Of a DNA stretch of 64,000 nucleotides, positions 1 through 64,000 are shown in pieces. Numbering within the stretch: the stretch's first letter is position 1; each line of letters starts with the position of its first letter. Origin of the DNA: Fidelibacterota bacterium (GTDB lineage: Bacteria > Fidelibacterota > Fidelibacteria > Fidelibacterales > Fidelibacteraceae); assembly GCA_030156395.1 (NCBI GenBank), contig JASGMP010000002.1, positions 1 through 64,000 of the forward strand, read 5' to 3'. The position numbers were made by a program, and so were the translations under genes. The notes beneath the pieces are model-generated. The model had not been told where the DNA came from, did not search any database, and saw nothing but the letters and a program-made list of their open reading frames with translations.

Positions 1-106
1 AATTAACTCTTTTTAAAGACAGTACAGACAGGACCATGGTGTATGCGGGAGGACATATAGAATGTTCCGGGTTTGGGTCGTTTGGGTCAGGGATGGTCAA
101 TGGCAC

Positions 107-134
107 ACTGTCGACTGTCGACTGCCGACTATCT
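107..134 (+). repeat. Tandem heptamer array (ACTGYCG type)
   Basis: Four consecutive 7-base units read ACTGTCG, ACTGTCG, ACTGCCG, ACTATCT. The array ends about 60 bases before the DUF1232 start codon. The same heptamer family occurs in reverse complement at 29624-29686, upstream of a minus-strand gene, so in both places the coding strand reads ACTGCCG-ACT. The rest of 1-196 holds no convincing gene. Confidence 0.75.
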
Positions 135-180
135 TTTAATAAACCCCAATCATGATAAACTCTTTTAAAAAAAGTGTATT

Positions 181-189
181 TGTTATAAT
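181..189 (+). promoter_or_regulatory. Putative extended -10 promoter element for the DUF1232 gene
   Basis: TGTTATAAT (181-189) is a perfect extended -10 (TGN-TATAAT). No good -35 is visible around 161-166 (TCTTTT), which extended -10 promoters tolerate. Transcription would start near 196-197, essentially at the ATG at 197, so the mRNA would be leaderless unless translation starts at the ATG at 239. Confidence 0.5.
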
Positions 190-196
190 TTGAGTT

Positions 197-589
197 ATGA
201 ATGTCCGAACACGCGCCGCATATCCGCTGGATGCAACCATGAAAGAGGCTCTGGGTCATATTGCAGGGGGTATTCCAGCGTTGATAAAGCTTCTCTTTCG
301 TTTAATGAAAGACCGGCAAACCCCGGTCCACATTAAAATTTGGTTAGGAGGGACGATACTGTATCTTATTTCGCCCGTGAATTTTTCCTTAAAGCGTTTC
401 AAACGATTCCCTTTAAAAATGATAAATTATCTGGATGACCTGGCACTGGTACTCATTGTCGTACAGAAAATTCTGGATACATGTCCACATGAACTACTGG
501 ATGCCTATTGGGACTATAAAATCCCCATTATTGAATGGAAAGACATGATATACAAGGTTCGTGTAGATTTACAGGATCTCAGACATTAA
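197..589 (+). CDS. DUF1232 (YkvA-like) small membrane-associated protein
   Basis: 130 residues. The core around residues 30-90 has the DUF1232 pattern: Leu-rich helix, LMKDRQTPVHIKIWL, then a hydrophobic stretch ending YLISP, a variable loop, and YLDDLALVLIV. The family is widespread; its members are short proteins with hydrophobic helices and no established biochemical role. The ATG at 197 lacks a clear Shine-Dalgarno site and sits where transcription is predicted to begin; the ATG at 239 (residue 15) is an alternative start that keeps the whole domain. The gene is followed after 16 bases by malQ, with malQ's ribosome site in the gap, so co-transcription is likely, although no functional link is known. 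Confidence 0.75.
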   Translation: MNVRTRAAYPLDATMKEALGHIAGGIPALIKLLFRLMKDRQTPVHIKIWLGGTILYLISPVNFSLKRFKRFPLKMINYLDDLALVLIVVQKILDTCPHELLDAYWDYKIPIIEWKDMIYKVRVDLQDLRH

Positions 590-605
590 ACAACGGAGGC
601 TTTAA

Positions 606-2081
606 TTGAACCGTGTTTTTACCCGATCCAGCGGTGTTCTCATGCATATCACCTCACTGCCCGGTCCATGGGATACCGGTGATTTTGGAAAAGAGGCTTT
701 TCAATTCATCGATAAACTGCATCAGGCACGACAAACCCTTTGGCAAATATTACCCCTTTCCATCCCTGATGCCAACGGGTCTCCTTATGCCAGTATTTCT
801 GCGTTTGCAGGAAATCCCTTATTCATCAACCCGGAACGCCTATTGGAAGAAGGACTTTTACCAAAGGAACGTTATCATGAGATCATGTCTTCAGATCAAC
901 CTGCAGTAAATAAAAAGAAATTATTGCTTCGGGAAGTCCGGCTCCATGCCAGGAATTTTGACAGCACACTGTCTGCCTTTGCCGAGTTTATCGAAAAAAA
1001 CCGTTACTGGCTTATCGATTATGCCCGTTTTAATGTTTTGAAGGAAATCTATCAGAGTAAAGATTGGACTTCTTTTCCGGATGAATATAAATGGCGTCAT
1101 GCCGAAGCCCTTGAAAATCTGGATCAGGAACATCGGGAATCCATACAACAGCTCATGTTTGAACAGTTTTTATTCAACCGGCAGTGGCATCAGATAAAAG
1201 AGTATACCCACGCCCGTCATATACGGATTATCGGGGATATCCCCATCTTCATCTCACATAATTCGGCGGATGTGTGGAGCCATCCTGATTTATTTAAGCT
1301 GGATGATAACGGCCGGCCTTACGTCGTCGCCGGAGTTCCTCCCGATCTTTTCAGCAGCACAGGCCAGCTTTGGGGAAATCCCCATTACCGATGGGACCGG
1401 CTGAAAGAAACGGGATATGCCTGGTGGATTCACCGTTTGGAACATTTGCTGGAATATGTGGACTATATCCGACTGGATCATTTCAGGGGATTTGAAAGTG
1501 TTTGGGAAATCAAGGCCGGCGAAACCACGGCCCAAAAGGGAAACTGGGTCCCCAGTGCAGGCCATGAATTTTTCCATTATCTTCGCGAACACTTGGGGAT
1601 ATTGCCCATCATCGCTGAAGATTTGGGAGTGATTACCGAAGCGGTGAGAAAGCTCCGGGATGATTTTGAATTTCCCGGCATGAAAATTCTTCAGTTTGCC
1701 TTTGACAGCGACGATAATCCCTTTTTACCGGAAAATTTTGATACGGACCTTTGCATCGTCTATACCGGGACCCATGACAACAATACAACTCTGGGATGGT
1801 TTCGTCAAGATGCATCACCCGAAGAAAAAAAACGTTGTCTTCAACGCTTGAAATGTGATCCTGACGATGTTCCGTGGCATATGATCCGTTACGGCATGGA
1901 ATCCAGAGCTGTATGGATGGTGACGCCCATTCAGGATATCCTTGAACTGGATGAAAAGGCCCGGATGAACTTTCCCGGAACGACAAAGGGAAACTGGACA
2001 TGGCGGGTGGATATGACCCTTTTTAATGAAAGCCGGATTGACAGATTAAAAAAGCTGACTGAAAAAACAAATCGGATATAA
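606..2081 (+). CDS. malQ: 4-alpha-glucanotransferase (amylomaltase, GH77)
   Basis: 491 residues, normal GH77 length. It transfers alpha-1,4-glucan segments between oligosaccharides or to glucose and acts in the cytoplasm in glycogen or maltodextrin turnover. Family landmarks are in order: NGSPYASISAFAGNP near residue 60, GDIPIFISHNSADVW near 210, nucleophile Asp291 in IRLDHFRG, acid/base Glu338 in IIAEDLG and Asp391 in GTHDN. These match the spacing of the Thermus enzyme catalytic triad. The start is a TTG at 606 preceded by GGAGG with correct spacing; the ATG-like alternatives lie inside the conserved N-terminus. The C-terminus ends in the usual FPGTTKGNW block. It converges with the GNAT gene, leaving one base between the stops. 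Confidence 0.96.
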   Translation: MNRVFTRSSGVLMHITSLPGPWDTGDFGKEAFQFIDKLHQARQTLWQILPLSIPDANGSPYASISAFAGNPLFINPERLLEEGLLPKERYHEIMSSDQPAVNKKKLLLREVRLHARNFDSTLSAFAEFIEKNRYWLIDYARFNVLKEIYQSKDWTSFPDEYKWRHAEALENLDQEHRESIQQLMFEQFLFNRQWHQIKEYTHARHIRIIGDIPIFISHNSADVWSHPDLFKLDDNGRPYVVAGVPPDLFSSTGQLWGNPHYRWDRLKETGYAWWIHRLEHLLEYVDYIRLDHFRGFESVWEIKAGETTAQKGNWVPSAGHEFFHYLREHLGILPIIAEDLGVITEAVRKLRDDFEFPGMKILQFAFDSDDNPFLPENFDTDLCIVYTGTHDNNTTLGWFRQDASPEEKKRCLQRLKCDPDDVPWHMIRYGMESRAVWMVTPIQDILELDEKARMNFPGTTKGNWTWRVDMTLFNESRIDRLKKLTEKTNRI

Positions 2082-2082
2082 C

Positions 2083-2658
2083 TTACCGGATCTTTCTCCG
2101 GTAGTACCAATAGTCCACACCCTGGTTTTGCCAGTTAGTGAAACGCTTAATTTTTTCGCAGTCCGGAAACAGGTGTGCCAGAACCTCTTCCCTTTCATGT
2201 CCTGTGATATAATGGAAACCATTTCCGGATAACCAGTTTGAAAAAAGGCGAATTAAAACCCGGGCATAATTTTGCCGGGCATATTTGGGATGAATAAAAA
2301 ACGAATGGATGTACACCGTATCGCCCATTCCCCAGTGTGTATCACATTTCACCCAGCTTTCCTTATTCAGGGATTCCAAGGTGATTCCAACAATATAGGC
2401 AACGGGTATGCCTTCATGACGGGCTATAACGGGGAAAGTTTTGGGATAATGGAAGTATTTCCTGACAGATGTGGCATTGAACCGGCCGTGCTTGTCCGGA
2501 TCGCCCTCCTGGAGAGCTGAAAGACTGATAATAGCCCGGGCATCCCTGTCATCAAGCTGGCGAACCAGTTCCAATTGAAATCCGTCCGGAGTTTTGGCCA
2601 GGATATCCACGCGGGATGTTTCTTCCTGCTGAAAAAGCGATTCAGTGTCTCCGTTCAT
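2083..2658 (-). CDS. Putative GNAT-family N-acetyltransferase
   Basis: 191 residues. Residues about 90-165 resemble a GNAT fold: a strand with IPVAYIVGITLES, a strand with TVYIHSFFIHPKYARQNYARVLI standing where the acetyl-CoA loop (Q/RxxGxG/A) and following helix lie, and a final strand with the HxxV-like segment FHYITGHERE. The pyrophosphate loop is imperfect (YARQNYA), so acetyl-CoA binding is inferred. The substrate is unknown; the early text RDARAIISLSALQEGD is typical of an N-terminal GNAT helix. It stands alone on the minus strand between malQ and hflK, sharing a divergent intergenic region with hflK. Rival reading: an acyltransferase-like protein without activity. Confidence 0.6.
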   Translation of the reverse strand: MNGDTESLFQQEETSRVDILAKTPDGFQLELVRQLDDRDARAIISLSALQEGDPDKHGRFNATSVRKYFHYPKTFPVIARHEGIPVAYIVGITLESLNKESWVKCDTHWGMGDTVYIHSFFIHPKYARQNYARVLIRLFSNWLSGNGFHYITGHEREEVLAHLFPDCEKIKRFTNWQNQGVDYWYYRRKIR

Positions 2659-2821
2659 GTCCTAAATATAATACTCCCAATTCTGAATGAACAATTTCTT
2701 TCCTCCTCCCGGGAAATTATTTAGGATAATCTGTCTCAAGGTGATACAATAGTAGATTTATAGCCAATCTTCTCATACATTACCATGTTATGGAAATAAA
2801 AAAACGACAGGAGAAAGAATC

Positions 2822-3787
2822 ATGAGTCAGAATGATGTACTCCGTTCTTTTACGGATCAATTAAAAATCAATCCAAGAATGATCAAAAGTTTTGTGATTC
2901 TTGTGATTGTCCTTCTGCTGCTTTTCACATCCTGGTTTACGGTGGGTGCAGAAGAAGTAGGGGTTATTGTTCGTCTTGGGAAATTCAGCCGAACGGTGAA
3001 TCCCGGGTTGCATTTTAAAATCCCCTTTGGTGTGGAAAAAGTTTTCAAAGTACCTGTTCAGCGCCAGTTAAAAGAGGAGTTTGGTTTTCGGACTCTTTCT
3101 CCGGGTGTACGGTCCACCTATGACACCCGGAATTATGAAGATGAAAGCGTTATGCTTACCGGTGATTTGAATGTAGCGGTCGTAGAATGGACGGTTCAAT
3201 ACCGGATCGATGATCCGTACAAATATCTGTTCAGAATCCGGAATGCCCGAAGTGCCCTGAGAGATATGACTGAAGCCACCATGCGGGAAGTCATCGGAAA
3301 CCGGACTGTTGCCGAAATTTTAACCATCGGCAGGGCCGAAGTTGCCAGTACTGTTAAAGTGGAACTGCAAAAAATGGCAAACAAATACGAAACCGGTTAC
3401 AGGATTGATCAGGTGGTTCTGCAGAATGTAACCCCTCCGGAACCGGTAAGACCTTCATTTAATGAGGTGAATGAAGCCCAACAGGATCGTGAAAAACTTA
3501 TTAACCAGGCAAAATCAGAATATAACCGGGTCATTCCGAGGGCAAAGGGAGAGGCTCAGCAAACCATCCAAGAAGCTGAAGGGTATGCTTTAAACCGGGT
3601 GAATACAGCAAAGGGACAAGTAGCCATGTTCAGTGCTGTTTTTGAGGAATACCGAAAAGCACCGGATGTAACCCGTCAGCGCATCTATCTGGAAACGATG
3701 AACGAAATCCTGCCAAAACTGGGTAAGAAATTTGTCATCGATGAGAGTGTCTCCGGCATTTTACCCCTGCTGAACCTCGATAAATAA
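2822..3787 (+). CDS. hflK: HflK, SPFH/band-7 membrane protein of the FtsH modulator complex
   Basis: 321 residues. A single transmembrane helix (about 22-41) is followed by a band-7/SPFH domain beginning EEVGVIVRLGKFSRTVNPGLHFKIPFG, with the HflK-type stretch PYKYLFRIRNARSALRDMTEATMREVIG. A long helical region rich in Glu/Lys/Ala follows (about 215-290). In characterised bacteria HflK and HflC form a large cage around FtsH and restrain its proteolysis; most of the protein is periplasmic. The ATG at 2822 follows AGGAGA. A TGATACAAT box at 2742-2750 is a plausible extended -10. hflC follows after 23 bases. No ftsH is present in this window. Confidence 0.93.
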   Translation: MSQNDVLRSFTDQLKINPRMIKSFVILVIVLLLLFTSWFTVGAEEVGVIVRLGKFSRTVNPGLHFKIPFGVEKVFKVPVQRQLKEEFGFRTLSPGVRSTYDTRNYEDESVMLTGDLNVAVVEWTVQYRIDDPYKYLFRIRNARSALRDMTEATMREVIGNRTVAEILTIGRAEVASTVKVELQKMANKYETGYRIDQVVLQNVTPPEPVRPSFNEVNEAQQDREKLINQAKSEYNRVIPRAKGEAQQTIQEAEGYALNRVNTAKGQVAMFSAVFEEYRKAPDVTRQRIYLETMNEILPKLGKKFVIDESVSGILPLLNLDK

Positions 3788-3810
3788 GTGGAAAAATAGG
3801 AGATAAAACC

Positions 3811-4749
3811 ATGAAAAAAATACTTTTTATCATATTATTGATCATCATTGGCGTGGGTTTGTATTCATCCATTTTTATTGTGAATGAAACCGAGCAGGTG
3901 ATAAAAACCCGTTTTGGTAAACCCATTGGATCAGCCATTACCAACCCGGGTGTCCACTTTAAAATTCCCATTCTTGATGTCCTGCACTATTTTGACAAAC
4001 GGTATCTTGAGTGGGACGGCCGTCCGAACCAGATTCCCACGAAAGACAAACGGTTTATCTGGGTGGATACCTATGCCCGCTGGCATATCACCGACCCCCT
4101 GAAATTTTACCAACGTTTGTATAATGAACAGGGAGCCCATTCCCGTCTGGACGATATTATTGACGGAGAAACACGAAATGCCGTCGCTTCTCATGACCTG
4201 ATTGAAATCGTCCGGAAAAGTAACCGGGAATCTATGATAGATTCGACGGCTTTGGACGAAATTATTAAACTGGAAGAAATTGATGTAGGCCGGGAAAAAA
4301 TTGGGGATATGATTTTAGAAAATTCCCAAAAACGCTGTGCTGATCTGGGGATTGAAATCCTGGACTTTGAATTCAAGCGCATCAACTACGTTCAAGAAGT
4401 TCAGGAAAAGGTCTTTGAACGGATGATATCCGAACGGAAACGGATTGCAGACCGTTACCGGAGTGAGGGCCAGGGTGAAGCATCCCGCATAGAAGGTGAG
4501 AGAGAACGTGAACTTCTCAGGATCCGTTCCGAAGCCTATCGCACAGCCCAGGAAATCAAGGGAAAAGCCGACGCTGAAGCAACAGCTATCTACAATCAGG
4601 CCTATAACCAATCTAGTGAAAGCCGGGATTTTTACCAGTTTATGAAAACCATGGAAACCTACCTGACTACCATTGACAGCACGACAACGGTCATGCTATC
4701 AACAGATGGCGATTTCTATAAATATCTGAAAAGTACCGGAGATATGTAA
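3811..4749 (+). CDS. hflC: HflC, SPFH/band-7 partner of HflK
   Basis: 312 residues. An N-terminal membrane helix (about 4-24, IIIGVGLYSSIFIVNE) is followed by an SPFH domain with ETEQVIKTRFGKPI and the HflC-type block RFIWVDTYARWHITDPLKFYQ. Next comes a helical segment with the hallmark ERKRIADRYRSEGQGEASRIEGE, and then a short C-terminus. It starts at ATG 3811 behind AGGAGAT, 23 bases after hflK, and the pair is clearly one transcription unit. The role is shared with HflK: a membrane scaffold limiting FtsH access to substrates. Nothing unusual is seen in length or domain order. Confidence 0.93.
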   Translation: MKKILFIILLIIIGVGLYSSIFIVNETEQVIKTRFGKPIGSAITNPGVHFKIPILDVLHYFDKRYLEWDGRPNQIPTKDKRFIWVDTYARWHITDPLKFYQRLYNEQGAHSRLDDIIDGETRNAVASHDLIEIVRKSNRESMIDSTALDEIIKLEEIDVGREKIGDMILENSQKRCADLGIEILDFEFKRINYVQEVQEKVFERMISERKRIADRYRSEGQGEASRIEGERERELLRIRSEAYRTAQEIKGKADAEATAIYNQAYNQSSESRDFYQFMKTMETYLTTIDSTTTVMLSTDGDFYKYLKSTGDM

Positions 4750-4772
4750 CCCTCTGTTTTTTTACCAATCAT

Positions 4773-4789
4773 ATGTTCATAATGAACAT
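4773..4789. promoter_or_regulatory. Perfect inverted repeat upstream of the peroxiredoxin gene (possible operator)
   Basis: ATGTTCAT-A-ATGAACAT: two perfect 8-base arms about one central base, 25 bases upstream of the peroxiredoxin ATG and 24 bases after the hflC stop. Size and symmetry fit a dimeric repressor or activator site, such as the Fur/PerR class, which uses inverted repeats with a one-base centre. The sequence is not the Bacillus PerR box, so the regulator is unassigned. It overlaps a TTGACA (4789-4794), which is too close to the gene to be its -35. Confidence 0.5.
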
Positions 4790-4813
4790 TGACAAAAAAA
4801 TGAAAGGGTAATT

Positions 4814-5470
4814 ATGAATGAAGAAATCAAACAGGAAGCCGTCGTAGGTTTACCGCAATTAAATAAACCTGCACCACAGTTTACGGCTGTCACAACACAT
4901 GGAATATTGAGTCTGTCGGATTTCAAAGGAAAGTGGGTCATCCTTTTTTCCCATCCGGCGGATTTTACGCCCGTTTGTACCACAGAGTTTATTGCCTTTG
5001 CCAAAAAATATGATGAGTTTGTTAAACTGAACACACAGGTGATCGGACTCAGTATCGATAGTATTTTTTCCCATATTGCCTGGGTCCGGAATATCGAACA
5101 GAATTTTGGTGTAAAAATTCCTTTCCCCATCATTGAAGACCTGAAAATGGAGGTGGCTAAAAAATACGGTATGATTCAACCGGATGCTTCAGACACTCAG
5201 GCCGTCCGTGCCGTTTTCTTCATTGATCCGGAACAGAAACTCCGGGCCATGGTTTACTACCCCCTCTCCAACGGACGTAGCATTGATGAATTTATCCGGC
5301 TTCTGCAGGCACTTCAAACATCTGATAAATACGGCATCGCCACACCCGAAAATTGGAAACCGGGAGAAAAGGTAATCGTTCCGACACCGAAAACTCAAAA
5401 AGATGCTGAAAAACGACTGACGGAAAACTATGAGATTATCGACTGGTACTTCAGTAAAAAAGAGATCTGA
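4814..5470 (+). CDS. 1-Cys (Prx6-type) peroxiredoxin
   Basis: 218 residues. It reduces hydrogen peroxide and organic peroxides in the cytoplasm using a peroxidatic cysteine. That residue is Cys55 in FSHPADFTPVCTTEF, the PxxxTxxC signature in its Prx6 form. This is the only cysteine in the protein, so there is no resolving Cys and an external thiol or protein must complete the cycle. The C-terminal half (YPLSNGRSIDEFIRLLQALQ, then the WKPGEKVIVP arm) is the Prx6-subfamily extension that forms the dimer. The ATG at 4814 follows GAAAGG. It is preceded by a palindrome (4773-4789) and followed by an intrinsic terminator (5491-5518), so it looks like a single regulated gene. Confidence 0.93.
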   Translation: MNEEIKQEAVVGLPQLNKPAPQFTAVTTHGILSLSDFKGKWVILFSHPADFTPVCTTEFIAFAKKYDEFVKLNTQVIGLSIDSIFSHIAWVRNIEQNFGVKIPFPIIEDLKMEVAKKYGMIQPDASDTQAVRAVFFIDPEQKLRAMVYYPLSNGRSIDEFIRLLQALQTSDKYGIATPENWKPGEKVIVPTPKTQKDAEKRLTENYEIIDWYFSKKEI

Positions 5471-5490
5471 CAAGCACAAAATCATATTTT

Positions 5491-5518
5491 AAAAGGGAGC
5501 AATCGCTCCCTTTTTTTA
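5491..5518 (+). terminator. Rho-independent terminator after the peroxiredoxin gene
   Basis: GGGAGC-AATC-GCTCCC (5495-5510) followed by seven T; flanking A and T runs extend the stem. It lies 20 bases after the stop codon. Confidence 0.93.
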
Positions 5519-5571
5519 TTGCCTGAAAAGTTTTTCCCTCTGCAGTTTTCATACGGAATCAGGAGGGAAGT

Positions 5572-6274
5572 GTGAATCCGTTCATCTTATTCGGACAGGA
5601 ACATCTGAGTGCGATTGGATTGATTAACCTGACCTCCATTTTTATTACGGTTTATGTTAAAAAACATGTTCCGGAAGAGAAGGAATCTTATATCCGGCTT
5701 GTGTTGGAAATCCTGATTTGGGGACAGGAAATCGCCCTAAATGTGTACCGGGTTATTTACCGGGAGTGGAATTTATCCAGCAACCTGTCGTTTCATCTGT
5801 GCGGTTTTGCCATTTTGATGCTTTTTGTCATGCAGTATAAAAAATCTTATGCTCTATTTGAAATATTATACTTCTGAGGACTGGCAGAAGCAAGCCAGGT
5901 CTTACTTACCCCAAATATTGATGTGGGAATACCCTATTTCTTTGTATCCCATGGGTTGATTGTCTTTACCATCATTTATGCCCCTGTGGCCTGGAATTAT
6001 CTGCCAACGCTTCGCTCCCTGGCAAAAGCATGGGTACTTATCCTGTTGCTTCTCATTCTCATTGGGCTCATTAATATACTGACTCATAGTAACTACTTCT
6101 CATAGCCCATAAGGCGGAAACGGCCTCTGTCCTGGATTATTTCAGCCCCTAGCCCTTTTATCTTTTCCCCATGATATCGGCGCCATGGGCGTGATCATGT
6201 TTCTCGTGGTCTACATTCCCGTTGGCTTCCTGAAACAGAAAAGAAAAAAGGTTTTGACGCCTGATAAATTATAA
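5572..6274 (+). pseudogene. Decayed TIGR02206/YwaF-like integral membrane protein
   Basis: Translation from the GTG at 5572 (strong AGGAGGG upstream) gives a membrane protein with the family's opening FGQEHL, then LEILIWGQEIALNVYR and LSFHLCGFA. Reading continues past an in-frame TGA (5875-5877) exactly where relatives have the Trp of YFWGLAG, and the same frame runs on through TPNIDVGIPYF-FVSHGL to NILTHSNY. A one-base frameshift then occurs near 6095-6100, after which the text AHKAETASVLDYFSP-stop-PFYL matches the family's HKPxxxSxLDxxGPWPWY. That stop (TAG) again replaces a Trp. A second frameshift near 6170 is needed for the C-terminal helix GVIMFLVVYIPVGF and final stop at 6272-6274. Two nonsense changes and two indels make this a genuine pseudogene rather than one sequencing error. 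Confidence 0.82.
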
Positions 6275-6286
6275 TTGTTATATTTA

Positions 6287-7622
<1,336 letters not shown>

Positions 7623-7952
7623 ATGTCCCGCAGAACACAACAAAAACTCACACCACAACTTGTCATCAAGTTACTGGTGCTTCTCATAATCATAGCCGTA
7701 GTCTCCCTGATCCTGGGAGATTACGGCTTCTATACCTATTACAAAACGCTTCAACAGGAAAAAGCCGCGCGTCAGGAACAGGAATATTTAAGAGCTCTGG
7801 AACAGGAAAAGGCCCGTGAGCGGGACCGCCTGGAAAATGATTTACAGTATCTTGAAAAAATCGCCCGGGAAAAATACCGCATGTCTGAAAAAGGGGAAAT
7901 TGTTTACCGGGTGATTGAAAAAAAACCGGTTAAACCCCAGGACAAGCCATAA
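7623..7952 (+). CDS. FtsB/DivIC-family septum formation initiator
   Basis: 109 residues. A basic N-terminus is followed by one transmembrane helix (about 17-37), a coiled coil rich in Glu/Arg/Leu (about 42-80) and the family's closing block EKIAREKYRMSEKGEIVYRV, which matches ARxxY/F-xxxxPGE in FtsB and DivIC. These bitopic proteins join FtsL and FtsQ/DivIB in the divisome. The ATG at 7623 immediately follows the eno stop, and adjacency of eno with ftsB is common in bacteria, which supports the call. Which of ftsB or divIC is the better name cannot be decided here. Confidence 0.87.
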   Translation: MSRRTQQKLTPQLVIKLLVLLIIIAVVSLILGDYGFYTYYKTLQQEKAARQEQEYLRALEQEKARERDRLENDLQYLEKIAREKYRMSEKGEIVYRVIEKKPVKPQDKP

Positions 7953-7985
7953 TCCCATTCTCTCATCCAATGTCGACAGGTATAT

Positions 7986-9767
7986 TTGGATATGAAAATC
8001 CCCCCAACATGGTGCCGAATCATCGCATATCTTTTTGCCCTGACCCGGCTAAGTATGGCTGCCGATACCACTTCTGTCCGCCTTTATCAATTGAACCACT
8101 ATTATACATTGAATGCCTTTTCCCGTTTAGATATGAATACCCCCCATTTTCTCATCCGGGCGAATTACCAAAACAGCAGCAATGTGTATAAAAAGCCTGG
8201 AGATCCCACACGCATCAAGCAGGAAAATGCACTGGAAACCCGTTTTCTCTATAAACAAAATCCCCTCTTTTTCATCGGTCCCTCCTTTCGGGGATATTGC
8301 TTATCCGATGAACAACACAGCTCCGAAAACGACTATACCAATAGCCGTATCGGAATGTCCGGTTTGTTTCAGAAAACGCTTTCACTGTCCGGAAATGCCG
8401 GACTGTTTCAGGAAAAACGCCGGGGGATTCAGGATGTGGGGTGGTATTCCGCTCTGGAACTCCTCCGCGAAAACCAACAAAACATGCTTACTCCCACTAT
8501 ACGCTTTCAATATGATAAAACTCCGCACCGTGTAAATTATACCACAGACAATATCCTGCAATTCAAAACGGCTTTTATTGAGGATATTTTCAATAACCTG
8601 AACCTTCATTTTAAAGAAACCCGAAGAGAATATTTTGTCAATCCGTCCGATTTATCCCGGACTGAAATACGTACTACCAGCACGCGGCAGGTTCAGGATA
8701 AGTTCTCATATATTTTCCCATGGAAGATCCGGTTTTTATATAACGTCCGCTTTTCCTCCACAACAGACAAACTGGATTTCTACCTGTCCGACAGTTCAGC
8801 AACCCGAAAGCGGGACAGCTACCAGTTACACAATCAATTTGTACTTACGAAAAAACAGGGCAATCTGAATGTGAAGGGTGAATTCACCCTGGATCAAAAC
8901 CAGGACCAATCCTCGGCCGACCGGGATGAGATTAGGGTTCCTGCTGATTATAAATACGCTCGGAAAACCATCAACACGCAGGCATCTTATACACTGAGTA
9001 CAAACGACAGCCTTTTGTTTCGGTATCAGGTGTCATTGCTGCATTTTGATACTCCCGACAGCAATAACACGGATGACCGGGATGAACTCAGTTACGTGGT
9101 GAATCCCCAACTAAGCCTTCGTTTATCCCCCTATATCCGCTGGAACCTGTCCGGTCAAATGTATCTTCATCATCTGATCTACCTTCATGCAGGCCGTTCC
9201 GGGCAAAACCACTGGAACCGGGTTTATTCCCTCCGATCTCATCTGAACCTGGCTATTCCGGCACGGCTGATCTGGTCATCCACCCAAAGCCTGAGTTCCA
9301 ATTATTTTGTCTATGATTTTGAAGATTCCGCTTTTGTCAATGTCAGCAGCCAAATTTTTCGTTCCTTGTATATGGATCAGAATGTAGATTATTTTTTCAC
9401 ATCTAGCTGGGGAATATCCCTGCGACTCAGCGGACGGTTTGAAGACGACGGAGCACTGAACTGGAGCCGTTTCATTCAGGATAAAAACTCGGAACGAATA
9501 CAGGTCAATCAAGAATATTTAATCTCATACCGGAAGGGAGCTTTTAAAATTTCCGGAGGTCCTGTATTTTCAAAACGGTGGTTTTACCAAAAAGGACCGG
9601 ACGACCAATGGTCGCTCATCCATTATGTTTACCGTCGGGGAATGACCGGGGAATTTCTATTTCACCGAAATGTGCGGTTTAAATATACGTTGGAAGCCAT
9701 CCGGCAAAGTGGGCAGAAAAAAGTATACAATCAAAACGGATTTCTCCAAATACATTTTATATTATGA
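7986..9767 (+). CDS. Putative outer-membrane beta-barrel protein, unrecognised
   Basis: About 593 residues from a TTG at 7986 (AGG six bases upstream) or 591 from the ATG at 7992; I cannot separate these. Residues 1-25 are an export signal (PPTWCRIIAYLFALTRLSMA, then AADTT). The rest is dense in alternating aromatic/hydrophobic and polar residues with repeated two-strand patterns (for example IRFLYNVRFSSTTDKLDFYLSD) and ends in the aliphatic/aromatic strand LQIHFIL, as expected of a barrel recognised by BamA. No domain family is recognised. The gene follows the FtsB-like gene by 33 bases and precedes the YgjV-like gene by seven. Function unknown. Confidence 0.6.
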   Translation: MDMKIPPTWCRIIAYLFALTRLSMAADTTSVRLYQLNHYYTLNAFSRLDMNTPHFLIRANYQNSSNVYKKPGDPTRIKQENALETRFLYKQNPLFFIGPSFRGYCLSDEQHSSENDYTNSRIGMSGLFQKTLSLSGNAGLFQEKRRGIQDVGWYSALELLRENQQNMLTPTIRFQYDKTPHRVNYTTDNILQFKTAFIEDIFNNLNLHFKETRREYFVNPSDLSRTEIRTTSTRQVQDKFSYIFPWKIRFLYNVRFSSTTDKLDFYLSDSSATRKRDSYQLHNQFVLTKKQGNLNVKGEFTLDQNQDQSSADRDEIRVPADYKYARKTINTQASYTLSTNDSLLFRYQVSLLHFDTPDSNNTDDRDELSYVVNPQLSLRLSPYIRWNLSGQMYLHHLIYLHAGRSGQNHWNRVYSLRSHLNLAIPARLIWSSTQSLSSNYFVYDFEDSAFVNVSSQIFRSLYMDQNVDYFFTSSWGISLRLSGRFEDDGALNWSRFIQDKNSERIQVNQEYLISYRKGAFKISGGPVFSKRWFYQKGPDDQWSLIHYVYRRGMTGEFLFHRNVRFKYTLEAIRQSGQKKVYNQNGFLQIHFIL

Positions 9768-9774
9768 GGATTTT

Positions 9775-10419
9775 ATGAACATATCCCTCTATGAATTCAT
9801 CGGTTATACCGCCACTTTGATCGTTGCTGTTTCTTTGATGATGCGCAGGATCCGACAGCTCCGGATTTATAATTTAATTGGATCTGCATTGTTTTCCATA
9901 TATGGGGCACTCATTGGTGCCTGGCCGGTGACGGTTCTGAATGGATTTATTGTCTTAATCAACATCCGGGAACTCATTTCACTCAGCAGGCGGGATATCG
10001 TCTTTAAGGCACAAACCGTCGATGTAAAAAATTCCTGGTATCTGAAATATTCTTTAAATTTTTTCCGGGAGGATATCCAACGGATTTTCCCGGATTTTGC
10101 CATCCTGGAAAATGAAGATTATGAATCTGTCATCATCATGCGAGATGTTTTACCAGCCAGTATCGTGATTCTTCGAAAAACCGATGGGCCTGAAGCCGAA
10201 ATCATACTGGACTTTGCCCATCCGGAATTCAGGGATATGCAAAATGCCAGGTATTTTTTCAGAAAAGGCTGCGATTCCTTAAATCTCAAGGGGAAAAAAT
10301 ATTTTGTAACTCCCGGAATGGAAAAGCAGCATATCCGCTTTTTAAAGAAAATGCACTTTAAACCCCATCCTCATAGAATGAATTGGTATATTAAAAAAAT
10401 TGGAGAGAAAAATGTCTGA
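9775..10419 (+). CDS. YgjV-like membrane protein with an added C-terminal soluble domain
   Basis: 214 residues from ATG 9775 (GAGGA upstream). Residues 1-75 carry the YgjV pattern: a first helix FIGYTATLIVAVSLMM, a basic RRIRQLRIYNLIGS, GSALFSIYGALIGAWPV and a last helix VLNGFIVLINIREL. Residues about 85-205 form an extra soluble domain with ASIVILRKTDGPEAEIILDFAHPEFRD and a Lys/His-rich tail; the pattern of strands is reminiscent of a GNAT fold, but no acetyl-CoA loop is visible. The function of YgjV proteins is not established. The stop overlaps the start of the inositol-phosphatase gene by eight bases, so the two are translationally coupled. Confidence 0.6.
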   Translation: MNISLYEFIGYTATLIVAVSLMMRRIRQLRIYNLIGSALFSIYGALIGAWPVTVLNGFIVLINIRELISLSRRDIVFKAQTVDVKNSWYLKYSLNFFREDIQRIFPDFAILENEDYESVIIMRDVLPASIVILRKTDGPEAEIILDFAHPEFRDMQNARYFFRKGCDSLNLKGKKYFVTPGMEKQHIRFLKKMHFKPHPHRMNWYIKKIGEKNV

Positions 10420-11200
10420 TGCACAATATTTTGGCCGGAAATCCCGAGAATGGATTATAGCGGCAGGTTCTCTGATACTGAAAGGCATGAAGGAAAAATA
10501 CGCGGTGGAAATGAAAAGCAAAACGGACCCGGTTACGGAAATTGATTATCGATGCGAACAATTCCTGAAAGAAAAAATCATGAACGAGTTTCCGGATCAT
10601 AAAATTCTGGCTGAAGAAAGTGATCCCCTTGATAATTCGTCGGATATCAGGTGGATTATTGATCCCATCGATGGAACCACCAATTTCTTACATGGTTTCC
10701 CCTATTTTTGTATATCCATAGCCGTGGAAAAAGAGGATAAAATCCTGGCTGCTGCTGTCTATGATCCCTCCAGGAAAGAGCTTTTTTACAGTGACCTGGA
10801 TACAGAAGGCACCTTATTAAACGATAAACCTGTTACCGTAACCCAAACTGAACATGTTCAGGATAGTCTGTTGGTTACCGGATTCCCTTACAAGCATAAC
10901 GACATATTTTACAAAAACTTTGTGCTGCACCGTCGGGTTTATGAGCGCAGTCATGGCGTCCGAAGAACAGGTGCTGCTGCATTGGATTTGGCCTACGTGG
11001 CTGCCGGCCGGTCAGATGGGTACTGGGAATTCACATTAAAACCATGGGACTGTGCTGCGGGTGCCTATCTGGTGATCAAAGCCGGTGGCAAGGTAACGAC
11101 TGTAAACGGTCAGGGATACTCCCCTTACATCCCAAGCCTTTTAGCTACCAATGGATTGATCCACCGCGAAATGTTGGAAATTCTGAATGAAGAAGATTAA
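10412..11200 (+). CDS. suhB: Inositol monophosphatase family phosphatase
   Basis: 262 residues from ATG 10412, chosen because GGAG lies six bases upstream; a TTG twelve bases earlier is unlikely. The IMPase metal sites are intact: LAEES (Glu68/69), WIIDPIDGTTNF (Asp84, Asp87) and KPWDCAAG near residue 210 with the following Ala/Gly helix. Members hydrolyse inositol-1-phosphate or related sugar phosphates with Mg; E. coli SuhB also acts in rRNA antitermination. Substrate cannot be told from sequence. It overlaps the YgjV-like gene by eight bases. The symbol is by family resemblance. Confidence 0.88.
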   Translation: MSDAQYFGRKSREWIIAAGSLILKGMKEKYAVEMKSKTDPVTEIDYRCEQFLKEKIMNEFPDHKILAEESDPLDNSSDIRWIIDPIDGTTNFLHGFPYFCISIAVEKEDKILAAAVYDPSRKELFYSDLDTEGTLLNDKPVTVTQTEHVQDSLLVTGFPYKHNDIFYKNFVLHRRVYERSHGVRRTGAAALDLAYVAAGRSDGYWEFTLKPWDCAAGAYLVIKAGGKVTTVNGQGYSPYIPSLLATNGLIHREMLEILNEED

Positions 11201-11216
11201 CCGTAAAAAGGGGCTT

Positions 11217-11708
11217 TTATTTTTGGTAACTGTTATCCCCGAAAGAAATCACCTGGATATGAACTTTTGCCGTCCCCATGTTTTCAAAACCCAGAGCTTT
11301 TGCCGCCCCATAGGATAAATCCAGTATCCGTCCTTCCACATAAGGTCCGCGATCGTTTATCTTTACAACAACAGAGCGGTTGTTCTCAAGATTCGTCACC
11401 CGGATCAGGGTTCCCAAAGGCAGGGTTCTATGAGCCGCTGTCAAGGCATGCATATCAAAAATTTCCCCGCTCGCTGTCTTTTTCCCATGAAATTCTTCGC
11501 CATACCAGGAACTGAAGCCAATCCAACTTCGCTGATAGCTTAATTCCGGGTTTTTTTCCACAGGAATCTGTCTGGTGGGCTGAGTCCTTACAGGTTTTCG
11601 GGTTTTCTCCGGAACCGCCTGATTGCCATATCGTGGCGCGGAACTGCATCCTGACATAAAAACTAACATCAGAAAAAAGATAAGAGTCCTATTCCTGCAT
11701 CGATTCAT
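11217..11708 (-). CDS. RlpA-like lipoprotein (double-psi beta-barrel)
   Basis: 163 residues. A lipoprotein signal ends in FMSGC with Cys21. Residues about 60-160 are the RlpA domain: SSWYGEEFHGKKTASGEIFDM, AAHRTLPLGTLIRVTNLEN, VVVKINDRGPYVEGRILDLS and the closing AAKALGF-MGTAKVHIQV. In Pseudomonas, RlpA is a septal lytic transglycosylase acting on peptidoglycan lacking stem peptides; related proteins may only bind glycan. There is no SPOR domain, so this is the short form. The start lies 20 bases inside the upstream TPR lipoprotein gene, suggesting an operon of envelope proteins. Confidence 0.88.
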   Translation of the reverse strand: MNRCRNRTLIFFLMLVFMSGCSSAPRYGNQAVPEKTRKPVRTQPTRQIPVEKNPELSYQRSWIGFSSWYGEEFHGKKTASGEIFDMHALTAAHRTLPLGTLIRVTNLENNRSVVVKINDRGPYVEGRILDLSYGAAKALGFENMGTAKVHIQVISFGDNSYQK

Positions 11709-13530
11709 GTGCCTCTTCCCTTTGTAAGCTATCCGTTCCTATCTCATCCATCATCGTCTCCAACCCATGGATAGAATCCACTTCCGTCGCTCCACGTGTA
11801 TCTTCAGCCGATGTTTCCATCAGTTTTTCAATTATTTGGTTCAATTCCTTGATCCGTTTTTCCGCTGCGCCGGCATATTTGGTGGAAGCAAACTGGTTTT
11901 TAACCTGATGATAATAGAACATGGCACTGTCCAAATCTGAAAAAGTCCGGTCATATTCCAGGCCAATCCGGTACATTACTTGTGCCTGGCTCACAGAATC
12001 CAGTGATGCTGTATCCAGAAGTGATTTGAGTGCATTCACCCCCTCCTTTTTCCGATCTTGATTAAAGTAGGTTTCTTCGATTTTAAAAATTAAAAATTGG
12101 TTTTTTTCCCGTCTCAGAGAATCAGGATGTTCCCTACCCAGATATTGAAGACTTAAGGGAGAATAAGGATATTCTCGGATCAGACGGTTTTTCAACATCT
12201 CCGATCTGAGTGTATCGCCCGTTTCTTTCAGCAGATAACTCCACGTATTCAAAATCTGGGGAGTCATGGGATTCCCTTTGAAACGGGTTGTCAATCTCTG
12301 ATAAATCCCGAGAGCTGAATCTGGATTCTGAAAATTAAAAGCCAGAAACTCCGCCTGTCGAAATTTGTTTTTTACATAATCATTGATCACTTTATCTGTC
12401 AGGGATGTATCCTGTTCAACTTCAGGATTTATCAAACTTGGATATTCTTCCTCCAGTTTTCGGATTTCATGATTCAATGAGACAAATTGTCCAATTTCAT
12501 TGATCTTTCCCTGGGCCAGGGTTGCTTCAAGACAGTTCCTATCATGTTGCCTAACCGCTACAAAGGCATTTCGGGCACTTTCGTAGTCATTCAGCTGATT
12601 TAAATAGATCTCCCCAAGTTGATAGGATGCTTTTGCCGCCTGAGGTGTGTTAGGGTAATTTTCGATCACGGTTTTATAGCGTTGAATCGCCTGATCCATT
12701 TTATCCTGCTGGGAATACACCTTGGCCAATTCCAGCTCCAGATCGGGAAAAACCGTTTGATTTTCTTCATTTGCCAACATCTCTTTGATCAATTCTTCAC
12801 TTTCCTCGTACATTTCCCGAATTCGGTAAATCTTGGCATACTGAAGCTGAACCCGGGTCAACATCAAAGGATCTATCGAAATTTCTTCTATTTCTTGTAA
12901 GACAGCCAGGGCTTTCTCCAACATGGACCGGTCAATGTAAATTTGAGACAATTCAAAGAGCAAATTACTTTTAGATTGGATATCCTGGGACATATTCACA
13001 GCTTGGTTGAAATATTCAAAGGCTTTTTCATCTTCACCCTCTTCCAGAGCCAGATATCCGGCAAGAGACATAGCCTCGCCGAAAAAAGCCTTATTTTTTG
13101 AATCAGCGATAAACTCTTCAAGCATCCGAAAGGCAATATCCTTTTTGCCCAGTTCATAGTAACATCGTGCAATCCACAAATGAGATTCATTATAATAGGG
13201 GCTTGAGGGGAATTCTATCGTCAAACGTGAAAACATAGTCCGGGCAATGGTATATTTCTGAAGATGAAAGTTGGATACACCTGCAATGTACATGGCATCA
13301 TCCACATAATCGGAATCCGGAAAGCGTTCGATGACTTTCTGCGCTTTGAGTGATGCATTTTCAAATGTGGAATAAGTTGCACGGGATATCTTGCCGTCTT
13401 TGTTCAGGTCCTCCTCCATTTGGCGCATCGCCTCGGAAAAATACGTTTTGGCATTGTAAAATGTATTGAAATAGGCACATCCACTCAGAATCACCAAGAA
13501 AAAACTTAATTTAAGGCAAAAGAGACGCAT
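11689..13530 (-). CDS. TPR-repeat outer-membrane lipoprotein
   Basis: 613 residues. The signal MRLFCLKLSFFLVILSGC places the lipid-modified Cys at 18, followed by AYFNTFYNAKTYF, an opening I associate with TPR lipoproteins of FCB-group bacteria. The rest is almost entirely helical with many tetratricopeptide-like units (for example DDAMYIAGVSNFHLQKYTIARTMF and QAAKASYQLGEIYLNQLNDYESA), similar in style to BamD/YbgF proteins that hold outer-membrane or Tol-Pal complexes. Specific function unknown. It is nine bases from the next gene upstream and overlaps the RlpA-like gene by 20 bases, in a four-gene minus-strand envelope cluster. Confidence 0.78.
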   Translation of the reverse strand: MRLFCLKLSFFLVILSGCAYFNTFYNAKTYFSEAMRQMEEDLNKDGKISRATYSTFENASLKAQKVIERFPDSDYVDDAMYIAGVSNFHLQKYTIARTMFSRLTIEFPSSPYYNESHLWIARCYYELGKKDIAFRMLEEFIADSKNKAFFGEAMSLAGYLALEEGEDEKAFEYFNQAVNMSQDIQSKSNLLFELSQIYIDRSMLEKALAVLQEIEEISIDPLMLTRVQLQYAKIYRIREMYEESEELIKEMLANEENQTVFPDLELELAKVYSQQDKMDQAIQRYKTVIENYPNTPQAAKASYQLGEIYLNQLNDYESARNAFVAVRQHDRNCLEATLAQGKINEIGQFVSLNHEIRKLEEEYPSLINPEVEQDTSLTDKVINDYVKNKFRQAEFLAFNFQNPDSALGIYQRLTTRFKGNPMTPQILNTWSYLLKETGDTLRSEMLKNRLIREYPYSPLSLQYLGREHPDSLRREKNQFLIFKIEETYFNQDRKKEGVNALKSLLDTASLDSVSQAQVMYRIGLEYDRTFSDLDSAMFYYHQVKNQFASTKYAGAAEKRIKELNQIIEKLMETSAEDTRGATEVDSIHGLETMMDEIGTDSLQREEAHESMQE

Positions 13531-13539
13531 AGTAATCCT

Positions 13540-14460
13540 TTATTTGTTAATAGAAAATTTTCCGTTAATCATCATGTACCTCACATGTGCCTGTTTTATC
13601 AGGGGATTCCCGTTGAGGAAGAGGATATGTGGAGAATATGAATCTCTGGAGTGACTGTTGGTGATATGATCCAGTATTCGGATTCCTGCGGTAGCTTCCA
13701 GCTGATGAAGTGTCTTGAATACATGATCAGGATCTTTATATGCCACCTGCAAAGAATCATACTCTTGAAGTAATTCCACTTCATGAAGGACTCTGATCAT
13801 GGGTGTAACACTTGTATCTGCATCATATTCATGGTAATCTATTTTCAGAAGATATCTTTGCCCCATTGAATCCTCTGTTATGCAAAAAAGGGGGATTAGC
13901 TGGTTTTTCCACTGATACAATCTTTCTCTTTCACGGGTCGACCTGGAATGCTCTACGGCATTCACTCCGGATTTGTAAAGTGAATCTGTGCTATTCTCCT
14001 GAAAAATCATAAGTCCTTTTAAAGAGAAAGTTCCCGGGTAGACCAATTGCAACACATCTCCTGAACGGATACCCGGGCCATCAGGATAAAGAATAAAGGA
14101 TATAATTCCCTTCTTCAGCATCGACTGGTATATTTCCCGCAATTGCCAGCGGGGTAAGCCGGTTTGCACATAGGGATAGCTACTGTACGAACTGTCCAGA
14201 ACCCTGGGAACCCAGAAATTTTCCAGAGCTGGAATCATCCAGAAGCGGCTCATATCCAGGTACCCGGATTTTTTTTCAAAGGAAGAAACGGAAAATGTTT
14301 TGCCTGATGTAACAGCCCACATTTCTCCCGGGGCACTCCATTGACCTCCACCTTTGTAAACATGGCCACAGCGAATGTAAAGGGTGTCGTTATTTTCGGC
14401 CTGGATCAAAACACCTGGCACGATAAGCAGCAGAATTGCACACATATATTTACCGAACAT
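13540..14460 (-). CDS. Exported amidohydrolase-like protein lacking metal ligands (second of pair)
   Basis: 306 residues from the ATG at 14460, which overlaps the upstream gene's stop by 11 bases and has AAGGTG upstream; a longer frame to 14562 would overlap 113 bases and is rejected. Residues 1-21 (MFGKYMCAILLLIVPGVLIQA) are a signal peptide. Early text DTLYIRCGHVYKGGG and MSRFWMIPALENFWVP resembles the composite beta-sandwich and the entry to the barrel of imidazolonepropionase-type amidohydrolases, and the C-terminus ends in a sandwich-like MMINGKFSI. The HxH motif expected after the PA(L/M) turn is absent, so catalysis of the usual kind is unlikely. Function unknown; fold assignment is inference. 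Confidence 0.55.
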   Translation of the reverse strand: MFGKYMCAILLLIVPGVLIQAENNDTLYIRCGHVYKGGGQWSAPGEMWAVTSGKTFSVSSFEKKSGYLDMSRFWMIPALENFWVPRVLDSSYSSYPYVQTGLPRWQLREIYQSMLKKGIISFILYPDGPGIRSGDVLQLVYPGTFSLKGLMIFQENSTDSLYKSGVNAVEHSRSTRERERLYQWKNQLIPLFCITEDSMGQRYLLKIDYHEYDADTSVTPMIRVLHEVELLQEYDSLQVAYKDPDHVFKTLHQLEATAGIRILDHITNSHSRDSYSPHILFLNGNPLIKQAHVRYMMINGKFSINK

Positions 14461-15388
14461 AAACACCTTCAATAACCAAGTGTTCACAAGGCCCTCCGCT
14501 CTCTTTAAAAACTGCAAAGGAGGCAGAATATCCCGGAACCAGGAGGCCAAAACGAAGATCAATTCCCAGAAACTCAGCGGGAAGGACTGTCGTCAGCTGG
14601 AGAAAAACTTCCCGGGAAAGCCGGTTCGCTTGCAAGATGGAATCGGACATCCCGTAAAACCAGGACATTGGAAACCGGAGACCCATATTTCCCAATGTTT
14701 CGAACCAATCCGATTCAGTCGGTTTCCCTTTTTCATAGGTTTTAAGGTCTTCATAATTGAGAATCAGGCGTGTATTTTCAAAAATCATGTCGCGTTGCAG
14801 GCTTTTTTCCCGAACAACCCATACAGATTCCCAGTTAGTTTCCTGAATAAGTGCCTGAAATTCCGGTATCCACATACCAGGAATTTCATCCCACCAGATT
14901 TTGTTGGGGCCCAGGAATTGAAAAGGCAAGGTCAAATGGCTGGAATCCTCCGATGGAATCGACAGGTAATCGTGAATTTGCTGATACAAGGCATGAATCT
15001 TGCCATCTTCGTTGGGGATTAAAACACGCAGTCCCAGGGTATCCGGTTCCTGAAGGTTTTGGACAGTCCTTAGCAAAATATAGGGGTTTTCTTCCGTCAG
15101 ATAGAGTCCCGCCCCCCTGTGAATCATCAGCGAATCTACAAGACTGCGATCCCGGCCGGAGTAAAAATTCAAATCAATCATAGCCGGTATGATATGGAGG
15201 GTTGAATCAATAGCATCGATGGGAACCCGCCGGAGAGAAATAATCCGATTTCCGGCATAAGCCAATTCACCGGGAAAAATATCCCCGTTTCCCCGGTGAA
15301 TCCATCCACTGATGTGATCCCGAGGAAGAGCTAAGAGGCATGCTGAAAAATACATCACAAGGCAACCGGTTCGAAAGGTCAATTTCAT
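14450..15388 (-). CDS. Exported amidohydrolase-like protein lacking metal ligands (first of pair)
   Basis: 312 residues with a signal peptide ending near residue 20 (YFSACLLALP). The sequence STLHIIPAMIDLNFY occupies the place of the VLPGLIDxHxH entry in amidohydrolases, but Asn/Phe/Tyr stand where His-x-His should be. The C-terminus (LGIDLRFGLLVPGYSASFAVF, then VIEGVYVR) closely follows the amidohydrolase ending G-x-I-x-x-GxxADxxVxD-V-xGxxV. It therefore looks like a periplasmic relative that lost the metal centre. It is translationally coupled to the second copy (overlap of 11 bases). Signal peptide, fold motif and adjacency are seen; loss of activity is inferred. Confidence 0.6.
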   Translation of the reverse strand: MKLTFRTGCLVMYFSACLLALPRDHISGWIHRGNGDIFPGELAYAGNRIISLRRVPIDAIDSTLHIIPAMIDLNFYSGRDRSLVDSLMIHRGAGLYLTEENPYILLRTVQNLQEPDTLGLRVLIPNEDGKIHALYQQIHDYLSIPSEDSSHLTLPFQFLGPNKIWWDEIPGMWIPEFQALIQETNWESVWVVREKSLQRDMIFENTRLILNYEDLKTYEKGKPTESDWFETLGNMGLRFPMSWFYGMSDSILQANRLSREVFLQLTTVLPAEFLGIDLRFGLLVPGYSASFAVFKESGGPCEHLVIEGVYVR

Positions 15389-15467
15389 GTATCAATTTAT
15401 AAAGCTCCATGAGATGAAACAACGATTCAGACAGGAAGGAAGACACAAATCATGGAAAATTAGCCGG

Positions 15468-15499
15468 TAAAAAAAAAGCTCTCCGACGGGCGGACAGCT
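15468..15499 (-). terminator. Rho-independent terminator of the ffh-rplS operon
   Basis: On the minus strand a hairpin AGCTGTCCG-CCCGT-CGGAGAGCT (one G:G mismatch) is followed by nine T (complement of the A run at 15468-15476). It lies 28 bases after the rplS stop. Confidence 0.88.
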
Positions 15500-15526
15500 T
15501 TTTCATGATTTATTTCGAGAAAAGGA

Positions 15527-15874
15527 TCAGCGTACTTCTTTGATCCGGGTTGCCTTGCGACCTTTCAGTTTCCGGATATAGTACAGTTTTGCCTTACGGA
15601 CCCGTCCAACAGAAACCCGTTCAATTTTAGCGATATTGGGCGAATGGACCGGAAAAATGCGTTCAACACCCACACCATTGGAAACCTTCCTGACGGTGAA
15701 TGTCGCATTGATACCTGTCCCTTTACGGGCAATACAAATTCCCTTAAACTGTTGAATTCTCTCTTTTTCTCCTTCCCGGACCTTTACATCCACAACCAGT
15801 GTATCGCCGGCTTTAAAAAGCGGAATATCATCGCGCATCTGATGAGAAACGCTGGTATATAGTTTATCCATCAT
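15527..15874 (-). CDS. rplS: 50S ribosomal protein L19
   Basis: 115 residues, normal for L19. The protein sits at the 30S-50S interface. It shows the signature [55 protein letters not shown] and [20 protein letters not shown]. Start at 15874 (ATGATG; the second ATG is equally possible) behind GGGAG. Last gene of the ffh-rpsP-khpA-rimM-trmD-rplS operon, 15 bases after trmD, with a terminator downstream. Confidence 0.97.
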
Positions 15875-15889
15875 ACACTCCCTTTCCTT

Positions 15890-16597
15890 TCAATCTTTCT
15901 TTTGTTCACTGAGCCATTTATGATACAAGTCCGGGCGTCTTTCCTTTGTCTTTCTTATGCGTTCTTCCTGTCGCCATGTTTCAATCTTTGCATGGTGACC
16001 GCTCAGGAGCACATCCGGTACCTTCAAATCTTCAAAAACTTCAGGTCTGGTATACCAGGGACAATCCAGGAGAGGATGGGAAAAGGAGTCGCTTAAAGCG
16101 GAATCCAGGGTTCCAATCACTCCGGGGATCAGGCGGATGACAGCATCAATGATCACCAGAGATGCAATTTCACCTGCTGTAAGAACATAATCCCCAATGC
16201 TGATTTCGTCAGTAACCCATACATCCCTGACCCGTTGGTCGATCCCCTTATAGTGACCACAGATCATAAGCAAATAAGGTTCCTGTGCAAGTTCTTCAGC
16301 TAAATATTGTGTGAAAGGCACGCCATCAGGGGTGGGAAAAATGATCCGTGGTTTTTCGGGCTTTTCATTATCCAGGCAGTGGCGGATTGCAGAGAAGAGA
16401 GGCTGAGGTGTCATTATCATGCCATCTCCTCCACCAAAGGGATAATCATCAGTTTTCCCGTGTTTGTTTTCAGAAAAAGACCGGATATCATGGGATTGTA
16501 TAGATACAATCCCTTTTTCAGCGGCGATCCGGGCAATACTGCTTTCAATCACCGGGACCAGCATTTCAGGAAAGGTTGTCAGGACATCAATCTTCAT
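15890..16597 (-). CDS. trmD: tRNA (guanine-37-N1)-methyltransferase
   Basis: 235 residues starting at MKIDVLTTFPEM (ATG at 16597), overlapping the rimM stop by 11 bases; a longer frame upstream lies inside rimM and is rejected. TrmD methylates G37 of tRNAs carrying 36GG and prevents +1 frameshifting, using S-adenosylmethionine bound in a trefoil knot. Visible landmarks are DDYPFGGGDGMIM, LMICGHYKGIDQRV, EISIGDYVLTAGE and the helix SLVIIDAVIRLIPGV. DSFSHPLLDCPWYTRPEVF is the flexible tRNA-binding lid. Position and overlap follow the conserved operon order. Confidence 0.97.
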   Translation of the reverse strand: MKIDVLTTFPEMLVPVIESSIARIAAEKGIVSIQSHDIRSFSENKHGKTDDYPFGGGDGMIMTPQPLFSAIRHCLDNEKPEKPRIIFPTPDGVPFTQYLAEELAQEPYLLMICGHYKGIDQRVRDVWVTDEISIGDYVLTAGEIASLVIIDAVIRLIPGVIGTLDSALSDSFSHPLLDCPWYTRPEVFEDLKVPDVLLSGHHAKIETWRQEERIRKTKERRPDLYHKWLSEQKKD

Positions 16598-17099
16598 CCA
16601 GGAGCCCTTCCGGTAAATCCATGATGAATTCCTGTCTATCCTCCTGGATACCCACCAGGAAATCATTGGTGAGAGGAATCATTTTCTCATCTTCTCCATG
16701 TTGTACAATCAGCATATCCTGGGCAGGCCAGGATTCGGTTCTCAATATCTTTCCCAAAAAATGTCCCTGCCTGTCCCGTATACCATACCCGATATACTGC
16801 GTATACCCTGGATATGGACGTTTGGGTTCAGGTACTATTTCAGCCGGTACAAAAAGGGTAGCATGTCTTAATTGATCCGCTGAATGCCGGTTTGTCACCT
16901 GTTTCAATCCAAGAATGATTTTTTTCGATTGGATTGCAAGGCTGCTGATATCACTGACCTCTTCTGCTGTAGAACCATGTCCCCAGTACACATTTTTCAA
17001 AGAGCGTAAAAATTCTGCATCGACACTTTCGAGTTGTATTAGAAGCCTTCCTTCAAGTCCAAACGGTTTAAGGATGGTACCGATTTTTTTGAAGGACAT
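16587..17099 (-). CDS. rimM: Ribosome maturation factor RimM
   Basis: 170 residues. RimM binds S19 and helps assemble the 30S head. The N-terminal barrel begins FKKIGTILKPFGLEGRLLI and ends near residue 90. A PRC-barrel follows with YTQYIGYGIRDRQGHFLGKI, AQDMLIVQHGEDEKMIPLTNDFLV and the closing FIMDLPEGLLDED, the standard ending. It shares 11 bases with trmD and lies 26 bases after khpA. Confidence 0.95.
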   Translation of the reverse strand: MSFKKIGTILKPFGLEGRLLIQLESVDAEFLRSLKNVYWGHGSTAEEVSDISSLAIQSKKIILGLKQVTNRHSADQLRHATLFVPAEIVPEPKRPYPGYTQYIGYGIRDRQGHFLGKILRTESWPAQDMLIVQHGEDEKMIPLTNDFLVGIQEDRQEFIMDLPEGLLDED

Positions 17100-17125
17100 T
17101 TTTCACATCATCTGGCAGTCGAAAA

Positions 17126-17362
17126 TTAACGGTCGATAATATCGAGCGTTGCCCTGCGATGTCCAGCTTTAGCGGAAACGGCAGTCAGGAGAGTTCTCAG
17201 AGCCTGGGCGGTCCGCCCGTTTTTCCCGATGACTTTACCAAGATCCGCAGAGTTGACAGACAGCTCAAAAATGATGTTATTCTCGCTGTCGATTTGACTG
17301 ACCTTCACATCCTCAGGGTGATCAACAAGATGTTTTGCGATGAATTCAACGAACTCTTTCAT
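17126..17362 (-). CDS. khpA: KH-domain RNA-binding protein KhpA (YlqC family)
   Basis: 78 residues, one KH domain. The RNA-binding loop GKNGRTAQALRTLL lies at residues about 46-59, preceded by FELSVNSADLGKVI. KhpA proteins form dimers with KhpB/Jag in Gram-positives and bind many RNAs; their place between rpsP and rimM is conserved widely. The ATG at 17362 lies 26 bases after the rpsP stop. Confidence 0.93.
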   Translation of the reverse strand: MKEFVEFIAKHLVDHPEDVKVSQIDSENNIIFELSVNSADLGKVIGKNGRTAQALRTLLTAVSAKAGHRRATLDIIDR

Positions 17363-17388
17363 TGTCTACCTCGCTCTTAAGGATTCAT

Positions 17389-18069
17389 TCACGATTCGGT
17401 TTTTTCTGTCTCTGTTTCAGTTTCTTCTGCTTTATCTGTCTCAGCTTGTTGTCCTGATTTATCATCCTCTGCTTCCTCAGAAGCAACGTCTTTCTCAACC
17501 TTCTTTTCAGCTTTATCTTTTTCAGCAAGGGCTTCTGTCGTCTCTACCTGGGCAGCGGCTTTTTCTTCTATTTTCTCTTCAACAACTTCTTCTACAACCA
17601 TTTCTTCTGTAGCTGCCTCGACATTCTCAGATACTGTTTCTTCTGCTGTTTCTTTTTCAACCGGTGTTTCTACTTCCATTTGCTCTTTTACAGGTGCGGC
17701 CTTGGGTATTTTTTTATCTTTGGATTCTTTTGCCGTTTCTTCCGCTTTAGCCTTTTGGGCCATCTCCCATTTCTGGATTTCCACTTTCTTCACATCTTCG
17801 GATTTGCAATTCCGCAAGTGCCATTTCAGCATAATACCCTGTTTTGATAAAAGGTTTTTGACTGTATCTGAAGGCTGAGCTCCTTGTTCCAGCCAATGCA
17901 TGATACGGTTTTCCTTGATATTCACACGATTTTCATGCTTCAGCGGGTCGTAAGTCCCTACCTGTTCAATAAAACGGCCATCACGACGGCTCCTGGAATC
18001 TGCAACAACGATCCGAAAATATGGACGGTTCCGTCTACCCATACGTGTGAGACGAATTCGAGTTGCCAA
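17389..18069 (-). CDS. rpsP: 30S ribosomal protein S16 with long Glu/Lys/Ala-rich tail
   Basis: 226 residues, far longer than the usual 80-95. Residues 1-90 are ordinary S16: [38 protein letters not shown] and [13 protein letters not shown]. From about 95 onward the protein is low-complexity, first Lys/Ala-rich ([21 protein letters not shown]), then increasingly acidic with many Glu, Val, Thr. The tail is in frame with no stop, and there is no second start with a ribosome site, so it is part of the protein as annotated. Related tails occur on S16 of some FCB bacteria; their role is unknown. Second gene of the operon, 11 bases after ffh. Confidence 0.95.
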
Positions 18070-18080
18070 ATTTTTCCTCC

Positions 18081-19406
18081 TTAAAACTGTCCCCGAGGCA
18101 TGTTAAAGCCCTTTTCGGGTAATTTCATTTTATTCATTTTCTTCATCATCTTCTTCATCTGTTCGAACTGATTCAACAATCGGTTCACATCTGAAACCTG
18201 CGTACCGCTCCCCCGGGCGATGCGTTTCCGGCGACTGGCATTGATCACCTGTGGCATTTCCCGTTCTTGGAACGTCATAGAATTTAAGATAGCTTCCGTT
18301 CTAATGAAATGATTTTCATCAACTTGGACGTTTTTTAAGCGGCTGAAACCCGGGATCATCTCCATTAAAGACCCCAAGGGGCCCATTTTTTTTACCATTT
18401 TAAGCTGTTTTTGAAAGTCGGTAAGTGTAAACTGATTCTTTCGAAGTTTTTGTTCCAGTTTTTCCGCTTCTTTTTCATCCACAGCCTCCTGAGCTTTTTC
18501 CACCAGCGAAACAATATCCCCTTTACCCAGGATCCGGTCGGCAAAACGGTCTGGATGAAAAGGTTCCAGATCCCCTGGTTTTTCACCGGAAGATATGAAT
18601 TTTACAGGTTTTCCTGTCACAGATTTAATCGAAAGTGCGGCACCGCCCCGGGTATCTCCGTCCATTTTTGTCAAAACCAGTCCCGTCACGGAAAGCTGTT
18701 GATTAAACTCATGGGCAGAGTTCACTGCATCCTGTCCGATCATCCCATCTGCCACGAAAAGAATTTCACGGGGATGCAGGAAATTTTGGAGAGATTGCAG
18801 TTCGCCCATCATCTTTTCATCAATATGCAGTCGGCCAGCCGTATCCACAATCATCACATTGGTATTGCCCTGACGGGCTTTGTCCATGGCATTCCGGCAT
18901 ATCGTCAAAGGATCCACGCCCTTTTCAGCATGTACGGGGATACCTGTCTCAATGCCCAGTTTCACAAGTTGATCAATGGCTGCCGGTCTGTACACATCTG
19001 CAGCTACAAGTAAAGGCCTTTTCCCCGAGGACTTCAGATATAACCCCAGTTTGGCTGCCAGAGTGGTCTTGCCTGAACCCTGCAGACCCACAAGCATCAA
19101 CACGGCAGGAGGAAGTCCTCCAAGATTCAGGGGAACATATTCGTCACCTAAAATACGAATCAGTTCTTCATGGATAATTTTGATAATTTGCTGACCGGGA
19201 GTAACACTCTTTAATACCCGGACACCCAGGGCTTTTTCCGTCACAGTCTGGATAAAATCACGGGCAACGGTAAAATTGACATCCGCTTCCAAGAGAGTTC
19301 GGCGGATTTCCCGCATGGCATCCTGAATATTGGATTCCGTGATCGTTCCCTGACCCCGGAGCTTCTTTAGAACACCATCCAGATTTTCACGCAGTTGTTC
19401 GAGCAT
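18081..19406 (-). CDS. ffh: Signal recognition particle GTPase Ffh
   Basis: 441 residues. With 4.5S RNA it targets nascent membrane proteins to FtsY. An N-domain (1-85) is followed by the G-domain with P-loop GLQGSGKTT (107-115), [26 protein letters not shown] and [14 protein letters not shown]. The Met-rich M-domain begins near 325 and includes [13 protein letters not shown], the RNA-binding [14 protein letters not shown] and the tail [14 protein letters not shown]. First gene of the operon, with a promoter at 19429-19457. Confidence 0.98.
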
Positions 19407-19428
19407 CTTTCTCCCTTTTCAGCCCGGA

Positions 19429-19457
19429 AATATACAAAATCAATAGGCTTGCGTAAA
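19429..19457 (-). promoter_or_regulatory. Putative promoter of the ffh operon
   Basis: On the minus strand TTTACG (19457-19452), a 17-base spacer ending in TG, then TATATT (19434-19429), 23 bases before the ffh start codon. The -10 matches 5/6 and the -35 4/6 of the sigma-70 consensus. Confidence 0.55.
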
Positions 19458-19545
19458 GTATGATTTCCACACCCTGACTAACTTTTCTACACATCTTATC
19501 ACCTAATCTATAATCTGCCAACCCCAAAACCTTTTAAAAATGGGA

Positions 19546-20157
19546 TCAACTGATTTCATCCAGGAGTTTTTCAACTTCCTTGGCTTTTGTTGTCCGTCCG
19601 GCCCGTTTATAGCGCGTGATAGATTCTTCAAAATATTCGGCGGCTTTTTCCACGTTTCCTAGCATCTTCTGTTCCATTCCGGCCTCTCTCAGATAGAGAG
19701 CTGATTCTTCCCATCGGCCGTCATTTTTTAGGGCTTCTGCCATTTTTTCAAAATCAATATCCGATTCTTCACTGCCGGTACTGGGCGCCTTTCCTTCAAG
19801 TGCTCCTTCCAGAGACGGGATAAGTTTTTCATAAATGGCGGATTTTGCCTGAACATCATAAGCGCCTGCATCAATAAAGGATTTGCGTATATCTATGGTT
19901 AGCTCACCGGTTAAGGCTATCACAGGAACCTTTTCATTAATCTTTTTCATAAGACGGAGAGTTTTAATGCCGTTAATACCCGGCAGGTTTTCATCCAGAA
20001 GTACGACATCCACCTCATTTGATTTTTCACGAAATATATCGATGGCAATTTCCCCTGTTTCCGCCTCCAAAAAACGAAAGCGATCATTCCCCAGATAATC
20101 GATCAGGGTATCCCTGAGGAGTTTTTTGTCATCAACCAGTAATATTGTCTTTTGCAT
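19546..20157 (-). CDS. Response regulator: receiver domain plus helical TPR-like tail
   Basis: 203 residues. Residues 3-120 are a CheY-like receiver with acidic pair Asp9/Asp10, phospho-acceptor Asp55 in VVLLDENLPG, Thr83 in ALTGE and Lys105. Residues 135-203 are helical, with ALKNDGRWEESALYLREAGMEQ and AAEYFEESITRYKRAG resembling one and a half TPR units instead of a DNA-binding domain. Output is therefore probably protein-protein interaction. It is last of a tight minus-strand cluster, nine bases after the REC-kinase gene, which may be its phosphodonor. Confidence 0.85.
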   Translation of the reverse strand: MQKTILLVDDKKLLRDTLIDYLGNDRFRFLEAETGEIAIDIFREKSNEVDVVLLDENLPGINGIKTLRLMKKINEKVPVIALTGELTIDIRKSFIDAGAYDVQAKSAIYEKLIPSLEGALEGKAPSTGSEESDIDFEKMAEALKNDGRWEESALYLREAGMEQKMLGNVEKAAEYFEESITRYKRAGRTTKAKEVEKLLDEIS

Positions 20158-20166
20158 TTCTATCTC

Positions 20167-21381
20167 CTATGATTCAATATTCTTAAAGGACACGGTGAAA
20201 GTTGTTCCCACATTTTCCTTACTTTTCACCGAAATGGTTCCTCCTGAATTCTCAACAGCTTTCCGGCAAATCAACAGCCCTAAACCGGTACCGGTCGTGG
20301 ATTTCCACCGGGTATAATCAGGTCGCCAGATTTTATCAATCACCTCCTCGGGGATACCGCAACCTGTATCTTCCACTTCGGCAATAACCTGACCTCCCTT
20401 CCGGCGGGTCCGGAGGGTGAGGGTCCCCTTGCCCTCCATCGCCTTGTAGGCATTTTCAATCAGATTGAGAAAGACCCGTAATAAATCCTCTTCCGAAGCG
20501 GAAATATACAACGGTTCATCGGCAAAATCCTCCTGAACCGTTACTTCCGGATTCTCATGGACCTTGGATTCGGCAAAAACCCGAATAGCCGATTGTATAA
20601 TTTGAGTCAGATCCACTTTTTTCTCATGGGTTTTATCAATTGAAATGGCATTCCCCAGATGTTTCAGTTTTTCTCCCAGTTCCTTAAAAAATTTCATGAG
20701 GTCAATGATACCTGAAATACGTTCATCGCTCTCATTGGCCAGTTCATTCATTTTACGCACTTCATCAATGAGCTGTTCTGCTTTTACATCACCTGTTTCA
20801 GGATTCACACGAGCATTAACCCGGGTACTGCTGATTTCCTGAAGCTGATTAATTTTTCGCCGGAGGGTTTGAAGCCGAAGCATGAGGGATCCATAATACG
20901 ACCCGGACATATCGTGTCCTACACTTTTGACAATCAACTGGGATTCTTCAATGGCTTTTTGCCGCTCTTTCCGCAGCTCTTCATTTAACAGCCGTTCACT
21001 CTGCCAGTCAAAACCCCGCTTGATCCGTTTGACAAATTCATCGGGAAACTCGACAACTGCCGGTTTCTGAATAAAATCCCGGGCTCCGTATTGCAGAGAA
21101 TCTACGGCGTTTTCAATGGTGATCTCACCTGTCAGAACAATGATATAGTTCCGATTGATCAAAGAGCGTTTGTTCAGTTCATGAAGGACTTCAATACCAC
21201 TCATGCCAGGCATTTTCAGGTCAAGGAGGACAACCCGGTATTCAGAACTTTCCAGTCTCCGGATGGCTTCTGTACCGTCCAGGACATATTCAACCTTCCA
21301 GTTTTCATCTTCCAACAGGTCAACGATACTTTCACAAAAGGCCTGACTGTCATCTACAATCAGAAGGTCACTGTCAAACAT
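20167..21381 (-). CDS. Receiver-histidine kinase hybrid (REC-DHp-HATPase)
   Basis: 404 residues from ATG 21381 (GGAGG five bases upstream), overlapping the previous stop by eight bases. The receiver domain comes first (acceptor Asp54 in VLLDLKMPGM, Lys106), then a coiled linker, a putative phospho-accepting His156 in KSVGHDMSGSYYG, an atypical long DHp helix pair, and a complete GHKL ATPase: N-box NLIENAYKAM (Asn310), G1 EDTGCGIP, and G2 TGTGLGLLI. There is no transmembrane segment, so it is cytoplasmic and probably reads phosphorylation of its own receiver. The SVGHDM box is unlike the common HE(L/I) form. Likely partners are the adjacent GAF protein (sensor) and REC protein (target). Confidence 0.88.
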   Translation of the reverse strand: MFDSDLLIVDDSQAFCESIVDLLEDENWKVEYVLDGTEAIRRLESSEYRVVLLDLKMPGMSGIEVLHELNKRSLINRNYIIVLTGEITIENAVDSLQYGARDFIQKPAVVEFPDEFVKRIKRGFDWQSERLLNEELRKERQKAIEESQLIVKSVGHDMSGSYYGSLMLRLQTLRRKINQLQEISSTRVNARVNPETGDVKAEQLIDEVRKMNELANESDERISGIIDLMKFFKELGEKLKHLGNAISIDKTHEKKVDLTQIIQSAIRVFAESKVHENPEVTVQEDFADEPLYISASEEDLLRVFLNLIENAYKAMEGKGTLTLRTRRKGGQVIAEVEDTGCGIPEEVIDKIWRPDYTRWKSTTGTGLGLLICRKAVENSGGTISVKSKENVGTTFTVSFKNIES

Positions 21382-23182
21382 TTTCACCTCCGGCAGGAAT
21401 ACAGATGGTAATCGAGACCCCGTTTTTTTCGGGTTTTAAATTTATTATTCCCTGATAATTATTGTGAACAATTTCTTTGGCTACGGTAAACATAAACTGC
21501 TGGGGAGTTACCACTTCGCTGCCGTCCGGCAACATAGAAATGGCCGATCCAAACGCCTGCATGGATACGTTATCTTCTGAAATAATATGGGTCTTGATCA
21601 TCTGGGATTTTTGATCGTATGTCACTTCAATATGAATAAAACCGTTATAGTGCTGCAATTGAGAAATGGCAATCAGGAGGAGATTGATCACCACTTCCAT
21701 CATCTCGTTCGGTTCTACAATAACTTTTGGTATGGCCTTCTCAGCCTGGCGGTCCCTGTAGACTGTAATTTTCTTCCGAATGATCTCATCGCTGAGAAAA
21801 AGAAGACTTTCGTCAATAATATCACTCCAGGTTTTCCGGACTTTTAAAAATCCTGCTTTGGTTGAAAATTCCTGTAAAACCTTGATGCCACTGGCGACTT
21901 CTGTAAGTTTTTCTTCGATCACTCCCAGGCGTTTTAAAAAATCTTCCGGATTCAGAGTTTTCTTCCTTTTAATTATCCGCTTCAGGTTCAGTACATTGAG
22001 CTGGGCTGTCGTCAGGGGATTGATGACCTCATTGGGCAGGCGAATTGCCATGGTACCAAGAGCTGTCAATCGCTGAGTTTTAAACATTTGAATGGCAGAG
22101 GTTTTCATACTTTCCAGATATTGGAGATTTTCGATGGCAACTGCCAGCATATCGGCAAGGACGGCAATATACTTTTCATCATCTTCTGAAAAAATAGTTT
22201 CATCACCAGGATATTTGGCAATTTTATTATAAAGTTTAATGCATCCAATGACATCACTCTTCATGGCGATGGGACTCCCCAGAAAAGCCAGGCGATCACC
22301 ATGTTTCAGATTCCGTTTCATCTGGGACCTATATTTTCCTTTATACTTTGGAAAAGTGAGGACATTATTCAGGCGGATGATGCGATTTTCCTCTACCAGA
22401 GTCCCTGTGAGCCCTTCACCAATTTTATGCTCCGCTTTATTGATCAGATCTTTGGGGATACCATGGCCTGCTCTTAAGACGAGGACATTTCCGGTTTTTT
22501 CCTTCAGGAGGTAAATTTCACTGGTTTCAGCCGAAAAAGTCCGTGTTGCAGCTTCAGCCACAAAATTCAAAAGATCCGTCTGGTTATAGTGGGTATGCAG
22601 GCGTGTGCCGAATTCCATCAGCAGTTTAAAATAATCGGCTTTTTTCCTTTCCTGCAGGTAATGGTAACTGTTTTCCAGGGCAATACTGATATATCCTGCA
22701 ATGTGAATTAAAAGGTCCTGATGTGTCTCATCAAAATTATACTCATTGCTGGATGCCCGGATCACACCGTAAAAGCGGCCACTTTTAGATACAATGGGAA
22801 CGGCCAGATATGATTTGGCAATCCGGCGGTCACCATCCGAAAATTTGTTGATCCAGTTGATCTCCTTCCCGTGCTCTTTTTTCAAATCATCTACAGATTT
22901 CTGGTCAAAATCTTGAATCAACAAGGGTTTCTGAAATTTAAAAACCCATCCTGTAAGTCCTTCCCCCCGGCTGTACCGAATTACTTCGGTATTTTGAACC
23001 TGCTGACTTGTGGTTTCGGCCAGTTCAATACAATCCGTCCCTTCATTATACAGAAAAATCGTACATCCTTTGGCATTCAGTATTCGGGAAATCTGCTCCA
23101 CACTTTTGCGGAGAATCTCCTCCGGTTCAAGTTCCGTAAAAATATTCATCAGTCCTTTTAACTGGGAAATAGATAATTCCAT
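21374..23182 (-). CDS. Double-GAF sensor with degenerate histidine-kinase core
   Basis: 602 residues, no membrane segments. GAF1 occupies about 15-175 (EGLTGWVF and AVPIVSKSGRFYGVI) and GAF2 about 190-355 (GEGLTGTLVEENRII and SPIAMKSDVIGCIKLYN). Residues 365-440 align with a DHp helix (RLTALGTMAIRLPNEVINPLTTAQ), but the phospho-accepting His of the usual HExxNPL block is Asn384. The C-terminal region (about 470-600) has the outline of an ATPase domain, with EPNEMMEVVINLLLIAIS in place of the N-box and no G1 or G2 glycine motifs. It therefore appears unable to bind ATP or autophosphorylate and probably acts as a ligand-sensing scaffold for the kinase gene it overlaps. Confidence 0.82.
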   Translation of the reverse strand: MELSISQLKGLMNIFTELEPEEILRKSVEQISRILNAKGCTIFLYNEGTDCIELAETTSQQVQNTEVIRYSRGEGLTGWVFKFQKPLLIQDFDQKSVDDLKKEHGKEINWINKFSDGDRRIAKSYLAVPIVSKSGRFYGVIRASSNEYNFDETHQDLLIHIAGYISIALENSYHYLQERKKADYFKLLMEFGTRLHTHYNQTDLLNFVAEAATRTFSAETSEIYLLKEKTGNVLVLRAGHGIPKDLINKAEHKIGEGLTGTLVEENRIIRLNNVLTFPKYKGKYRSQMKRNLKHGDRLAFLGSPIAMKSDVIGCIKLYNKIAKYPGDETIFSEDDEKYIAVLADMLAVAIENLQYLESMKTSAIQMFKTQRLTALGTMAIRLPNEVINPLTTAQLNVLNLKRIIKRKKTLNPEDFLKRLGVIEEKLTEVASGIKVLQEFSTKAGFLKVRKTWSDIIDESLLFLSDEIIRKKITVYRDRQAEKAIPKVIVEPNEMMEVVINLLLIAISQLQHYNGFIHIEVTYDQKSQMIKTHIISEDNVSMQAFGSAISMLPDGSEVVTPQQFMFTVAKEIVHNNYQGIINLKPEKNGVSITICIPAGGENV

Positions 23183-23204
23183 AGATATCCTAACCTTTTG
23201 TAAA

Positions 23205-24767
23205 TCAGGGATTATTTTGAGTCATTTTCAACCAGGCAGTGGCCTCCTGATTGCCGGGATCTATTTTAAGAGCCTGTTGCCAATATTTTCGCGCTTCATC
23301 AGGACTGGATTGTTCCCATTTCAGGATGCCCAGAGCAATCAGGGCTTCAGAGAGATTGGGATTGGTTTCCAGCGCTTTCATATAATAGGTTTCTGCCAAT
23401 AAGGGCTTATTTTGGGTCAGATAGTATTTACCAAGCCAGTAATTTCCCCAGCTTATCCAGTGATAGGAATCAGGGTTGATATCCAGGGCATTTCGGAAAG
23501 CCCGTGTTGATTCACGGAACAACTCCTTATTTTTTAAAATTTCAGCTTGAACATAATACGCAGCTGGTAGCCAGAAAGAAATGTTGTAAGCTCTGTTATT
23601 GCGGCGGTACACTTGGGACCAGTAAACGGATGCCCGGGCTACGTCAAATGTATGCCAGTAGGCTTTTCCCAGGAGGAACCGGGCTTCTGTATGATCCGGA
23701 TCCAGACGGATAACTTCTTCAAGGTGTCGGATGGCGTATGTATACTGCTTCTGGTCCATGTAAATTTGTCCAAGACTCAAATAGAGTTTAGGTGAACGAC
23801 TGTTTCGGGTAATAGCTTTTTGATAATAGGTTTTTGCCGTTTCATTGTAACCCCGTTGCCAAGCGATTTTACCCAATCCCTCATAGGCATCAGGATGGGA
23901 AGGATTTAATTGAATGACTTCTTCATACAGGGATTGGGCACTGTCGATCCTGCCGGTCTCCATCAACAAACCAGCCAGATTCAGTCTGGCCGGTACATTC
24001 CGGGGATCCAAAAGAAGTATTTCAGCATAAGCCCCGAACGCTTGCTCATACAAACCAAGTTGCTGATAGATTTCTCCAGCCTTAGACCAGTAGCGGGCAT
24101 TCCGGGGGCTTAATCTCAGGGCTTCCAGAATCGCATCTCTGGCGGATGGATAATTTTTCTGTGCTTCCATATACAAAGAGAGATAATAATGGAGTTCCGG
24201 GTCATCCGGATAATGCATAAGGGCTTTATCCAAGCGTATTTTCACTGTCTGCCAGTCTTCCTCCTTCACCGCCATTTCAACCCGTTGCCGTTCACTCATA
24301 CGGTCCACCGGGACCGGCATTTCATCCAGGCGGGATTCAAGGGATTCAATTCTTCGGCGATATGCCTCGATTTCCCGCAAAATGTCTTCTGATGTCTTGG
24401 GTGGTGCAGTTTCTGCCTGCTTCAGATCTTTTTCCATATCCTGAATAAAGGACCGGATCTTTTTCCACTGTTCCACCATTTTTTTATACTCTGCCTGGGT
24501 CTTGGCAGATGACTCCGTGTCGCCTAAAACCCGGATTTTTTTCGCATCCTGTTTTAACATGTTCAATATGCGGGTGATAGTAACTTTTTCCTTACTGTCT
24601 GGTGGGTAGTTTTCCACTTTTTTGGAAAAAGAAACTGCTTCCTGATATAAAGTTTTGAGGGCGGTGGTCATCTGTTCGGTCGTCACAGCATACGCCTGGG
24701 TTATAAAAAAGAGGGATAAAATCATCCCCAAATATCCGGTACGGCGAAAAACAGAATTTTTAATCAT
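23205..24767 (-). CDS. Periplasmic TPR-repeat protein
   Basis: 520 residues. Signal peptide (residues 1-27, ending ITQAYA), then a charged helical region (30-150) likely to form a coiled coil. At least nine TPR units follow from about 155 to the end; good examples are PELHYYLSLYMEAQKNYPSARDA and DAYEGLGKIAWQRGYNETAKTYY. TPRs bind protein partners, but none can be named. It lies 22 bases before the GAF sensor start and in the same direction, so it may be co-transcribed with the signalling cluster and link it to the envelope; that is inference from position. Confidence 0.78.
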   Translation of the reverse strand: MIKNSVFRRTGYLGMILSLFFITQAYAVTTEQMTTALKTLYQEAVSFSKKVENYPPDSKEKVTITRILNMLKQDAKKIRVLGDTESSAKTQAEYKKMVEQWKKIRSFIQDMEKDLKQAETAPPKTSEDILREIEAYRRRIESLESRLDEMPVPVDRMSERQRVEMAVKEEDWQTVKIRLDKALMHYPDDPELHYYLSLYMEAQKNYPSARDAILEALRLSPRNARYWSKAGEIYQQLGLYEQAFGAYAEILLLDPRNVPARLNLAGLLMETGRIDSAQSLYEEVIQLNPSHPDAYEGLGKIAWQRGYNETAKTYYQKAITRNSRSPKLYLSLGQIYMDQKQYTYAIRHLEEVIRLDPDHTEARFLLGKAYWHTFDVARASVYWSQVYRRNNRAYNISFWLPAAYYVQAEILKNKELFRESTRAFRNALDINPDSYHWISWGNYWLGKYYLTQNKPLLAETYYMKALETNPNLSEALIALGILKWEQSSPDEARKYWQQALKIDPGNQEATAWLKMTQNNP

Positions 24768-25170
24768 TGGTTTTATCCTGTCTGTGTGAACAAATACTGG
24801 AAGTCATGATAAAACATATTAAATAAATTATCTCATCATTTCAAGGAAATAGAAAAGGATAAAAGAGAAGACACTTTAAAAGAAAAAATAGTTTTACTCG
24901 TCTGGCGAATCAAGGGACATCTTGAATGAAAGGGATAGCCCAACGAAACACAGATATTACATTACAAAAGATGTTTCCGGATTGGTAGTACCTTTTTATA
25001 CGTGGGAATTTTCGCGGCATCACCCCATTTATCACAGAAGGCAAAAAAGTGTACGTTTATCCCGTCTGCTTTTTCTATATAAGTCCCTAAATGATTCATG
25101 TAAGTTATTCACGGAAAATATGATTGCAGTTTGTCTGTAAAATGTTACTACTGCTTCATCGAATTCCTAT
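24768..25170. other. Gene-free stretch, nothing recognised
   Basis: 403 bases between the start of the TPR gene and the end of mdh, AT-rich. It must hold the promoter of the minus-strand TPR gene near its left end. I see no tRNA, hairpin with T tract or repeat shared with the islands. A 72-codon frame at 24922-25140 starts with TTG, lacks a ribosome site and resembles nothing known. Confidence 0.6.
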
Positions 25171-26139
25171 TCAAAGTAAATTCAATTTTTGCATATTGGT
25201 TATAAGACTTTTTACCTGTAGGGCAGAGGACTGGAAAGCATTTTTTTCGTCGGGGCTAAGTTGAATTTCCACAACCTTTATCACACCAGATTGGGCTAGG
25301 ACAGCCGGAACGCCCATATACAGATCATGAAGGCCATATTCGCCCTGAAGATAGGCACAAACTGGTAAAAGACGATGCTCATCCCGAAGAATACTTTCTG
25401 CCATGGCAACTGCTGCAGAAGCAGGAGAATAGAAGGCAGATCCAGACTTCAGGAGTCCAACAATTTCCCCACCTGCCATACGGGTTCTTTCCACCATGGT
25501 TTGCATCATATGCTGTGCTTTATTTTCATCCCCATATTTTTGAATCAATAAATCCATAACCGGAACTCCGTGGACATTTGCCGAGTAAACCAGAGGTACC
25601 ATAGAATCGCCGTGGCCTCCTAAAACCATTGCGTTTACATCCTTGACACTTATACTCAGTTCTTGTGCAATAAATGTACAAAAACGTGAACTATCCAAAA
25701 CACCTGCTTGTCCCATCACCCGATTAACGGGAAACTCTGATACTTTTTGAAAAAGCATTACCATAGCATCCAGAGGATTTGAAATAAGAATGACAATGGC
25801 TTCAGGGGCATATTGGCGGATATTTTCAGCAACAGACCTTATAATTTTACTGTTAACTGTTAAGAGATCATCACGGCTCATTCCGGGTTTTCGGGGGACA
25901 CCCGCTGTTACAATCACCAGATCTGCACCCTGAATATCCTCATAGGTGTTGGTTCCCTGGATGGAGACATCAAACCCGTCGATTCGGGATGCTTCCTGTA
26001 CATCCAATGCTTTCCCCTGTGGTAAATCTTTGACAATGTCATATAGAATCACATTTCCCAGATGACGTAAAGCTATCAGGTGACTGATGACAGTCCCGAT
26101 TTGCCCGGCACCGATAATCGCAATTTTGGGTCTGGACAT
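25171..26139 (-). CDS. mdh: Malate dehydrogenase (NAD-dependent, LDH/MDH family)
   Basis: 322 residues from ATG 26139 (GGAAGG upstream); a 38-codon upstream extension of the frame has no family match. It interconverts malate and oxaloacetate. NAD-binding [14 protein letters not shown] is at the N-terminus with Asp35 (ILYDIV) for the adenine ribose. The substrate loop [11 protein letters not shown] carries the Arg that selects dicarboxylates, ISNPLDAMV and the catalytic His in LGGHGDSMV are intact, and [10 protein letters not shown] is a typical bacterial MDH block. It stands between the gene-poor stretch and the rpmA terminator. Confidence 0.93.
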
Positions 26140-26270
26140 CCTATACCTTCCTTTCACGTTATCAAGCAATGTAAAAAATTTTAGAGAAGAGAAGAATGGG
26201 AGATTGGCATCTTGATACAATCTTTTGACGGGTAAAGGGACAAATAGCTGCATGATTTAGGGAGGAAAAA

Positions 26271-26296
26271 TAAAAAAAGCCTGCTTTCGCAGGCTT
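26271..26296 (-). terminator. Rho-independent terminator after rplU-rpmA
   Basis: Minus strand AAGCCTGC-GAAA-GCAGGCTT (arms 26277-26284 and 26289-26296) followed by a T run (complement of the A run 26272-26278), 25 bases after the rpmA stop. Confidence 0.94.
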
Positions 26297-26321
26297 CAGA
26301 AAAAAGAATCTATGAAAAAAG

Positions 26322-26573
26322 TCAGTTCGGCAGGATATTGATTTTCTTACGCCCCGCAGAATTTGTGAATTTCACAAATCCGTCTGCAGTGGCGAAAATC
26401 GTATCATCCCCGCCGCGTCCTGCATTTTCACCGGGCCAGAATTTTGTTCCACGCTGACGGACAATGATCGTTCCGGCTGTGACGAATTCACCACCGTAAC
26501 GCTTCACTCCCAGGTACTTGGGGTTGCTGTCCCGACCGTTCTTGGTACTTCCTAATCCTTTTTTATGTGCCAT
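26322..26573 (-). CDS. rpmA: 50S ribosomal protein L27
   Basis: 83 residues. Contains the conserved [42 protein letters not shown] and [14 protein letters not shown]. The N-terminus is the direct MAHKKG form with no cleavable extension as in Firmicutes; this tail reaches the peptidyl-transferase centre. Follows rplU by 13 bases and is followed by a strong terminator. Confidence 0.97.
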
Positions 26574-26586
26574 AATAAATTCTCCC

Positions 26587-26901
26587 CTAAGCCACAGCGA
26601 TATCGTCTATTTTCACCAGAGTGTAATCCTGGCGATGTCCGTTCTTGGATTTAAACCGTTTGCGTCGCTTCTTTTTGAAAACAATAATCTTTTTATCCCG
26701 GCCGTGATTCACAACCGTTGCCTTGACAGAAGCTTTATCAACATACGGTGCGCCGACTTTTACTTCCCCGTCTGATTCCAAAAACATAACGGAATCAAAA
26801 GCCAATTCTGCTCCGGCATCCACTGCCTGAAGGGGAATTTTTACTTCTTCGCCGGGCTCTACCTTGTATTGTTTGCCAGATATTTCTACAATCGCGTACA
26901 T
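26587..26901 (-). CDS. rplU: 50S ribosomal protein L21
   Basis: 104 residues, full length. [18 protein letters not shown] opens the protein; [32 protein letters not shown] is the RNA-binding C-terminal part (quoted in outline of the family's KxKRRKxYRxxxGHRQ motif). ATG at 26901 follows AAAGG. It forms an operon with rpmA under the promoter at 26933-26961. Confidence 0.96.
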
Positions 26902-26932
26902 CCTTTAGATCCTCCAGATTTCATAAGCTTAT

Positions 26933-26961
26933 AAAATTACACACAGAAAAACCGGATGTCA
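26933..26961 (-). promoter_or_regulatory. Promoter of rplU-rpmA
   Basis: Minus strand TTGACA (26961-26956), exactly 17 bases, then TAATTT (26938-26933), 31 bases before the rplU ATG. A perfect -35 and a 4/6 -10. One of the clearest sigma-70-type promoters in the window. Confidence 0.7.
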
Positions 26962-26992
26962 AAGAAATTTTAATCTATCCCCGCAAAGTCTT

Positions 26993-28057
26993 TCAAAGCC
27001 ACTTTTTTTTCCTGAAAAAAACCACCATTATACTCCCTACTCCAATCATAAGAAGCCAGACGAGGGGGTAACTCCATTTCCAGCTCAGTTCAGGCATATA
27101 CACAAAATTCATACCATAGATTCCGGCAATAAAGGTGAGAGGAATGAATATAGTTGAAATAATTGTAAGAACCTTCATCACTTCATTCATTTTATTACTC
27201 ACGCTGGACAGGTAAGTATCCAGCATACCGGAAATAATATCCCGGTAGCTTTCAATTGTATCAATAATCTGAATCGTATGGTCATACACATCCCTGAGGT
27301 ATACTCGGGTTGATTGTTGAATCAGGGTTGATTCACTTCTTTCCAATCCGCTCAAAAGTTCCCGGAGAGGCCAGACAGCTTTCCTGAGATAAATCATTTC
27401 CCGTTTTAAGCGATGAAGCGTTTGTAAAATATCGTCGCTAGGATTCTGAACCAGCCTTTCTTCAAGCACCTCGATCCGATCCTCCATTTTCTCCAATACC
27501 AAAAAATAATTATCCACAATCGCATCTATCAATGCATAAGCCAAATAATCGGGTCCCAGGGTGCGGATACGTCCCTTATGATGACGAAGGCGATCCCTGA
27601 CCGGTTCAAAAACATCCCCCGGTTTTTCCTGAAAAGTGAAGAGAAAGTTTTTACCCAGAATCAGACTCACCTGCTCCGACTCTATAGATTCTGTTGATTC
27701 CTGATATCGAAGCATTTTAAGGACTATAAAGAGGATGTTTCCCGAATCCTCCATTTTGGGCCGCTGGTTCACACTGAGAATATCCTCTAGTATCAAAGGA
27801 TGAATGGCATAGTATTTTCCCAATTTTTCAATGAGGGTCACATCGTGCAGACCGTTGACATTCACCCAGGTAACTGTTGGTAAATCTTTAAAGGGAAAGG
27901 CTTTTTCAATATCTTTCAACTCTTTTTCATGGATAGAGTCGCTGTCGTAGTCTATCAGATGGATCTCCACCTGATCCATCTTCTGTTCCCCGGTAAATAT
28001 AAGTGTCCCCGGTGGTAATGCCGTTTTTCTAACTTTTCGCTTATGGTTGTTTTTCAT
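26993..28057 (-). CDS. corA: CorA-family magnesium/cobalt transporter
   Basis: 354 residues from ATG 28057 (AAGGA six bases upstream). A soluble N-terminal domain with VTWVNVNGLHD and LEDILSVNQRPKMEDSGNILFIVLKM is followed by long coiled helices with VRDRLRHHKGRIR, then TM1 (VLTIISTIFIPLTFIAGIYGMNF) containing the invariant GMN selectivity motif, an acidic loop (PELSWKW) and TM2 (YPLVWLLMIGVGSIMVVFF), ending basic. Homopentameric inner-membrane channel for Mg. The DUF975 gene lies 30 bases upstream in the same direction. Confidence 0.95.
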   Translation of the reverse strand: MKNNHKRKVRKTALPPGTLIFTGEQKMDQVEIHLIDYDSDSIHEKELKDIEKAFPFKDLPTVTWVNVNGLHDVTLIEKLGKYYAIHPLILEDILSVNQRPKMEDSGNILFIVLKMLRYQESTESIESEQVSLILGKNFLFTFQEKPGDVFEPVRDRLRHHKGRIRTLGPDYLAYALIDAIVDNYFLVLEKMEDRIEVLEERLVQNPSDDILQTLHRLKREMIYLRKAVWPLRELLSGLERSESTLIQQSTRVYLRDVYDHTIQIIDTIESYRDIISGMLDTYLSSVSNKMNEVMKVLTIISTIFIPLTFIAGIYGMNFVYMPELSWKWSYPLVWLLMIGVGSIMVVFFRKKKWL

Positions 28058-28087
28058 GATCAATCCTTATAATACCATTGTACTTAA

Positions 28088-28705
28088 TTATTCTGTTTCA
28101 GAAGTCGTATAATTCATTGCTGGTTGGGTATTTTCCCGTATATCTTCATAGAAACGACCCATACATACATGGATAAAAGGGACCAGCCACAGGAAGCCGA
28201 TTCCTGCTGTGAGGACGCAAAGTAGGGCCAGGCCCAAAAAACGAAGCCACATGTAAAATAATTTCATTTTATATCCATTCATCATCAAACGGCTTTTCCG
28301 AATAGCCTCCATGGGTTTGATTTCCGGATAATCAACCAGAATAAAATATGTTAATGAATAAGAAAGGGCACATATCACACCTGGAACCACCAGCAAAATG
28401 AAACCGACACCCATGAGTACCATCAGGACAGTATTTACAAGAAAAGCTGTCCCGAAATGGTTAAACCCCTGAAACAGCTGTCCGGCTGAGGCTTCCTGGC
28501 GCCGTGCAAGTGACAATGAGAAGATGGCCGCACCCAGATTGAATGGACCGGCCAGTAATATCCATAGGAGTGAGCCTGATTTATGGGTTCCGTTTAGCGC
28601 ACCGATAATCATCATATAGATGAAAAAAACACCCACAGCAAGTCCCCAACGTCCGGACAGAAGATCCCGCGTTTCACGGATCAACACAACGTTTTCCTTT
28701 ACCAT
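28088..28705 (-). CDS. DUF975-family integral membrane protein
   Basis: 205 residues with about five membrane segments. The DUF975 pattern is clear: GVGFILLVVPGVICALSYSLTYFILVDYPEI, then MEAIRKSRLMMNGYKMKLFYMWLRFLGLALL and LTAGIGFLWLVPFIHVCMGRFYEDI. The family has no established biochemical function. The ATG at 28705 has AGGA ten bases upstream. It lies 64 bases after the EEP gene and 30 before corA. Confidence 0.8.
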   Translation of the reverse strand: MVKENVVLIRETRDLLSGRWGLAVGVFFIYMMIIGALNGTHKSGSLLWILLAGPFNLGAAIFSLSLARRQEASAGQLFQGFNHFGTAFLVNTVLMVLMGVGFILLVVPGVICALSYSLTYFILVDYPEIKPMEAIRKSRLMMNGYKMKLFYMWLRFLGLALLCVLTAGIGFLWLVPFIHVCMGRFYEDIRENTQPAMNYTTSETE

Positions 28706-28769
28706 GTCAGATTTTTCCTATGTTTAAATTTCATTATTTCTATCAATCTACTCTCTACGGTCTCATAAA

Positions 28770-29600
28770 TCAAGATGGAATTTTTTGAGGATATGTCAGA
28801 ATTTCAAAAACCACAACCAGTGGCAGATGATCAGAGGCTGGAGATTGCAGTATCGTACTTTTTACTGGTTTCAGATGAAAATAACTATCCGAATGATCAC
28901 GATAGAAAATATAATCAATACGCCTTTCAGGCGCCTGGGTTGGAAATGTAAATCCGGAGTCATGACCTGTTTCATGCCAGGTATCCAGAAAAGATTGATT
29001 TATTTTTTGGATAGAAGAGCTTTCCGGTATATCATTAAAATCCCCGGCGATCACCAGAGAATATCTAAGAGTATCTGATTTTTTAACAATAGTTGTTGCA
29101 CTTTGCTTCCGTTCCGTATCATCCGGCCGATGATCCAAATGGGTATTCCAAAACGCAATGGTCATCCCCTGACAATGAATCATTGTTTGTAGTAGTCCCC
29201 GTTGTTCACCTTCAAGATATAGTGGAAAATGCTCGTTTGTCCATGATTCAATGGGATAAGCCGACAGGATACCGTTGCCATAACCACCCCCCTGAAATGA
29301 GAGATTTTGTCCGAAAACCCACTCCATGTCCAGTTTTTCTGCAAGGTATTGCATTGTATGAAGGCCCTGGACTCTTTCAGTTTTTACATCCACTTCCTGG
29401 AGAGCTACAAGATCCGCTCCCGATTTCTGGATAAGATCAGCAATCCGGTCCAGATCCAAAACCCCATCCACCCCTTTTCCATGATGTATATTGTAGGTCA
29501 TAATTGTGAGATATTTTGGAGGAACTGTTTCCCGTTTTCCCAACCAAATACAAAAAAACAAGAGTAATAATAGGGTGAAAAAGATGATTGTTCGCTTCAT
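28770..29600 (-). CDS. Endonuclease/exonuclease/phosphatase (EEP) family protein, exported or membrane-anchored
   Basis: 276 residues. A hydrophobic N-terminus (residues 3-20) is a signal or anchor. EEP motifs follow in order: MTYNIHHGKG, ADLVALQEVD (catalytic Glu), WNTHLDHRPDD, VIAGDFNDIPES (Asp and Asn), RIDYIFYR and the final SDHLPLVVVFE. Members cleave phosphodiesters in DNA, RNA, sphingomyelin or inositol lipids; substrate is unknown, but export argues for an extracellular or lipid substrate. No Shine-Dalgarno is seen before the ATG at 29600. The ACTGCCG-type heptamer array lies 24 bases upstream. Confidence 0.9.
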   Translation of the reverse strand: MKRTIIFFTLLLLLFFCIWLGKRETVPPKYLTIMTYNIHHGKGVDGVLDLDRIADLIQKSGADLVALQEVDVKTERVQGLHTMQYLAEKLDMEWVFGQNLSFQGGGYGNGILSAYPIESWTNEHFPLYLEGEQRGLLQTMIHCQGMTIAFWNTHLDHRPDDTERKQSATTIVKKSDTLRYSLVIAGDFNDIPESSSIQKINQSFLDTWHETGHDSGFTFPTQAPERRIDYIFYRDHSDSYFHLKPVKSTILQSPASDHLPLVVVFEILTYPQKIPS

Positions 29601-29623
29601 AAGTGTAAGAATTTACATTTTAA

Positions 29624-29686
29624 AGTCGATAGTCGATAGTCATTAGTCGGCAGTCGGCAGTCGGCAGTTGACAGTCTGTAGTGGAT
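29624..29686 (-). repeat. Tandem heptamer array (AGTCGGC on +, GCCGACT on -)
   Basis: Nine 7-base units on the + strand: AGTCGAT twice, AGTCATT, AGTCGGC three times, AGTTGAC, AGTCTGT, AGTGGAT. It sits immediately upstream of the EEP gene start, and read on that gene's strand it is the same ACTGCCG series as at 107-134 upstream of the DUF1232 gene. Confidence 0.85.
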
Positions 29687-29724
29687 TGATTCGATTGAAT
29701 AGATTGAATAGATTGATTTGATTG
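29684..29724. repeat. Tandem 9-mer array (GATTGATTC/GATTGAATA)
   Basis: Units GATTGATTC, GATTGAATA, GATTGAATA, GATTGATTT and a last GATTG that begins the hairpin element. A further set, GATTGGGGA, GATTGGGGG and degenerate units, runs from 29762 to about 29805 after the hairpin. Confidence 0.8.
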
Positions 29725-29766
29725 CCTGTCCCGTGAAATGAGCGCAGCGTATTTCACAGGGGATTG
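29720..29766. repeat. REP-like hairpin element, copy 1
   Basis: GATTG-CCTGTCCCGTGAAAT, an 11-base loop (GAGCGCAGCGT), ATTTCACAGGG-GATTG. The arms pair over GTGAAAT/ATTTCAC and CCC/GGG with one bulge. The element is flanked on both sides by GATTG, as if set between two 9-mer units. Confidence 0.75.
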
Positions 29767-29815
29767 GGGAGATTGGGGGATTGATTTGATTGGGGGATTG
29801 GATGATTGACCCCTT

Positions 29816-29843
29816 GTCACGCGTCACGCGTTACTCGTCACTT
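29816..29843. repeat. Tandem heptamer array (GTCACGC)
   Basis: Four units: GTCACGC, GTCACGC, GTTACTC, GTCACTT. A related four-unit array is at 39878-39905 in the same orientation. Confidence 0.8.
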
Positions 29844-29851
29844 TTTCAGTC

Positions 29852-29896
29852 GATTGCCTGTCCCGTGAATTTATTGGGATATTTCACAGGGGATTG
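29852..29896. repeat. REP-like hairpin element, copy 2
   Basis: GATTG-CCTGTCCCGTGAAT, loop TTATTGGGAT, ATTTCACAGGG-GATTG. Same ends and orientation as copy 1 at 29720, with a different loop, which suggests selection or copying of the arms. Confidence 0.75.
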
Positions 29897-29927
29897 AATA
29901 GATTGATTTGATTGATTTGATTGATTC
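29892..29927. repeat. Tandem 9-mer array (GATTGATTT)
   Basis: Four units directly after hairpin copy 2: GATTGAATA, GATTGATTT, GATTGATTT, GATTGATTC. Confidence 0.8.
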
Positions 29928-29935
29928 GTCAGGAG

Positions 29936-29987
29936 CGAATCGATACTTACTCATCGAGTAGGCCGCCAGCTGGCGGGTGTATCGAGA
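29936..29987. repeat. Nested palindrome element
   Basis: Outer arms CGATAC/GTATCG (29941-29946 and 29979-29984), inner ACTC-ATC-GAGT, and a perfect 14-base palindrome CCGCCAGCTGGCGG (29963-29976). It looks like a further REP-type element in the island. From about 29990 to 30170 I see only AT-rich non-coding sequence and a GC hairpin (ACCCC/GGGGT near 30106-30116). Confidence 0.6.
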
Positions 29988-30242
29988 TGCCCGTTTCTAA
30001 CTTCTAAATTCTTCAAGATAATTAATGGGATTGGGGATTTTTAAATGCTTTTAACCGGGATTATAAGAAAAATGGGATATATGGTTTCGTTTAGATAGCG
30101 CCCCCCACCCCGGGGGTAAAATACTGCGAAATCCTGCACGAAGCAAGATAATATTAATATTTATATAATTGGATAATGATGAATGATGAATTGAATGATC
30201 CGGGGTGAATAGGGCTCCCAATCAAGATTGAAATTTTCACAG

Positions 30243-30450
30243 GATGAATTGGGTGACGTGGGTCAATGAATGTTCCTAACCTTTACGGTCCAAACTTTGT
30301 TTCTTGCTATTCACACAAATGAATCATGTATAAAAAGGCAGAAGCTGAAAGTTCGCGTTGATTCGCTTCTGATGTACCTATCAAATCAATCATCCCATCG
30401 AATCAATCACCCAATTTTTCAGGTGGGCACACGGGATTACCCTTCACCAC
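30243..30450. repeat. Dispersed ~205-bp repeat, copy A
   Basis: Begins GATGAATTGGGTGACGTGGG and carries the near-identical blocks AAACTTTGTTTCTTGCTATTC, AAATGAATCAT, CAGAAGCTG, GATGTACCTATCAAATCAATC and TTTTTCAGGTGG before ending GATTACCC. Copy B is at 39636-39882. Both are in the same orientation, preceded by GATGAAT units and placed just beyond the 3' end of a minus-strand gene. No convincing frame is shared. Confidence 0.85.
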
Positions 30451-30487
30451 CTCCATTCCAAGGTCCCATTGTACCCTCTTTCCAATG

Positions 30488-32017
30488 CTATTTCACGCCT
30501 TTTCCTACACCACGGAATGCGCAACCGAGTCCCAGATACTGACGTATTTTTGTGTCACTGATAAAATCAGAACAATCGACAATCAGAGGTGTGGTACCTG
30601 TCATCGAAAGGACTTCTTTTGGTTGCAGGTCTTTGTATACTTTATGCCCAACAGCGAAAATAACGACCTCGGCTTCTTTCAGGGCTCCTTTCAGATCGGT
30701 ATATAAAGGGACATTTTCCATTTCAGGCCAAAAATCCACATAGGGATCATGAGCCTTGACTACCGCCCAGGCCTCATTGAGGAATTTCACCAGGGTTGCT
30801 GATGGAGAATGACGTGTATCTCCCAAATCCTCAAGATAAGAGACTCCCAGAACTGTAATTTTAACATCTTTCAAATCAGGGATGACTTCCTGTATGAGTT
30901 CTATGGTGTGAAGAGGCATTGTGTCGTTAATATTGACTGCCTCGATAGCTATATCCAACATATCGTCAATACCAAAAAGGCTTTGCATAGACCAGTTTGC
31001 AAGTACGGGATCTTTGGTCAGGCAATAACCGCCCACGCCCAGACTGGGACGGAGAAGATTGTCATGCGTGCCTTTGCGTTTCCGGATTGCATTCCGGACT
31101 TTAAAAATATCCACCCCGATTTTTTCCGCAAACCGGGCCCATTCCAGGGTAAGGGCAATATTGGTCGCCCGGTAGGAATTTTCCATGACTTTCGCCATTT
31201 CAGATGCATTGGTATCTTCCAATTCTGTCAAGGGAAAGTTTTTCACATCAATCACACGTGACAAAAATTCCTTTGCCCGCTGTTTACTTTTGGCGTTCAC
31301 TCCGGAATACACCCGCCAGAAATCCCGGATGGAACTCACATATCTGGCCCCAGGCATCACCCGTTCGTAGGAATGGGCAATGAGTGGGGGATTTTTTTCA
31401 ATATCCATACCCCGGCGGGTGAATTCTTCCTCCATAATCGGTTTCACAACCCGTTCACAAGTCCCAGGAGGCACCGTGGTTTCCACAAGGACCAGGCAAT
31501 GGGGCTGAATATGCTTTCCAAGATTCCGGATCCCGTCCCTGAAAGCTGCCAGATCGCAAAAACCCTTTTCAGCTTCACCAAAAGCAGGCTTTGTGGCATC
31601 CAGCTGGATATCTACCACCACGACATCTGCCACTTCAAAGGCTTCATTTCTGAATGTAGCCCTGAATGTTTTTTTCTGCGATACTGTAGATTTAAATATC
31701 CGATCCACTTCGGCATCAGATGATTTAACCGGCGGAATACCCCGGTTGATTTTGTGAACTTTCCAATAGGAACGGACAGAAGCCCGCTGTTGGCCATGGA
31801 CAAAATACCAGGGGTCGCCATTCTCATTTTCAGAATCAGCAACGACAGCCGCCATAACACATCCGACAAATCCCATCCCCTGAACAGCCACAATTTCACG
31901 GCCGAGTTTTCGCTGTTCTTCCGTAATCCGTAATACCTCCTCCCGTTCTCTTAATCCCTCTTCTTCGGTTGGAAGCAGAAATTTTTCACCGTCCGGTGAG
32001 ACAGAAAACTTTTGCAT
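30488..32017 (-). CDS. UDP-glucose/GDP-mannose-type nucleotide-sugar dehydrogenase
   Basis: 509 residues, longer than the usual ~430 because of an N-terminal extension of about 40 residues (LPTEEEGLREREEVL) and inserts. The Rossmann motif is AVQGMGFVGCVMAAVVA near 45; VVVVDIQLDATKP, ETTVPPGTCERVV, KVMENSYRATNIALTLEWA and the catalytic Cys in LGVGGYCLTKDP follow, then the C-terminal domain with LGVSYLEDLGDTRHSPS. It oxidises the C6 hydroxyl of a UDP-sugar to the acid, supplying capsule or LPS synthesis. No glycosyltransferases adjoin it, so substrate is open. RBS AAAAGGAG precedes ATG 32017. It ends 38 bases from repeat copy A. Confidence 0.88.
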   Translation of the reverse strand: MQKFSVSPDGEKFLLPTEEEGLREREEVLRITEEQRKLGREIVAVQGMGFVGCVMAAVVADSENENGDPWYFVHGQQRASVRSYWKVHKINRGIPPVKSSDAEVDRIFKSTVSQKKTFRATFRNEAFEVADVVVVDIQLDATKPAFGEAEKGFCDLAAFRDGIRNLGKHIQPHCLVLVETTVPPGTCERVVKPIMEEEFTRRGMDIEKNPPLIAHSYERVMPGARYVSSIRDFWRVYSGVNAKSKQRAKEFLSRVIDVKNFPLTELEDTNASEMAKVMENSYRATNIALTLEWARFAEKIGVDIFKVRNAIRKRKGTHDNLLRPSLGVGGYCLTKDPVLANWSMQSLFGIDDMLDIAIEAVNINDTMPLHTIELIQEVIPDLKDVKITVLGVSYLEDLGDTRHSPSATLVKFLNEAWAVVKAHDPYVDFWPEMENVPLYTDLKGALKEAEVVIFAVGHKVYKDLQPKEVLSMTGTTPLIVDCSDFISDTKIRQYLGLGCAFRGVGKGVK

Positions 32018-32038
32018 GGAAAACTCCTTTTAAATTTC

Positions 32039-32054
32039 CCGGACTGAAGTCCGG
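32039..32054. repeat. Short perfect hairpin between two minus-strand genes
   Basis: CCGGAC-TGAA-GTCCGG (seven-base arms if the loop is read as GA). It lies three bases downstream of the deaminase stop and 22 bases before the nucleotide-sugar dehydrogenase start. No T tract follows, so it is an RNA hairpin or small REP element rather than a standard terminator. Confidence 0.55.
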
Positions 32055-32056
32055 TG

Positions 32057-33334
32057 TTAATTATCTTTATGACGGTGTGGTTTCGAGTTGCTGATTTTCC
32101 ATTTTTCCACCTCTTCTAAAATCGCCTCTTCACCTTCAATTTTCTTGTTTTTCATCAGAAAACGTCCGTTGCAAATGACCGAATCGATACAGGAGGAATC
32201 GGCACTGTACACCATATCAGACACAAGGTGATAACCCGGTACAAGACGCGGATTTTTCAAATCCACAAGAATGGCATCAGCCAGATATCCGACCTCAATC
32301 ACACCGGCATGGAGGCCAAACGCTTCCGCTCCTGCGCGGGTTGCCATGTGAAACACTTTTTCTGCCGGCAACACGGTGACATCCTCCCAGGCATGCTTTG
32401 CCAAAAGGGATGCGGTTTTCATTTCTCCCATCATATCCAGGCAATTATTGGAGGATGCCCCATCGGTCCCTAAAATCACCTGTAAACCTGCTTTTTCAGC
32501 TGCCGGGATATCAAATGATCCATTGCTCAGTTTCATGTTTGATACAGGCATGTGAACCAGGGTCACGCCTTTGCGGAGAAGAATCTCCCGTTCCCTGTCT
32601 GTCAGATGAATCCCATGAGCGGCAATGGTTTTCGGTGTGAGAAGTCCTTTCTTATTCAGATATTCCACCGGTCGGCAGCCATGGATTTTCAGACAATCCT
32701 CTACCTCTTTCTGTGTCTCACTGAGATGAATATGAAAATACAGATCATACTTTTCCAGGATGGAATGAATTGTATCCAGTGTTTCGGGTAAGACACTGTA
32801 AATAGAATGTGCGTTCAGGGATGGAATAAGGAGATCAGGATACGATTTCATGGTCTGCAGAAAGTCATCCCGCTCTTTCTGTTGAGAAAGCCGACTCCCG
32901 GATTCATAGGCATCCAGGGCAATCGGCCCTGTACAGATGCGCATTCCCATATCGGTAGCTGCTTTGATTGCGACCGGGGGATTCCAGTACATATCGTTGA
33001 AAAAAACAGTGCCTGAACGTATCATTTCCAGACAGGCCAAACGGGTTCCTGCTTCAATATGCTTTGGAGTAAATGCAGCTTCGGCAGGCCAGATATAATT
33101 ATTAAGCCATTCGAAGAGGGGCAAATCATCGGCGTACCCCCTTAGAAGTGTCATGGCCGCATGGGTGTGTCCGTTATAAAAAGCCGGGAGAATGGCTTTT
33201 CGGCCATGACATTCCATGATTTCACTGGCAGGTTTTACAATTTTAGGATCAATCTGTTGAATGAAGCCATTTTCAAAATAGACATCAACGATTTCGTCTT
33301 TATAGACAACTTCTTTGATAAGCAATGATGACAT
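32057..33334 (-). CDS. mtaD: Amidohydrolase of the MTA/SAH (adenosine) deaminase group
   Basis: 425 residues. Metal site intact: NGHTHAAMTLLRGYADDLPLFEWL near residue 58 (HxH), HIHLSET around 200, AAHGIHLTD, and LGTDGASSNNCLDMM around 300. EWLNNYIWPAEAAFT is typical of 5'-methylthioadenosine/S-adenosylhomocysteine deaminases and related chlorohydrolase-like enzymes (TrzN/SsnA group). Probable reaction: deamination of MTA or SAH to the inosine analogue, part of purine/methionine salvage. Substrate is inferred and the symbol is tentative. It is the last gene of a minus-strand run from serA, 23 bases after the MauE gene. Confidence 0.8.
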   Translation of the reverse strand: MSSLLIKEVVYKDEIVDVYFENGFIQQIDPKIVKPASEIMECHGRKAILPAFYNGHTHAAMTLLRGYADDLPLFEWLNNYIWPAEAAFTPKHIEAGTRLACLEMIRSGTVFFNDMYWNPPVAIKAATDMGMRICTGPIALDAYESGSRLSQQKERDDFLQTMKSYPDLLIPSLNAHSIYSVLPETLDTIHSILEKYDLYFHIHLSETQKEVEDCLKIHGCRPVEYLNKKGLLTPKTIAAHGIHLTDREREILLRKGVTLVHMPVSNMKLSNGSFDIPAAEKAGLQVILGTDGASSNNCLDMMGEMKTASLLAKHAWEDVTVLPAEKVFHMATRAGAEAFGLHAGVIEVGYLADAILVDLKNPRLVPGYHLVSDMVYSADSSCIDSVICNGRFLMKNKKIEGEEAILEEVEKWKISNSKPHRHKDN

Positions 33335-33357
33335 AATACATCCTGACTATGAGTTAT

Positions 33358-33786
33358 TTATAAATCTGAAGGCACCTTGGATTTTTGGGGCCATAACAGG
33401 TACAAAGCAGCTATAAAGAGACCGGCATTTTCCAAAATTTTCGTCCATCCCACTTTCTGGCTGCCCGGTCCAAAGCATCCACAATTGATATCAAGTCCGC
33501 GAGCCATGGCAATAGCAACCATCAGAATAAAGAATGCCATCAACCCGGCCGAAATCCAGGCGGATGCCCGTTGAAGAAAGGGGACCCAAAGACCGAAACC
33601 AATAAAGAGTTCAAGCATGATAAGCCAGATTGCCAGAATATGAAGGGGCTCAGGCGGGAAAAGCCGGTAATTCATAATATCCCTGACGAAGACATGGGGA
33701 TTGGCCAGTTTAGAAAAACCGCTGACCAGGAATACCACACTGAGAAGAATCAGACAAACAATTTTCAATAACGTATGTGCTTTCAT
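33358..33786 (-). CDS. MauE/DoxX-family membrane protein
   Basis: 142 residues with four membrane helices. LSVVFLVSGFSKLANPHVFVRDIMNY opens as in MauE; LELFIGFGLWVPFLQRASAW and the Cys pair in DINCGCFGPGSQKVGW are family features. MauE of methylotrophs is needed for disulfide formation in methylamine dehydrogenase; wider relatives are thought to act in thiol/disulfide or sulfur chemistry at the membrane. It begins immediately after the rhodanese stop codon, so the two are coupled. Confidence 0.8.
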   Translation of the reverse strand: MKAHTLLKIVCLILLSVVFLVSGFSKLANPHVFVRDIMNYRLFPPEPLHILAIWLIMLELFIGFGLWVPFLQRASAWISAGLMAFFILMVAIAMARGLDINCGCFGPGSQKVGWTKILENAGLFIAALYLLWPQKSKVPSDL

Positions 33787-34296
33787 TCAGAAAGCTTTCC
33801 TTTCCTCTTTTTCTATAGGATTCTCTTTTTCTAACCAGAGTTCCCATCCTCCAAAAAAGTAATAAACTTCCGGAAAGATGAAAGCCAGTTTTTCCGCCAG
33901 ATGTATACTCGACATGCACTCATCTCCGTCACAATAAGTAATGACCCTGTGAATATCCTGCTTTTGTTCCAGGCGGGACAGAGAGGCATCTCCTTCCTCA
34001 TCGGGAATATTCACTGCTCCGGGAATGTGTCCTTTTAGATAAAGCTCCCGGCTTCGGGTATCCACTAATAAGGTACTATCCATGACTCTCAATCTTTGAA
34101 AGGTATTATAATCCACTGCACGTGCCATGCCGGGATTTATCAGCGTATACATTTTGTCGTCCCCTGCAAGTTCCTTTGTCTCAGGAAACAGGGGAAAATC
34201 TGTCATGATAAAATGAAATCCTGTCAGCAGAGTAACAGCTGCAAATATGATGAGAATATCCCGAATGTCTTTCCGGGTCAGTTTAGGCAAATACAT
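33787..34296 (-). CDS. Membrane-anchored rhodanese-domain protein
   Basis: 169 residues. One N-terminal helix (about 12-31, ILIIFAAVTLLTGFHFIM) anchors the protein with the rhodanese domain outside. That domain includes LLVDTRSRELYLKGHIPGAVNIP and the active loop YCDGDECMSS, in which the second Cys occupies the sulfur-accepting position, then FGGWELW. Rhodaneses carry persulfide sulfur. It shares one base (TAATG) with the DUF1015 stop and abuts the MauE gene, suggesting a joint sulfur or redox function. Confidence 0.85.
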   Translation of the reverse strand: MYLPKLTRKDIRDILIIFAAVTLLTGFHFIMTDFPLFPETKELAGDDKMYTLINPGMARAVDYNTFQRLRVMDSTLLVDTRSRELYLKGHIPGAVNIPDEEGDASLSRLEQKQDIHRVITYCDGDECMSSIHLAEKLAFIFPEVYYFFGGWELWLEKENPIEKEERKAF

Positions 34297-35546
34297 TAAT
34301 CATCCAGTGTGTGAATGATCAGTCCACTTCTGAGTTTCGGTTCAAACCAGGTGGATTTCGGCGGCATCAGTTTTCCTGCATCGGCAATGGCCATGAGTTC
34401 TTCCACAGATGTGGGATAAAGTGCAAACGCCACTGCCATATCTCCTGAATCCACACGTTTTTCCAGCTCAGTCAGCCCCCGAATACCCCCCACAAAATCC
34501 ACCCGGTCATCCGTGCGGGGATCTCCGATATTCAGAATAGGAGTTAGCAGATTTCGATGGAGAACCGATACATCCAGGCGTTCCACGGGGTCCGACTCAT
34601 CAAATGTCCCGGGGCGAGCTTTCAACGTATACCATTCCCCCTTCAGATACATGCCTACGCGATGCTTTTCTGTCGGTTTTGCCGCCTGGGCACAACAGAC
34701 TTTTTTTACATCAAATTTTTGGCTTACTTTTTTTAAAAACTCCTTTTCGGACAATCCGTTCAAATCCTTCACAATCCGGTTATAATCAAGAATTTTCAAA
34801 TGGTTATGAGGAAAAAAGACGGCCAGGAACCAATTATATTCTTCTTCTCCAGTGTGTGTGGGATTGGCTTCCCGGCGTTTTTTACCCACCATGGCAGCTG
34901 ATTTGGACCGGTGATGCCCATCTGCTACATAGGCGCAGGGAAGTGCTTCAAAAGCATCCCTCAGAGCTTGAAGAATTTTATGATCTTTAATTATCCAAAG
35001 GGAATGAGTCACTTCATCCGGTGCCGTAAAGTGATACACCGGTTTTTCCTGTCTCACCTTCTCCACAATTCTGTCGATGAAATCACTGGCTTGATATGTC
35101 AGAAAAACCGGTCCGGTATTGGCATTGGTTGTTTCGACGTGCCGGATCCGGTCTTTTTCTTTCTCCTCCCGGGTGAGTTCGTGGATTTTAATGTTTCCTT
35201 CAAGATAATCATCCACATGGACAGCAGCAACCAGGCCATATTGAGTGTGATCCTTCATTTGCTGACCGTACAGATATAACACCGGCTTTTCATCACGGAT
35301 AAGCCATTTTTTTTGTATAAAGTTCCGTAAGTTTTCAGCTGCTTTTTCATAAACCCGGGAATCATAGGGGGAAAGATCTCCGGGCAGGTCAATTTCCGAT
35401 TTTACTACATGGAGGAAAGAATAAGGATTCCCTTCCGCTTCTTTCCGTGCCTCTTCCGAATTCAATACATCATAGGGCTTTGAAGCAATCTTTGCTTCCA
35501 GTCCCGGCTGTGGGCGGAGTCCGCGAAACGGTTTGATACGAACCAT
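34296..35546 (-). CDS. DUF1015-family protein with DGHHR motif
   Basis: 416 residues, normal for DUF1015. Opening MVRIKPFRGLRPQP and KIASKPYDVLNSEEAR-NPYSFLHVVKSE are characteristic. Near residue 210 is CAYVADGHHRSKSAAMVGK, a DGHHR box like that of ParB/sulfiredoxin-fold nucleotide-binding proteins and the archaeal serine kinase SerK. Biochemical role unproven. It lies 21 bases downstream of serA in the same direction; adjacency to serine-pathway genes is, to my knowledge, a recurring context. It overlaps the rhodanese gene by one base. Confidence 0.85.
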   Translation of the reverse strand: MVRIKPFRGLRPQPGLEAKIASKPYDVLNSEEARKEAEGNPYSFLHVVKSEIDLPGDLSPYDSRVYEKAAENLRNFIQKKWLIRDEKPVLYLYGQQMKDHTQYGLVAAVHVDDYLEGNIKIHELTREEKEKDRIRHVETTNANTGPVFLTYQASDFIDRIVEKVRQEKPVYHFTAPDEVTHSLWIIKDHKILQALRDAFEALPCAYVADGHHRSKSAAMVGKKRREANPTHTGEEEYNWFLAVFFPHNHLKILDYNRIVKDLNGLSEKEFLKKVSQKFDVKKVCCAQAAKPTEKHRVGMYLKGEWYTLKARPGTFDESDPVERLDVSVLHRNLLTPILNIGDPRTDDRVDFVGGIRGLTELEKRVDSGDMAVAFALYPTSVEELMAIADAGKLMPPKSTWFEPKLRSGLIIHTLDD

Positions 35547-35567
35547 GGCCCTGACCTCCAGAATTGA

Positions 35568-36464
35568 TTAACTTTTTTTCAATGCCTCCACAATCTTGGT
35601 GGCGATTTCAATACCAACCCGGTCCTGAGCCTCCACCGTGCTTGCCCCTATATGGGGAGTGACACTGACATTTGGATGAGAGACCAACTCCAGATTTTGT
35701 GTTGGTTCTTCTTCAAAGACATCCAGGCCGGCGCCGGCAATTTCTCCGGCATTCAGGGCATCCAACAGGGCTTTTTCATCCACAACCCCACCCCGGGAAC
35801 AGTTTATGAGATAAGCTGTTTTTTTCATTTTTTTCAGTGCCGGAGCATCGATCAACGGCTTATCCATTTTGGGAACATGCAAAGATACAAAATCTGATTT
35901 TTCCAGCAGTTCATCAAAAGATACTTTCGTTACCGGTAATTCAGTCTTTACATCAACAATATCATGCACCAAAACCTTCATCCCCAGGGCAATGGCTTTT
36001 TCCGCCAGTAACCGTCCGATTTTACCATAGCCTACAATTCCCAGGATCCGGCCGTTTACCTCTATTCCCTTATATTTTTTCTTTTCCCATTTTCCTTCCC
36101 GCATGGTGATATTTGCCAGATGAATAAAGCGGGACAAGGCAAAAATGTGAGCCAGAACCAGTTCTGCCACAGAAGCGGAATTGGCACCGGGGGTATTCAG
36201 AACAGGAATTCCCAGGGATTTTGCATAAACGTGATCAATATTGTCTATCCCGGCTCCGCCACGGGCTATCACTTTCAAATTTTTTCCGGCGGCAATGACA
36301 TTTTTGGGCACCTTTGTGGCAGATCGGACCAGAATGGCATCAAATGCCGGGATCTTTTGGATCAACGTTTCAGGTTCATAATGTTCAATCACACATTCAT
36401 GCCCTGCCTGTTCCAAAATTTTCCGCCCATCTTCACTGATTCCATCGGTGATCAAAATTTTCAT
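35568..36464 (-). CDS. serA: D-3-phosphoglycerate dehydrogenase (short form)
   Basis: 298 residues from ATG 36464 (AAAGGAG upstream); the 77-codon longer frame runs into the serB region and is rejected. First step of serine synthesis. It has the D-2-hydroxyacid dehydrogenase fold: ATKVPKNVIAAGKNLKVIARGGAGIDNID, Rossmann GIVGYGKIGRLLA, catalytic Arg in NCSRGGVVDE, Glu in AGLDVFEEEP, and His in TPHIGASTVEAQ. There is no C-terminal ACT or ASB domain, so no serine feedback through ACT is expected. Divergent from serB across 160 bases, which suggests shared control. Confidence 0.88.
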   Translation of the reverse strand: MKILITDGISEDGRKILEQAGHECVIEHYEPETLIQKIPAFDAILVRSATKVPKNVIAAGKNLKVIARGGAGIDNIDHVYAKSLGIPVLNTPGANSASVAELVLAHIFALSRFIHLANITMREGKWEKKKYKGIEVNGRILGIVGYGKIGRLLAEKAIALGMKVLVHDIVDVKTELPVTKVSFDELLEKSDFVSLHVPKMDKPLIDAPALKKMKKTAYLINCSRGGVVDEKALLDALNAGEIAGAGLDVFEEEPTQNLELVSHPNVSVTPHIGASTVEAQDRVGIEIATKIVEALKKS

Positions 36465-36624
36465 ACACGTCACTCCTTTATCGTTATTAATGATCCAATC
36501 CCTACAGGAAAGTGTTATAAGGTAACGAAAAAAAGAAGAAAATACTGCCAAAAAAACTTCGTTTCGCCGGTTCAAATCCGTATTTTCCGCGTATCTATAA
36601 AGAGAAACACGAAAGGAGAACTGC

Positions 36625-37842
36625 TTGAAAACCCAGGACGTGATTCTGTTGACCATTACAGGCGAAGACAAACCGGGAGTAACATCCAGCATCACTCACA
36701 TTTTAAGCCAGCATAATGCAACCATCCTGGATATCGGACAGGCTGTTATCCACAATCACCTTTCCCTGGGGATGCTTATCGCTCTACCGTCGAAAACAGA
36801 ATCCTCCCCGGTTTTAAAAGAACTTTTATTCAAAGCTTATGAACTTGGAATCGATATCCGTTTTGATCCCATTAATGCCCGTGATTACAGTCAATGGGTC
36901 CAGTCCCATGGGAAAGACCGGTTCATCATTTCATTACTAGCCCGGAAAATCACCGGTGAGCACATATCAAAAGTCACGGAAATCATTTATGAGCAGGGAT
37001 TGAATATTGATATTATCAATCGTCTGACCGGCCGTATTCCTCTTTCAGGAGATCAGCCCACCCGTGCTTGTGTGGAACTTTCTGTCCGGGGAACTCCCCG
37101 GGATACAGAAGCCATGAAAACGGCTTTCTACAATATCTCCCGGAAAATTGAAGCAGATATTTCCTTTCAGAAAGATGACATCTATCGCCGGAGCCGGCGG
37201 CTGGTTTGTTTCGATATGGATTCTACTCTAATCCAGGCGGAAGTCATCGTAGAACTGGCAAAAGCCCATGGCGTAGGCGAAGAGGTTTACAAGATCACCG
37301 AAGCTGCCATGCAGGGGGAACTGGATTTCAACGAGAGTTTCAAACGTCGAATTGCTCTCCTCAAAGGTCTGGATGTTTCAGTTATGAAAAAGATTGCAGA
37401 AAACCTGCCCATCACAGAAGGGGCCGAACGGCTTTTGGGCACCCTGAACCGCTGCGGGTATAAAACTGCCATCCTGTCCGGCGGGTTTACCTTTTTCGGA
37501 GAATATCTTCAGAAAAAATTTGATATCGATTATGTTTTTGCCAACGAACTGGAAATCCGGGACGGCAAGTTGACAGGAAGACATCTGGGGGATATTGTCA
37601 ACGGATCCCGGAAAGCGGAATTGTTAAAGTTGATTGCTCAAATGGAAGGTATACACCGGGAACAGGTTATTGCTGTGGGGGACGGAGCCAATGATCTTCC
37701 CATGATCAATGCAGCGGGACTGGGTATCGCCTTTCATGCCAAGCCGGTCGTTCGGGAAAATGCCGGTCACGCCATTTCCACCATCGGATTGGACGGAATT
37801 CTTTATCTTCTGGGTTTCCGGGATCGGATACTGAAAGATTAA
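36625..37842 (+). CDS. serB: Phosphoserine phosphatase with two N-terminal ACT domains
   Basis: 405 residues from a TTG at 36625 with AAAGGAG six bases upstream. ACT1 spans about 1-85 (LLTITGEDKPGVTSSITHIL) and ACT2 about 97-182. The HAD phosphatase is 190-400: nucleophile Asp197 in CFDMDSTLI, AILSGGFTFFGEYL, and VGDGANDLPMINAAGLGIAFHAKP. It removes phosphate from L-phosphoserine, the last step of serine synthesis; paired ACT domains, as in mycobacterial SerB2, bind amino acids and can give feedback control. Convergent with prfC with one base between stops. Confidence 0.95.
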   Translation: MKTQDVILLTITGEDKPGVTSSITHILSQHNATILDIGQAVIHNHLSLGMLIALPSKTESSPVLKELLFKAYELGIDIRFDPINARDYSQWVQSHGKDRFIISLLARKITGEHISKVTEIIYEQGLNIDIINRLTGRIPLSGDQPTRACVELSVRGTPRDTEAMKTAFYNISRKIEADISFQKDDIYRRSRRLVCFDMDSTLIQAEVIVELAKAHGVGEEVYKITEAAMQGELDFNESFKRRIALLKGLDVSVMKKIAENLPITEGAERLLGTLNRCGYKTAILSGGFTFFGEYLQKKFDIDYVFANELEIRDGKLTGRHLGDIVNGSRKAELLKLIAQMEGIHREQVIAVGDGANDLPMINAAGLGIAFHAKPVVRENAGHAISTIGLDGILYLLGFRDRILKD

Positions 37843-37843
37843 A

Positions 37844-39430
37844 TTAAAATTCCGAGGAAAAATGAAATTTTATGTCCGGAAATTCTTCCATGGCCCGGTT
37901 CAAAGCCCAGGGACTTTCGGCCATAAAAACGTCCCGCTGATATTTATCCAGAGCCATATAGCGGGCTTTGCGTAAGCGAAACTCTTTGAGAATTTTTTCA
38001 TCGGAGCACGTCATCCAACAGGCTTTGTACAAGTTCAAGGGTTCATATCGGCAGGATGCACCATATTCATGTTTCAAACGGTATTGAATGACATCGAACT
38101 GAAGGGCTCCCACGGTTCCGATAATCCGCCGGTTGCTTTGCCGACTCACAAAAAGTTGAGCAACTCCCTCATCCATCAGCTGTTCAAGTCCTTTTGCCAG
38201 CTGCTTATACTTCATGGAATCCGTGTTTTCTATATAACGGAACTGTTCCGGTGAGAAATTGGGGATTCCTTTAAATCGCATGGATTCACCTTCTGTCAGG
38301 GTATCCCCGATTTTAAAATTTCCATTATCATTTACGCCTACCACATCGCCGGGAAAAGCCTCGTCAATGACTTCCTTTTTATTGGCCATGAAGGATGTGG
38401 GGCCGGAAAAGCGGAATTCACGATCCAGACGCGTGTGATAATAGGGTTTCCCTCGTTCAAATTTGCCCGAACAGATCCGGATAAAAGCTATACGGGTACG
38501 GTGATTGGGATCGATATTAGCGTGAATTTTAAAAATAAAACCGGTGAATGCCTCTTCGTCCGGTTCGACAACCCGAATATCCGTTTCCCGGGCAATGGGT
38601 GAAGGAGCTATTTGGATAAAACAATCCAGGAGCTCTTTGATTCCAAAATTATTGATAGCTGAACCATAGAAGACCGGAGAGAGTTCTCCTTTGCGATAAT
38701 CCTCCACATTAAAATCCGGATAAACTCCTCTGACAAGTGCCAGTTCCTCCCGGAGTGTCTCTGCAGAGGAATCCAGGAGCCTGTTAAGTTGTGGATCATT
38801 CAAATCCCGGATAACCACTGTATCCTCTTCCGATTGTTGACCATGGGGGTTGAAAAGAGCCAGTTTCTGCTCAAAAATATTGAACACGCCTTTAAAAGAT
38901 GGACCCATTCCCACTGGCCAGCTCAGGGGTGTGACCTTAAGATCCAGTTTCGCCTCGATTTCATCCAACAATTCAACAGCATCGAGTCCCATGCGATCCA
39001 ATTTGTTGATAAATACAATCACCGGGATATTCCGCATGCGACACACACCCACCAGTTTTTCCGTCTGCTCTTCCACCCCTTTGGCCACATCTATGACAAT
39101 GATGGCACTATCCACGGCAGAGAGAGTCCGGTAGGTATCTTCGGCAAAATCTTTGTGTCCGGGCGTATCTAAAATGTTGATTTTAATTCCGTTATATTCA
39201 AATCCCATCACCGAGGTAGCCACGGAAATCCCGCGCTGGCGTTCAATTTCCATAAAGTCAGATATGGTATTGCGGTTAATTTTATTGGATTTTACAGCAC
39301 CTGCTTCCCGGATAGCACCGCCAAAAAGGAGGAGTTTTTCCGTGAGAGTTGTTTTACCTGCATCCGGATGGGAGATAATCGCGAAGGTTCTCCGCCGTCT
39401 GATTTCTTTCAGTCTCTGCGTCTCTGTCAT
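37844..39430 (-). CDS. prfC: Peptide chain release factor 3
   Basis: 528 residues. Translational GTPase that recycles RF1/RF2. G1 [22 protein letters not shown]2/switch region [18 protein letters not shown]3 [15 protein letters not shown]4 INKLDRMG. Domain II/III features [22 protein letters not shown] and the closing [10 protein letters not shown] are RF3-specific and separate it from EF-G. No Shine-Dalgarno is seen ahead of ATG 39430. The upstream region is the second repeat island. Confidence 0.96.
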
Positions 39431-39537
39431 ACCGGGCGAAATTTAGTTAGAGGATGATGGATAAACAATGGGAGAGTTGTAGGGGCTGAGCGTGCTCTGC
39501 CATAGAGTGAGGGTGGAGAATTTTAAATTATTCCTCC

Positions 39538-39564
39538 CGCAGGGGGCGCAGAGAACGCAGAGGA
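39538..39564. repeat. Tandem 9-mer (CGCAGAGAA type)
   Basis: Three 9-base units: CGCAGGGGG, CGCAGAGAA, CGCAGAGGA, about 110 bases upstream of prfC. The stretch 39431-39537 otherwise shows nothing I can name; it must hold the prfC promoter. Confidence 0.6.
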
Positions 39565-39582
39565 ATTGGAAAATTATAAATG

Positions 39583-39635
<53 letters not shown>

Positions 39636-39640
<5 letters not shown>

Positions 39641-39882
39641 ATTGGGTGACGTGGGTCAATGAACGTTCATGACCCTCGCGACCTAAACTTTGTTTCTTGC
39701 TATTCAATCAAATGAATCATACATAAGAAGTCAGAAGCTGGAAGTTCGTGTTTTAATTCACTCCGGATGTACCTATCAAATCAATCAAACCAATCAAACC
39801 AATCAAACCAATCAAACTAATCGAACCAATCGAAACAATCACCCCATTTTTCAGGTGGACATATGAGATTACCCCTCGTCAC
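39636..39882. repeat. Dispersed repeat, copy B (with 9-mer expansion)
   Basis: Second copy of the repeat at 30243-30450, in the same orientation. It is longer because six AATCAAACC-type 9-mers (39783-39836) are expanded within it. It ends 23 bases before the nitroreductase stop. Confidence 0.85.
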
Positions 39883-39905
39883 TTGTCACGCGTGACGCGT
39901 CACTT
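39878..39905. repeat. Tandem heptamer array (GTCACGC/GTCACTT)
   Basis: Units GTCACTT, GTCACGC, GTGACGC, GTCACTT, touching the 3' end of the nitroreductase gene. The centre GTCACGCGTGAC is also a 12-base palindrome. Related to 29816-29843. Confidence 0.8.
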
Positions 39906-40439
39906 TTATAATACCTTCACCATCGCTTTCATCTCTTTCCGCTTCTTCGGTTTTGGTGAGTCTGCAGGATATCCGACAGTAATAAGAAGGGCGATTTTTT
40001 TGGATCTGGGAACTTCCAAAAGCTTCCGGACTTTTTTTTCATCGAACCACCCCAGTATACAGGTCCCCAATCCACGTTCGGCTGCCTGTAAGCAAAAATG
40101 TTCTGTCGCAATGCCGATATCAATGAGAGAATAGGGTGTTCCCTGAAGGGAGGTACCAATCTGTGCCAACATGTGTCCTTTTTTCATAAGAACAACCACA
40201 ATGAGTGGTGCCTGAAGGGCAAATTTGTTAAAAGAGACAAGGCTGGAAAAAGTACTTTCGGCGATACGTTTCCGAAGTTTGGGCGTTTTAATCACAATAA
40301 ATTCCCAGGGTTGGGAGTTGGATGCGGACGGTGCCAGTCTGGCGGCTTCCAAACAGCTCATTAAATCTTTCTCCGGAACAGAGTCAGATTTATAGTGACG
40401 CACACTATAACGGGTATTGACCAATTCTAAAAATTCCAT
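39906..40439 (-). CDS. Nitroreductase-family FMN oxidoreductase
   Basis: 177 residues. FMN-binding RYSVRHYKSDSVPEKDL at the N-terminus, LAPSASNSQPWEFIVIK, and AAERGLGTCILGWFDEKKVRKLL near 120-140, followed by LLITVGYPADSPKPKKRKE, are the standard family blocks. Members reduce nitro compounds, quinones or flavins with NAD(P)H; the substrate cannot be read. Co-directional with dut (27 bases), so it may be the last gene of the nrdJ operon. Confidence 0.92.
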   Translation of the reverse strand: MEFLELVNTRYSVRHYKSDSVPEKDLMSCLEAARLAPSASNSQPWEFIVIKTPKLRKRIAESTFSSLVSFNKFALQAPLIVVVLMKKGHMLAQIGTSLQGTPYSLIDIGIATEHFCLQAAERGLGTCILGWFDEKKVRKLLEVPRSKKIALLITVGYPADSPKPKKRKEMKAMVKVL

Positions 40440-40466
40440 TCCATCTCCCGTCCTCAGGTGAATATC

Positions 40467-40898
40467 CTAACGACCTGTGCTGCCGAATCCTCCCAGTCCA
40501 CGGTCTGAATCGCTTAAATCATTCACTTCCACCAACTCAGGATGTTTCGGTGTTTGAAAAATCAATTGGGCAATACGATCCCCCCGGTGGACCAGGAAAT
40601 CCTCCTGAGAGAAATTGGCCAGAATCACACCAATTTCATTGCGGTAACCGGCATCTACCGTTCCGGGAGCATTCAGGCAAAAAATGCCATATTTTAACGC
40701 AAGTCCGCTCCGGGAACGGACCTGTATTTCCATATCACCGGGTAATTCCACTGCAATACCCGTTTTGACCAAGGCCCATTTTCCTGCAGGGATTAACGTT
40801 TCCTCAACGGCCGTCACATCATATCCTGCATCATAACTATGCTGACGGGAAGGAAGGCTGGCATGGGGGGAAAGTCTTTTGATTTTAACCGCCATCAT
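40467..40898 (-). CDS. dut: Deoxyuridine 5'-triphosphate nucleotidohydrolase
   Basis: 143 residues, trimeric dUTPase. All five motifs are present: YDAGYDVTA, RSRSGLALKYG, NAPGTVDAGYRNEIGV (catalytic Asp), HRGDRIAQLIFQ and the C-terminal GLGGFGSTGR arm. It converts dUTP to dUMP, preventing uracil in DNA and feeding dTMP synthesis. ATG at 40898 overlaps the TSCPD stop (ATGA), placing it in the nrdJ operon. Confidence 0.96.
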   Translation of the reverse strand: MMAVKIKRLSPHASLPSRQHSYDAGYDVTAVEETLIPAGKWALVKTGIAVELPGDMEIQVRSRSGLALKYGIFCLNAPGTVDAGYRNEIGVILANFSQEDFLVHRGDRIAQLIFQTPKHPELVEVNDLSDSDRGLGGFGSTGR

Positions 40899-41551
40899 TT
40901 ATCACACTTGGTATAACCACACTGAACGCAAAATTCACACCCGTTTTCAAATTTCAGAGCCTTGGCATTACATTCGGGACAAATTTTAAAGCTGGCATCG
41001 GAAATCATGGTCTCGTGAGAGGATGTCTCTTTTTTTTGTATCTGAGTTTCAATGGGAATGCTAATTTGGGTATCTTCAACGTTTTTATCCGATTTGATCA
41101 TGCCTTCATCCTTGAAAAAGCGTTCAATGACATCGGCGACTTCCGAATAAAAGGAATGGATATACTTCCCATTTTTAAAATATCCTCCATTCGGGTCATA
41201 AATGCTGCGCAGTTCCTCCAGGATGAAATAGGGGTCACTTGCACGACGGAAGATAGCAGATATCAAACGGGTCAGCACGGCATACTCAGCAGAATGGGTA
41301 AGATCCTTGGAATTGATAAAAATTTCCATAGGTCGTTTTTTCCCGTTTTCCCATACGTAACTCAGGGTGATATAGACACTGAATTTTACGAAAGGGCTTT
41401 TCACTTTATAGACTTTGGCATCTACCACATCGGGACGCATTAGGTTATTGGAGGGTTGTGGTTTTTGGGGTTGGACCACCGGTTTGTCTGCCGTTGGTTT
41501 TTCCTTTGGTTTAACTTCCCGGATTTTAAATTCGCTGTTTAACGTAAGCAT
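40895..41551 (-). CDS. TSCPD-domain zinc-ribbon protein (NrdJ partner)
   Basis: 218 residues from ATG 41551, sharing one base with the nrdJ stop (TGATG); GAGG lies seven bases upstream. Residues about 45-160 are a TSCPD-type domain (KFSVYITLSYVWENGKKRPMEIFI, then EYAVLTRLISAIFRRASDPYFILEEL) as found at the C-terminus of many class II reductases. The end is a four-Cys ribbon, CPECNAKAL-CEFCVQCGY, resembling the NrdJ C-terminal thiol-relay or zinc region. It probably works with NrdJ as a separate chain. An 80-residue Lys/Pro-rich linker precedes the domain. Confidence 0.85.
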   Translation of the reverse strand: MLTLNSEFKIREVKPKEKPTADKPVVQPQKPQPSNNLMRPDVVDAKVYKVKSPFVKFSVYITLSYVWENGKKRPMEIFINSKDLTHSAEYAVLTRLISAIFRRASDPYFILEELRSIYDPNGGYFKNGKYIHSFYSEVADVIERFFKDEGMIKSDKNVEDTQISIPIETQIQKKETSSHETMISDASFKICPECNAKALKFENGCEFCVQCGYTKCDK

Positions 41552-44046
41552 CACACAACCTCAATATCTTGATTGTTTTTAATTCCAAGGGATCTGAAAT
41601 AATGAAAGGGTGTGGTTAGAGTGCCATCCGGCATTCTCATCACCTCGTCACCAAAAAAGATCCGTTTTTCATGTCCGGCATCCACCTCAAACTTTTTATC
41701 CTTAAAAGCCTGAAACTCAGATGGTTTACTATCTGCTGTAAGGATGGGGAAGCGGCTTCCGTCCCGGTAAACCGTTACACCCTTCAATCCTTTTTCCCAT
41801 GCTTTGAGATAAATATTTGAAATCACCTCTGGCTCAATATCTTCCGGCAGGTTGATCGTGGACGAAATGGAGTGATCCACATATTTCTGGCAGACACTCT
41901 GGATTTCAATCCGTCGTTCAGGAGAGATATGGTGAGCCGTACAGAAAAAGGATTCCGGCAAAAATTTTCTTAATTCTTCCTCTGTTTCGATCTTTGCCAC
42001 TTTGTCCGTAAGTTCAAACATATCGATATAGGCTTGGACCGAGGCATGAAAAACTTTAAAAAGCTGGTTGTCAAAGGATTCAGCCCGGCGTGTGTAAAAG
42101 AGGGCAAAAACCGGTTCCACTCCACCGCTAACCCCAATATAATTTTTCCGTCCTACAGACACACCCCGGATAATATTGCTAATAGTGCCGGTTGGAGCAA
42201 TGGAAGTGATGGCAATATTTCGGAGGCCATGATGTCGTATATGCTCTTTGACCTCATCTGCCAGAGCTTCCTGGAAAAAGGGACCATTTGCATAATCTTC
42301 ATATTCAAAAATATCGGAGGGTGCTTTTTCCTTGGCCAGTCTGGAGGATGCCAGATAAGCTTTGTTGTTAATGAACTGCATCACCTTGTCCATCAAGGCT
42401 ACTCCTTCGGGACTATCATAAGGGATTTTCAGTTGATAGAGCATATCAGCGATTCCCATAATACCCACTCCAAGGCGTCGGGTTTCACCGGCGGCATCCC
42501 GTTGTTTTTCCAGGGGATTCAAAACCTGATTCCAACTCACCACATTGTCCAGAAAACGGACCAGGTTATACACGGCTTTTTCCAGATTCTCCCAATCAAT
42601 CGAGGCTGAATCCATAAAACCATTTTTTACAAAACGGGCCAGATTGACCGAACCCAGATTACAGGCACCTCCATCTTCCAGAGGAACCTCCGCGCAGGGA
42701 TTGGTGCAAATGATAGGGCGTCCTACATAGTTGGACGGTGAATACCGGCTCATTTTCGTCCAGAACATAAGTCCTGGTTCAGCGGTCCGGTAATTGGATT
42801 CAATAAGCGTGTCCCACACGTCCCTCGCTTTGACCAGCTCCCGGATTTCATTGGTCTCATCGGAACCAAAATAGAGAAGAAAATCACCGGTGAAATGAAT
42901 GGCCAACTCTTGGTTTTCATCCTCTGTCTCCACCAAATAATCTCCATAAACATCCCGTTTCGTGGAATCCTTCAAATCTATCTGGGAAACGGTTTTGCCC
43001 AACTGATCTTCCATCCACTGACTGAACAGGGCATAGGAATCAAAGACCTTCAATTCTTCGTAGTCCCGGATATCTTTGTTGGGAATGCCCAGAGAATAAA
43101 AATATCCGTCTTTCTGATAAGCCCTCATCAGACGCTGCTTATTCTTTTTCCGGTAAATGATAATCCGGTCCCTGCCATACCGTTTCTCTTCCTTGACCGC
43201 ATTCATAAATTCATCGGTCACCTTCACCGATATGTTGGCAAAACGGATCTGTGTATTTTCCACCACCTGTTTTTGGATAAGATCCAGCTGGGATTCGTCA
43301 AATTTTCCAGACCAGCGACATTGTTCTACGATTTGTTGTGAGACCCAATTAGGTGATTTTTTAGCATTGAGAAAGTGGAAAATATCGGGGTGTTTAATAT
43401 CAATGGTCAGCATCAGGGCTCCCCGGCGGCCCGATTGACCAATGAGTCCCGTTGTCATGGAATAGAGTTCCATAAAGGATACGGCTCCGGTGGATGTATC
43501 AGCAGCATTGTGTACCACAGATCCCCGTGGGCGGAGGGGTGTAATATCTACACCAATCCCGCCGCCATATGAATAGGTGCGGGCACACTCAGCTGCCGCC
43601 TTGTAAATGGATTCAATATCGTCATCTTCAATCCGGGTAACAAAACAGTTTGCCAGCGTCTTGAGCCGGTACAGATCACCCGCCCCGGCCAATACCCGTC
43701 CCCCGGGCATCCAGTACCCTTCATATAAATCTTTGTAAAAAGCCTCAGCCCATTTTTTCTGTTTGATCTTTGTGGTTTCCTGAGATGCAACAAATGAGGC
43801 AATACGGCAAAAAACATCCTCAGGGCGTTTTTCAATGAGTTCACCATTTATATCTTTTAAAAAATATTTCTTTTTATAAATGCTATTTGCCAGATCATTC
43901 CCGCACAGGTAATCGGGATGGAGAGGCAGTTCCTGATTTTCAATGGCCGTCTTCAGATGTTCATAGATAGTCCGGTAGGTTTCAATCTTCTTTTCTCCTA
44001 CCATCCGTGACAGCTTACCCTGATGCAAAAACATTTTTTCAAACAT
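41551..44046 (-). CDS. nrdJ: Adenosylcobalamin-dependent (class II) ribonucleotide reductase, catalytic chain
   Basis: 831 residues. Reduces ribonucleotides using a thiyl radical made by B12, with or without oxygen. Landmarks: VFCRIASFVA, GRVLAGAGDLYRLKTLANCFVTRIEDDD (first redox Cys), GGGIGVDITPLRPRGSVV, the active loop CTNPCAEVPLEDGGACNLGSVNLARF (radical Cys and Glu in NPCAE), ETRRLGVGIMGIADML, IAPTGTISNI and SSTINLPEDIEPE. A central segment (about 290-390, KRYGRDRIIIYRKKNKQR) is longer than in many NrdJ. The C-terminal TSCPD/Cys region is on the next gene instead of in this chain. RBS GGGAGTC. A tandem NrdR site lies upstream. Confidence 0.95.
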   Translation of the reverse strand: MFEKMFLHQGKLSRMVGEKKIETYRTIYEHLKTAIENQELPLHPDYLCGNDLANSIYKKKYFLKDINGELIEKRPEDVFCRIASFVASQETTKIKQKKWAEAFYKDLYEGYWMPGGRVLAGAGDLYRLKTLANCFVTRIEDDDIESIYKAAAECARTYSYGGGIGVDITPLRPRGSVVHNAADTSTGAVSFMELYSMTTGLIGQSGRRGALMLTIDIKHPDIFHFLNAKKSPNWVSQQIVEQCRWSGKFDESQLDLIQKQVVENTQIRFANISVKVTDEFMNAVKEEKRYGRDRIIIYRKKNKQRLMRAYQKDGYFYSLGIPNKDIRDYEELKVFDSYALFSQWMEDQLGKTVSQIDLKDSTKRDVYGDYLVETEDENQELAIHFTGDFLLYFGSDETNEIRELVKARDVWDTLIESNYRTAEPGLMFWTKMSRYSPSNYVGRPIICTNPCAEVPLEDGGACNLGSVNLARFVKNGFMDSASIDWENLEKAVYNLVRFLDNVVSWNQVLNPLEKQRDAAGETRRLGVGIMGIADMLYQLKIPYDSPEGVALMDKVMQFINNKAYLASSRLAKEKAPSDIFEYEDYANGPFFQEALADEVKEHIRHHGLRNIAITSIAPTGTISNIIRGVSVGRKNYIGVSGGVEPVFALFYTRRAESFDNQLFKVFHASVQAYIDMFELTDKVAKIETEEELRKFLPESFFCTAHHISPERRIEIQSVCQKYVDHSISSTINLPEDIEPEVISNIYLKAWEKGLKGVTVYRDGSRFPILTADSKPSEFQAFKDKKFEVDAGHEKRIFFGDEVMRMPDGTLTTPFHYFRSLGIKNNQDIEVV

Positions 44047-44096
44047 AAGAAGACTCCCGATTCGGGTTGTGTTGACTTGCTGCTTTTTTACTTTTT

Positions 44097-44144
44097 AACA
44101 CAATATATTGTGTTCAGCCCTAGATATGATACAATATAGAGAAA
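44097..44144 (-). promoter_or_regulatory. Tandem NrdR boxes upstream of nrdJ
   Basis: Box 1, AACACAATATATTGTGTT (44097-44114), is a perfect 18-base palindrome matching the NrdR consensus ACACWATATAWTGTGT-type. Centred exactly 31 bases away (44136.5 against 44105.5) is a second box, ATACAATATAGAG (44129-44144), with one good half-site. NrdR boxes are known to come in pairs three helical turns apart. NrdR is the ATP/dATP-sensing repressor of reductase genes. The divergent gene at 44297 might also be affected. Confidence 0.88.
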
Positions 44145-44296
44145 TTAAAGTCAAAGTGATTTTTTGATTTTCCCTTCATTTTTTCTTATCTCTTTCTCCT
44201 TGATTTGCGCAGATCTCTAAGAGAAAAATTTTTTGTCTGAAACGGGACTTGTTAAATCACATGGACGCGTGTAATTTTTGAAGTTACGGAGAAAAC

Positions 44297-44860
44297 ATGC
44301 TTAAACACTTTCGTTACACAAATTGGATCCGCCTGTTAAGAGGGAAAAACATCCTGCCTCAACCTGGAGAACCTTTAAACTGGAACACGTTGAAAGCAGA
44401 TGTCCGCAAAATTTTTATTTCACTTCCTGATGATACCCGGCATATTCATGTCGTTAACCATTTGCTGAGCCAGATTTTATCAGAAAACCCCTCCCTGCAT
44501 GTTTCCGTTCTGGTCCCTCCCGCTTTTGAAGATTTTATCCGAGGCATGCGGTGCTACAAAAACATTTACATCCTCCCGGCCGTTAAACCAACGACTTTTC
44601 CCATTACAGAAGAGATGGTGGCCAAAACAGCTACGGAGACATGTGACATCGGCATTGATCTGAACATTTCCCCATATATCCTGTCCCATTACCTGATTGC
44701 CACCCGTTCGGAAAAAGCATCGCTGGGTTTTTACAATGTTTTCAGCGCCTCTCTTTTAAGCATGACCTTGAAACTTCGTGAAACCAGTTCATACGACACT
44801 GGATTCGAATCCCTGTTGATGATGGCAGGGCTGATCATTCCGGAACAAAAATCGCTGTAA
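44297..44860 (+). CDS. Hypothetical protein, possibly glycosyltransferase-9/DUF6913-like Rossmann fold
   Basis: 187 residues, ATG after CGGAG. The order of segments resembles the N-terminal half of ADP-heptose glycosyltransferases or DUF6913: VRKIFISLPDDTRHIHVVNHLLSQIL, SLHVSVLVPP, and CDIGIDLNISPYILSHYLIATRSEKASLGF. No catalytic motif can be identified and the C-terminal half of a GT9 enzyme is absent. It is divergent from nrdJ and 108 bases ahead of the zinc-ribbon gene. Function unknown. Confidence 0.55.
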   Translation: MLKHFRYTNWIRLLRGKNILPQPGEPLNWNTLKADVRKIFISLPDDTRHIHVVNHLLSQILSENPSLHVSVLVPPAFEDFIRGMRCYKNIYILPAVKPTTFPITEEMVAKTATETCDIGIDLNISPYILSHYLIATRSEKASLGFYNVFSASLLSMTLKLRETSSYDTGFESLLMMAGLIIPEQKSL

Positions 44861-44914
44861 CCTTTTATTATTTATCGCACATTGTTAATGAAGAGAAGGA
44901 GTAAAATATTTTCA

Positions 44915-44943
44915 TTGCAATAAAGCATTTGGAAATGTAGATT
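44915..44943 (+). promoter_or_regulatory. Putative promoter of the zinc-ribbon/DUF3467 genes
   Basis: TTGCAA (44915-44920), 17-base spacer ending TG, TAGATT (44938-44943). 5/6 and 4/6 matches. Predicted start near 44950, about 19 bases before the ATG with GGAGAGG between. Confidence 0.5.
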
Positions 44944-44968
44944 ATCGCCCAAATTAGGAGAGGTTTGT

Positions 44969-45397
44969 ATGACCAAATACTTTAATGAACTCGTTTGTCC
45001 CGAATGTGAAGAACCCCTCACGGCCGAAGATCTTAAGGAAAACCTGGTGTGTCCCCACTGCAAAACTAAGCTGCGGGATCCCAAGTATATTGAATTCCTT
45101 GAATACCTGGTGGCCCAGGGGATTGTTGAGGACATTGATTTTTTTGATACAGATTTGTATGGTAGTGATTTCATGAAATATGAAACCAATGAACTGGACG
45201 AAGAGGACATAACGGATGTTGAGGCACCTCAGAAGCCGGGCGGCTTTTTATCGAACAACATGATGAGTGTTGAGGAAGAGTACGTCAAGGACATTGATGA
45301 AGATCAGGATACTCCGGAAGACTATACGGTTTTTGATCCTTCCGAAATAGACGATATGTCCGAAGATGATGCCGGTTCAGAAGACGACGATGATTAA
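44969..45397 (+). CDS. Small zinc-ribbon protein with acidic tail
   Basis: 142 residues. Two CxxC pairs, CPECEEPLTAEDLKE and CPHCKTKL (Cys10, 13, 28, 31), form a zinc ribbon. Residues 45-142 are strongly acidic and probably disordered, ending DAGSEDDDD. No family beyond the ribbon is recognised. Such proteins often bind nucleic acid or ribosomal partners, but nothing here shows that. It is nine bases ahead of the DUF3467 gene and clearly co-transcribed. Confidence 0.75.
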   Translation: MTKYFNELVCPECEEPLTAEDLKENLVCPHCKTKLRDPKYIEFLEYLVAQGIVEDIDFFDTDLYGSDFMKYETNELDEEDITDVEAPQKPGGFLSNNMMSVEEEYVKDIDEDQDTPEDYTVFDPSEIDDMSEDDAGSEDDDD

Positions 45398-45406
45398 GGG
45401 AGATTT

Positions 45407-45730
45407 ATGAACGACGAGAAAAATCAAAAATCGAAGAAAATGGAGATTAACCTGAGTGAACAAAAAGCCTCAGGAGATTACTCAAACCTGGCGATTGTTA
45501 CCCATTCCGCTTCGGAGTTTATTCTAGATTTCTGCCAGGTTCTGCCCGGTATGCCCAAAGCAAACGTGGCATCCCGAATCATATTGAATCCACAGCATGC
45601 CAAAGCCCTTTTAAAGACCCTTGAAGTCAACATTCACCGGTATGAGCAGACTTTTGGTGAGATAAAAGAAATCCGCCATCCCCAGAATCAGACAATCCAT
45701 CTAAAGCCTAAAAAAGACATCATTAACTAA
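45407..45730 (+). CDS. DUF3467-family protein
   Basis: 107 residues. Core ASGDYSNLAIVTHSASEFILDFCQVLPGMPKANVASRIILNPQHAKALLKTLEVNI is typical of DUF3467 (residues about 20-80; the quoted text is an outline of successive segments). Function of the family is unknown. Its stop overlaps that of the convergent PAP2 gene by two bases, and its terminator lies inside the PAP2 coding sequence. Confidence 0.85.
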   Translation: MNDEKNQKSKKMEINLSEQKASGDYSNLAIVTHSASEFILDFCQVLPGMPKANVASRIILNPQHAKALLKTLEVNIHRYEQTFGEIKEIRHPQNQTIHLKPKKDIIN

Positions 45731-46488
45731 GATTTTACATTCGATGATTCATCAGGAAGCGCCGTTTCGGCGCTTTTTTGTTTTGTCAGAATTTTATGAT
45801 ACAGCCAGGCCTGCCACAAGACACACAACCCTCTGCCGATAACAAATCCAAGAATGGCACCGGCCAAGACATCCAAGGGATAGTGAAGTCCCACATAAAC
45901 CCGTGAATAAGCAACCAAAACAGCTATCAGCCAGGGTATCCAGCGTCGTTTGCGGTAGAAAAAAGTCAGGACTGCGGCAAGGGTAAAAAAATTGGCGGCA
46001 TGATTTGATGGAAAAGTCCACCGCCCGCCATAGCCATCCAGACGGCGAATCTGTTTAAGGGCACGGATTTTTTCCGGTGTAATGGAAAGGGAATCCTCAA
46101 AATGGCGGACCTTTGCCGTCAACACGGCTAAAGAATCTTCCAGGGCCGGCGGGACTGTCTTCATGGAGTGTATTTCCGCCCGGAGTGTTTCCTGTTTCTC
46201 CTTAAGAGGTTCATACTCACGCAAAAGCCGGCTGGGACGGATGCGACCGGCATTGGGTTTAATCAGCCGGGCTGCTGTAAAATCGGTGATTCCAAAAGCC
46301 AGCAGCATTATCAAAAAGGTCACCCGCCCTTTTCGCTTACCCCAAATAAGAAAATATCCAGCCAAGCCAAGCCATACGGGAATCCAGGTTTCCGCTTGGG
46401 TGATAAAGGTAAAAAAAATATCCAGCCAGGGGTGCACCCATACCTGATTGATAAGACGAAAAAGGGTCAGATCCAATGACAATAACAT
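45727..46488 (-). CDS. PAP2-family membrane phosphatase with inserted helical segment
   Basis: 253 residues, about six membrane helices. PAP2 signatures: KPNAGRIRP (residues 77-85), TFPSNHAANFFTL (159-170) and SRVYVGLHYPLDVLAG (about 195-210). The second motif has SNH where most have SGH; His163 remains. Between motifs 1 and 2 (about 86-155) is a charged, coiled-coil-like insert (EYEPLKEKQETLRAEIHSM). Likely substrates are lipid phosphates such as undecaprenyl pyrophosphate or phosphatidylglycerophosphate; this is inferred. It follows the STAS gene by four bases. Confidence 0.85.
   Translation of the reverse strand: MLLSLDLTLFRLINQVWVHPWLDIFFTFITQAETWIPVWLGLAGYFLIWGKRKGRVTFLIMLLAFGITDFTAARLIKPNAGRIRPSRLLREYEPLKEKQETLRAEIHSMKTVPPALEDSLAVLTAKVRHFEDSLSITPEKIRALKQIRRLDGYGGRWTFPSNHAANFFTLAAVLTFFYRKRRWIPWLIAVLVAYSRVYVGLHYPLDVLAGAILGFVIGRGLCVLWQAWLYHKILTKQKSAETALPDESSNVKS
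45757..45779 (+). terminator. Rho-independent terminator of the DUF3467 gene, inside the PAP2 coding region
   Basis: AAGCGCCG-TTT-CGGCGCTT followed by T4-5, 27 bases after the DUF3467 stop. It lies within the last codons of the convergent PAP2 gene; reading on the minus strand also gives a hairpin with A then T flanks, so it may act in both directions. Confidence 0.85.
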
Positions 46489-46492
46489 TTAT

Positions 46493-46990
46493 TTATTCTT
46501 CAAAGGTAAAATCATCATCATTAGGGACGACCGGTTCAGGCATACCGTCGTATATCAACTTATCCTGCCCGTTATCCTCTTCTTCTTCCAGTTCCTCCAG
46601 TTCTTCTTCCTCTTCCAGCGGTTCCGGAATATTCAGGGATTCCTCCAGTTCTTTTTTTAGTGCCTGATACTCTTCATCTTTATCAATAATCCGGAAAGAG
46701 TCGGTGAGCTTGGATTGTTTCAGTTGGTTCATGACCTTGGGGGCCGGAAAAACAAGGATACATTCGCCGCCCTTTCCGAGTGTGTATCGCCGGCCAAAGA
46801 GCAACGCTCCCAATCCCGTACTATCCTGCATCTTCACCGTGGATAAATTGATAATGATGGTTTTAATCTCCCCTTTTCCGAGAGCCATCATCAATTCCCT
46901 TTTAAACCTTAAGGTTCCCAAATCATCCAACAGGACATTCTTTGGTTTAAAAATGAGGGTATCACCATAAAATCTGCTGAAAAAATCCAT
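46493..46990 (-). CDS. STAS-domain anti-sigma-factor-antagonist-like protein with acidic tail
   Basis: 165 residues. Residues 1-110 are a STAS domain: KTIIINLSTVKMQDSTGLGALLFG contains the phosphorylatable Ser (DSTGLG) of SpoIIAA/RsbV-type antagonists, followed by GGECILVFPAPKVMNQLKQSKL. Residues 112-165 are very acidic (PEPLEEEEELEELEEEE). Such proteins take part in partner-switching control of sigma factors or other outputs; no RsbW-type kinase is in this window. Four bases before the PAP2 start. Confidence 0.88.
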   Translation of the reverse strand: MDFFSRFYGDTLIFKPKNVLLDDLGTLRFKRELMMALGKGEIKTIIINLSTVKMQDSTGLGALLFGRRYTLGKGGECILVFPAPKVMNQLKQSKLTDSFRIIDKDEEYQALKKELEESLNIPEPLEEEEELEELEEEEDNGQDKLIYDGMPEPVVPNDDDFTFEE

Positions 46991-47105
46991 AGAATCACCT
47001 GCCCTTGTTTTATCACAGGGAATTTATGACTAATTCCGGGATGAATTCAAGGAATTGGTATGTATTCACCGATGATATCTTGAATGAATTTGGTTAACTT
47101 CTTTT

Positions 47106-47111
47106 TATAAT
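47106..47111 (+). promoter_or_regulatory. Putative -10 box of rmuC
   Basis: TATAAT, 20 bases before the rmuC ATG; no clear -35 at 17 bases. Implies a very short leader that includes GGAG (47121-47124). Confidence 0.4.
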
Positions 47112-47131
47112 CCACAAACCGGAGTCATTCA

Positions 47132-48439
47132 ATGACAGATATCCTGGTCATCGGAAGTACAGCCCTTATCCTTGTTTTCCTCATCATCCTCCTGATCCGT
47201 CTGAGGCCGAAACGGTTTGAATCGGTCATCCGAGAGGAATTCACACCCCTACGGGATTCTCTTATCACCCAGCAGGGGAAAATCGAAGACCTGCCGGAAA
47301 AAACCGAATCCCGCCTGAAAGAGCACCAATCCCACATATTTACGGAACTGAAAGATATCCTCCACCATGCCCAGCTTGAATCCACCCGTCAAATCAGCAG
47401 TTTCCAGGAGCACTTGTCCACCGTCCTGGGAAAAAACAGCAAACAGCTGACAGAAGAATTCGGCCTGTTTAAAGATAACCTGAATCAGATTCTGACCCGG
47501 AATTTTGAAAAACTAACGGAGACAACAGAAAGCAAGCTGACCCAGATAGACCACAAAGTGCTGGAAAATTTGAATGAGGGTTTTAAAAAGACCAACGAAA
47601 CCTTTAACAACGTGATTGAACGTCTGGCAAAAATTGATGAAGCCCAACGAAAAATCGACAGCCTCTCCACCAACGTCATATCCCTTCAGGATATTCTCAC
47701 AGATAAAAAAAGCCGGGGCATCTTCGGAGAGGTTCAGCTTCATCAGATTTTAAGTGCCGTCTTCGGGGACCGCAACGAGCAGATTTATCGTCTGCAGTAT
47801 ACCTTATCCAATGGAATGGTGGCAGATGCTGCTCTCTTTATTCCTGAGCCAACCGGGATGATTTGCATTGATTCCAAATTTCCCCTGGAAAATTTCAAAC
47901 GCATGACGGACCGGTCTCTGGATGAGTTGCAGCGGAAACGGAGTGCTGACCTATTTAAAAAAGACATTCGGAAACACATCGATGATATTTCCTCGAAATA
48001 TATCATCCCTGGCGAAACATCCTCACAGGCCATCATGTTTTTGCCTGCAGAAGCGATTTTTGCTGAACTACATGCTTACCATTATGATCTGGTAGATTAC
48101 TCCTGGAAACACAGAGTCAGTATGGTCTCTCCTTCTACCTTTCTGGCCCTTTTAAACACCACCCAGACCATCCTCAATGATATGAAACGAAAAGAATACG
48201 CGGATATCATCCAGAAAGAGATCCTGAAACTGGCCGAGGATTTTAAGCGGTACCGTTTACGATGGAATAACCTGACAAAGCATATCGATACAGTTCAAAA
48301 AGATGTGAAAGAGATACACACATCCACCGAAAAAATTACCAAATCTTTTGACCGAATTTCTAATGTTGAGATTGAACGGGACGATGAACCGGTAAGTCAA
48401 CTTAAACCGGGAACAGATGATTTGTCTGAAAAAGACTGA
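47132..48439 (+). CDS. rmuC: RmuC-family protein
   Basis: 435 residues. N-terminal membrane helix (about 6-24), a long coiled coil (about 30-195), then the RmuC nuclease-like domain: SRGIFGEVQLHQILSAVFGD, MVADAALFIPEPTGMICIDSKFPLENFKRM and IMFLPAEAIFAELHAYHYDLVDY. RmuC limits inversions and recombination at short inverted repeats in E. coli; the fold is restriction-endonuclease-like. The last 43 bases overlap the convergent lipB gene. Confidence 0.93.
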   Translation: MTDILVIGSTALILVFLIILLIRLRPKRFESVIREEFTPLRDSLITQQGKIEDLPEKTESRLKEHQSHIFTELKDILHHAQLESTRQISSFQEHLSTVLGKNSKQLTEEFGLFKDNLNQILTRNFEKLTETTESKLTQIDHKVLENLNEGFKKTNETFNNVIERLAKIDEAQRKIDSLSTNVISLQDILTDKKSRGIFGEVQLHQILSAVFGDRNEQIYRLQYTLSNGMVADAALFIPEPTGMICIDSKFPLENFKRMTDRSLDELQRKRSADLFKKDIRKHIDDISSKYIIPGETSSQAIMFLPAEAIFAELHAYHYDLVDYSWKHRVSMVSPSTFLALLNTTQTILNDMKRKEYADIIQKEILKLAEDFKRYRLRWNNLTKHIDTVQKDVKEIHTSTEKITKSFDRISNVEIERDDEPVSQLKPGTDDLSEKD

Positions 48440-49092
48440 ATCCGGTGAAATCCATACACCTTTTTAAAGGTGTTCGTGAGTTCTAATATAACAGTCTTTT
48501 GATCGGGTAGAGGTTTTTTTTGTTTTTCCATTTCCCTGTCCAGTGATGTTACACCCCGATCCTGAATACCGCAGGCAATAATTCCCTCGAAATAGGTAGG
48601 ATCGGTTCGAAGGTTCAGGGCAAATCCATGCATGGACACGCCGTCAATCACACGGAGACCTATGGCACAGATTTTATTGGTACCTATCCACACACCAGGA
48701 TATAAGGGGTCCCGTTTTGCTGTAAGTCCGAAACGGGCAAGGGTTACGATTATTACTTCTTCGATGGAATGTACAAAACGACGGGTTGAAAAGCCTAAAT
48801 TTTCATAATGAAAAATAGGATACCCCACCAACTGACCAGGTCCGTGGTAGGTCACATCCCCCCCCCGGTCGATGTGATACACTGAAATCCCTTTTTCCCG
48901 GAGCGTTTTCTCATCAAACAGGATATTACTCCGGTCTCCATGCCAACCGATGGTATACACATGGGGATGCTCCAAAAGAATTAATGTATCACCAATTTTT
49001 TCTTCACGGCGAAGGGCATGGATTTGCTTTTGTGCGTCCCAGGCTTTCCCGTATTCTACAAGGCCCGGGGTCCAAAGGGTAAGTGTTTTCAT
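48397..49092 (-). CDS. lipB: Lipoyl(octanoyl) transferase
   Basis: 231 residues. Moves octanoyl from acyl carrier protein to lipoyl domains. RGGDVTYHGPGQLVGYP near residue 77, catalytic Lys140 in GTNKICAIGLRV and Cys174 in FEGIIACGI match the E. coli pair (Lys135, Cys169). ATG at 49092 overlaps the dGTPase stop as ATGA. No lipA in the window. The C-terminal ~14 residues are encoded in the overlap with rmuC and are probably not conserved. Confidence 0.96.
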   Translation of the reverse strand: MKTLTLWTPGLVEYGKAWDAQKQIHALRREEKIGDTLILLEHPHVYTIGWHGDRSNILFDEKTLREKGISVYHIDRGGDVTYHGPGQLVGYPIFHYENLGFSTRRFVHSIEEVIIVTLARFGLTAKRDPLYPGVWIGTNKICAIGLRVIDGVSMHGFALNLRTDPTYFEGIIACGIQDRGVTSLDREMEKQKKPLPDQKTVILELTNTFKKVYGFHRIQSFSDKSSVPGLS

Positions 49093-50333
49093 ATCAGATC
49101 AGAAAAGGAACCGTAATCCGGATCGTAAAGACGTTTATACAGCCGCGGCAAAGACTGGTCCGTTTGTTCCGCCAGATAATCACAGATGATCCGGGCGGAT
49201 TGGATATAATCATCTTCAGGGATTTTATTGAGCCGGCTTCGGACCTCTTCGGGAAGGATACGGCGATTCAGATGAAATGAATCGGGATTTCCCTGAAGAA
49301 AAGTAGAAAAAATCTGTTTCAGTATATACTGCCCCTTAAATTCAATTTGTTCCAGTTGAGGGGATTTAAACATCAGATCCACGGCAATCTGTTTGTATAC
49401 CTCAATTTCCCGGATAATTTCTTCGGGGATTTTAAGAATGTATTTATATCGGTTACTGATATCTTTCATGGGATGATCTGAAGCAATCAGGGTCACATTT
49501 TCGATAAAGTCCCCCGTCCGGGCAGCAATGTACTTTTCAAAGTGCACCTTGTATTCCAGTGGATCCAGCAGACGCTCTATCACCTGTTCTTCTTCCCCCC
49601 GGACAGGGTGATTTTCAGCCCATTCATTCACGTTTTTCCGGGAAATAAAGCCTGCCTGATACCCATCCAGCAGATCATGAAGGGCATAGGCTACATCATC
49701 GGCCCAGTTCATAATACTGCACTCCAGGCTCCGTTCGCGATACATGGTTCCATCCGGACTGAGGAATTCCACGTAAGTTTTTTGATCATCGTAGAGAAAT
49801 TTGCCCTTTTTGTCACTTTCAGACCACAAAATCTTATATTTCATAATTCCGTCAATAAATGCCCTGGAAGGTTTCATCCCTTCGTCCCCTTCATCACTGT
49901 CATGAATTTTTTCTGTGACAATTTTTAATGTCTGGGCATTTCCCTCGAAACCGCCGGCATGATTCATCAGTTCGTTCAAAGCCGCTTCACCTGCATGGCC
50001 AAAGGGGGGATTACCAATATCATGAGACAGGCAGATTCCCTCGATCAGATCCGAATCAATGGCATTTTCCCTGAGGACTTTCCGATTCAGGACATTTGCT
50101 ATGGAACGGCCGATCTGAGCCACTTCCAGACTGTGTGTCAGGCGGGTACGATAAAAATCATAGGTTCCGCTTAAGAAAACCTGGGTTTTGCTCTGGAGCT
50201 TCCGGAAAGCCGGGCTGTATAAAATCCGGTCACGGTCTACCTGAAACACTGACCGGTAATCTTTTTTATTCCGGGGCCCCAGAGTTTCACGATCAAAATC
50301 ATTATAAAAACCGGATCGCATCACATCTGTCAT
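49089..50333 (-). CDS. dgt: dGTPase-like HD-domain triphosphohydrolase
   Basis: 414 residues from ATG 50333; a TTG six bases earlier is possible. HD metal site: RTRLTHSLEVAQIGRSIA (His), CLSHDIGNPPFGHAGEAAL (HD), EGNAQTLKIV, and MNWADDVAYALHDLLDG (Asp). Hydrolyses dGTP or other dNTPs to deoxynucleoside and triphosphate, balancing pools; the shorter non-enterobacterial class. Two bases after the ADH stop and overlapping lipB, so ADH-dgt-lipB form one unit. Confidence 0.92.
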   Translation of the reverse strand: MTDVMRSGFYNDFDRETLGPRNKKDYRSVFQVDRDRILYSPAFRKLQSKTQVFLSGTYDFYRTRLTHSLEVAQIGRSIANVLNRKVLRENAIDSDLIEGICLSHDIGNPPFGHAGEAALNELMNHAGGFEGNAQTLKIVTEKIHDSDEGDEGMKPSRAFIDGIMKYKILWSESDKKGKFLYDDQKTYVEFLSPDGTMYRERSLECSIMNWADDVAYALHDLLDGYQAGFISRKNVNEWAENHPVRGEEEQVIERLLDPLEYKVHFEKYIAARTGDFIENVTLIASDHPMKDISNRYKYILKIPEEIIREIEVYKQIAVDLMFKSPQLEQIEFKGQYILKQIFSTFLQGNPDSFHLNRRILPEEVRSRLNKIPEDDYIQSARIICDYLAEQTDQSLPRLYKRLYDPDYGSFSDLI

Positions 50334-50335
50334 AT

Positions 50336-51406
50336 TCAAGTTTCCTGTTGATTGGGGTGAACCATCGTCCGGATGGAATGCCCCATTCTCAGGGTATTGA
50401 AAGCTTCATTGATCTGTGACAAAGGATAATGGCCAGATACCATTTCCTGCCAACGGATCTTACGGTCTTTTAAAAGTTTAATCACGTCCGGGATTTCCCG
50501 CATAGGAGCCCCCACTGAACCGATGAGAGACATCTCATCTATAATAATCCGGCCTGCCAAAAAGGGAATGGTGTTCTCTGAATAGCCGCTCAAAACCAGT
50601 CGTCCACCTTTATGCAGGACATTCATGGCCTGTACCATGGTTCTGGGAGTTCCGATGGTTTCAATCACCACGTCGGCTTTCCCCCGAATCATATCGCTTA
50701 CCCCTTCTTCACACACTTTACTCTTATTGGAATTCAACACGCCATCGGCGCCATAATCCCGGGCAATATTCAGTTTCCAGTCAAAAATATCTACCATGAA
50801 CACCTGGGCCTGTTTCAATTTTGCCATCTGGAGGAGAGAAAGACCAAAACCACCACAACCGAAAATAACCACCGTTTCACCCTGCCGGATATTCACGCGG
50901 TCATACACCAAATGAAGGGCACCGACAAAAACATTGCTGATAAGGCTCCCTAATTCGAAGGGAAATTCATCGGGCAGGTCTACCAGCTGGTTCTGGTCCA
51001 CAGAGATGTATTCAGCATACCCACCGTCGATATGATTTCCCAGAATTTTCAGGTTTTCACACTGGGTTTCATTCCAGGATTTGCAGGCCAGACATTTGCC
51101 ACAACTGATAGTCGCCGGGACAATCACACGGTCTCCCACACCAAAACTGGTGACGTTTTTTCCCGTTTCCTTAACTACTCCGGCGATTTCATGCCCCAAA
51201 ATCAAGGGCGGGGTTTTGGAAGTGGCCAAACCCCGGTCAATAAACTGCAAATCTGTATGACATACCGAACAGGTTTCAATGCGGACACGAACATCAGTGC
51301 TTTTGAGAGGCTTAAGGGGAATATCTTCTATGGTAAGGGGTTCATATGCATGACGAAAAACCGCCGCTTTCATGCTGGTTTTTGATGCTGTTTTCTTTTC
51401 TGTCAT
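50336..51406 (-). CDS. Zinc-dependent alcohol dehydrogenase (MDR family)
   Basis: 356 residues from the first ATG; family members usually begin at MKAAVF, here residue 13 (ATG 51370). Neither has a ribosome site. Catalytic zinc ligands Cys in SVCHTD and His-Glu in LGHEIAG; structural zinc cluster CGKCLACKSWNETQC; NAD fold GCGGFGLSLLQMAKLKQA with Asp in VDIFDW preferring NAD. The substrate alcohol or aldehyde is unknown. Upstream of dgt and lipB in a tight unit. Confidence 0.92.
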   Translation of the reverse strand: MTEKKTASKTSMKAAVFRHAYEPLTIEDIPLKPLKSTDVRVRIETCSVCHTDLQFIDRGLATSKTPPLILGHEIAGVVKETGKNVTSFGVGDRVIVPATISCGKCLACKSWNETQCENLKILGNHIDGGYAEYISVDQNQLVDLPDEFPFELGSLISNVFVGALHLVYDRVNIRQGETVVIFGCGGFGLSLLQMAKLKQAQVFMVDIFDWKLNIARDYGADGVLNSNKSKVCEEGVSDMIRGKADVVIETIGTPRTMVQAMNVLHKGGRLVLSGYSENTIPFLAGRIIIDEMSLIGSVGAPMREIPDVIKLLKDRKIRWQEMVSGHYPLSQINEAFNTLRMGHSIRTMVHPNQQET

Positions 51407-51530
51407 AAGTTGAATGTATAATTTTTATTTGTCATAAGAGAATAATTTTTCTCAATCGGCGATACCTGTGGGGATTCCATAGACTTTCCCGGAGAAAAAT
51501 TCTAATTTGCATATCAAAGCGGAGGAAACC

Positions 51531-52436
51531 ATGTTACATAAACAAATGTTTCAAGTCATGATCTTGTCTATCCTGCTGGTTTTCCCCCTTATTCCGGTTC
51601 AGGGCGGAAAAATCCCGGAAAATACGGCGGTCATATCCACCTTTTCCCATGCTCAAATCGATTCCATGCTTCGGGAGAATGCTTCAGGCGAGGCCACAAT
51701 TACAGACCGAATCGCCTATTATTCCCGCCTTTTTCTGGGAATGCCCTATAGCTGGACCGCTACGGGGGATGGTGAATGGGCACTGCTGGAAAACCAGCCC
51801 CTATATAACCTGGATTCCACCAACTGTATGGTGTATTGCGAACATGTACTGGCTTTATCCATCTCGGACAGCTGGGACAATTTTTTCAACAATCTTCAGC
51901 AGATCCGTTATCAAAACGGCATTATTGGAATGCGGACGCGAAATCATTACACCATGGCGGACTGGATGCCGGAAAACCGTTGGCTTTTAAGCAATGTGAG
52001 CAATAAAGTTGGGGGGCAATACACACGGACCCTGACCCGAACCATTTCGCACAGAGCCTTTTTCCAGGATAAGGGCATTCGTGACCTGCGTTATATCAAA
52101 CCAGACAGGACCCTCCAGGTGGATTATATCCCTCTGAAAGATCTTGATGAAGTGGAGGACCGTTTTCAAAACGGGGATATCCTGGCTCTGCTGTTTGCCA
52201 ATAAAGAGGATATCTTTTCGGCGCACATGCTGATCCTGATCAAAAATGAGAGGGGAATGTTTATCCGGGAAGCCTCCAACAGCCGGTGGACCACCTTTGA
52301 AACCCCATGGAAAACCTGGCTTGAAAAAACAGCAGGGAGTTCTCGATATGCCGGACTGGCAGTGATGCGAATTCATCCGGAACTGAACACACCCGGCCGG
52401 ATTATCCTTCCCTGGGACATTCAATCCATGAAATAA
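51531..52436 (+). CDS. DUF1460-family exported protein (amidase-like)
   Basis: 301 residues from ATG 51531 with GCGGAGG upstream; an earlier TTG is rejected. Signal peptide about 1-24. The DUF1460 core has NLDSTNCMVYCEHVLALSIS (putative nucleophile Cys, normally D-C-x-T), RTRNHYTMADWMPEN (His) and DIFSAHMLILIKNE. A Bacteroides homologue acts as N-acetylmuramyl-L-alanine amidase in an NlpC/P60-like fold, so a cell-wall amidase role is plausible. The gene for an esterase lipoprotein follows after 15 bases. Confidence 0.82.
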   Translation: MLHKQMFQVMILSILLVFPLIPVQGGKIPENTAVISTFSHAQIDSMLRENASGEATITDRIAYYSRLFLGMPYSWTATGDGEWALLENQPLYNLDSTNCMVYCEHVLALSISDSWDNFFNNLQQIRYQNGIIGMRTRNHYTMADWMPENRWLLSNVSNKVGGQYTRTLTRTISHRAFFQDKGIRDLRYIKPDRTLQVDYIPLKDLDEVEDRFQNGDILALLFANKEDIFSAHMLILIKNERGMFIREASNSRWTTFETPWKTWLEKTAGSSRYAGLAVMRIHPELNTPGRIILPWDIQSMK

Positions 52437-52451
52437 CGAAAGGAAGATGCT

Positions 52452-53237
52452 ATGAAAGGCCCCATCTTGATATTGATCTGTATGCTTTATCTGGCAGGAT
52501 GTGCGTCTATCCGGCCGCCAGAGCCGTATATTCCCGAATATACACCTCATGTATTTACTACCGGGACAGATTCACTACCTTACCGCTTACTGGAACCGGT
52601 TAAACCCCGGCGGGGCGAACTGTATCCTCTGGTTGTCTTTCTTCACGGATCCGGAGAACGGGGAAATGACAATACCCGGCAGTTAACTCATGGAACCTAC
52701 CTGTTTCAAAAACCTGAAAATGTTAAAAATTACCCCTGTTTTGTCTTGGCTCCCCAGTGTCCTGAAGGCAGCCGCTGGGTCGAAGCAACATGGGATTCTT
52801 CCGTCCACCACATGCCTGAAAATCCTTCAAAACCCCTAAAAATGGTCCACGATCTGGTCGTGAAACTCACAGAAACCCTTCCTATTGATCCGGACCGGAT
52901 ATATGTGACCGGTCTGTCCATGGGAGGATTTGGCACCTGGGATATGCTGGCACGCTGGCCGGATCTGTTTGCAGCAGGAGTCCCCATTTGCGGAGGTGGT
53001 GATACATCCACAGCACCCCGGATTGCCCATATCCCGGTATGGATTTTCCACAGTTCGGATGATGGAGTGGTCCCGGTGGAATTATCCCGCTCTATGGCCT
53101 TGGCTCTTGAAAAAGCCGGTGCCACATTCAGGTATACGGAATACAACGATGCGGGACATGGTTCCTGGGAACCGGCGTATGAAGAACCGGAGATGCTCCC
53201 CTGGTTGTTTTCACATAAAAAATCCCAAAGTAAATAA
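52452..53237 (+). CDS. Alpha/beta-hydrolase lipoprotein (PHB-depolymerase/esterase type)
   Basis: 261 residues. Lipobox LAGC (Cys17). Oxyanion segment VVFLHGSGERG, nucleophile Ser in VTGLSMGGFGTWD, Asp in FHSSDDGVVP and His in DAGHGSWE form a full triad. The pattern matches exported esterases linked to polysaccharide or polyester breakdown (Pfam esterase/peptidase S9-like). Substrate unknown; the acetyl-xylan type is one option. In an operon with the DUF1460 gene. Confidence 0.87.
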   Translation: MKGPILILICMLYLAGCASIRPPEPYIPEYTPHVFTTGTDSLPYRLLEPVKPRRGELYPLVVFLHGSGERGNDNTRQLTHGTYLFQKPENVKNYPCFVLAPQCPEGSRWVEATWDSSVHHMPENPSKPLKMVHDLVVKLTETLPIDPDRIYVTGLSMGGFGTWDMLARWPDLFAAGVPICGGGDTSTAPRIAHIPVWIFHSSDDGVVPVELSRSMALALEKAGATFRYTEYNDAGHGSWEPAYEEPEMLPWLFSHKKSQSK

Positions 53238-53240
53238 AGT

Positions 53241-53945
53241 TTACATACCGAAATAGATCATCATCTGTAAAACCGGGGCCATAATCTTTAGTAATTCACC
53301 ATCAAACCCGTTGGAAACGGTAACCCTGTCGTTGACTTTCCATTGATCCGTACTGACGGCCATCAAAAGAAGTCCTCCGTTGATTCTCATACCGGATCTT
53401 CGGGAAAACTGGTACAGGAAAGAGAGTTGAGGCATGAGGGTGGGAATTTTCCGGGCAGTCAGTTTAGTTGCTGTGAGGGGACCTACAAAGAGTGTGGTCC
53501 AGTCCCGGGTGGGGCTTGATTCAAAATACTCGGCAGAGAGGGCCGTGACACCTCCAGATAGATTCAGGGCAAGCTGCGTGTGATAAGAGAAGGGGATAAT
53601 TCCTTCGAGAAAGAGAAAACCGCTCACCTGTGAAAACACCGCATAGCGGATCATCCCTCCAGATGCTTCTGAATTTTCCGCTGTGCCGGCCAGAAGTGAG
53701 GCACCAATCCGCCAGCGATCATTGATATCCCCCCACCCCTGGAGTCCGTGAAAATAACGGTTTCCGGAGAAATCACAGCTCATATTCATCCCTGGAAAAC
53801 CGAACTCATTTGCATCATAAATGACCAGTGTAGGGGCATAACCAATGCCACCACCCCTGAATTCTTCATAAAACTCGGTAGATCCGAAAAGGGGCATGGA
53901 CAAGGTGAAAATGAGCACGGAAAATAAAAATATTTTTTTCATCAT
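53241..53945 (-). CDS. Putative outer-membrane beta-barrel protein (pair member 2)
   Basis: 234 residues from ATG 53945, sharing one base with the upstream stop (TAATG). Signal peptide MMKKIFLFSVLIFTLSMPLFGS. Mature text is strand-rich with Gly and aromatics (GGGIGYAPTLVIYD, FLFLEGIIPFSYHTQLALNLSGG) and ends in MAPVLQMMIYFGM. Same size, spacing and Gly-rich layout as the preceding gene, so probably a diverged paralogue. Function unknown. Confidence 0.6.
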   Translation of the reverse strand: MMKKIFLFSVLIFTLSMPLFGSTEFYEEFRGGGIGYAPTLVIYDANEFGFPGMNMSCDFSGNRYFHGLQGWGDINDRWRIGASLLAGTAENSEASGGMIRYAVFSQVSGFLFLEGIIPFSYHTQLALNLSGGVTALSAEYFESSPTRDWTTLFVGPLTATKLTARKIPTLMPQLSFLYQFSRRSGMRINGGLLLMAVSTDQWKVNDRVTVSNGFDGELLKIMAPVLQMMIYFGM

Positions 53946-54670
53946 TACAATCCTAACATAAGTCCCAGATGAATACCCGGTGAATAGACAGACATTTCCA
54001 CGCCATCCCCAAGGGGAATATGTCCGTTGATGGTCCATCCGGACTGTGGATAGCGGCTCACCAGCAAGGAAGTGGACATTTCAAAACCCAGACGATCCAT
54101 GATACGGTATTTTAGGGAGATATATGGTTTAAGACAGGCGCGGATTCCTGAATCCATTGTCGTACATGTCAGAGGGCTTATCCGGGCATCTGCCAGTTCA
54201 TTCCAGGCGGGAACCCTTTTTACGGCGGAGTAATGGATCCGGAAACGATTCAGTCCGAAACTTCCCCCCACCAATACTTCAAAACGCCGTCCTGCAGGCA
54301 CGCCCCATTCAACAAAAGCGGCGACACCAGCCAGATCGGCACCGGCAAAAAGTGAGGTGTCCTGGGCCATACCCGAAAAATTTTTTTCACCGCCAAATAC
54401 CTCCACACCCAGCGAGGTATTCCCCACAAAGTGCAGATATCCTTCCACACCGTGTAAAATCCAGATCCCTGTCAAATCCTCACCGGTCCAGCTTGTATTT
54501 CCGCCGCGATACATATCCGGCAAATTCTGAAAACCCTCTCCACGAAGATTTAAAATGGAGGGGATATAGGAAATACCTCCCTCAAAAACATTCCCTTCAT
54601 CGGCAGGCAAATAGCGAAAAAAAATGAGCACAATACTTAAGATATAGAAGAAATCACGCAGTGCTTTCAC
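53945..54670 (-). CDS. Putative outer-membrane beta-barrel protein (pair member 1)
   Basis: 241 residues. Signal or anchor about 5-22 (FFYILSIVLIFFRYLPA). Strand-rich body beginning EGGISYIPSILNLRGEGF and repeating patterns such as GRRFEVLVGGSFGLNRFRIHY and PYISLKYRIMDRLGFEMSTSLLV; the C-terminus is GIHLGLMLGL. The next gene opens with a similar GGxxYxPxL block after the signal, consistent with duplication. No known family. Divergent from the giant surface protein at 54859, with which it may work, but only position suggests this. Confidence 0.6.
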   Translation of the reverse strand: MKALRDFFYILSIVLIFFRYLPADEGNVFEGGISYIPSILNLRGEGFQNLPDMYRGGNTSWTGEDLTGIWILHGVEGYLHFVGNTSLGVEVFGGEKNFSGMAQDTSLFAGADLAGVAAFVEWGVPAGRRFEVLVGGSFGLNRFRIHYSAVKRVPAWNELADARISPLTCTTMDSGIRACLKPYISLKYRIMDRLGFEMSTSLLVSRYPQSGWTINGHIPLGDGVEMSVYSPGIHLGLMLGL

Positions 54671-54858
54671 GGATCATTCCAATCAATTATTCATGGACAT
54701 ATTAAATTTAGCGGGATAAACGGCCATATATCAATATAAATTCTTGTGACCATCTGCGATTTTCCTTGATTTTCAAGGGGTGTGAGCCTACATTTATAAG
54801 GTTGAATATATTTCGGTTAAATATCAATCTTCATTAAGCTATACCTGAGTGGAAGCCT

Positions 54859-57800
54859 ATGAAACAAACCCTGATGGTTCTTTTGCTTACACTTGCTCTT
54901 GTGAGCAGTGTTGTTGCTTCTCCGGTATGGAAAATCCCCATCAACGGCAGTTCGGTGGACAAATGGGAAATTATTGAAAGCCTAAGTGACGACCAATCAC
55001 TTGTCACGGCTGTGTTACTCTCTCCGGCTTCCCGATTTAGGGGAAAATCCACCCTGATAGTCTATCATTTGGACGAGCAAACCGGTGTAACAGAAATCTG
55101 GCGTACGGCATATCCCGATGATCGGCAGGGAATGTTCAGTGATTTTGCCATAACCGATTTGAACGAAAATGGTCGACCCGAAATATGTCTCCTACTGAAT
55201 AACGATGTGGTTCCCCGTGGAATGGATGAAGCAGACTGGTTTCGGGTGTTTGAATGGACGGGTGATGCTTTTCCCAATACGCCCACAAGCCTCGTATCCC
55301 TCAGGGTGGACCGGTTTACTCGGGCTCAGCCGGTAAAAATCGTACCCGGTCATTATACCACCTCCGATGAGACCGAACTGGCCATTTTATTTCGTGGATC
55401 ACTCCGTAAGATTTTTATTTTAAGAGAAAACGGAGGTATACAAAATAAGGACTGGTCTCTAGGTCCAGAAATCAGTTCGGGAGATTTCCTGTCAGAAGCA
55501 GGAAAACTCGATTTTTCTGTGGTTTACTGGGATCGGAAACCTCTGGCGGATATCATATTCACCATGCAAAATATTTCTGATAAGTCCTATGATTTCACCC
55601 TGGTGACCCTTCAGAATGGAAAAAGTATTGAAAAAGCCCGGTTAAGTACAGCAGGTAAATCTTTTCCCGCCCAATCTCTTCGGTTTGAAACACTGAAACC
55701 TTTTCCGGACAGTCGTGAAGATGTGTTACTGATCAATGAACAAAACCGGGGTGCCCTGATTAGAAACGATACGGAAAAAGGGCTTGTCTTTTTACCTTTG
55801 GATATGAAGGGTCCCCTGACCCGGATGGATACAGACGGCCGGTCCCTACTTACCTTTTATCGCGATTCGGTCCATGTGTTTAAAAAGGACCGTGAAACGG
55901 GACAATATATACTCCGAAGATCGCAACATATCTCTTTTGAACCGACAGAGGGCTATGCATATGCTCCTGCTCAGAGCCGGATTTTTGCCGCCGGGACAGA
56001 TGCAGCGAATCGTGTGTTGACATTGAGTCCTCTGGTTTCTGAAATACCCGATGAAGAAATTATTGGGATGGTAGACAGGGAAAATATGTTGGTGGAACTG
56101 AAATCCCTTTTGGATACAAGTAAAAACAAGCCGCAGAATGTGGGCCTTCAGAAAACAGATTGGGGGGATTCCCTGGTGATCATCCCCGCTGAAACACCGG
56201 ATACAGATATCATGACCCGGGTCCGAAATCGCCGTATGGCTTTTGACGCCATCCTGGAACCCGGTGAGATCTTTTCAAGAACCGTCGCGCTGGATCAGCT
56301 GGATCCCGGCTCTTTAAATCTGGAATGGATTGCTCCTGAAGGAGCTGTATACAATCTCAGGACCGGCCTTATTACCTGGAAAATCATGCCGGAACAACTG
56401 GATTCCCATGCCATCTATCTTTCAATCAGTGATAAAAAAGATACCAGCCGCACCATCTGGTCCGTCTATGTAAACGATCCGGTAAAAATTGTAAACAAGG
56501 AGCGGCTTTTAACAACCCCGGTGAACAAAACCTTTTCTTTCCAAGTGGAACTCCGTGACAATAATTCAAATCCTGAATTTCAATTTGAATTAAAGGGGCT
56601 TGAAAAGGGGTTCATCACGAAAAAGGGCATGGTACACTGGACTCCCGGGTTGGATAACCTGGATGAAAACATCGCAACTGTCCACGTAACAGATGGCTTT
56701 TCCATTGATTCGGCACGTTTTATGATTTATGTCAATGATCCGGTAGAAATTGTTTCATCCCCCACCTCCGTGGTGTTACCGGTTCAGAAGCCCTGGGTTT
56801 ACCCGGTAGCCGTTCAGGATCGCAATCAAGCCAATCTGTATGAATTTACTTTTGATAGACCAGTCACTATAAAACCGGAGCAAATTTTATCTAAAGAGGC
56901 ACTTTCAGTGGCACGTGAAGGGGAACCGGATCGTTATGTGAATGTCCGCCCGGTAATTGAAAATATCACTTACTATGGAAAAAACCTGCTGGTAACCCTG
57001 ACAGGAAATGAGGAAAAGGAAAAGATAACCCTGGGAGAGATTCTGGCAGGATGTTTGGAGCGTCCGGTACAAAATCTACCTCCTTACACCGTCCGTCAGG
57101 TGAAAAGTGTCCGGTTTACCCTGGATAACAACGCCCCTAAGGGAATGGAGATATCCCCTGAAGGGCTTATCAAATGGGTACCGGATATAAGTCAGCTGGA
57201 CAGCCATCAGGTTATTGTGACTGCCAGTGATGATTTGTCATCAGATGAACAGCAATTAAAACTGTACGTCAACAGTCCGCCGAAGATTGTATCCGAGCCT
57301 ATGGATAAAATTCTCATGCCCGGAGATATGTTTGGATACACATGCAAGGTGGTAGATAAAAATACCGATGCCCGCATCCGATTTTCCATCGGCAGGCAAT
57401 CCCCCCCGGCACATGTGGACAGCCTGGGACGTGTTGTGTGGAGTGTAGGTGAAGACGATTATGATTACCATCAATTGACGGTCATCGCCCATGACGGGTT
57501 TGCGGCCGATTCCATCCGGATAATGTTGTATGTAAATGACCCGGTCCGGATAATCCCACCTCCGTCGCTGGTGGCTTTTACAGACAGCCTTTGGACATAT
57601 CCTCTGCAATATGAAGACAAAAATGCCACCCATTTGTACCGCATCCAGGTAGAACATGAAGATGAATTTTCCCAGATAGACCGTCAGATAAAAACCTTTC
57701 TCCGCAGACAATCGGTACCGGTGATGCAGTCGAGCCAGAAAGACACGGAAACGGTGGATGTCCGACCCGCTGTCCGGCATCTATACCATGCAGGACCTGA

Positions 57801-58701
57801 TCTTTTTGTGGAAGTGAATCCCGAATATGCGGGAAAAATATCCCTTCGGGAAATTTTTGCCGGTATTTTGGGAAAACCCGTGGAATATCTGCCCCTTCAT
57901 AAAATCTGGCGGGATAAAACGGTGGAATTTGTTCTGATTGAGGGTCCGGAAGGGCTCGGCGTGAGTGCTGAGGGAGAACTCCGGTGGACACCAAAATCAT
58001 TTCAATTCGGGACCTATCCCGTGACAGTCCGTGCGACTGATGCCATTGTTTCTGATACCCTCACGTTCCAGGTCTACGTGAACAGTCCGCCACACATCGT
58101 ATCCGTCCCTGAAAACATTGTCCATCACGGAGATATATGGCAGTATCCCGTTGAAATTGAGGATTTAAACGCCGAACAGGAGATGGAACTCCGCCTGGTT
58201 TCCGCGCCCAAAGGGGTAAAGCTTTATCCTTCCACAAAAACCATTATGTGGTCACCCGATATCAGCCAAAAAGGATTCTGGCCTGTTGAGATCGAAGTCA
58301 GTGACGGATATCAGACAGACCGCCAGTCCTTTAAGGTGTTTGTCAACATTCCACCTGAAATTACATCCAAACCCATTCTGGTGGCTTTGACAGGATATGA
58401 TTATTCCTATCAAATCACCGCTGAGGATCTGAACGGGGACAAAGTCCGGTATAAAGCTGTCAAGATGCCCCGTTGGGCTGAATTGAACGAACAGACGGGG
58501 TTAATCACGTGGAAACCCCGGAATAGCGAGCGGGGTATGAACACATTCCGGATTGAGTGTATCGATGCCCATCAAAAAGCGACTATCCATGAATTTGATG
58601 TACAGGTTTTTGAGGATCCCTCCTCCAAAAAATTCAGTATTGCCATCTTTCCCCTGATGATCACCTTTACCGGTATTATCGTTGTGGCGGTACTCTTATA
58701 A
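54859..58701 (+). CDS. Giant surface protein: FG-GAP-like head, five-part Ig/cadherin-like repeat region, C-terminal membrane helix
   Basis: 1280 residues. Signal peptide 1-21. Residues about 40-460 contain propeller-like text with a calcium-loop motif (TDLNENGRPEI) as in FG-GAP/VCBS proteins. From about 450 there are Ig-type putative modules joined at the recurring junction Y/F-V-N-D/S/I-P (residues 536, 624, 803, 891, 1073, 1161). Spacings are 88, 179, 88, 182 and 88: short modules alternate with long ones carrying an extra ~90-residue insert with VRPxI, KIxLxEIxAGxLxxPVxxLP. A final helix (about 1260-1280) ends in LL, suggesting membrane anchoring at the C-terminus. Likely adhesion or envelope assembly. 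The gene stands alone, with a terminator-like hairpin downstream. Confidence 0.8.
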   Translation: MKQTLMVLLLTLALVSSVVASPVWKIPINGSSVDKWEIIESLSDDQSLVTAVLLSPASRFRGKSTLIVYHLDEQTGVTEIWRTAYPDDRQGMFSDFAITDLNENGRPEICLLLNNDVVPRGMDEADWFRVFEWTGDAFPNTPTSLVSLRVDRFTRAQPVKIVPGHYTTSDETELAILFRGSLRKIFILRENGGIQNKDWSLGPEISSGDFLSEAGKLDFSVVYWDRKPLADIIFTMQNISDKSYDFTLVTLQNGKSIEKARLSTAGKSFPAQSLRFETLKPFPDSREDVLLINEQNRGALIRNDTEKGLVFLPLDMKGPLTRMDTDGRSLLTFYRDSVHVFKKDRETGQYILRRSQHISFEPTEGYAYAPAQSRIFAAGTDAANRVLTLSPLVSEIPDEEIIGMVDRENMLVELKSLLDTSKNKPQNVGLQKTDWGDSLVIIPAETPDTDIMTRVRNRRMAFDAILEPGEIFSRTVALDQLDPGSLNLEWIAPEGAVYNLRTGLITWKIMPEQLDSHAIYLSISDKKDTSRTIWSVYVNDPVKIVNKERLLTTPVNKTFSFQVELRDNNSNPEFQFELKGLEKGFITKKGMVHWTPGLDNLDENIATVHVTDGFSIDSARFMIYVNDPVEIVSSPTSVVLPVQKPWVYPVAVQDRNQANLYEFTFDRPVTIKPEQILSKEALSVAREGEPDRYVNVRPVIENITYYGKNLLVTLTGNEEKEKITLGEILAGCLERPVQNLPPYTVRQVKSVRFTLDNNAPKGMEISPEGLIKWVPDISQLDSHQVIVTASDDLSSDEQQLKLYVNSPPKIVSEPMDKILMPGDMFGYTCKVVDKNTDARIRFSIGRQSPPAHVDSLGRVVWSVGEDDYDYHQLTVIAHDGFAADSIRIMLYVNDPVRIIPPPSLVAFTDSLWTYPLQYEDKNATHLYRIQVEHEDEFSQIDRQIKTFLRRQSVPVMQSSQKDTETVDVRPAVRHLYHAGPDLFVEVNPEYAGKISLREIFAGILGKPVEYLPLHKIWRDKTVEFVLIEGPEGLGVSAEGELRWTPKSFQFGTYPVTVRATDAIVSDTLTFQVYVNSPPHIVSVPENIVHHGDIWQYPVEIEDLNAEQEMELRLVSAPKGVKLYPSTKTIMWSPDISQKGFWPVEIEVSDGYQTDRQSFKVFVNIPPEITSKPILVALTGYDYSYQITAEDLNGDKVRYKAVKMPRWAELNEQTGLITWKPRNSERGMNTFRIECIDAHQKATIHEFDVQVFEDPSSKKFSIAIFPLMITFTGIIVVAVLL

Positions 58702-58726
58702 TCTATAAAACTATCCTCCTTTTATC

Positions 58727-58766
58727 CCTCAGCTCATGAAAAGCCATGAAGCTGAAGGTTTGTTTT
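58727..58766 (+). terminator. Terminator-like hairpin after the giant surface-protein gene
   Basis: CCTCAGCT-CATG-AAAAGC-CATG-A-AGCTGAAGG forms a stem with one bulge (58728-58758), followed by TTTGTTTT. Starts 26 bases after the stop. Confidence 0.65.
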
Positions 58767-58817
58767 ATTAAATTTTAAAGTTTTAAACATGACTGGAATT
58801 CATGAAAGGAGAGACCT

Positions 58818-59612
58818 TTGAATATTCTTGTGTGCATCAAGCAGGTTCCCGGAACAACTGAGGTGGATTTAGATGAAAAGACCGGTGTTTTAAAGCGGGA
58901 CGGCATTGATTCCAAAATGAATCCATACGATTTATATGCCATTGAAACAGCCCTGAAGATCCGGGAAACACAGGGAGGAAAAATAAAAGTTTTAAGTATG
59001 GGACCTCCGCAAGCAGCCCAGGTTATCCGTGAAGCCTATATGATGGGTGTGGACGAAGGGGCTTTATTAACAGACCCAAAATTTGCAGGAGCTGATGTGC
59101 TTGCTACGGCCTATACCCTTTCTCAGGGAATCCGGAAAATGGGGGATTTCGATTTGCTTCTCTGCGGTAAAATGACAACGGACGGGGACACGGCCCAAGT
59201 GGGTCCGGAAATTGCCGAATTCTTACAAATCCCCCATGTATCCAATGTCCGGAAAATTCTTTCTATGGATGAAAAGGCTATTACTGTTGAAATGGACATG
59301 CCCGAAACAGTCGAAATTCAGGAAGTTTTGTTTCCCTGTCTCATCACGGTGGAAAAAGACATTTATACACCCAGGCTCCCCTCCTTTAAGTTAAAATTGA
59401 AAACGCAGACGAAGGAAATTCCCCATATCACTCTCCAAGATTTGGAAGACCAGGATATATATCATTATGGGCTAAACGGTTCGCCCACACAGGTTCTGAA
59501 GATCTTTCCTCCACCCAAAAAAGAGGTGAGTGAAGTATGGACAGGAACCGGTGAGGAACTGGCAAGACGATTGGCGGAAAAACTTAAAGAACTGAAATTT
59601 ATTCGGGAGTAA
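58818..59612 (+). CDS. etfB: Electron-transfer flavoprotein beta subunit (LctB-like)
   Basis: 264 residues from a TTG at 58818 with AAAGGAG upstream. ETF-beta features: NILVCIKQVPGTTEVD, RDGIDSKMNPYDLYAIETALKI, GGKIKVLSMGPPQA, DLLLCGKMTTDGDTAQVGPEIAEFL and a C-terminal arm with KLKELKFIRE. Binds FAD with the alpha chain; in bifurcating ETFs the beta chain's FAD accepts electrons from NADH. The genes etfB-etfA-dehydrogenase follow one another with 2 bases between etfB and etfA. Confidence 0.93.
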   Translation: MNILVCIKQVPGTTEVDLDEKTGVLKRDGIDSKMNPYDLYAIETALKIRETQGGKIKVLSMGPPQAAQVIREAYMMGVDEGALLTDPKFAGADVLATAYTLSQGIRKMGDFDLLLCGKMTTDGDTAQVGPEIAEFLQIPHVSNVRKILSMDEKAITVEMDMPETVEIQEVLFPCLITVEKDIYTPRLPSFKLKLKTQTKEIPHITLQDLEDQDIYHYGLNGSPTQVLKIFPPPKKEVSEVWTGTGEELARRLAEKLKELKFIRE

Positions 59613-59614
59613 TC

Positions 59615-60823
59615 ATGGCAAAAATCATCATACATCAGGAGAACATCAAAAATCCCGAAGAGCTAGTAGACGTATGTCCATTCAATGCCATTGAATACAC
59701 AAACGAGTATTTGAGTATCAATGCCGCCTGCAAGATGTGCAAGATTTGTGTTAAAAAATATCCAGATGTCTTTGAATATGTAGAAGAAGAACAGCCCCAG
59801 GTAGACAAATCGGCCTGGCGGGGCATTGCCGTCTACGCAGATCATGTGGAGGGAGACATTCATCCCGTCACGTTTGAACTTTTAGGAAAAGCCAGGGAAA
59901 TGGCAGCAAAAATCGGCCATCCCATATACTGTCTGATGATGGGAGACCACATTTCAGACAAGGCAGAGGAACTCCGGCATTACGGTGCCGATAAAATATT
60001 TGTTTATGATAAACCGGAGCTCAAAGACTTTCGGATTGAGCCTTATACCGCTGTTTTTGAGGATTTCATCAACAAAGTTCGGCCTTCCATCGTTTTGGTG
60101 GGCGGAACCACAGTGGGGCGGTCTTTGGCGCCTCGGACAGCTGCAAGGTTCCGGACGGGACTCACGGCGGACTGTACCATTCTGGATGTCCAGGACAACA
60201 CCGATTTGGATCAGATACGGCCTGCCTTTGGCGGTAACATCATGGCTCATATCCATACACCGAATCACCGGCCTCAGTTTGCCACAGTCCGGTATAAAAT
60301 ATTTGACGCACCGGAACGAACGGAAAATCCTTCGGGTGAATTGGTGATAGAGGATATTCCATCCCAACGCCTGAAGAGCCGTATCCGGGTCCTGGAAGTC
60401 CGAAAAAAAGACAAAGTTCAGTCTATCGAAGATGCCGAAGTCATTGTTGTTGCCGGTAAAGGGGTTAAAAAAGAGGCCGATTTATCCATGATTCGTGAAC
60501 TGGCAGACCGGTTAGGCGGCATGATGGCCACCACGCGGCCCCTGATTGAAGCCGGCTGGACAGACCCCCGGACCCAAATCGGCCTAAGCGGGCGGACAGT
60601 AAAACCCAAACTCATTATTACATGTGGTGTTTCCGGATCGGTCCAATTTGTCGCCGGCATGAACAACTCAGAAAATATCATCGCCATCAATACAGATCCG
60701 AAAGCAACCATCTTCGATATTGCCCATTATGCCATTATCGGGGATATCTATGAAGTCATTCCCGCTTTATTGAAAAACCTGCCGGCCCCAGAAGGTCAGA
60801 CTCACAAAGGAGATCCATCATGA
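59615..60823 (+). CDS. etfA: Electron-transfer flavoprotein alpha subunit with N-terminal Fe-S domain (LctC-like)
   Basis: 402 residues. Residues 1-65 form a ferredoxin-like domain: CPFNAI (Cys21) and CKMCKIC (Cys39, 42, 45), four cysteines able to hold one [4Fe-4S] cluster; the last Cys is followed by VKKYP rather than the usual CP. Residues 68-230 are ETF alpha domain I ([24 protein letters not shown]). The FAD-binding domain II shows LAGKGV-type [53 protein letters not shown] and [14 protein letters not shown]. This N-terminal extension is typical of LctC/CarE-type ETFs. It overlaps the next gene by four bases. Confidence 0.94.
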
Positions 60824-62223
60824 GTATCACATATAAACGGATAGATGCTGAAGACATTGAATTTTTAAAATCGGTCTGTGACCCGGAACGGGTGATGACA
60901 GGTGAAGCAATTCATGAGGATTACAGTCACGACGAGCTGGCAAGCATACACCGTTATCCGGATGTGGTGGTGGAAGTGGAAAGCCGGGAAGAAGTTGCAG
61001 AGATTATGAAATACGCTTGGAAGAAGTGTATTCCCGTTACTCCGCGTGGACAAGGCACCGGATTAGTTGGGGCCGCCGTGCCGGTTAAAGGAGGTATACT
61101 TCTGAGCCTGGTGAGGATGAATAAAATCCTTGAACTGGATGAAGACAATCTGACCCTGACTGTTGAGCCGGGAGTTTTGCTGATGGAAATCTCAAAATAC
61201 GTGGAATCTCATGATCTTTTTTATCCTCCCGATCCTGCAGAAAAAAGTGCCACCATTGGAGGAAACATCAATACCAACGCCGGTGGAATGCGGGCTGTGA
61301 AATACGGAGTCACCCGGGATTTTATCCGGGGATTGGAAGTGGTGCTTCCCAACGGTGAAATAGTGGAAATGGGCGGAAAAATTGTAAAAGACAGCTCCGG
61401 TTACAGCTTGAAGAATTTAATCATTGGTTCCGAGGGAACCCTTGGAATTGTGACGGCTGCCACCCTGCGGCTATTACCTCTGCCCCGGATTGCCATCAGC
61501 CTGCTGATCCCCTTCCTAACCCTGGAATCAGCCATCGGAACTGTGCCAAAAATCATCAAATCCAAAAATATACCCACAGCCATCGAGTACATGGAGCGGC
61601 GGGTAATCCTGAATGCGGAAGATTATTTAGGGAAAAAATTTCCGGACGCCTCATCCGATGCCTATCTTCTGCTTACATTTGACGGAAATACCCGGGAAGA
61701 AGTGGAAAAACAATATGAAAAGGTCGCCCAAATCTGCCTGGATGCCGGAGCCCTGGATGTTTTCATTTCAGATACCCCGGAAAGACAGGATTCAATCTGG
61801 AGTGCCCGGGGTGCTTTTCTGGAAGCCATCAAGGCATCTACTACAGAAATGGATGAATGCGATGTAGTGGTTCCCCGAAAAAACGTCGCAACTTTTATCC
61901 GTTATACCCGCCAGATAGAAAAAGAGCTGGATATCCGCATTGCCAGTTTTGGACATGCCGGAGACGGGAATCTTCATGTCTATCTGCTGAAGGATGAGAT
62001 GGATGATGAAACCTACCGGAAAAAGCTGACAGCTGCCTTTGACCGGTTGTATAAAAAGGGTAAAGAACTGGGAGGACATGTATCGGGTGAACATGGTATT
62101 GGTTACGCCAAACGGGAATACCTGAGAAAAACAACCGGTGATACTTATATGCAACTTTTACGCAATATAAAAACAGCCTTTGACGCCAAAAACATCCTCA
62201 ATCCAGAAAAAATCTGCGATTAA
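60820..62223 (+). CDS. FAD-linked 2-hydroxyacid (probably lactate) dehydrogenase, LctD/GlcD family
   Basis: 467 residues. PCMH FAD domain about 40-215: [60 protein letters not shown] and [20 protein letters not shown]-terminal domain with [15 protein letters not shown] and [18 protein letters not shown]. Size and order (etfB, etfA, this) match the Acetobacterium woodii lctBCD genes, whose product couples lactate oxidation by NAD to ferredoxin oxidation. Glycolate, D-2-hydroxyglutarate or another 2-hydroxyacid are alternatives. ATGA overlap with etfA. No lactate permease follows. Confidence 0.86.
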
Positions 62224-62228
62224 CAACA

Positions 62229-62254
62229 GAGAGACACAGGTACCTGTGTCTCTC
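62229..62254. repeat. 26-base perfect palindrome between convergent genes
   Basis: Arms GAGAGACACAGGT and its exact complement meet with no spacer, six bases after the dehydrogenase stop and 30 before the transporter stop. It has no T tract on the plus strand. It can form a strong RNA hairpin in both transcripts or a DNA cruciform/protein site. Confidence 0.8.
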
Positions 62255-62283
62255 CAAACCTTCAGCAACATTTAACTAAACGT

Positions 62284-64000
62284 TTATGCTTCTTTTTTTT
62301 TCCCAAAATCAGGACTAATGGGCAAATATCGAATCAGCAGAAAGCCGGGTATCGTTGCCAGTACAACCCAGATAAAGAAATTTTGGTAGCCCACAATTTC
62401 CTGAATCCATCCACTAATCATTCCAGGAATCATCATACCCAAAGCCATAAATCCAGTACACAGAGCGTAATGGGCGGTTTTAAACTTACCTTCGGCGACG
62501 GAAATCATGTACAGCATATAGGCGGTAAATCCAAATCCGTAGCCAAATTGTTCAAGGCCGACACAAAAAGCCACAACAAAAGTACTGGTCGGTAGAGCTG
62601 TGGACAAATAGATATAAACAGCATTGGGAATATTCATGGCAATCGTCATCCACCAAATCCAGTATTTGAGTCCATGTTTAGCCGCAGCAAACCCCCCCAG
62701 GATTCCGCCCAGGGTAAGCATAAGAAGACCGACTGTTCCATAGATAAATCCATATTCCTGCGTTGTTAGCCCTAAACCTCCAGCTTCCTGGGCATCCAGA
62801 ATAAAGGGTGCCGCCAGCTTTACCAACTGGGATTCACCCAAGCGGTACAAGAGAAGAAAAGCGATAGATACCCCGATTTTTTCTTTTGTGAAAAAATCTT
62901 TAAAAGTCCCAAAGAAATTCTTCATGAATTCAAGAAAAGAACTTTGTTTTCGTTCTTCCTCTACATCTTTGGGCAGGACAAAGAGGTGATACACGCCAAA
63001 GAACATGAAAAGGGCAAAGAGGACAATAAAGGTAACGGACCAGCTTAGCACAATATTGCCGCTGTTTGCCCCAAAAGTAGCAAATTCCCTTTGATCGAGT
63101 TTGGGATCCAGCTGTATCAACGCCATAGCCGGCTGATCCCAGTTCTCACGGGTAAACACAAAACGGGTACCTTCCACCAAATTGATATTTTTGCTCCCCG
63201 TATTCCGGCCGAAAGTTATCACGACTTCTTCATCATCTTTTTCAGGTGCTTTATTCAGGCGGAAAAAGATGACCCCTATATTGCCTGCTTTTTCAAGAAC
63301 CGGTTTGGGCTTTTGACCGAAACGGTTCTTCAGGGTTTGTTTCAACGGATCTGCTACATGAACAGACCACCAGGAAGGTGATTTTTCCTTCACAACTTGC
63401 TCTTCCTTCGGCTGACCGTGAGCCAGATTCCAAGCCTTTACGGCGGCTTTGATGGAATCTGCCTGAGTTGTAAGGATGGGTTTAGCGTCTATCACCACTT
63501 CTTCAGGCCAACTGACAATCGATAATTCATCTGTGTCATCGATAGTAGGCATATCTTCAACAGTAGCTATGGTATGTACCTCTGGAGAGACATCGGAATA
63601 TACTTTCAATTCAACAGAATCCAATCCGCTGTTACTTTCAATAAAACCAGCCAGAATAATCAATAATCCTTGTCCCGTCAACATGGCAAAACGGTAAAAA
63701 GTATTTCGGATCCCAACAAACCAGGCTTGTTGATGCTGGTCCAGGCCGATCATATACAGCCCGTCCGCCGCAATATCATGGGTGGCGGAGCTGAAAGCCA
63801 TAAGCCAGAAAATGCCTAGGGTGATTTTAAAGAAATTCGGCATAGGTATGGTAAGGGCAATACTGCCCAAAGCGGCACCGATAAGAAATTGCATGGCAAG
63901 GACCCAGAACCGCTTTGTTTTCAACACATCCACAATGGGACTCCAGAAAGGTTTTATCACCCATGGCAAATAGAGCCAACTGGTATAAAGGGCAATTTCA
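62284..64000 (-). CDS. PAT/AmpG-like MFS transporter with large periplasmic insert (N-terminus outside window)
   Basis: At least 571 codons, open through the right edge: codons before the apparent first Met read EIALYTSWLYLPWVIKPFW, the end of TM2 in the PAT (peptide-acetyl-CoA transporter) group, so the true start is beyond 64000. TM3-TM5 follow (FWVLAMQFLIGAALG, SSATHDIAADGLYMIG, FYRFAMLTGQGLLIILAGF). An insert of about 185 residues (about 113-300 of the visible frame), largely acidic and strand-like, sits in the TM5-TM6 loop, and then TM6-TM12 run to ISPDFGKKKEA. Related proteins move muropeptides or sugars. Stop is 30 bases from the palindrome. Confidence 0.82.
   Translation of the reverse strand, partial: EIALYTSWLYLPWVIKPFWSPIVDVLKTKRFWVLAMQFLIGAALGSIALTIPMPNFFKITLGIFWLMAFSSATHDIAADGLYMIGLDQHQQAWFVGIRNTFYRFAMLTGQGLLIILAGFIESNSGLDSVELKVYSDVSPEVHTIATVEDMPTIDDTDELSIVSWPEEVVIDAKPILTTQADSIKAAVKAWNLAHGQPKEEQVVKEKSPSWWSVHVADPLKQTLKNRFGQKPKPVLEKAGNIGVIFFRLNKAPEKDDEEVVITFGRNTGSKNINLVEGTRFVFTRENWDQPAMALIQLDPKLDQREFATFGANSGNIVLSWSVTFIVLFALFMFFGVYHLFVLPKDVEEERKQSSFLEFMKNFFGTFKDFFTKEKIGVSIAFLLLYRLGESQLVKLAAPFILDAQEAGGLGLTTQEYGFIYGTVGLLMLTLGGILGGFAAAKHGLKYWIWWMTIAMNIPNAVYIYLSTALPTSTFVVAFCVGLEQFGYGFGFTAYMLYMISVAEGKFKTAHYALCTGFMALGMMIPGMISGWIQEIVGYQNFFIWVVLATIPGFLLIRYLPISPDFGKKKEA

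Follow-up and report, generated by a model that had tools for sequence, protein, structure and literature searches.

Tandem exported, probably non-catalytic amidohydrolase descendants encoded with an SprE/PorW-like lipoprotein in Marinimicrobia

The window, i.e., the whole stretch of 64,000 nucleotides analysed here, carries on its minus strand two adjacent genes, hereafter A and B, followed by the genes of a TPR lipoprotein and of an RlpA-family lipoprotein (Table 1). Both members of the tandem pair described in an earlier note on this DNA are present as open reading frames, each with a hydrophobic, signal-like N terminus. Genes A and B overlap by 11 bp, a gap of 9 bp separates B from the TPR lipoprotein gene, and the TPR and RlpA genes overlap by 20 bp. 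On the upstream side, gene A is separated from rplS by a strong same-strand stem-loop followed by a U run (-16.1 kcal/mol, z -4.4), and A-B-TPR-RlpA therefore reads as a single operon; the shared transcription proposed in the earlier note is in line with both the gene spacing and this terminator, which is missing from a simple terminator scan permitting no internal mismatch. The start of gene B is best placed at the ATG at 14460, in the minus-strand context GAAGGTGTTT-ATG with GAAGG upstream, and is preferred over a longer mechanical open reading frame from the TTG at 14562, judged unlikely. For gene A, assignment as a lipoprotein was considered and rejected, the signal-peptide Cys that its window copy exhibits not being kept in all congeners; B is not assigned as a lipoprotein either.

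Table 1. Coordinates of the A-B-TPR-RlpA operon and of its upstream boundary in the window.
Feature	Position	Strand	Remarks
Gene A, exported pseudo-amidohydrolase, 312 aa	14450..15388	-	entry motif PAMIDLNFY replaces PGxxDxHxH
Amidohydrolase-type composite-domain half at the C-terminus of gene A (coordinates of the whole gene)	14450..15388	-	LPAEFLGIDLRFGLLVPGYSASFAVF
Gene B, exported pseudo-amidohydrolase, 306 aa	13540..14460	-	entry IPALENFWVP, ending HILFLNGNPL...MMINGKF
TPR lipoprotein, SprE/PorW-family homologue	11689..13530	-	lipobox Cys18, CAYFNTFYNAK opening
RlpA-family (double-psi beta-barrel) lipoprotein, final operon gene	11217..11708	-	
Intrinsic terminator between rplS and gene A, upstream operon boundary	15470..15504	-	stem-loop and U run

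Proteins A and B present the same order of features as members of the amidohydrolase superfamily (PF01979/PF07969; e.g., the solved structure 3ooq, 396 aa, annotated as "amidohydrolase"), namely short N-terminal strands, an entry of the PGxxDxHxH type, a core and an ending of the type PAxxLGxxxxxGxxxxGxxADxxxFxxxP...VxxxG, from which they differ by the presence of a signal peptide and by the absence of HxH and of any recognised beta5 His, beta6 His or beta8 Asp. The place of PGxxDxHxH in active relatives is occupied by "IPAMIDLNFY" in A and "MIPALENFWVP" in B. Active relatives within the phylum exhibit PGFIDNHSHIG at this place and carry, further on, the His motifs SHVHSAHD and LHHS as well as the motif FHTDD. 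At the position of the HxH pair, A reads D-L-N-F-Y, where N and Y replace the two His, and B reads E-N-F-W; the D-L-N of the A entry is invariant, another genus included. The loss of the His pair reported in the earlier note is thus confirmed, with N-x-Y in A and nothing comparable in B. Considering the columns of A aligned to HxH, the beta5 His, the beta6 His and the beta8 Asp, no ligand occurs at any of them, i.e., no hidden metal site is found there, and no metal motif is recognisable in B, in which the ligand positions of strands 5, 6 and 8 cannot be aligned with certainty. As for the C-terminal end, the ending LVPGYSASFAVF...VIEGVYV previously attributed to both proteins belongs to A only, B exhibiting instead a degraded form of ADLVxxxGxPL...VxVxG (Table 1).

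The stretch from the entry to the exit motif spans 196 residues in A and 178 in B against 255-284 in full-length relatives, i.e., it is about 60-105 residues shorter, and the barrel is therefore probably incomplete in both proteins. Structure prediction, a check proposed in the earlier note, was run with AlphaFold2 from alignments of only 8 and 6 rows and gave mean pLDDT values of 39.6 and 43.4 for the two proteins, too low for a fold search, so that a complete TIM barrel is neither supported nor refuted by the models.

In the first instance, the likeness to amidohydrolases could be viewed as fortuitous, A and B then being unrelated small exported proteins. Neither protein exceeds any Pfam cut-off, the Pfam amidohydrolase models matching only the C-terminal part of A below the cut-off and B giving no match in direct Pfam and NCBIfam scans; direct comparisons of A with B and of B with A5 are not significant, and the B profile finds only chance matches in the PDB. 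Against chance stand significant profile matches for both proteins. With A, an eight-row profile matches 3ooq over its C-terminal part in a profile search of the PDB (E 2e-9), and its alignment to a profile built from full-length exported amidohydrolases extends over 307 columns (probability 94.8, E 5e-8). With B, the match is to a profile of B-position homologues from related families (268 columns, probability 96.9, E 1.3e-10), and these intermediates of 333-411 aa close the gap, as they are clear to marginal Pfam amidohydrolases, some of them full-length, one matching 3ooq at E 1.6e-28. A coincidental likeness is most improbable. Since A matches amidohydrolase profiles and B aligns only with the B-position amidohydrolase homologues, these alignments indicate descent from amidohydrolases directly for A and through intermediates only for B, in agreement with the derivation suggested in the earlier note. 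Of note, a plasmid collection searched as a source of distant relatives yielded six ordinary-looking amidohydrolase matches, which were uninformative, and the literature search returned nothing on TM0814 under that name and nothing relevant on amidohydrolase pseudo-enzymes.

Each of the six genomes of the genus carries genes A and B along with the TPR and RlpA genes in an unchanged order, B being present in all six and A as five full-length copies plus one contig-end fragment. Within the genus, identity goes down to about 52% for A and 37% for B with no internal stops. The dN/dS ratios (Nei-Gojobori) are, where computable, 0.14-0.27 for A and 0.21-0.27 for B (0.18-0.27 for both when set against the nearer congeners), compared with 0.06-0.11 for TrmD, RlpA and the TPR protein, the more distant comparisons being near or at synonymous saturation. 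As such, A and B are functional genes under purifying selection, with a weaker constraint than their neighbours. Their faster evolution (about two to four times that of the neighbour genes), their shortened lengths and the absence of the pair in genus g2 could all be expected of decaying pseudogenes, but this is very unlikely when confronted with their retention without internal stops in the six genomes at such divergence, with the translational coupling inside the operon and above all with dN/dS values well below 1, which by themselves already largely refute it. Somewhat less improbable, though still not to be favoured, is the retention of a different, metal-independent enzymatic activity in a shortened barrel, for which both the purifying selection and a set of invariant polar residues (H65, D72, N74, D85, S86, D227 and E260 in A, many in B) could be invoked. 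These sets are drawn from only 8 and 6 sequences, however, and differ between A and B; except for the D preceding HxH, no kept residue coincides with a known ligand position of amidohydrolases, and full-length relatives have a clearly longer barrel region. On balance, it is quite likely that both proteins are amidohydrolase descendants without catalytic activity, a view shared by the two functional readings considered below.

Regarding the third gene of the operon, its CAYFNTFYNA opening hardly varies among the families sampled and the gene is present in 235 of 245 genomes, a count that may include, among its weakest matches, false ones due to TPR repeats. In the window genome, the TPR lipoprotein is the best match of the PorW/SprE profile (84.8 bits vs 43.2 for the next protein), and the PorW/SprE model matches 12 out of 12 TPR members scanned in the phylum (best E 4e-51), although TPR repeats inflate such matches. 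At 100.4 bits, the window protein remains below the curated cut-off of 250 bits of NCBIfam NF052312, which none of 26 genomes exceeds. When the phylum TPR profile is compared with the PDB, only designed consensus TPR proteins outscore SprE, and its positions 59-591 align with residues 91-749 of the solved SprE (8gl8_I) in a single collinear match (E 1.2e-26). Taken together, the lipobox Cys18, the SprE-collinear TPR scaffold and the presence of SprA in the genome assign the TPR partner, at the sequence level, to the SprE/PorW-like proteins, a point going beyond the earlier note. In genus g2, which has no pair, the SprE-like protein at locus L062 opens with NISAYFNTYYNA and exhibits a longer N terminus without the lipobox Cys, and that at locus L063 likewise gives no match to the Cys motif, as if the lipid anchor had been lost.

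The window genome encodes SprA (SprA_N; whole-genome match at G000:C119:11540-12847) as well as 43 Por_Secre_tail domains. Of 21 sampled Marinimicrobia genomes, 20 contain SprA and all 21 contain Por_Secre_tail proteins, and type IX secretion therefore appears phylum-wide in Marinimicrobia, a subject on which the literature searched offered nothing beyond one passing mention. In Flavobacterium, SprE, SkpA and PorD are components of the Extended Translocon (PMC10994853), and in Porphyromonas, PorW connects Sov to the PorK/N ring (PMC8754138); PorD and SkpA are partner proteins of SprE/PorW, which is known to be bound by other periplasmic proteins (PMC10994853; PMC8754138). The window operon resembles this system in associating A and B with an SprE-like TPR lipoprotein, and differs from it in that PMC10994853 mentions no amidohydrolase-like protein.

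Conservation of the pair beside TPR lipoproteins with the CAYFNTFYNAK opening, which the earlier note proposed to check, was found in part of the phylum (f and g numbers being anonymous family and genus labels). Related pairs lacking HxH, another addition to the earlier note, lie by the same TPR gene in three other families, namely (i) f8, with 393 and 411 aa and the entries PGLVDLHTSV and PGFILANTTLG, followed by CobB-TPR-PyrK-PyrD-RlpA, (ii) f4, with 305 and 333 aa, immediately before TPR, and (iii) f2, with at least 135 and 339 aa, followed by CobB-TPR-RlpA. In genus g3, which belongs to the same family as the window, a B homologue precedes TPR-RlpA and the A homologue is located at another site, next to a patatin-like gene. 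The TPR neighbourhoods of 22 other sampled families, and those of the same-family genus g2, contain no such pair, a few of these contigs extending only a short way on the side concerned. Of 244 genomes, 7 give a strong match (over 100 bits) to the profile of the B-position gene, and each of the 7 belongs to one of these families but not to the genus of the window; a 129-aa open reading frame upstream of the TPR gene at locus L129, with E 5e-4 to the g3 B homologue, was judged a chance match. On the TPR-protein tree, the label "pair" needs three changes, which is compatible with, without proving, an old origin of the pair followed by losses.

Domains without HxH, e.g., PGFIAATSTLG, PGLIDAMTYYG or the N-terminal half of the 1000-aa protein, also occur in other tandem exported amidohydrolases of the phylum, with sizes of about 1000 and 440 aa or 400 and 424 aa. 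Like the window pair, these proteins are tandem and exported, with one or more members or domains devoid of HxH, but in the cases read HxH is still present in one domain or more per cluster (PGLIDCHSHT, PGFIDNHSHIG) and the clusters do not lie beside the TPR gene, whereas the window pair has no HxH domain at all and is much shorter. The tandem exported amidohydrolase clusters of the phylum already exhibit this tendency, of which the window pair represents the extreme. At loci L114, L115, L116 and L119, the exported amidohydrolase of about 1000 aa combines an HxH-less N-terminal domain with an HxH-bearing C-terminal domain and adjoins an HxH-less partner of 440 aa.

Considering function, A and B would be two exported, periplasmic, non-catalytic descendants of tandem secreted amidohydrolases. 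The binuclear metal site is gone and the barrel region is reduced by about a quarter to a third, with the N- and C-terminal halves of the composite domain kept, and the two proteins are encoded in one operon with RlpA and an SprE/PorW-like outer-membrane TPR lipoprotein. Their most likely role would be to bind other proteins or ligands on the side of the outer membrane facing the periplasm, where the two proteins, perhaps as a heterodimer, may help the SprE-like lipoprotein by contacting either the lipoprotein or its cargo; they would probably constitute a lineage-specific accessory to this lipoprotein within the type IX translocon. Of the proposal in the earlier note, i.e., periplasmic binding or scaffold proteins derived from enzymes, the enzyme descent and the export stand, and the binding or scaffold part is reasonable but unproven. 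A pseudo-enzyme pair tied to the SprE-like type IX lipoprotein is the reading retained here, tentatively and at somewhat less than even chances, with the type IX role deduced from operon position and conserved gene linkage. The more specific proposition, namely that paired pseudo-amidohydrolases were recruited in Marinimicrobia as periplasmic type IX accessory subunits binding the SprE-like lipoprotein, is rather doubtful.

The main competing view keeps A and B as non-catalytic amidohydrolase derivatives but gives them a function unrelated to the SprE-like lipoprotein, e.g., a soluble periplasmic pair binding peptides or cell-wall fragments and merely sharing an operon with this lipoprotein and RlpA. 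It is itself a serious but uncertain candidate, close in likelihood to the tie with the SprE-like lipoprotein and favoured by the patchy occurrence of the pair, which most of the phylum lacks, the TPR gene being nearly universal there. Because of this absence beside the TPR gene in 22 families and genus g2, the pair is not a core type IX component; and because the pair and TPR are separated by a CobB-type sirtuin gene in f8 and f2, the adjacency may reflect ordinary operon shuffling. The cytoplasmic and unrelated CobB, PyrK and PyrD share the same cluster elsewhere, which favours the competing view. The unlinked A homologue in g3, the faster evolution of A and B relative to their neighbours and the score of the TPR protein below the PorW cut-off also speak against a tie with the SprE-like lipoprotein. 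In favour of such a tie, on the contrary, the TPR gene has stayed linked to the pair, or to B, in four families, over which the TPR protein is only about 25-43% identical to that of the window.

A single locus offers a graded series, from near-full-length HxH-less pairs (393 and 411 aa) to stripped-down ones (312 and 306 aa), and thereby a good case of conversion from enzyme to binding protein; should the link to the SprE-like lipoprotein be functional, A and B would be new candidate type IX parts outside Bacteroidota. The cluster of CobB-type sirtuin, SprE-like TPR, PyrK, PyrD and RlpA genes, from which CobB, PyrK and PyrD are missing in the genus of the window, recurs phylum-wide with all five genes or most of them (L066, L068, L073, L111 and others).
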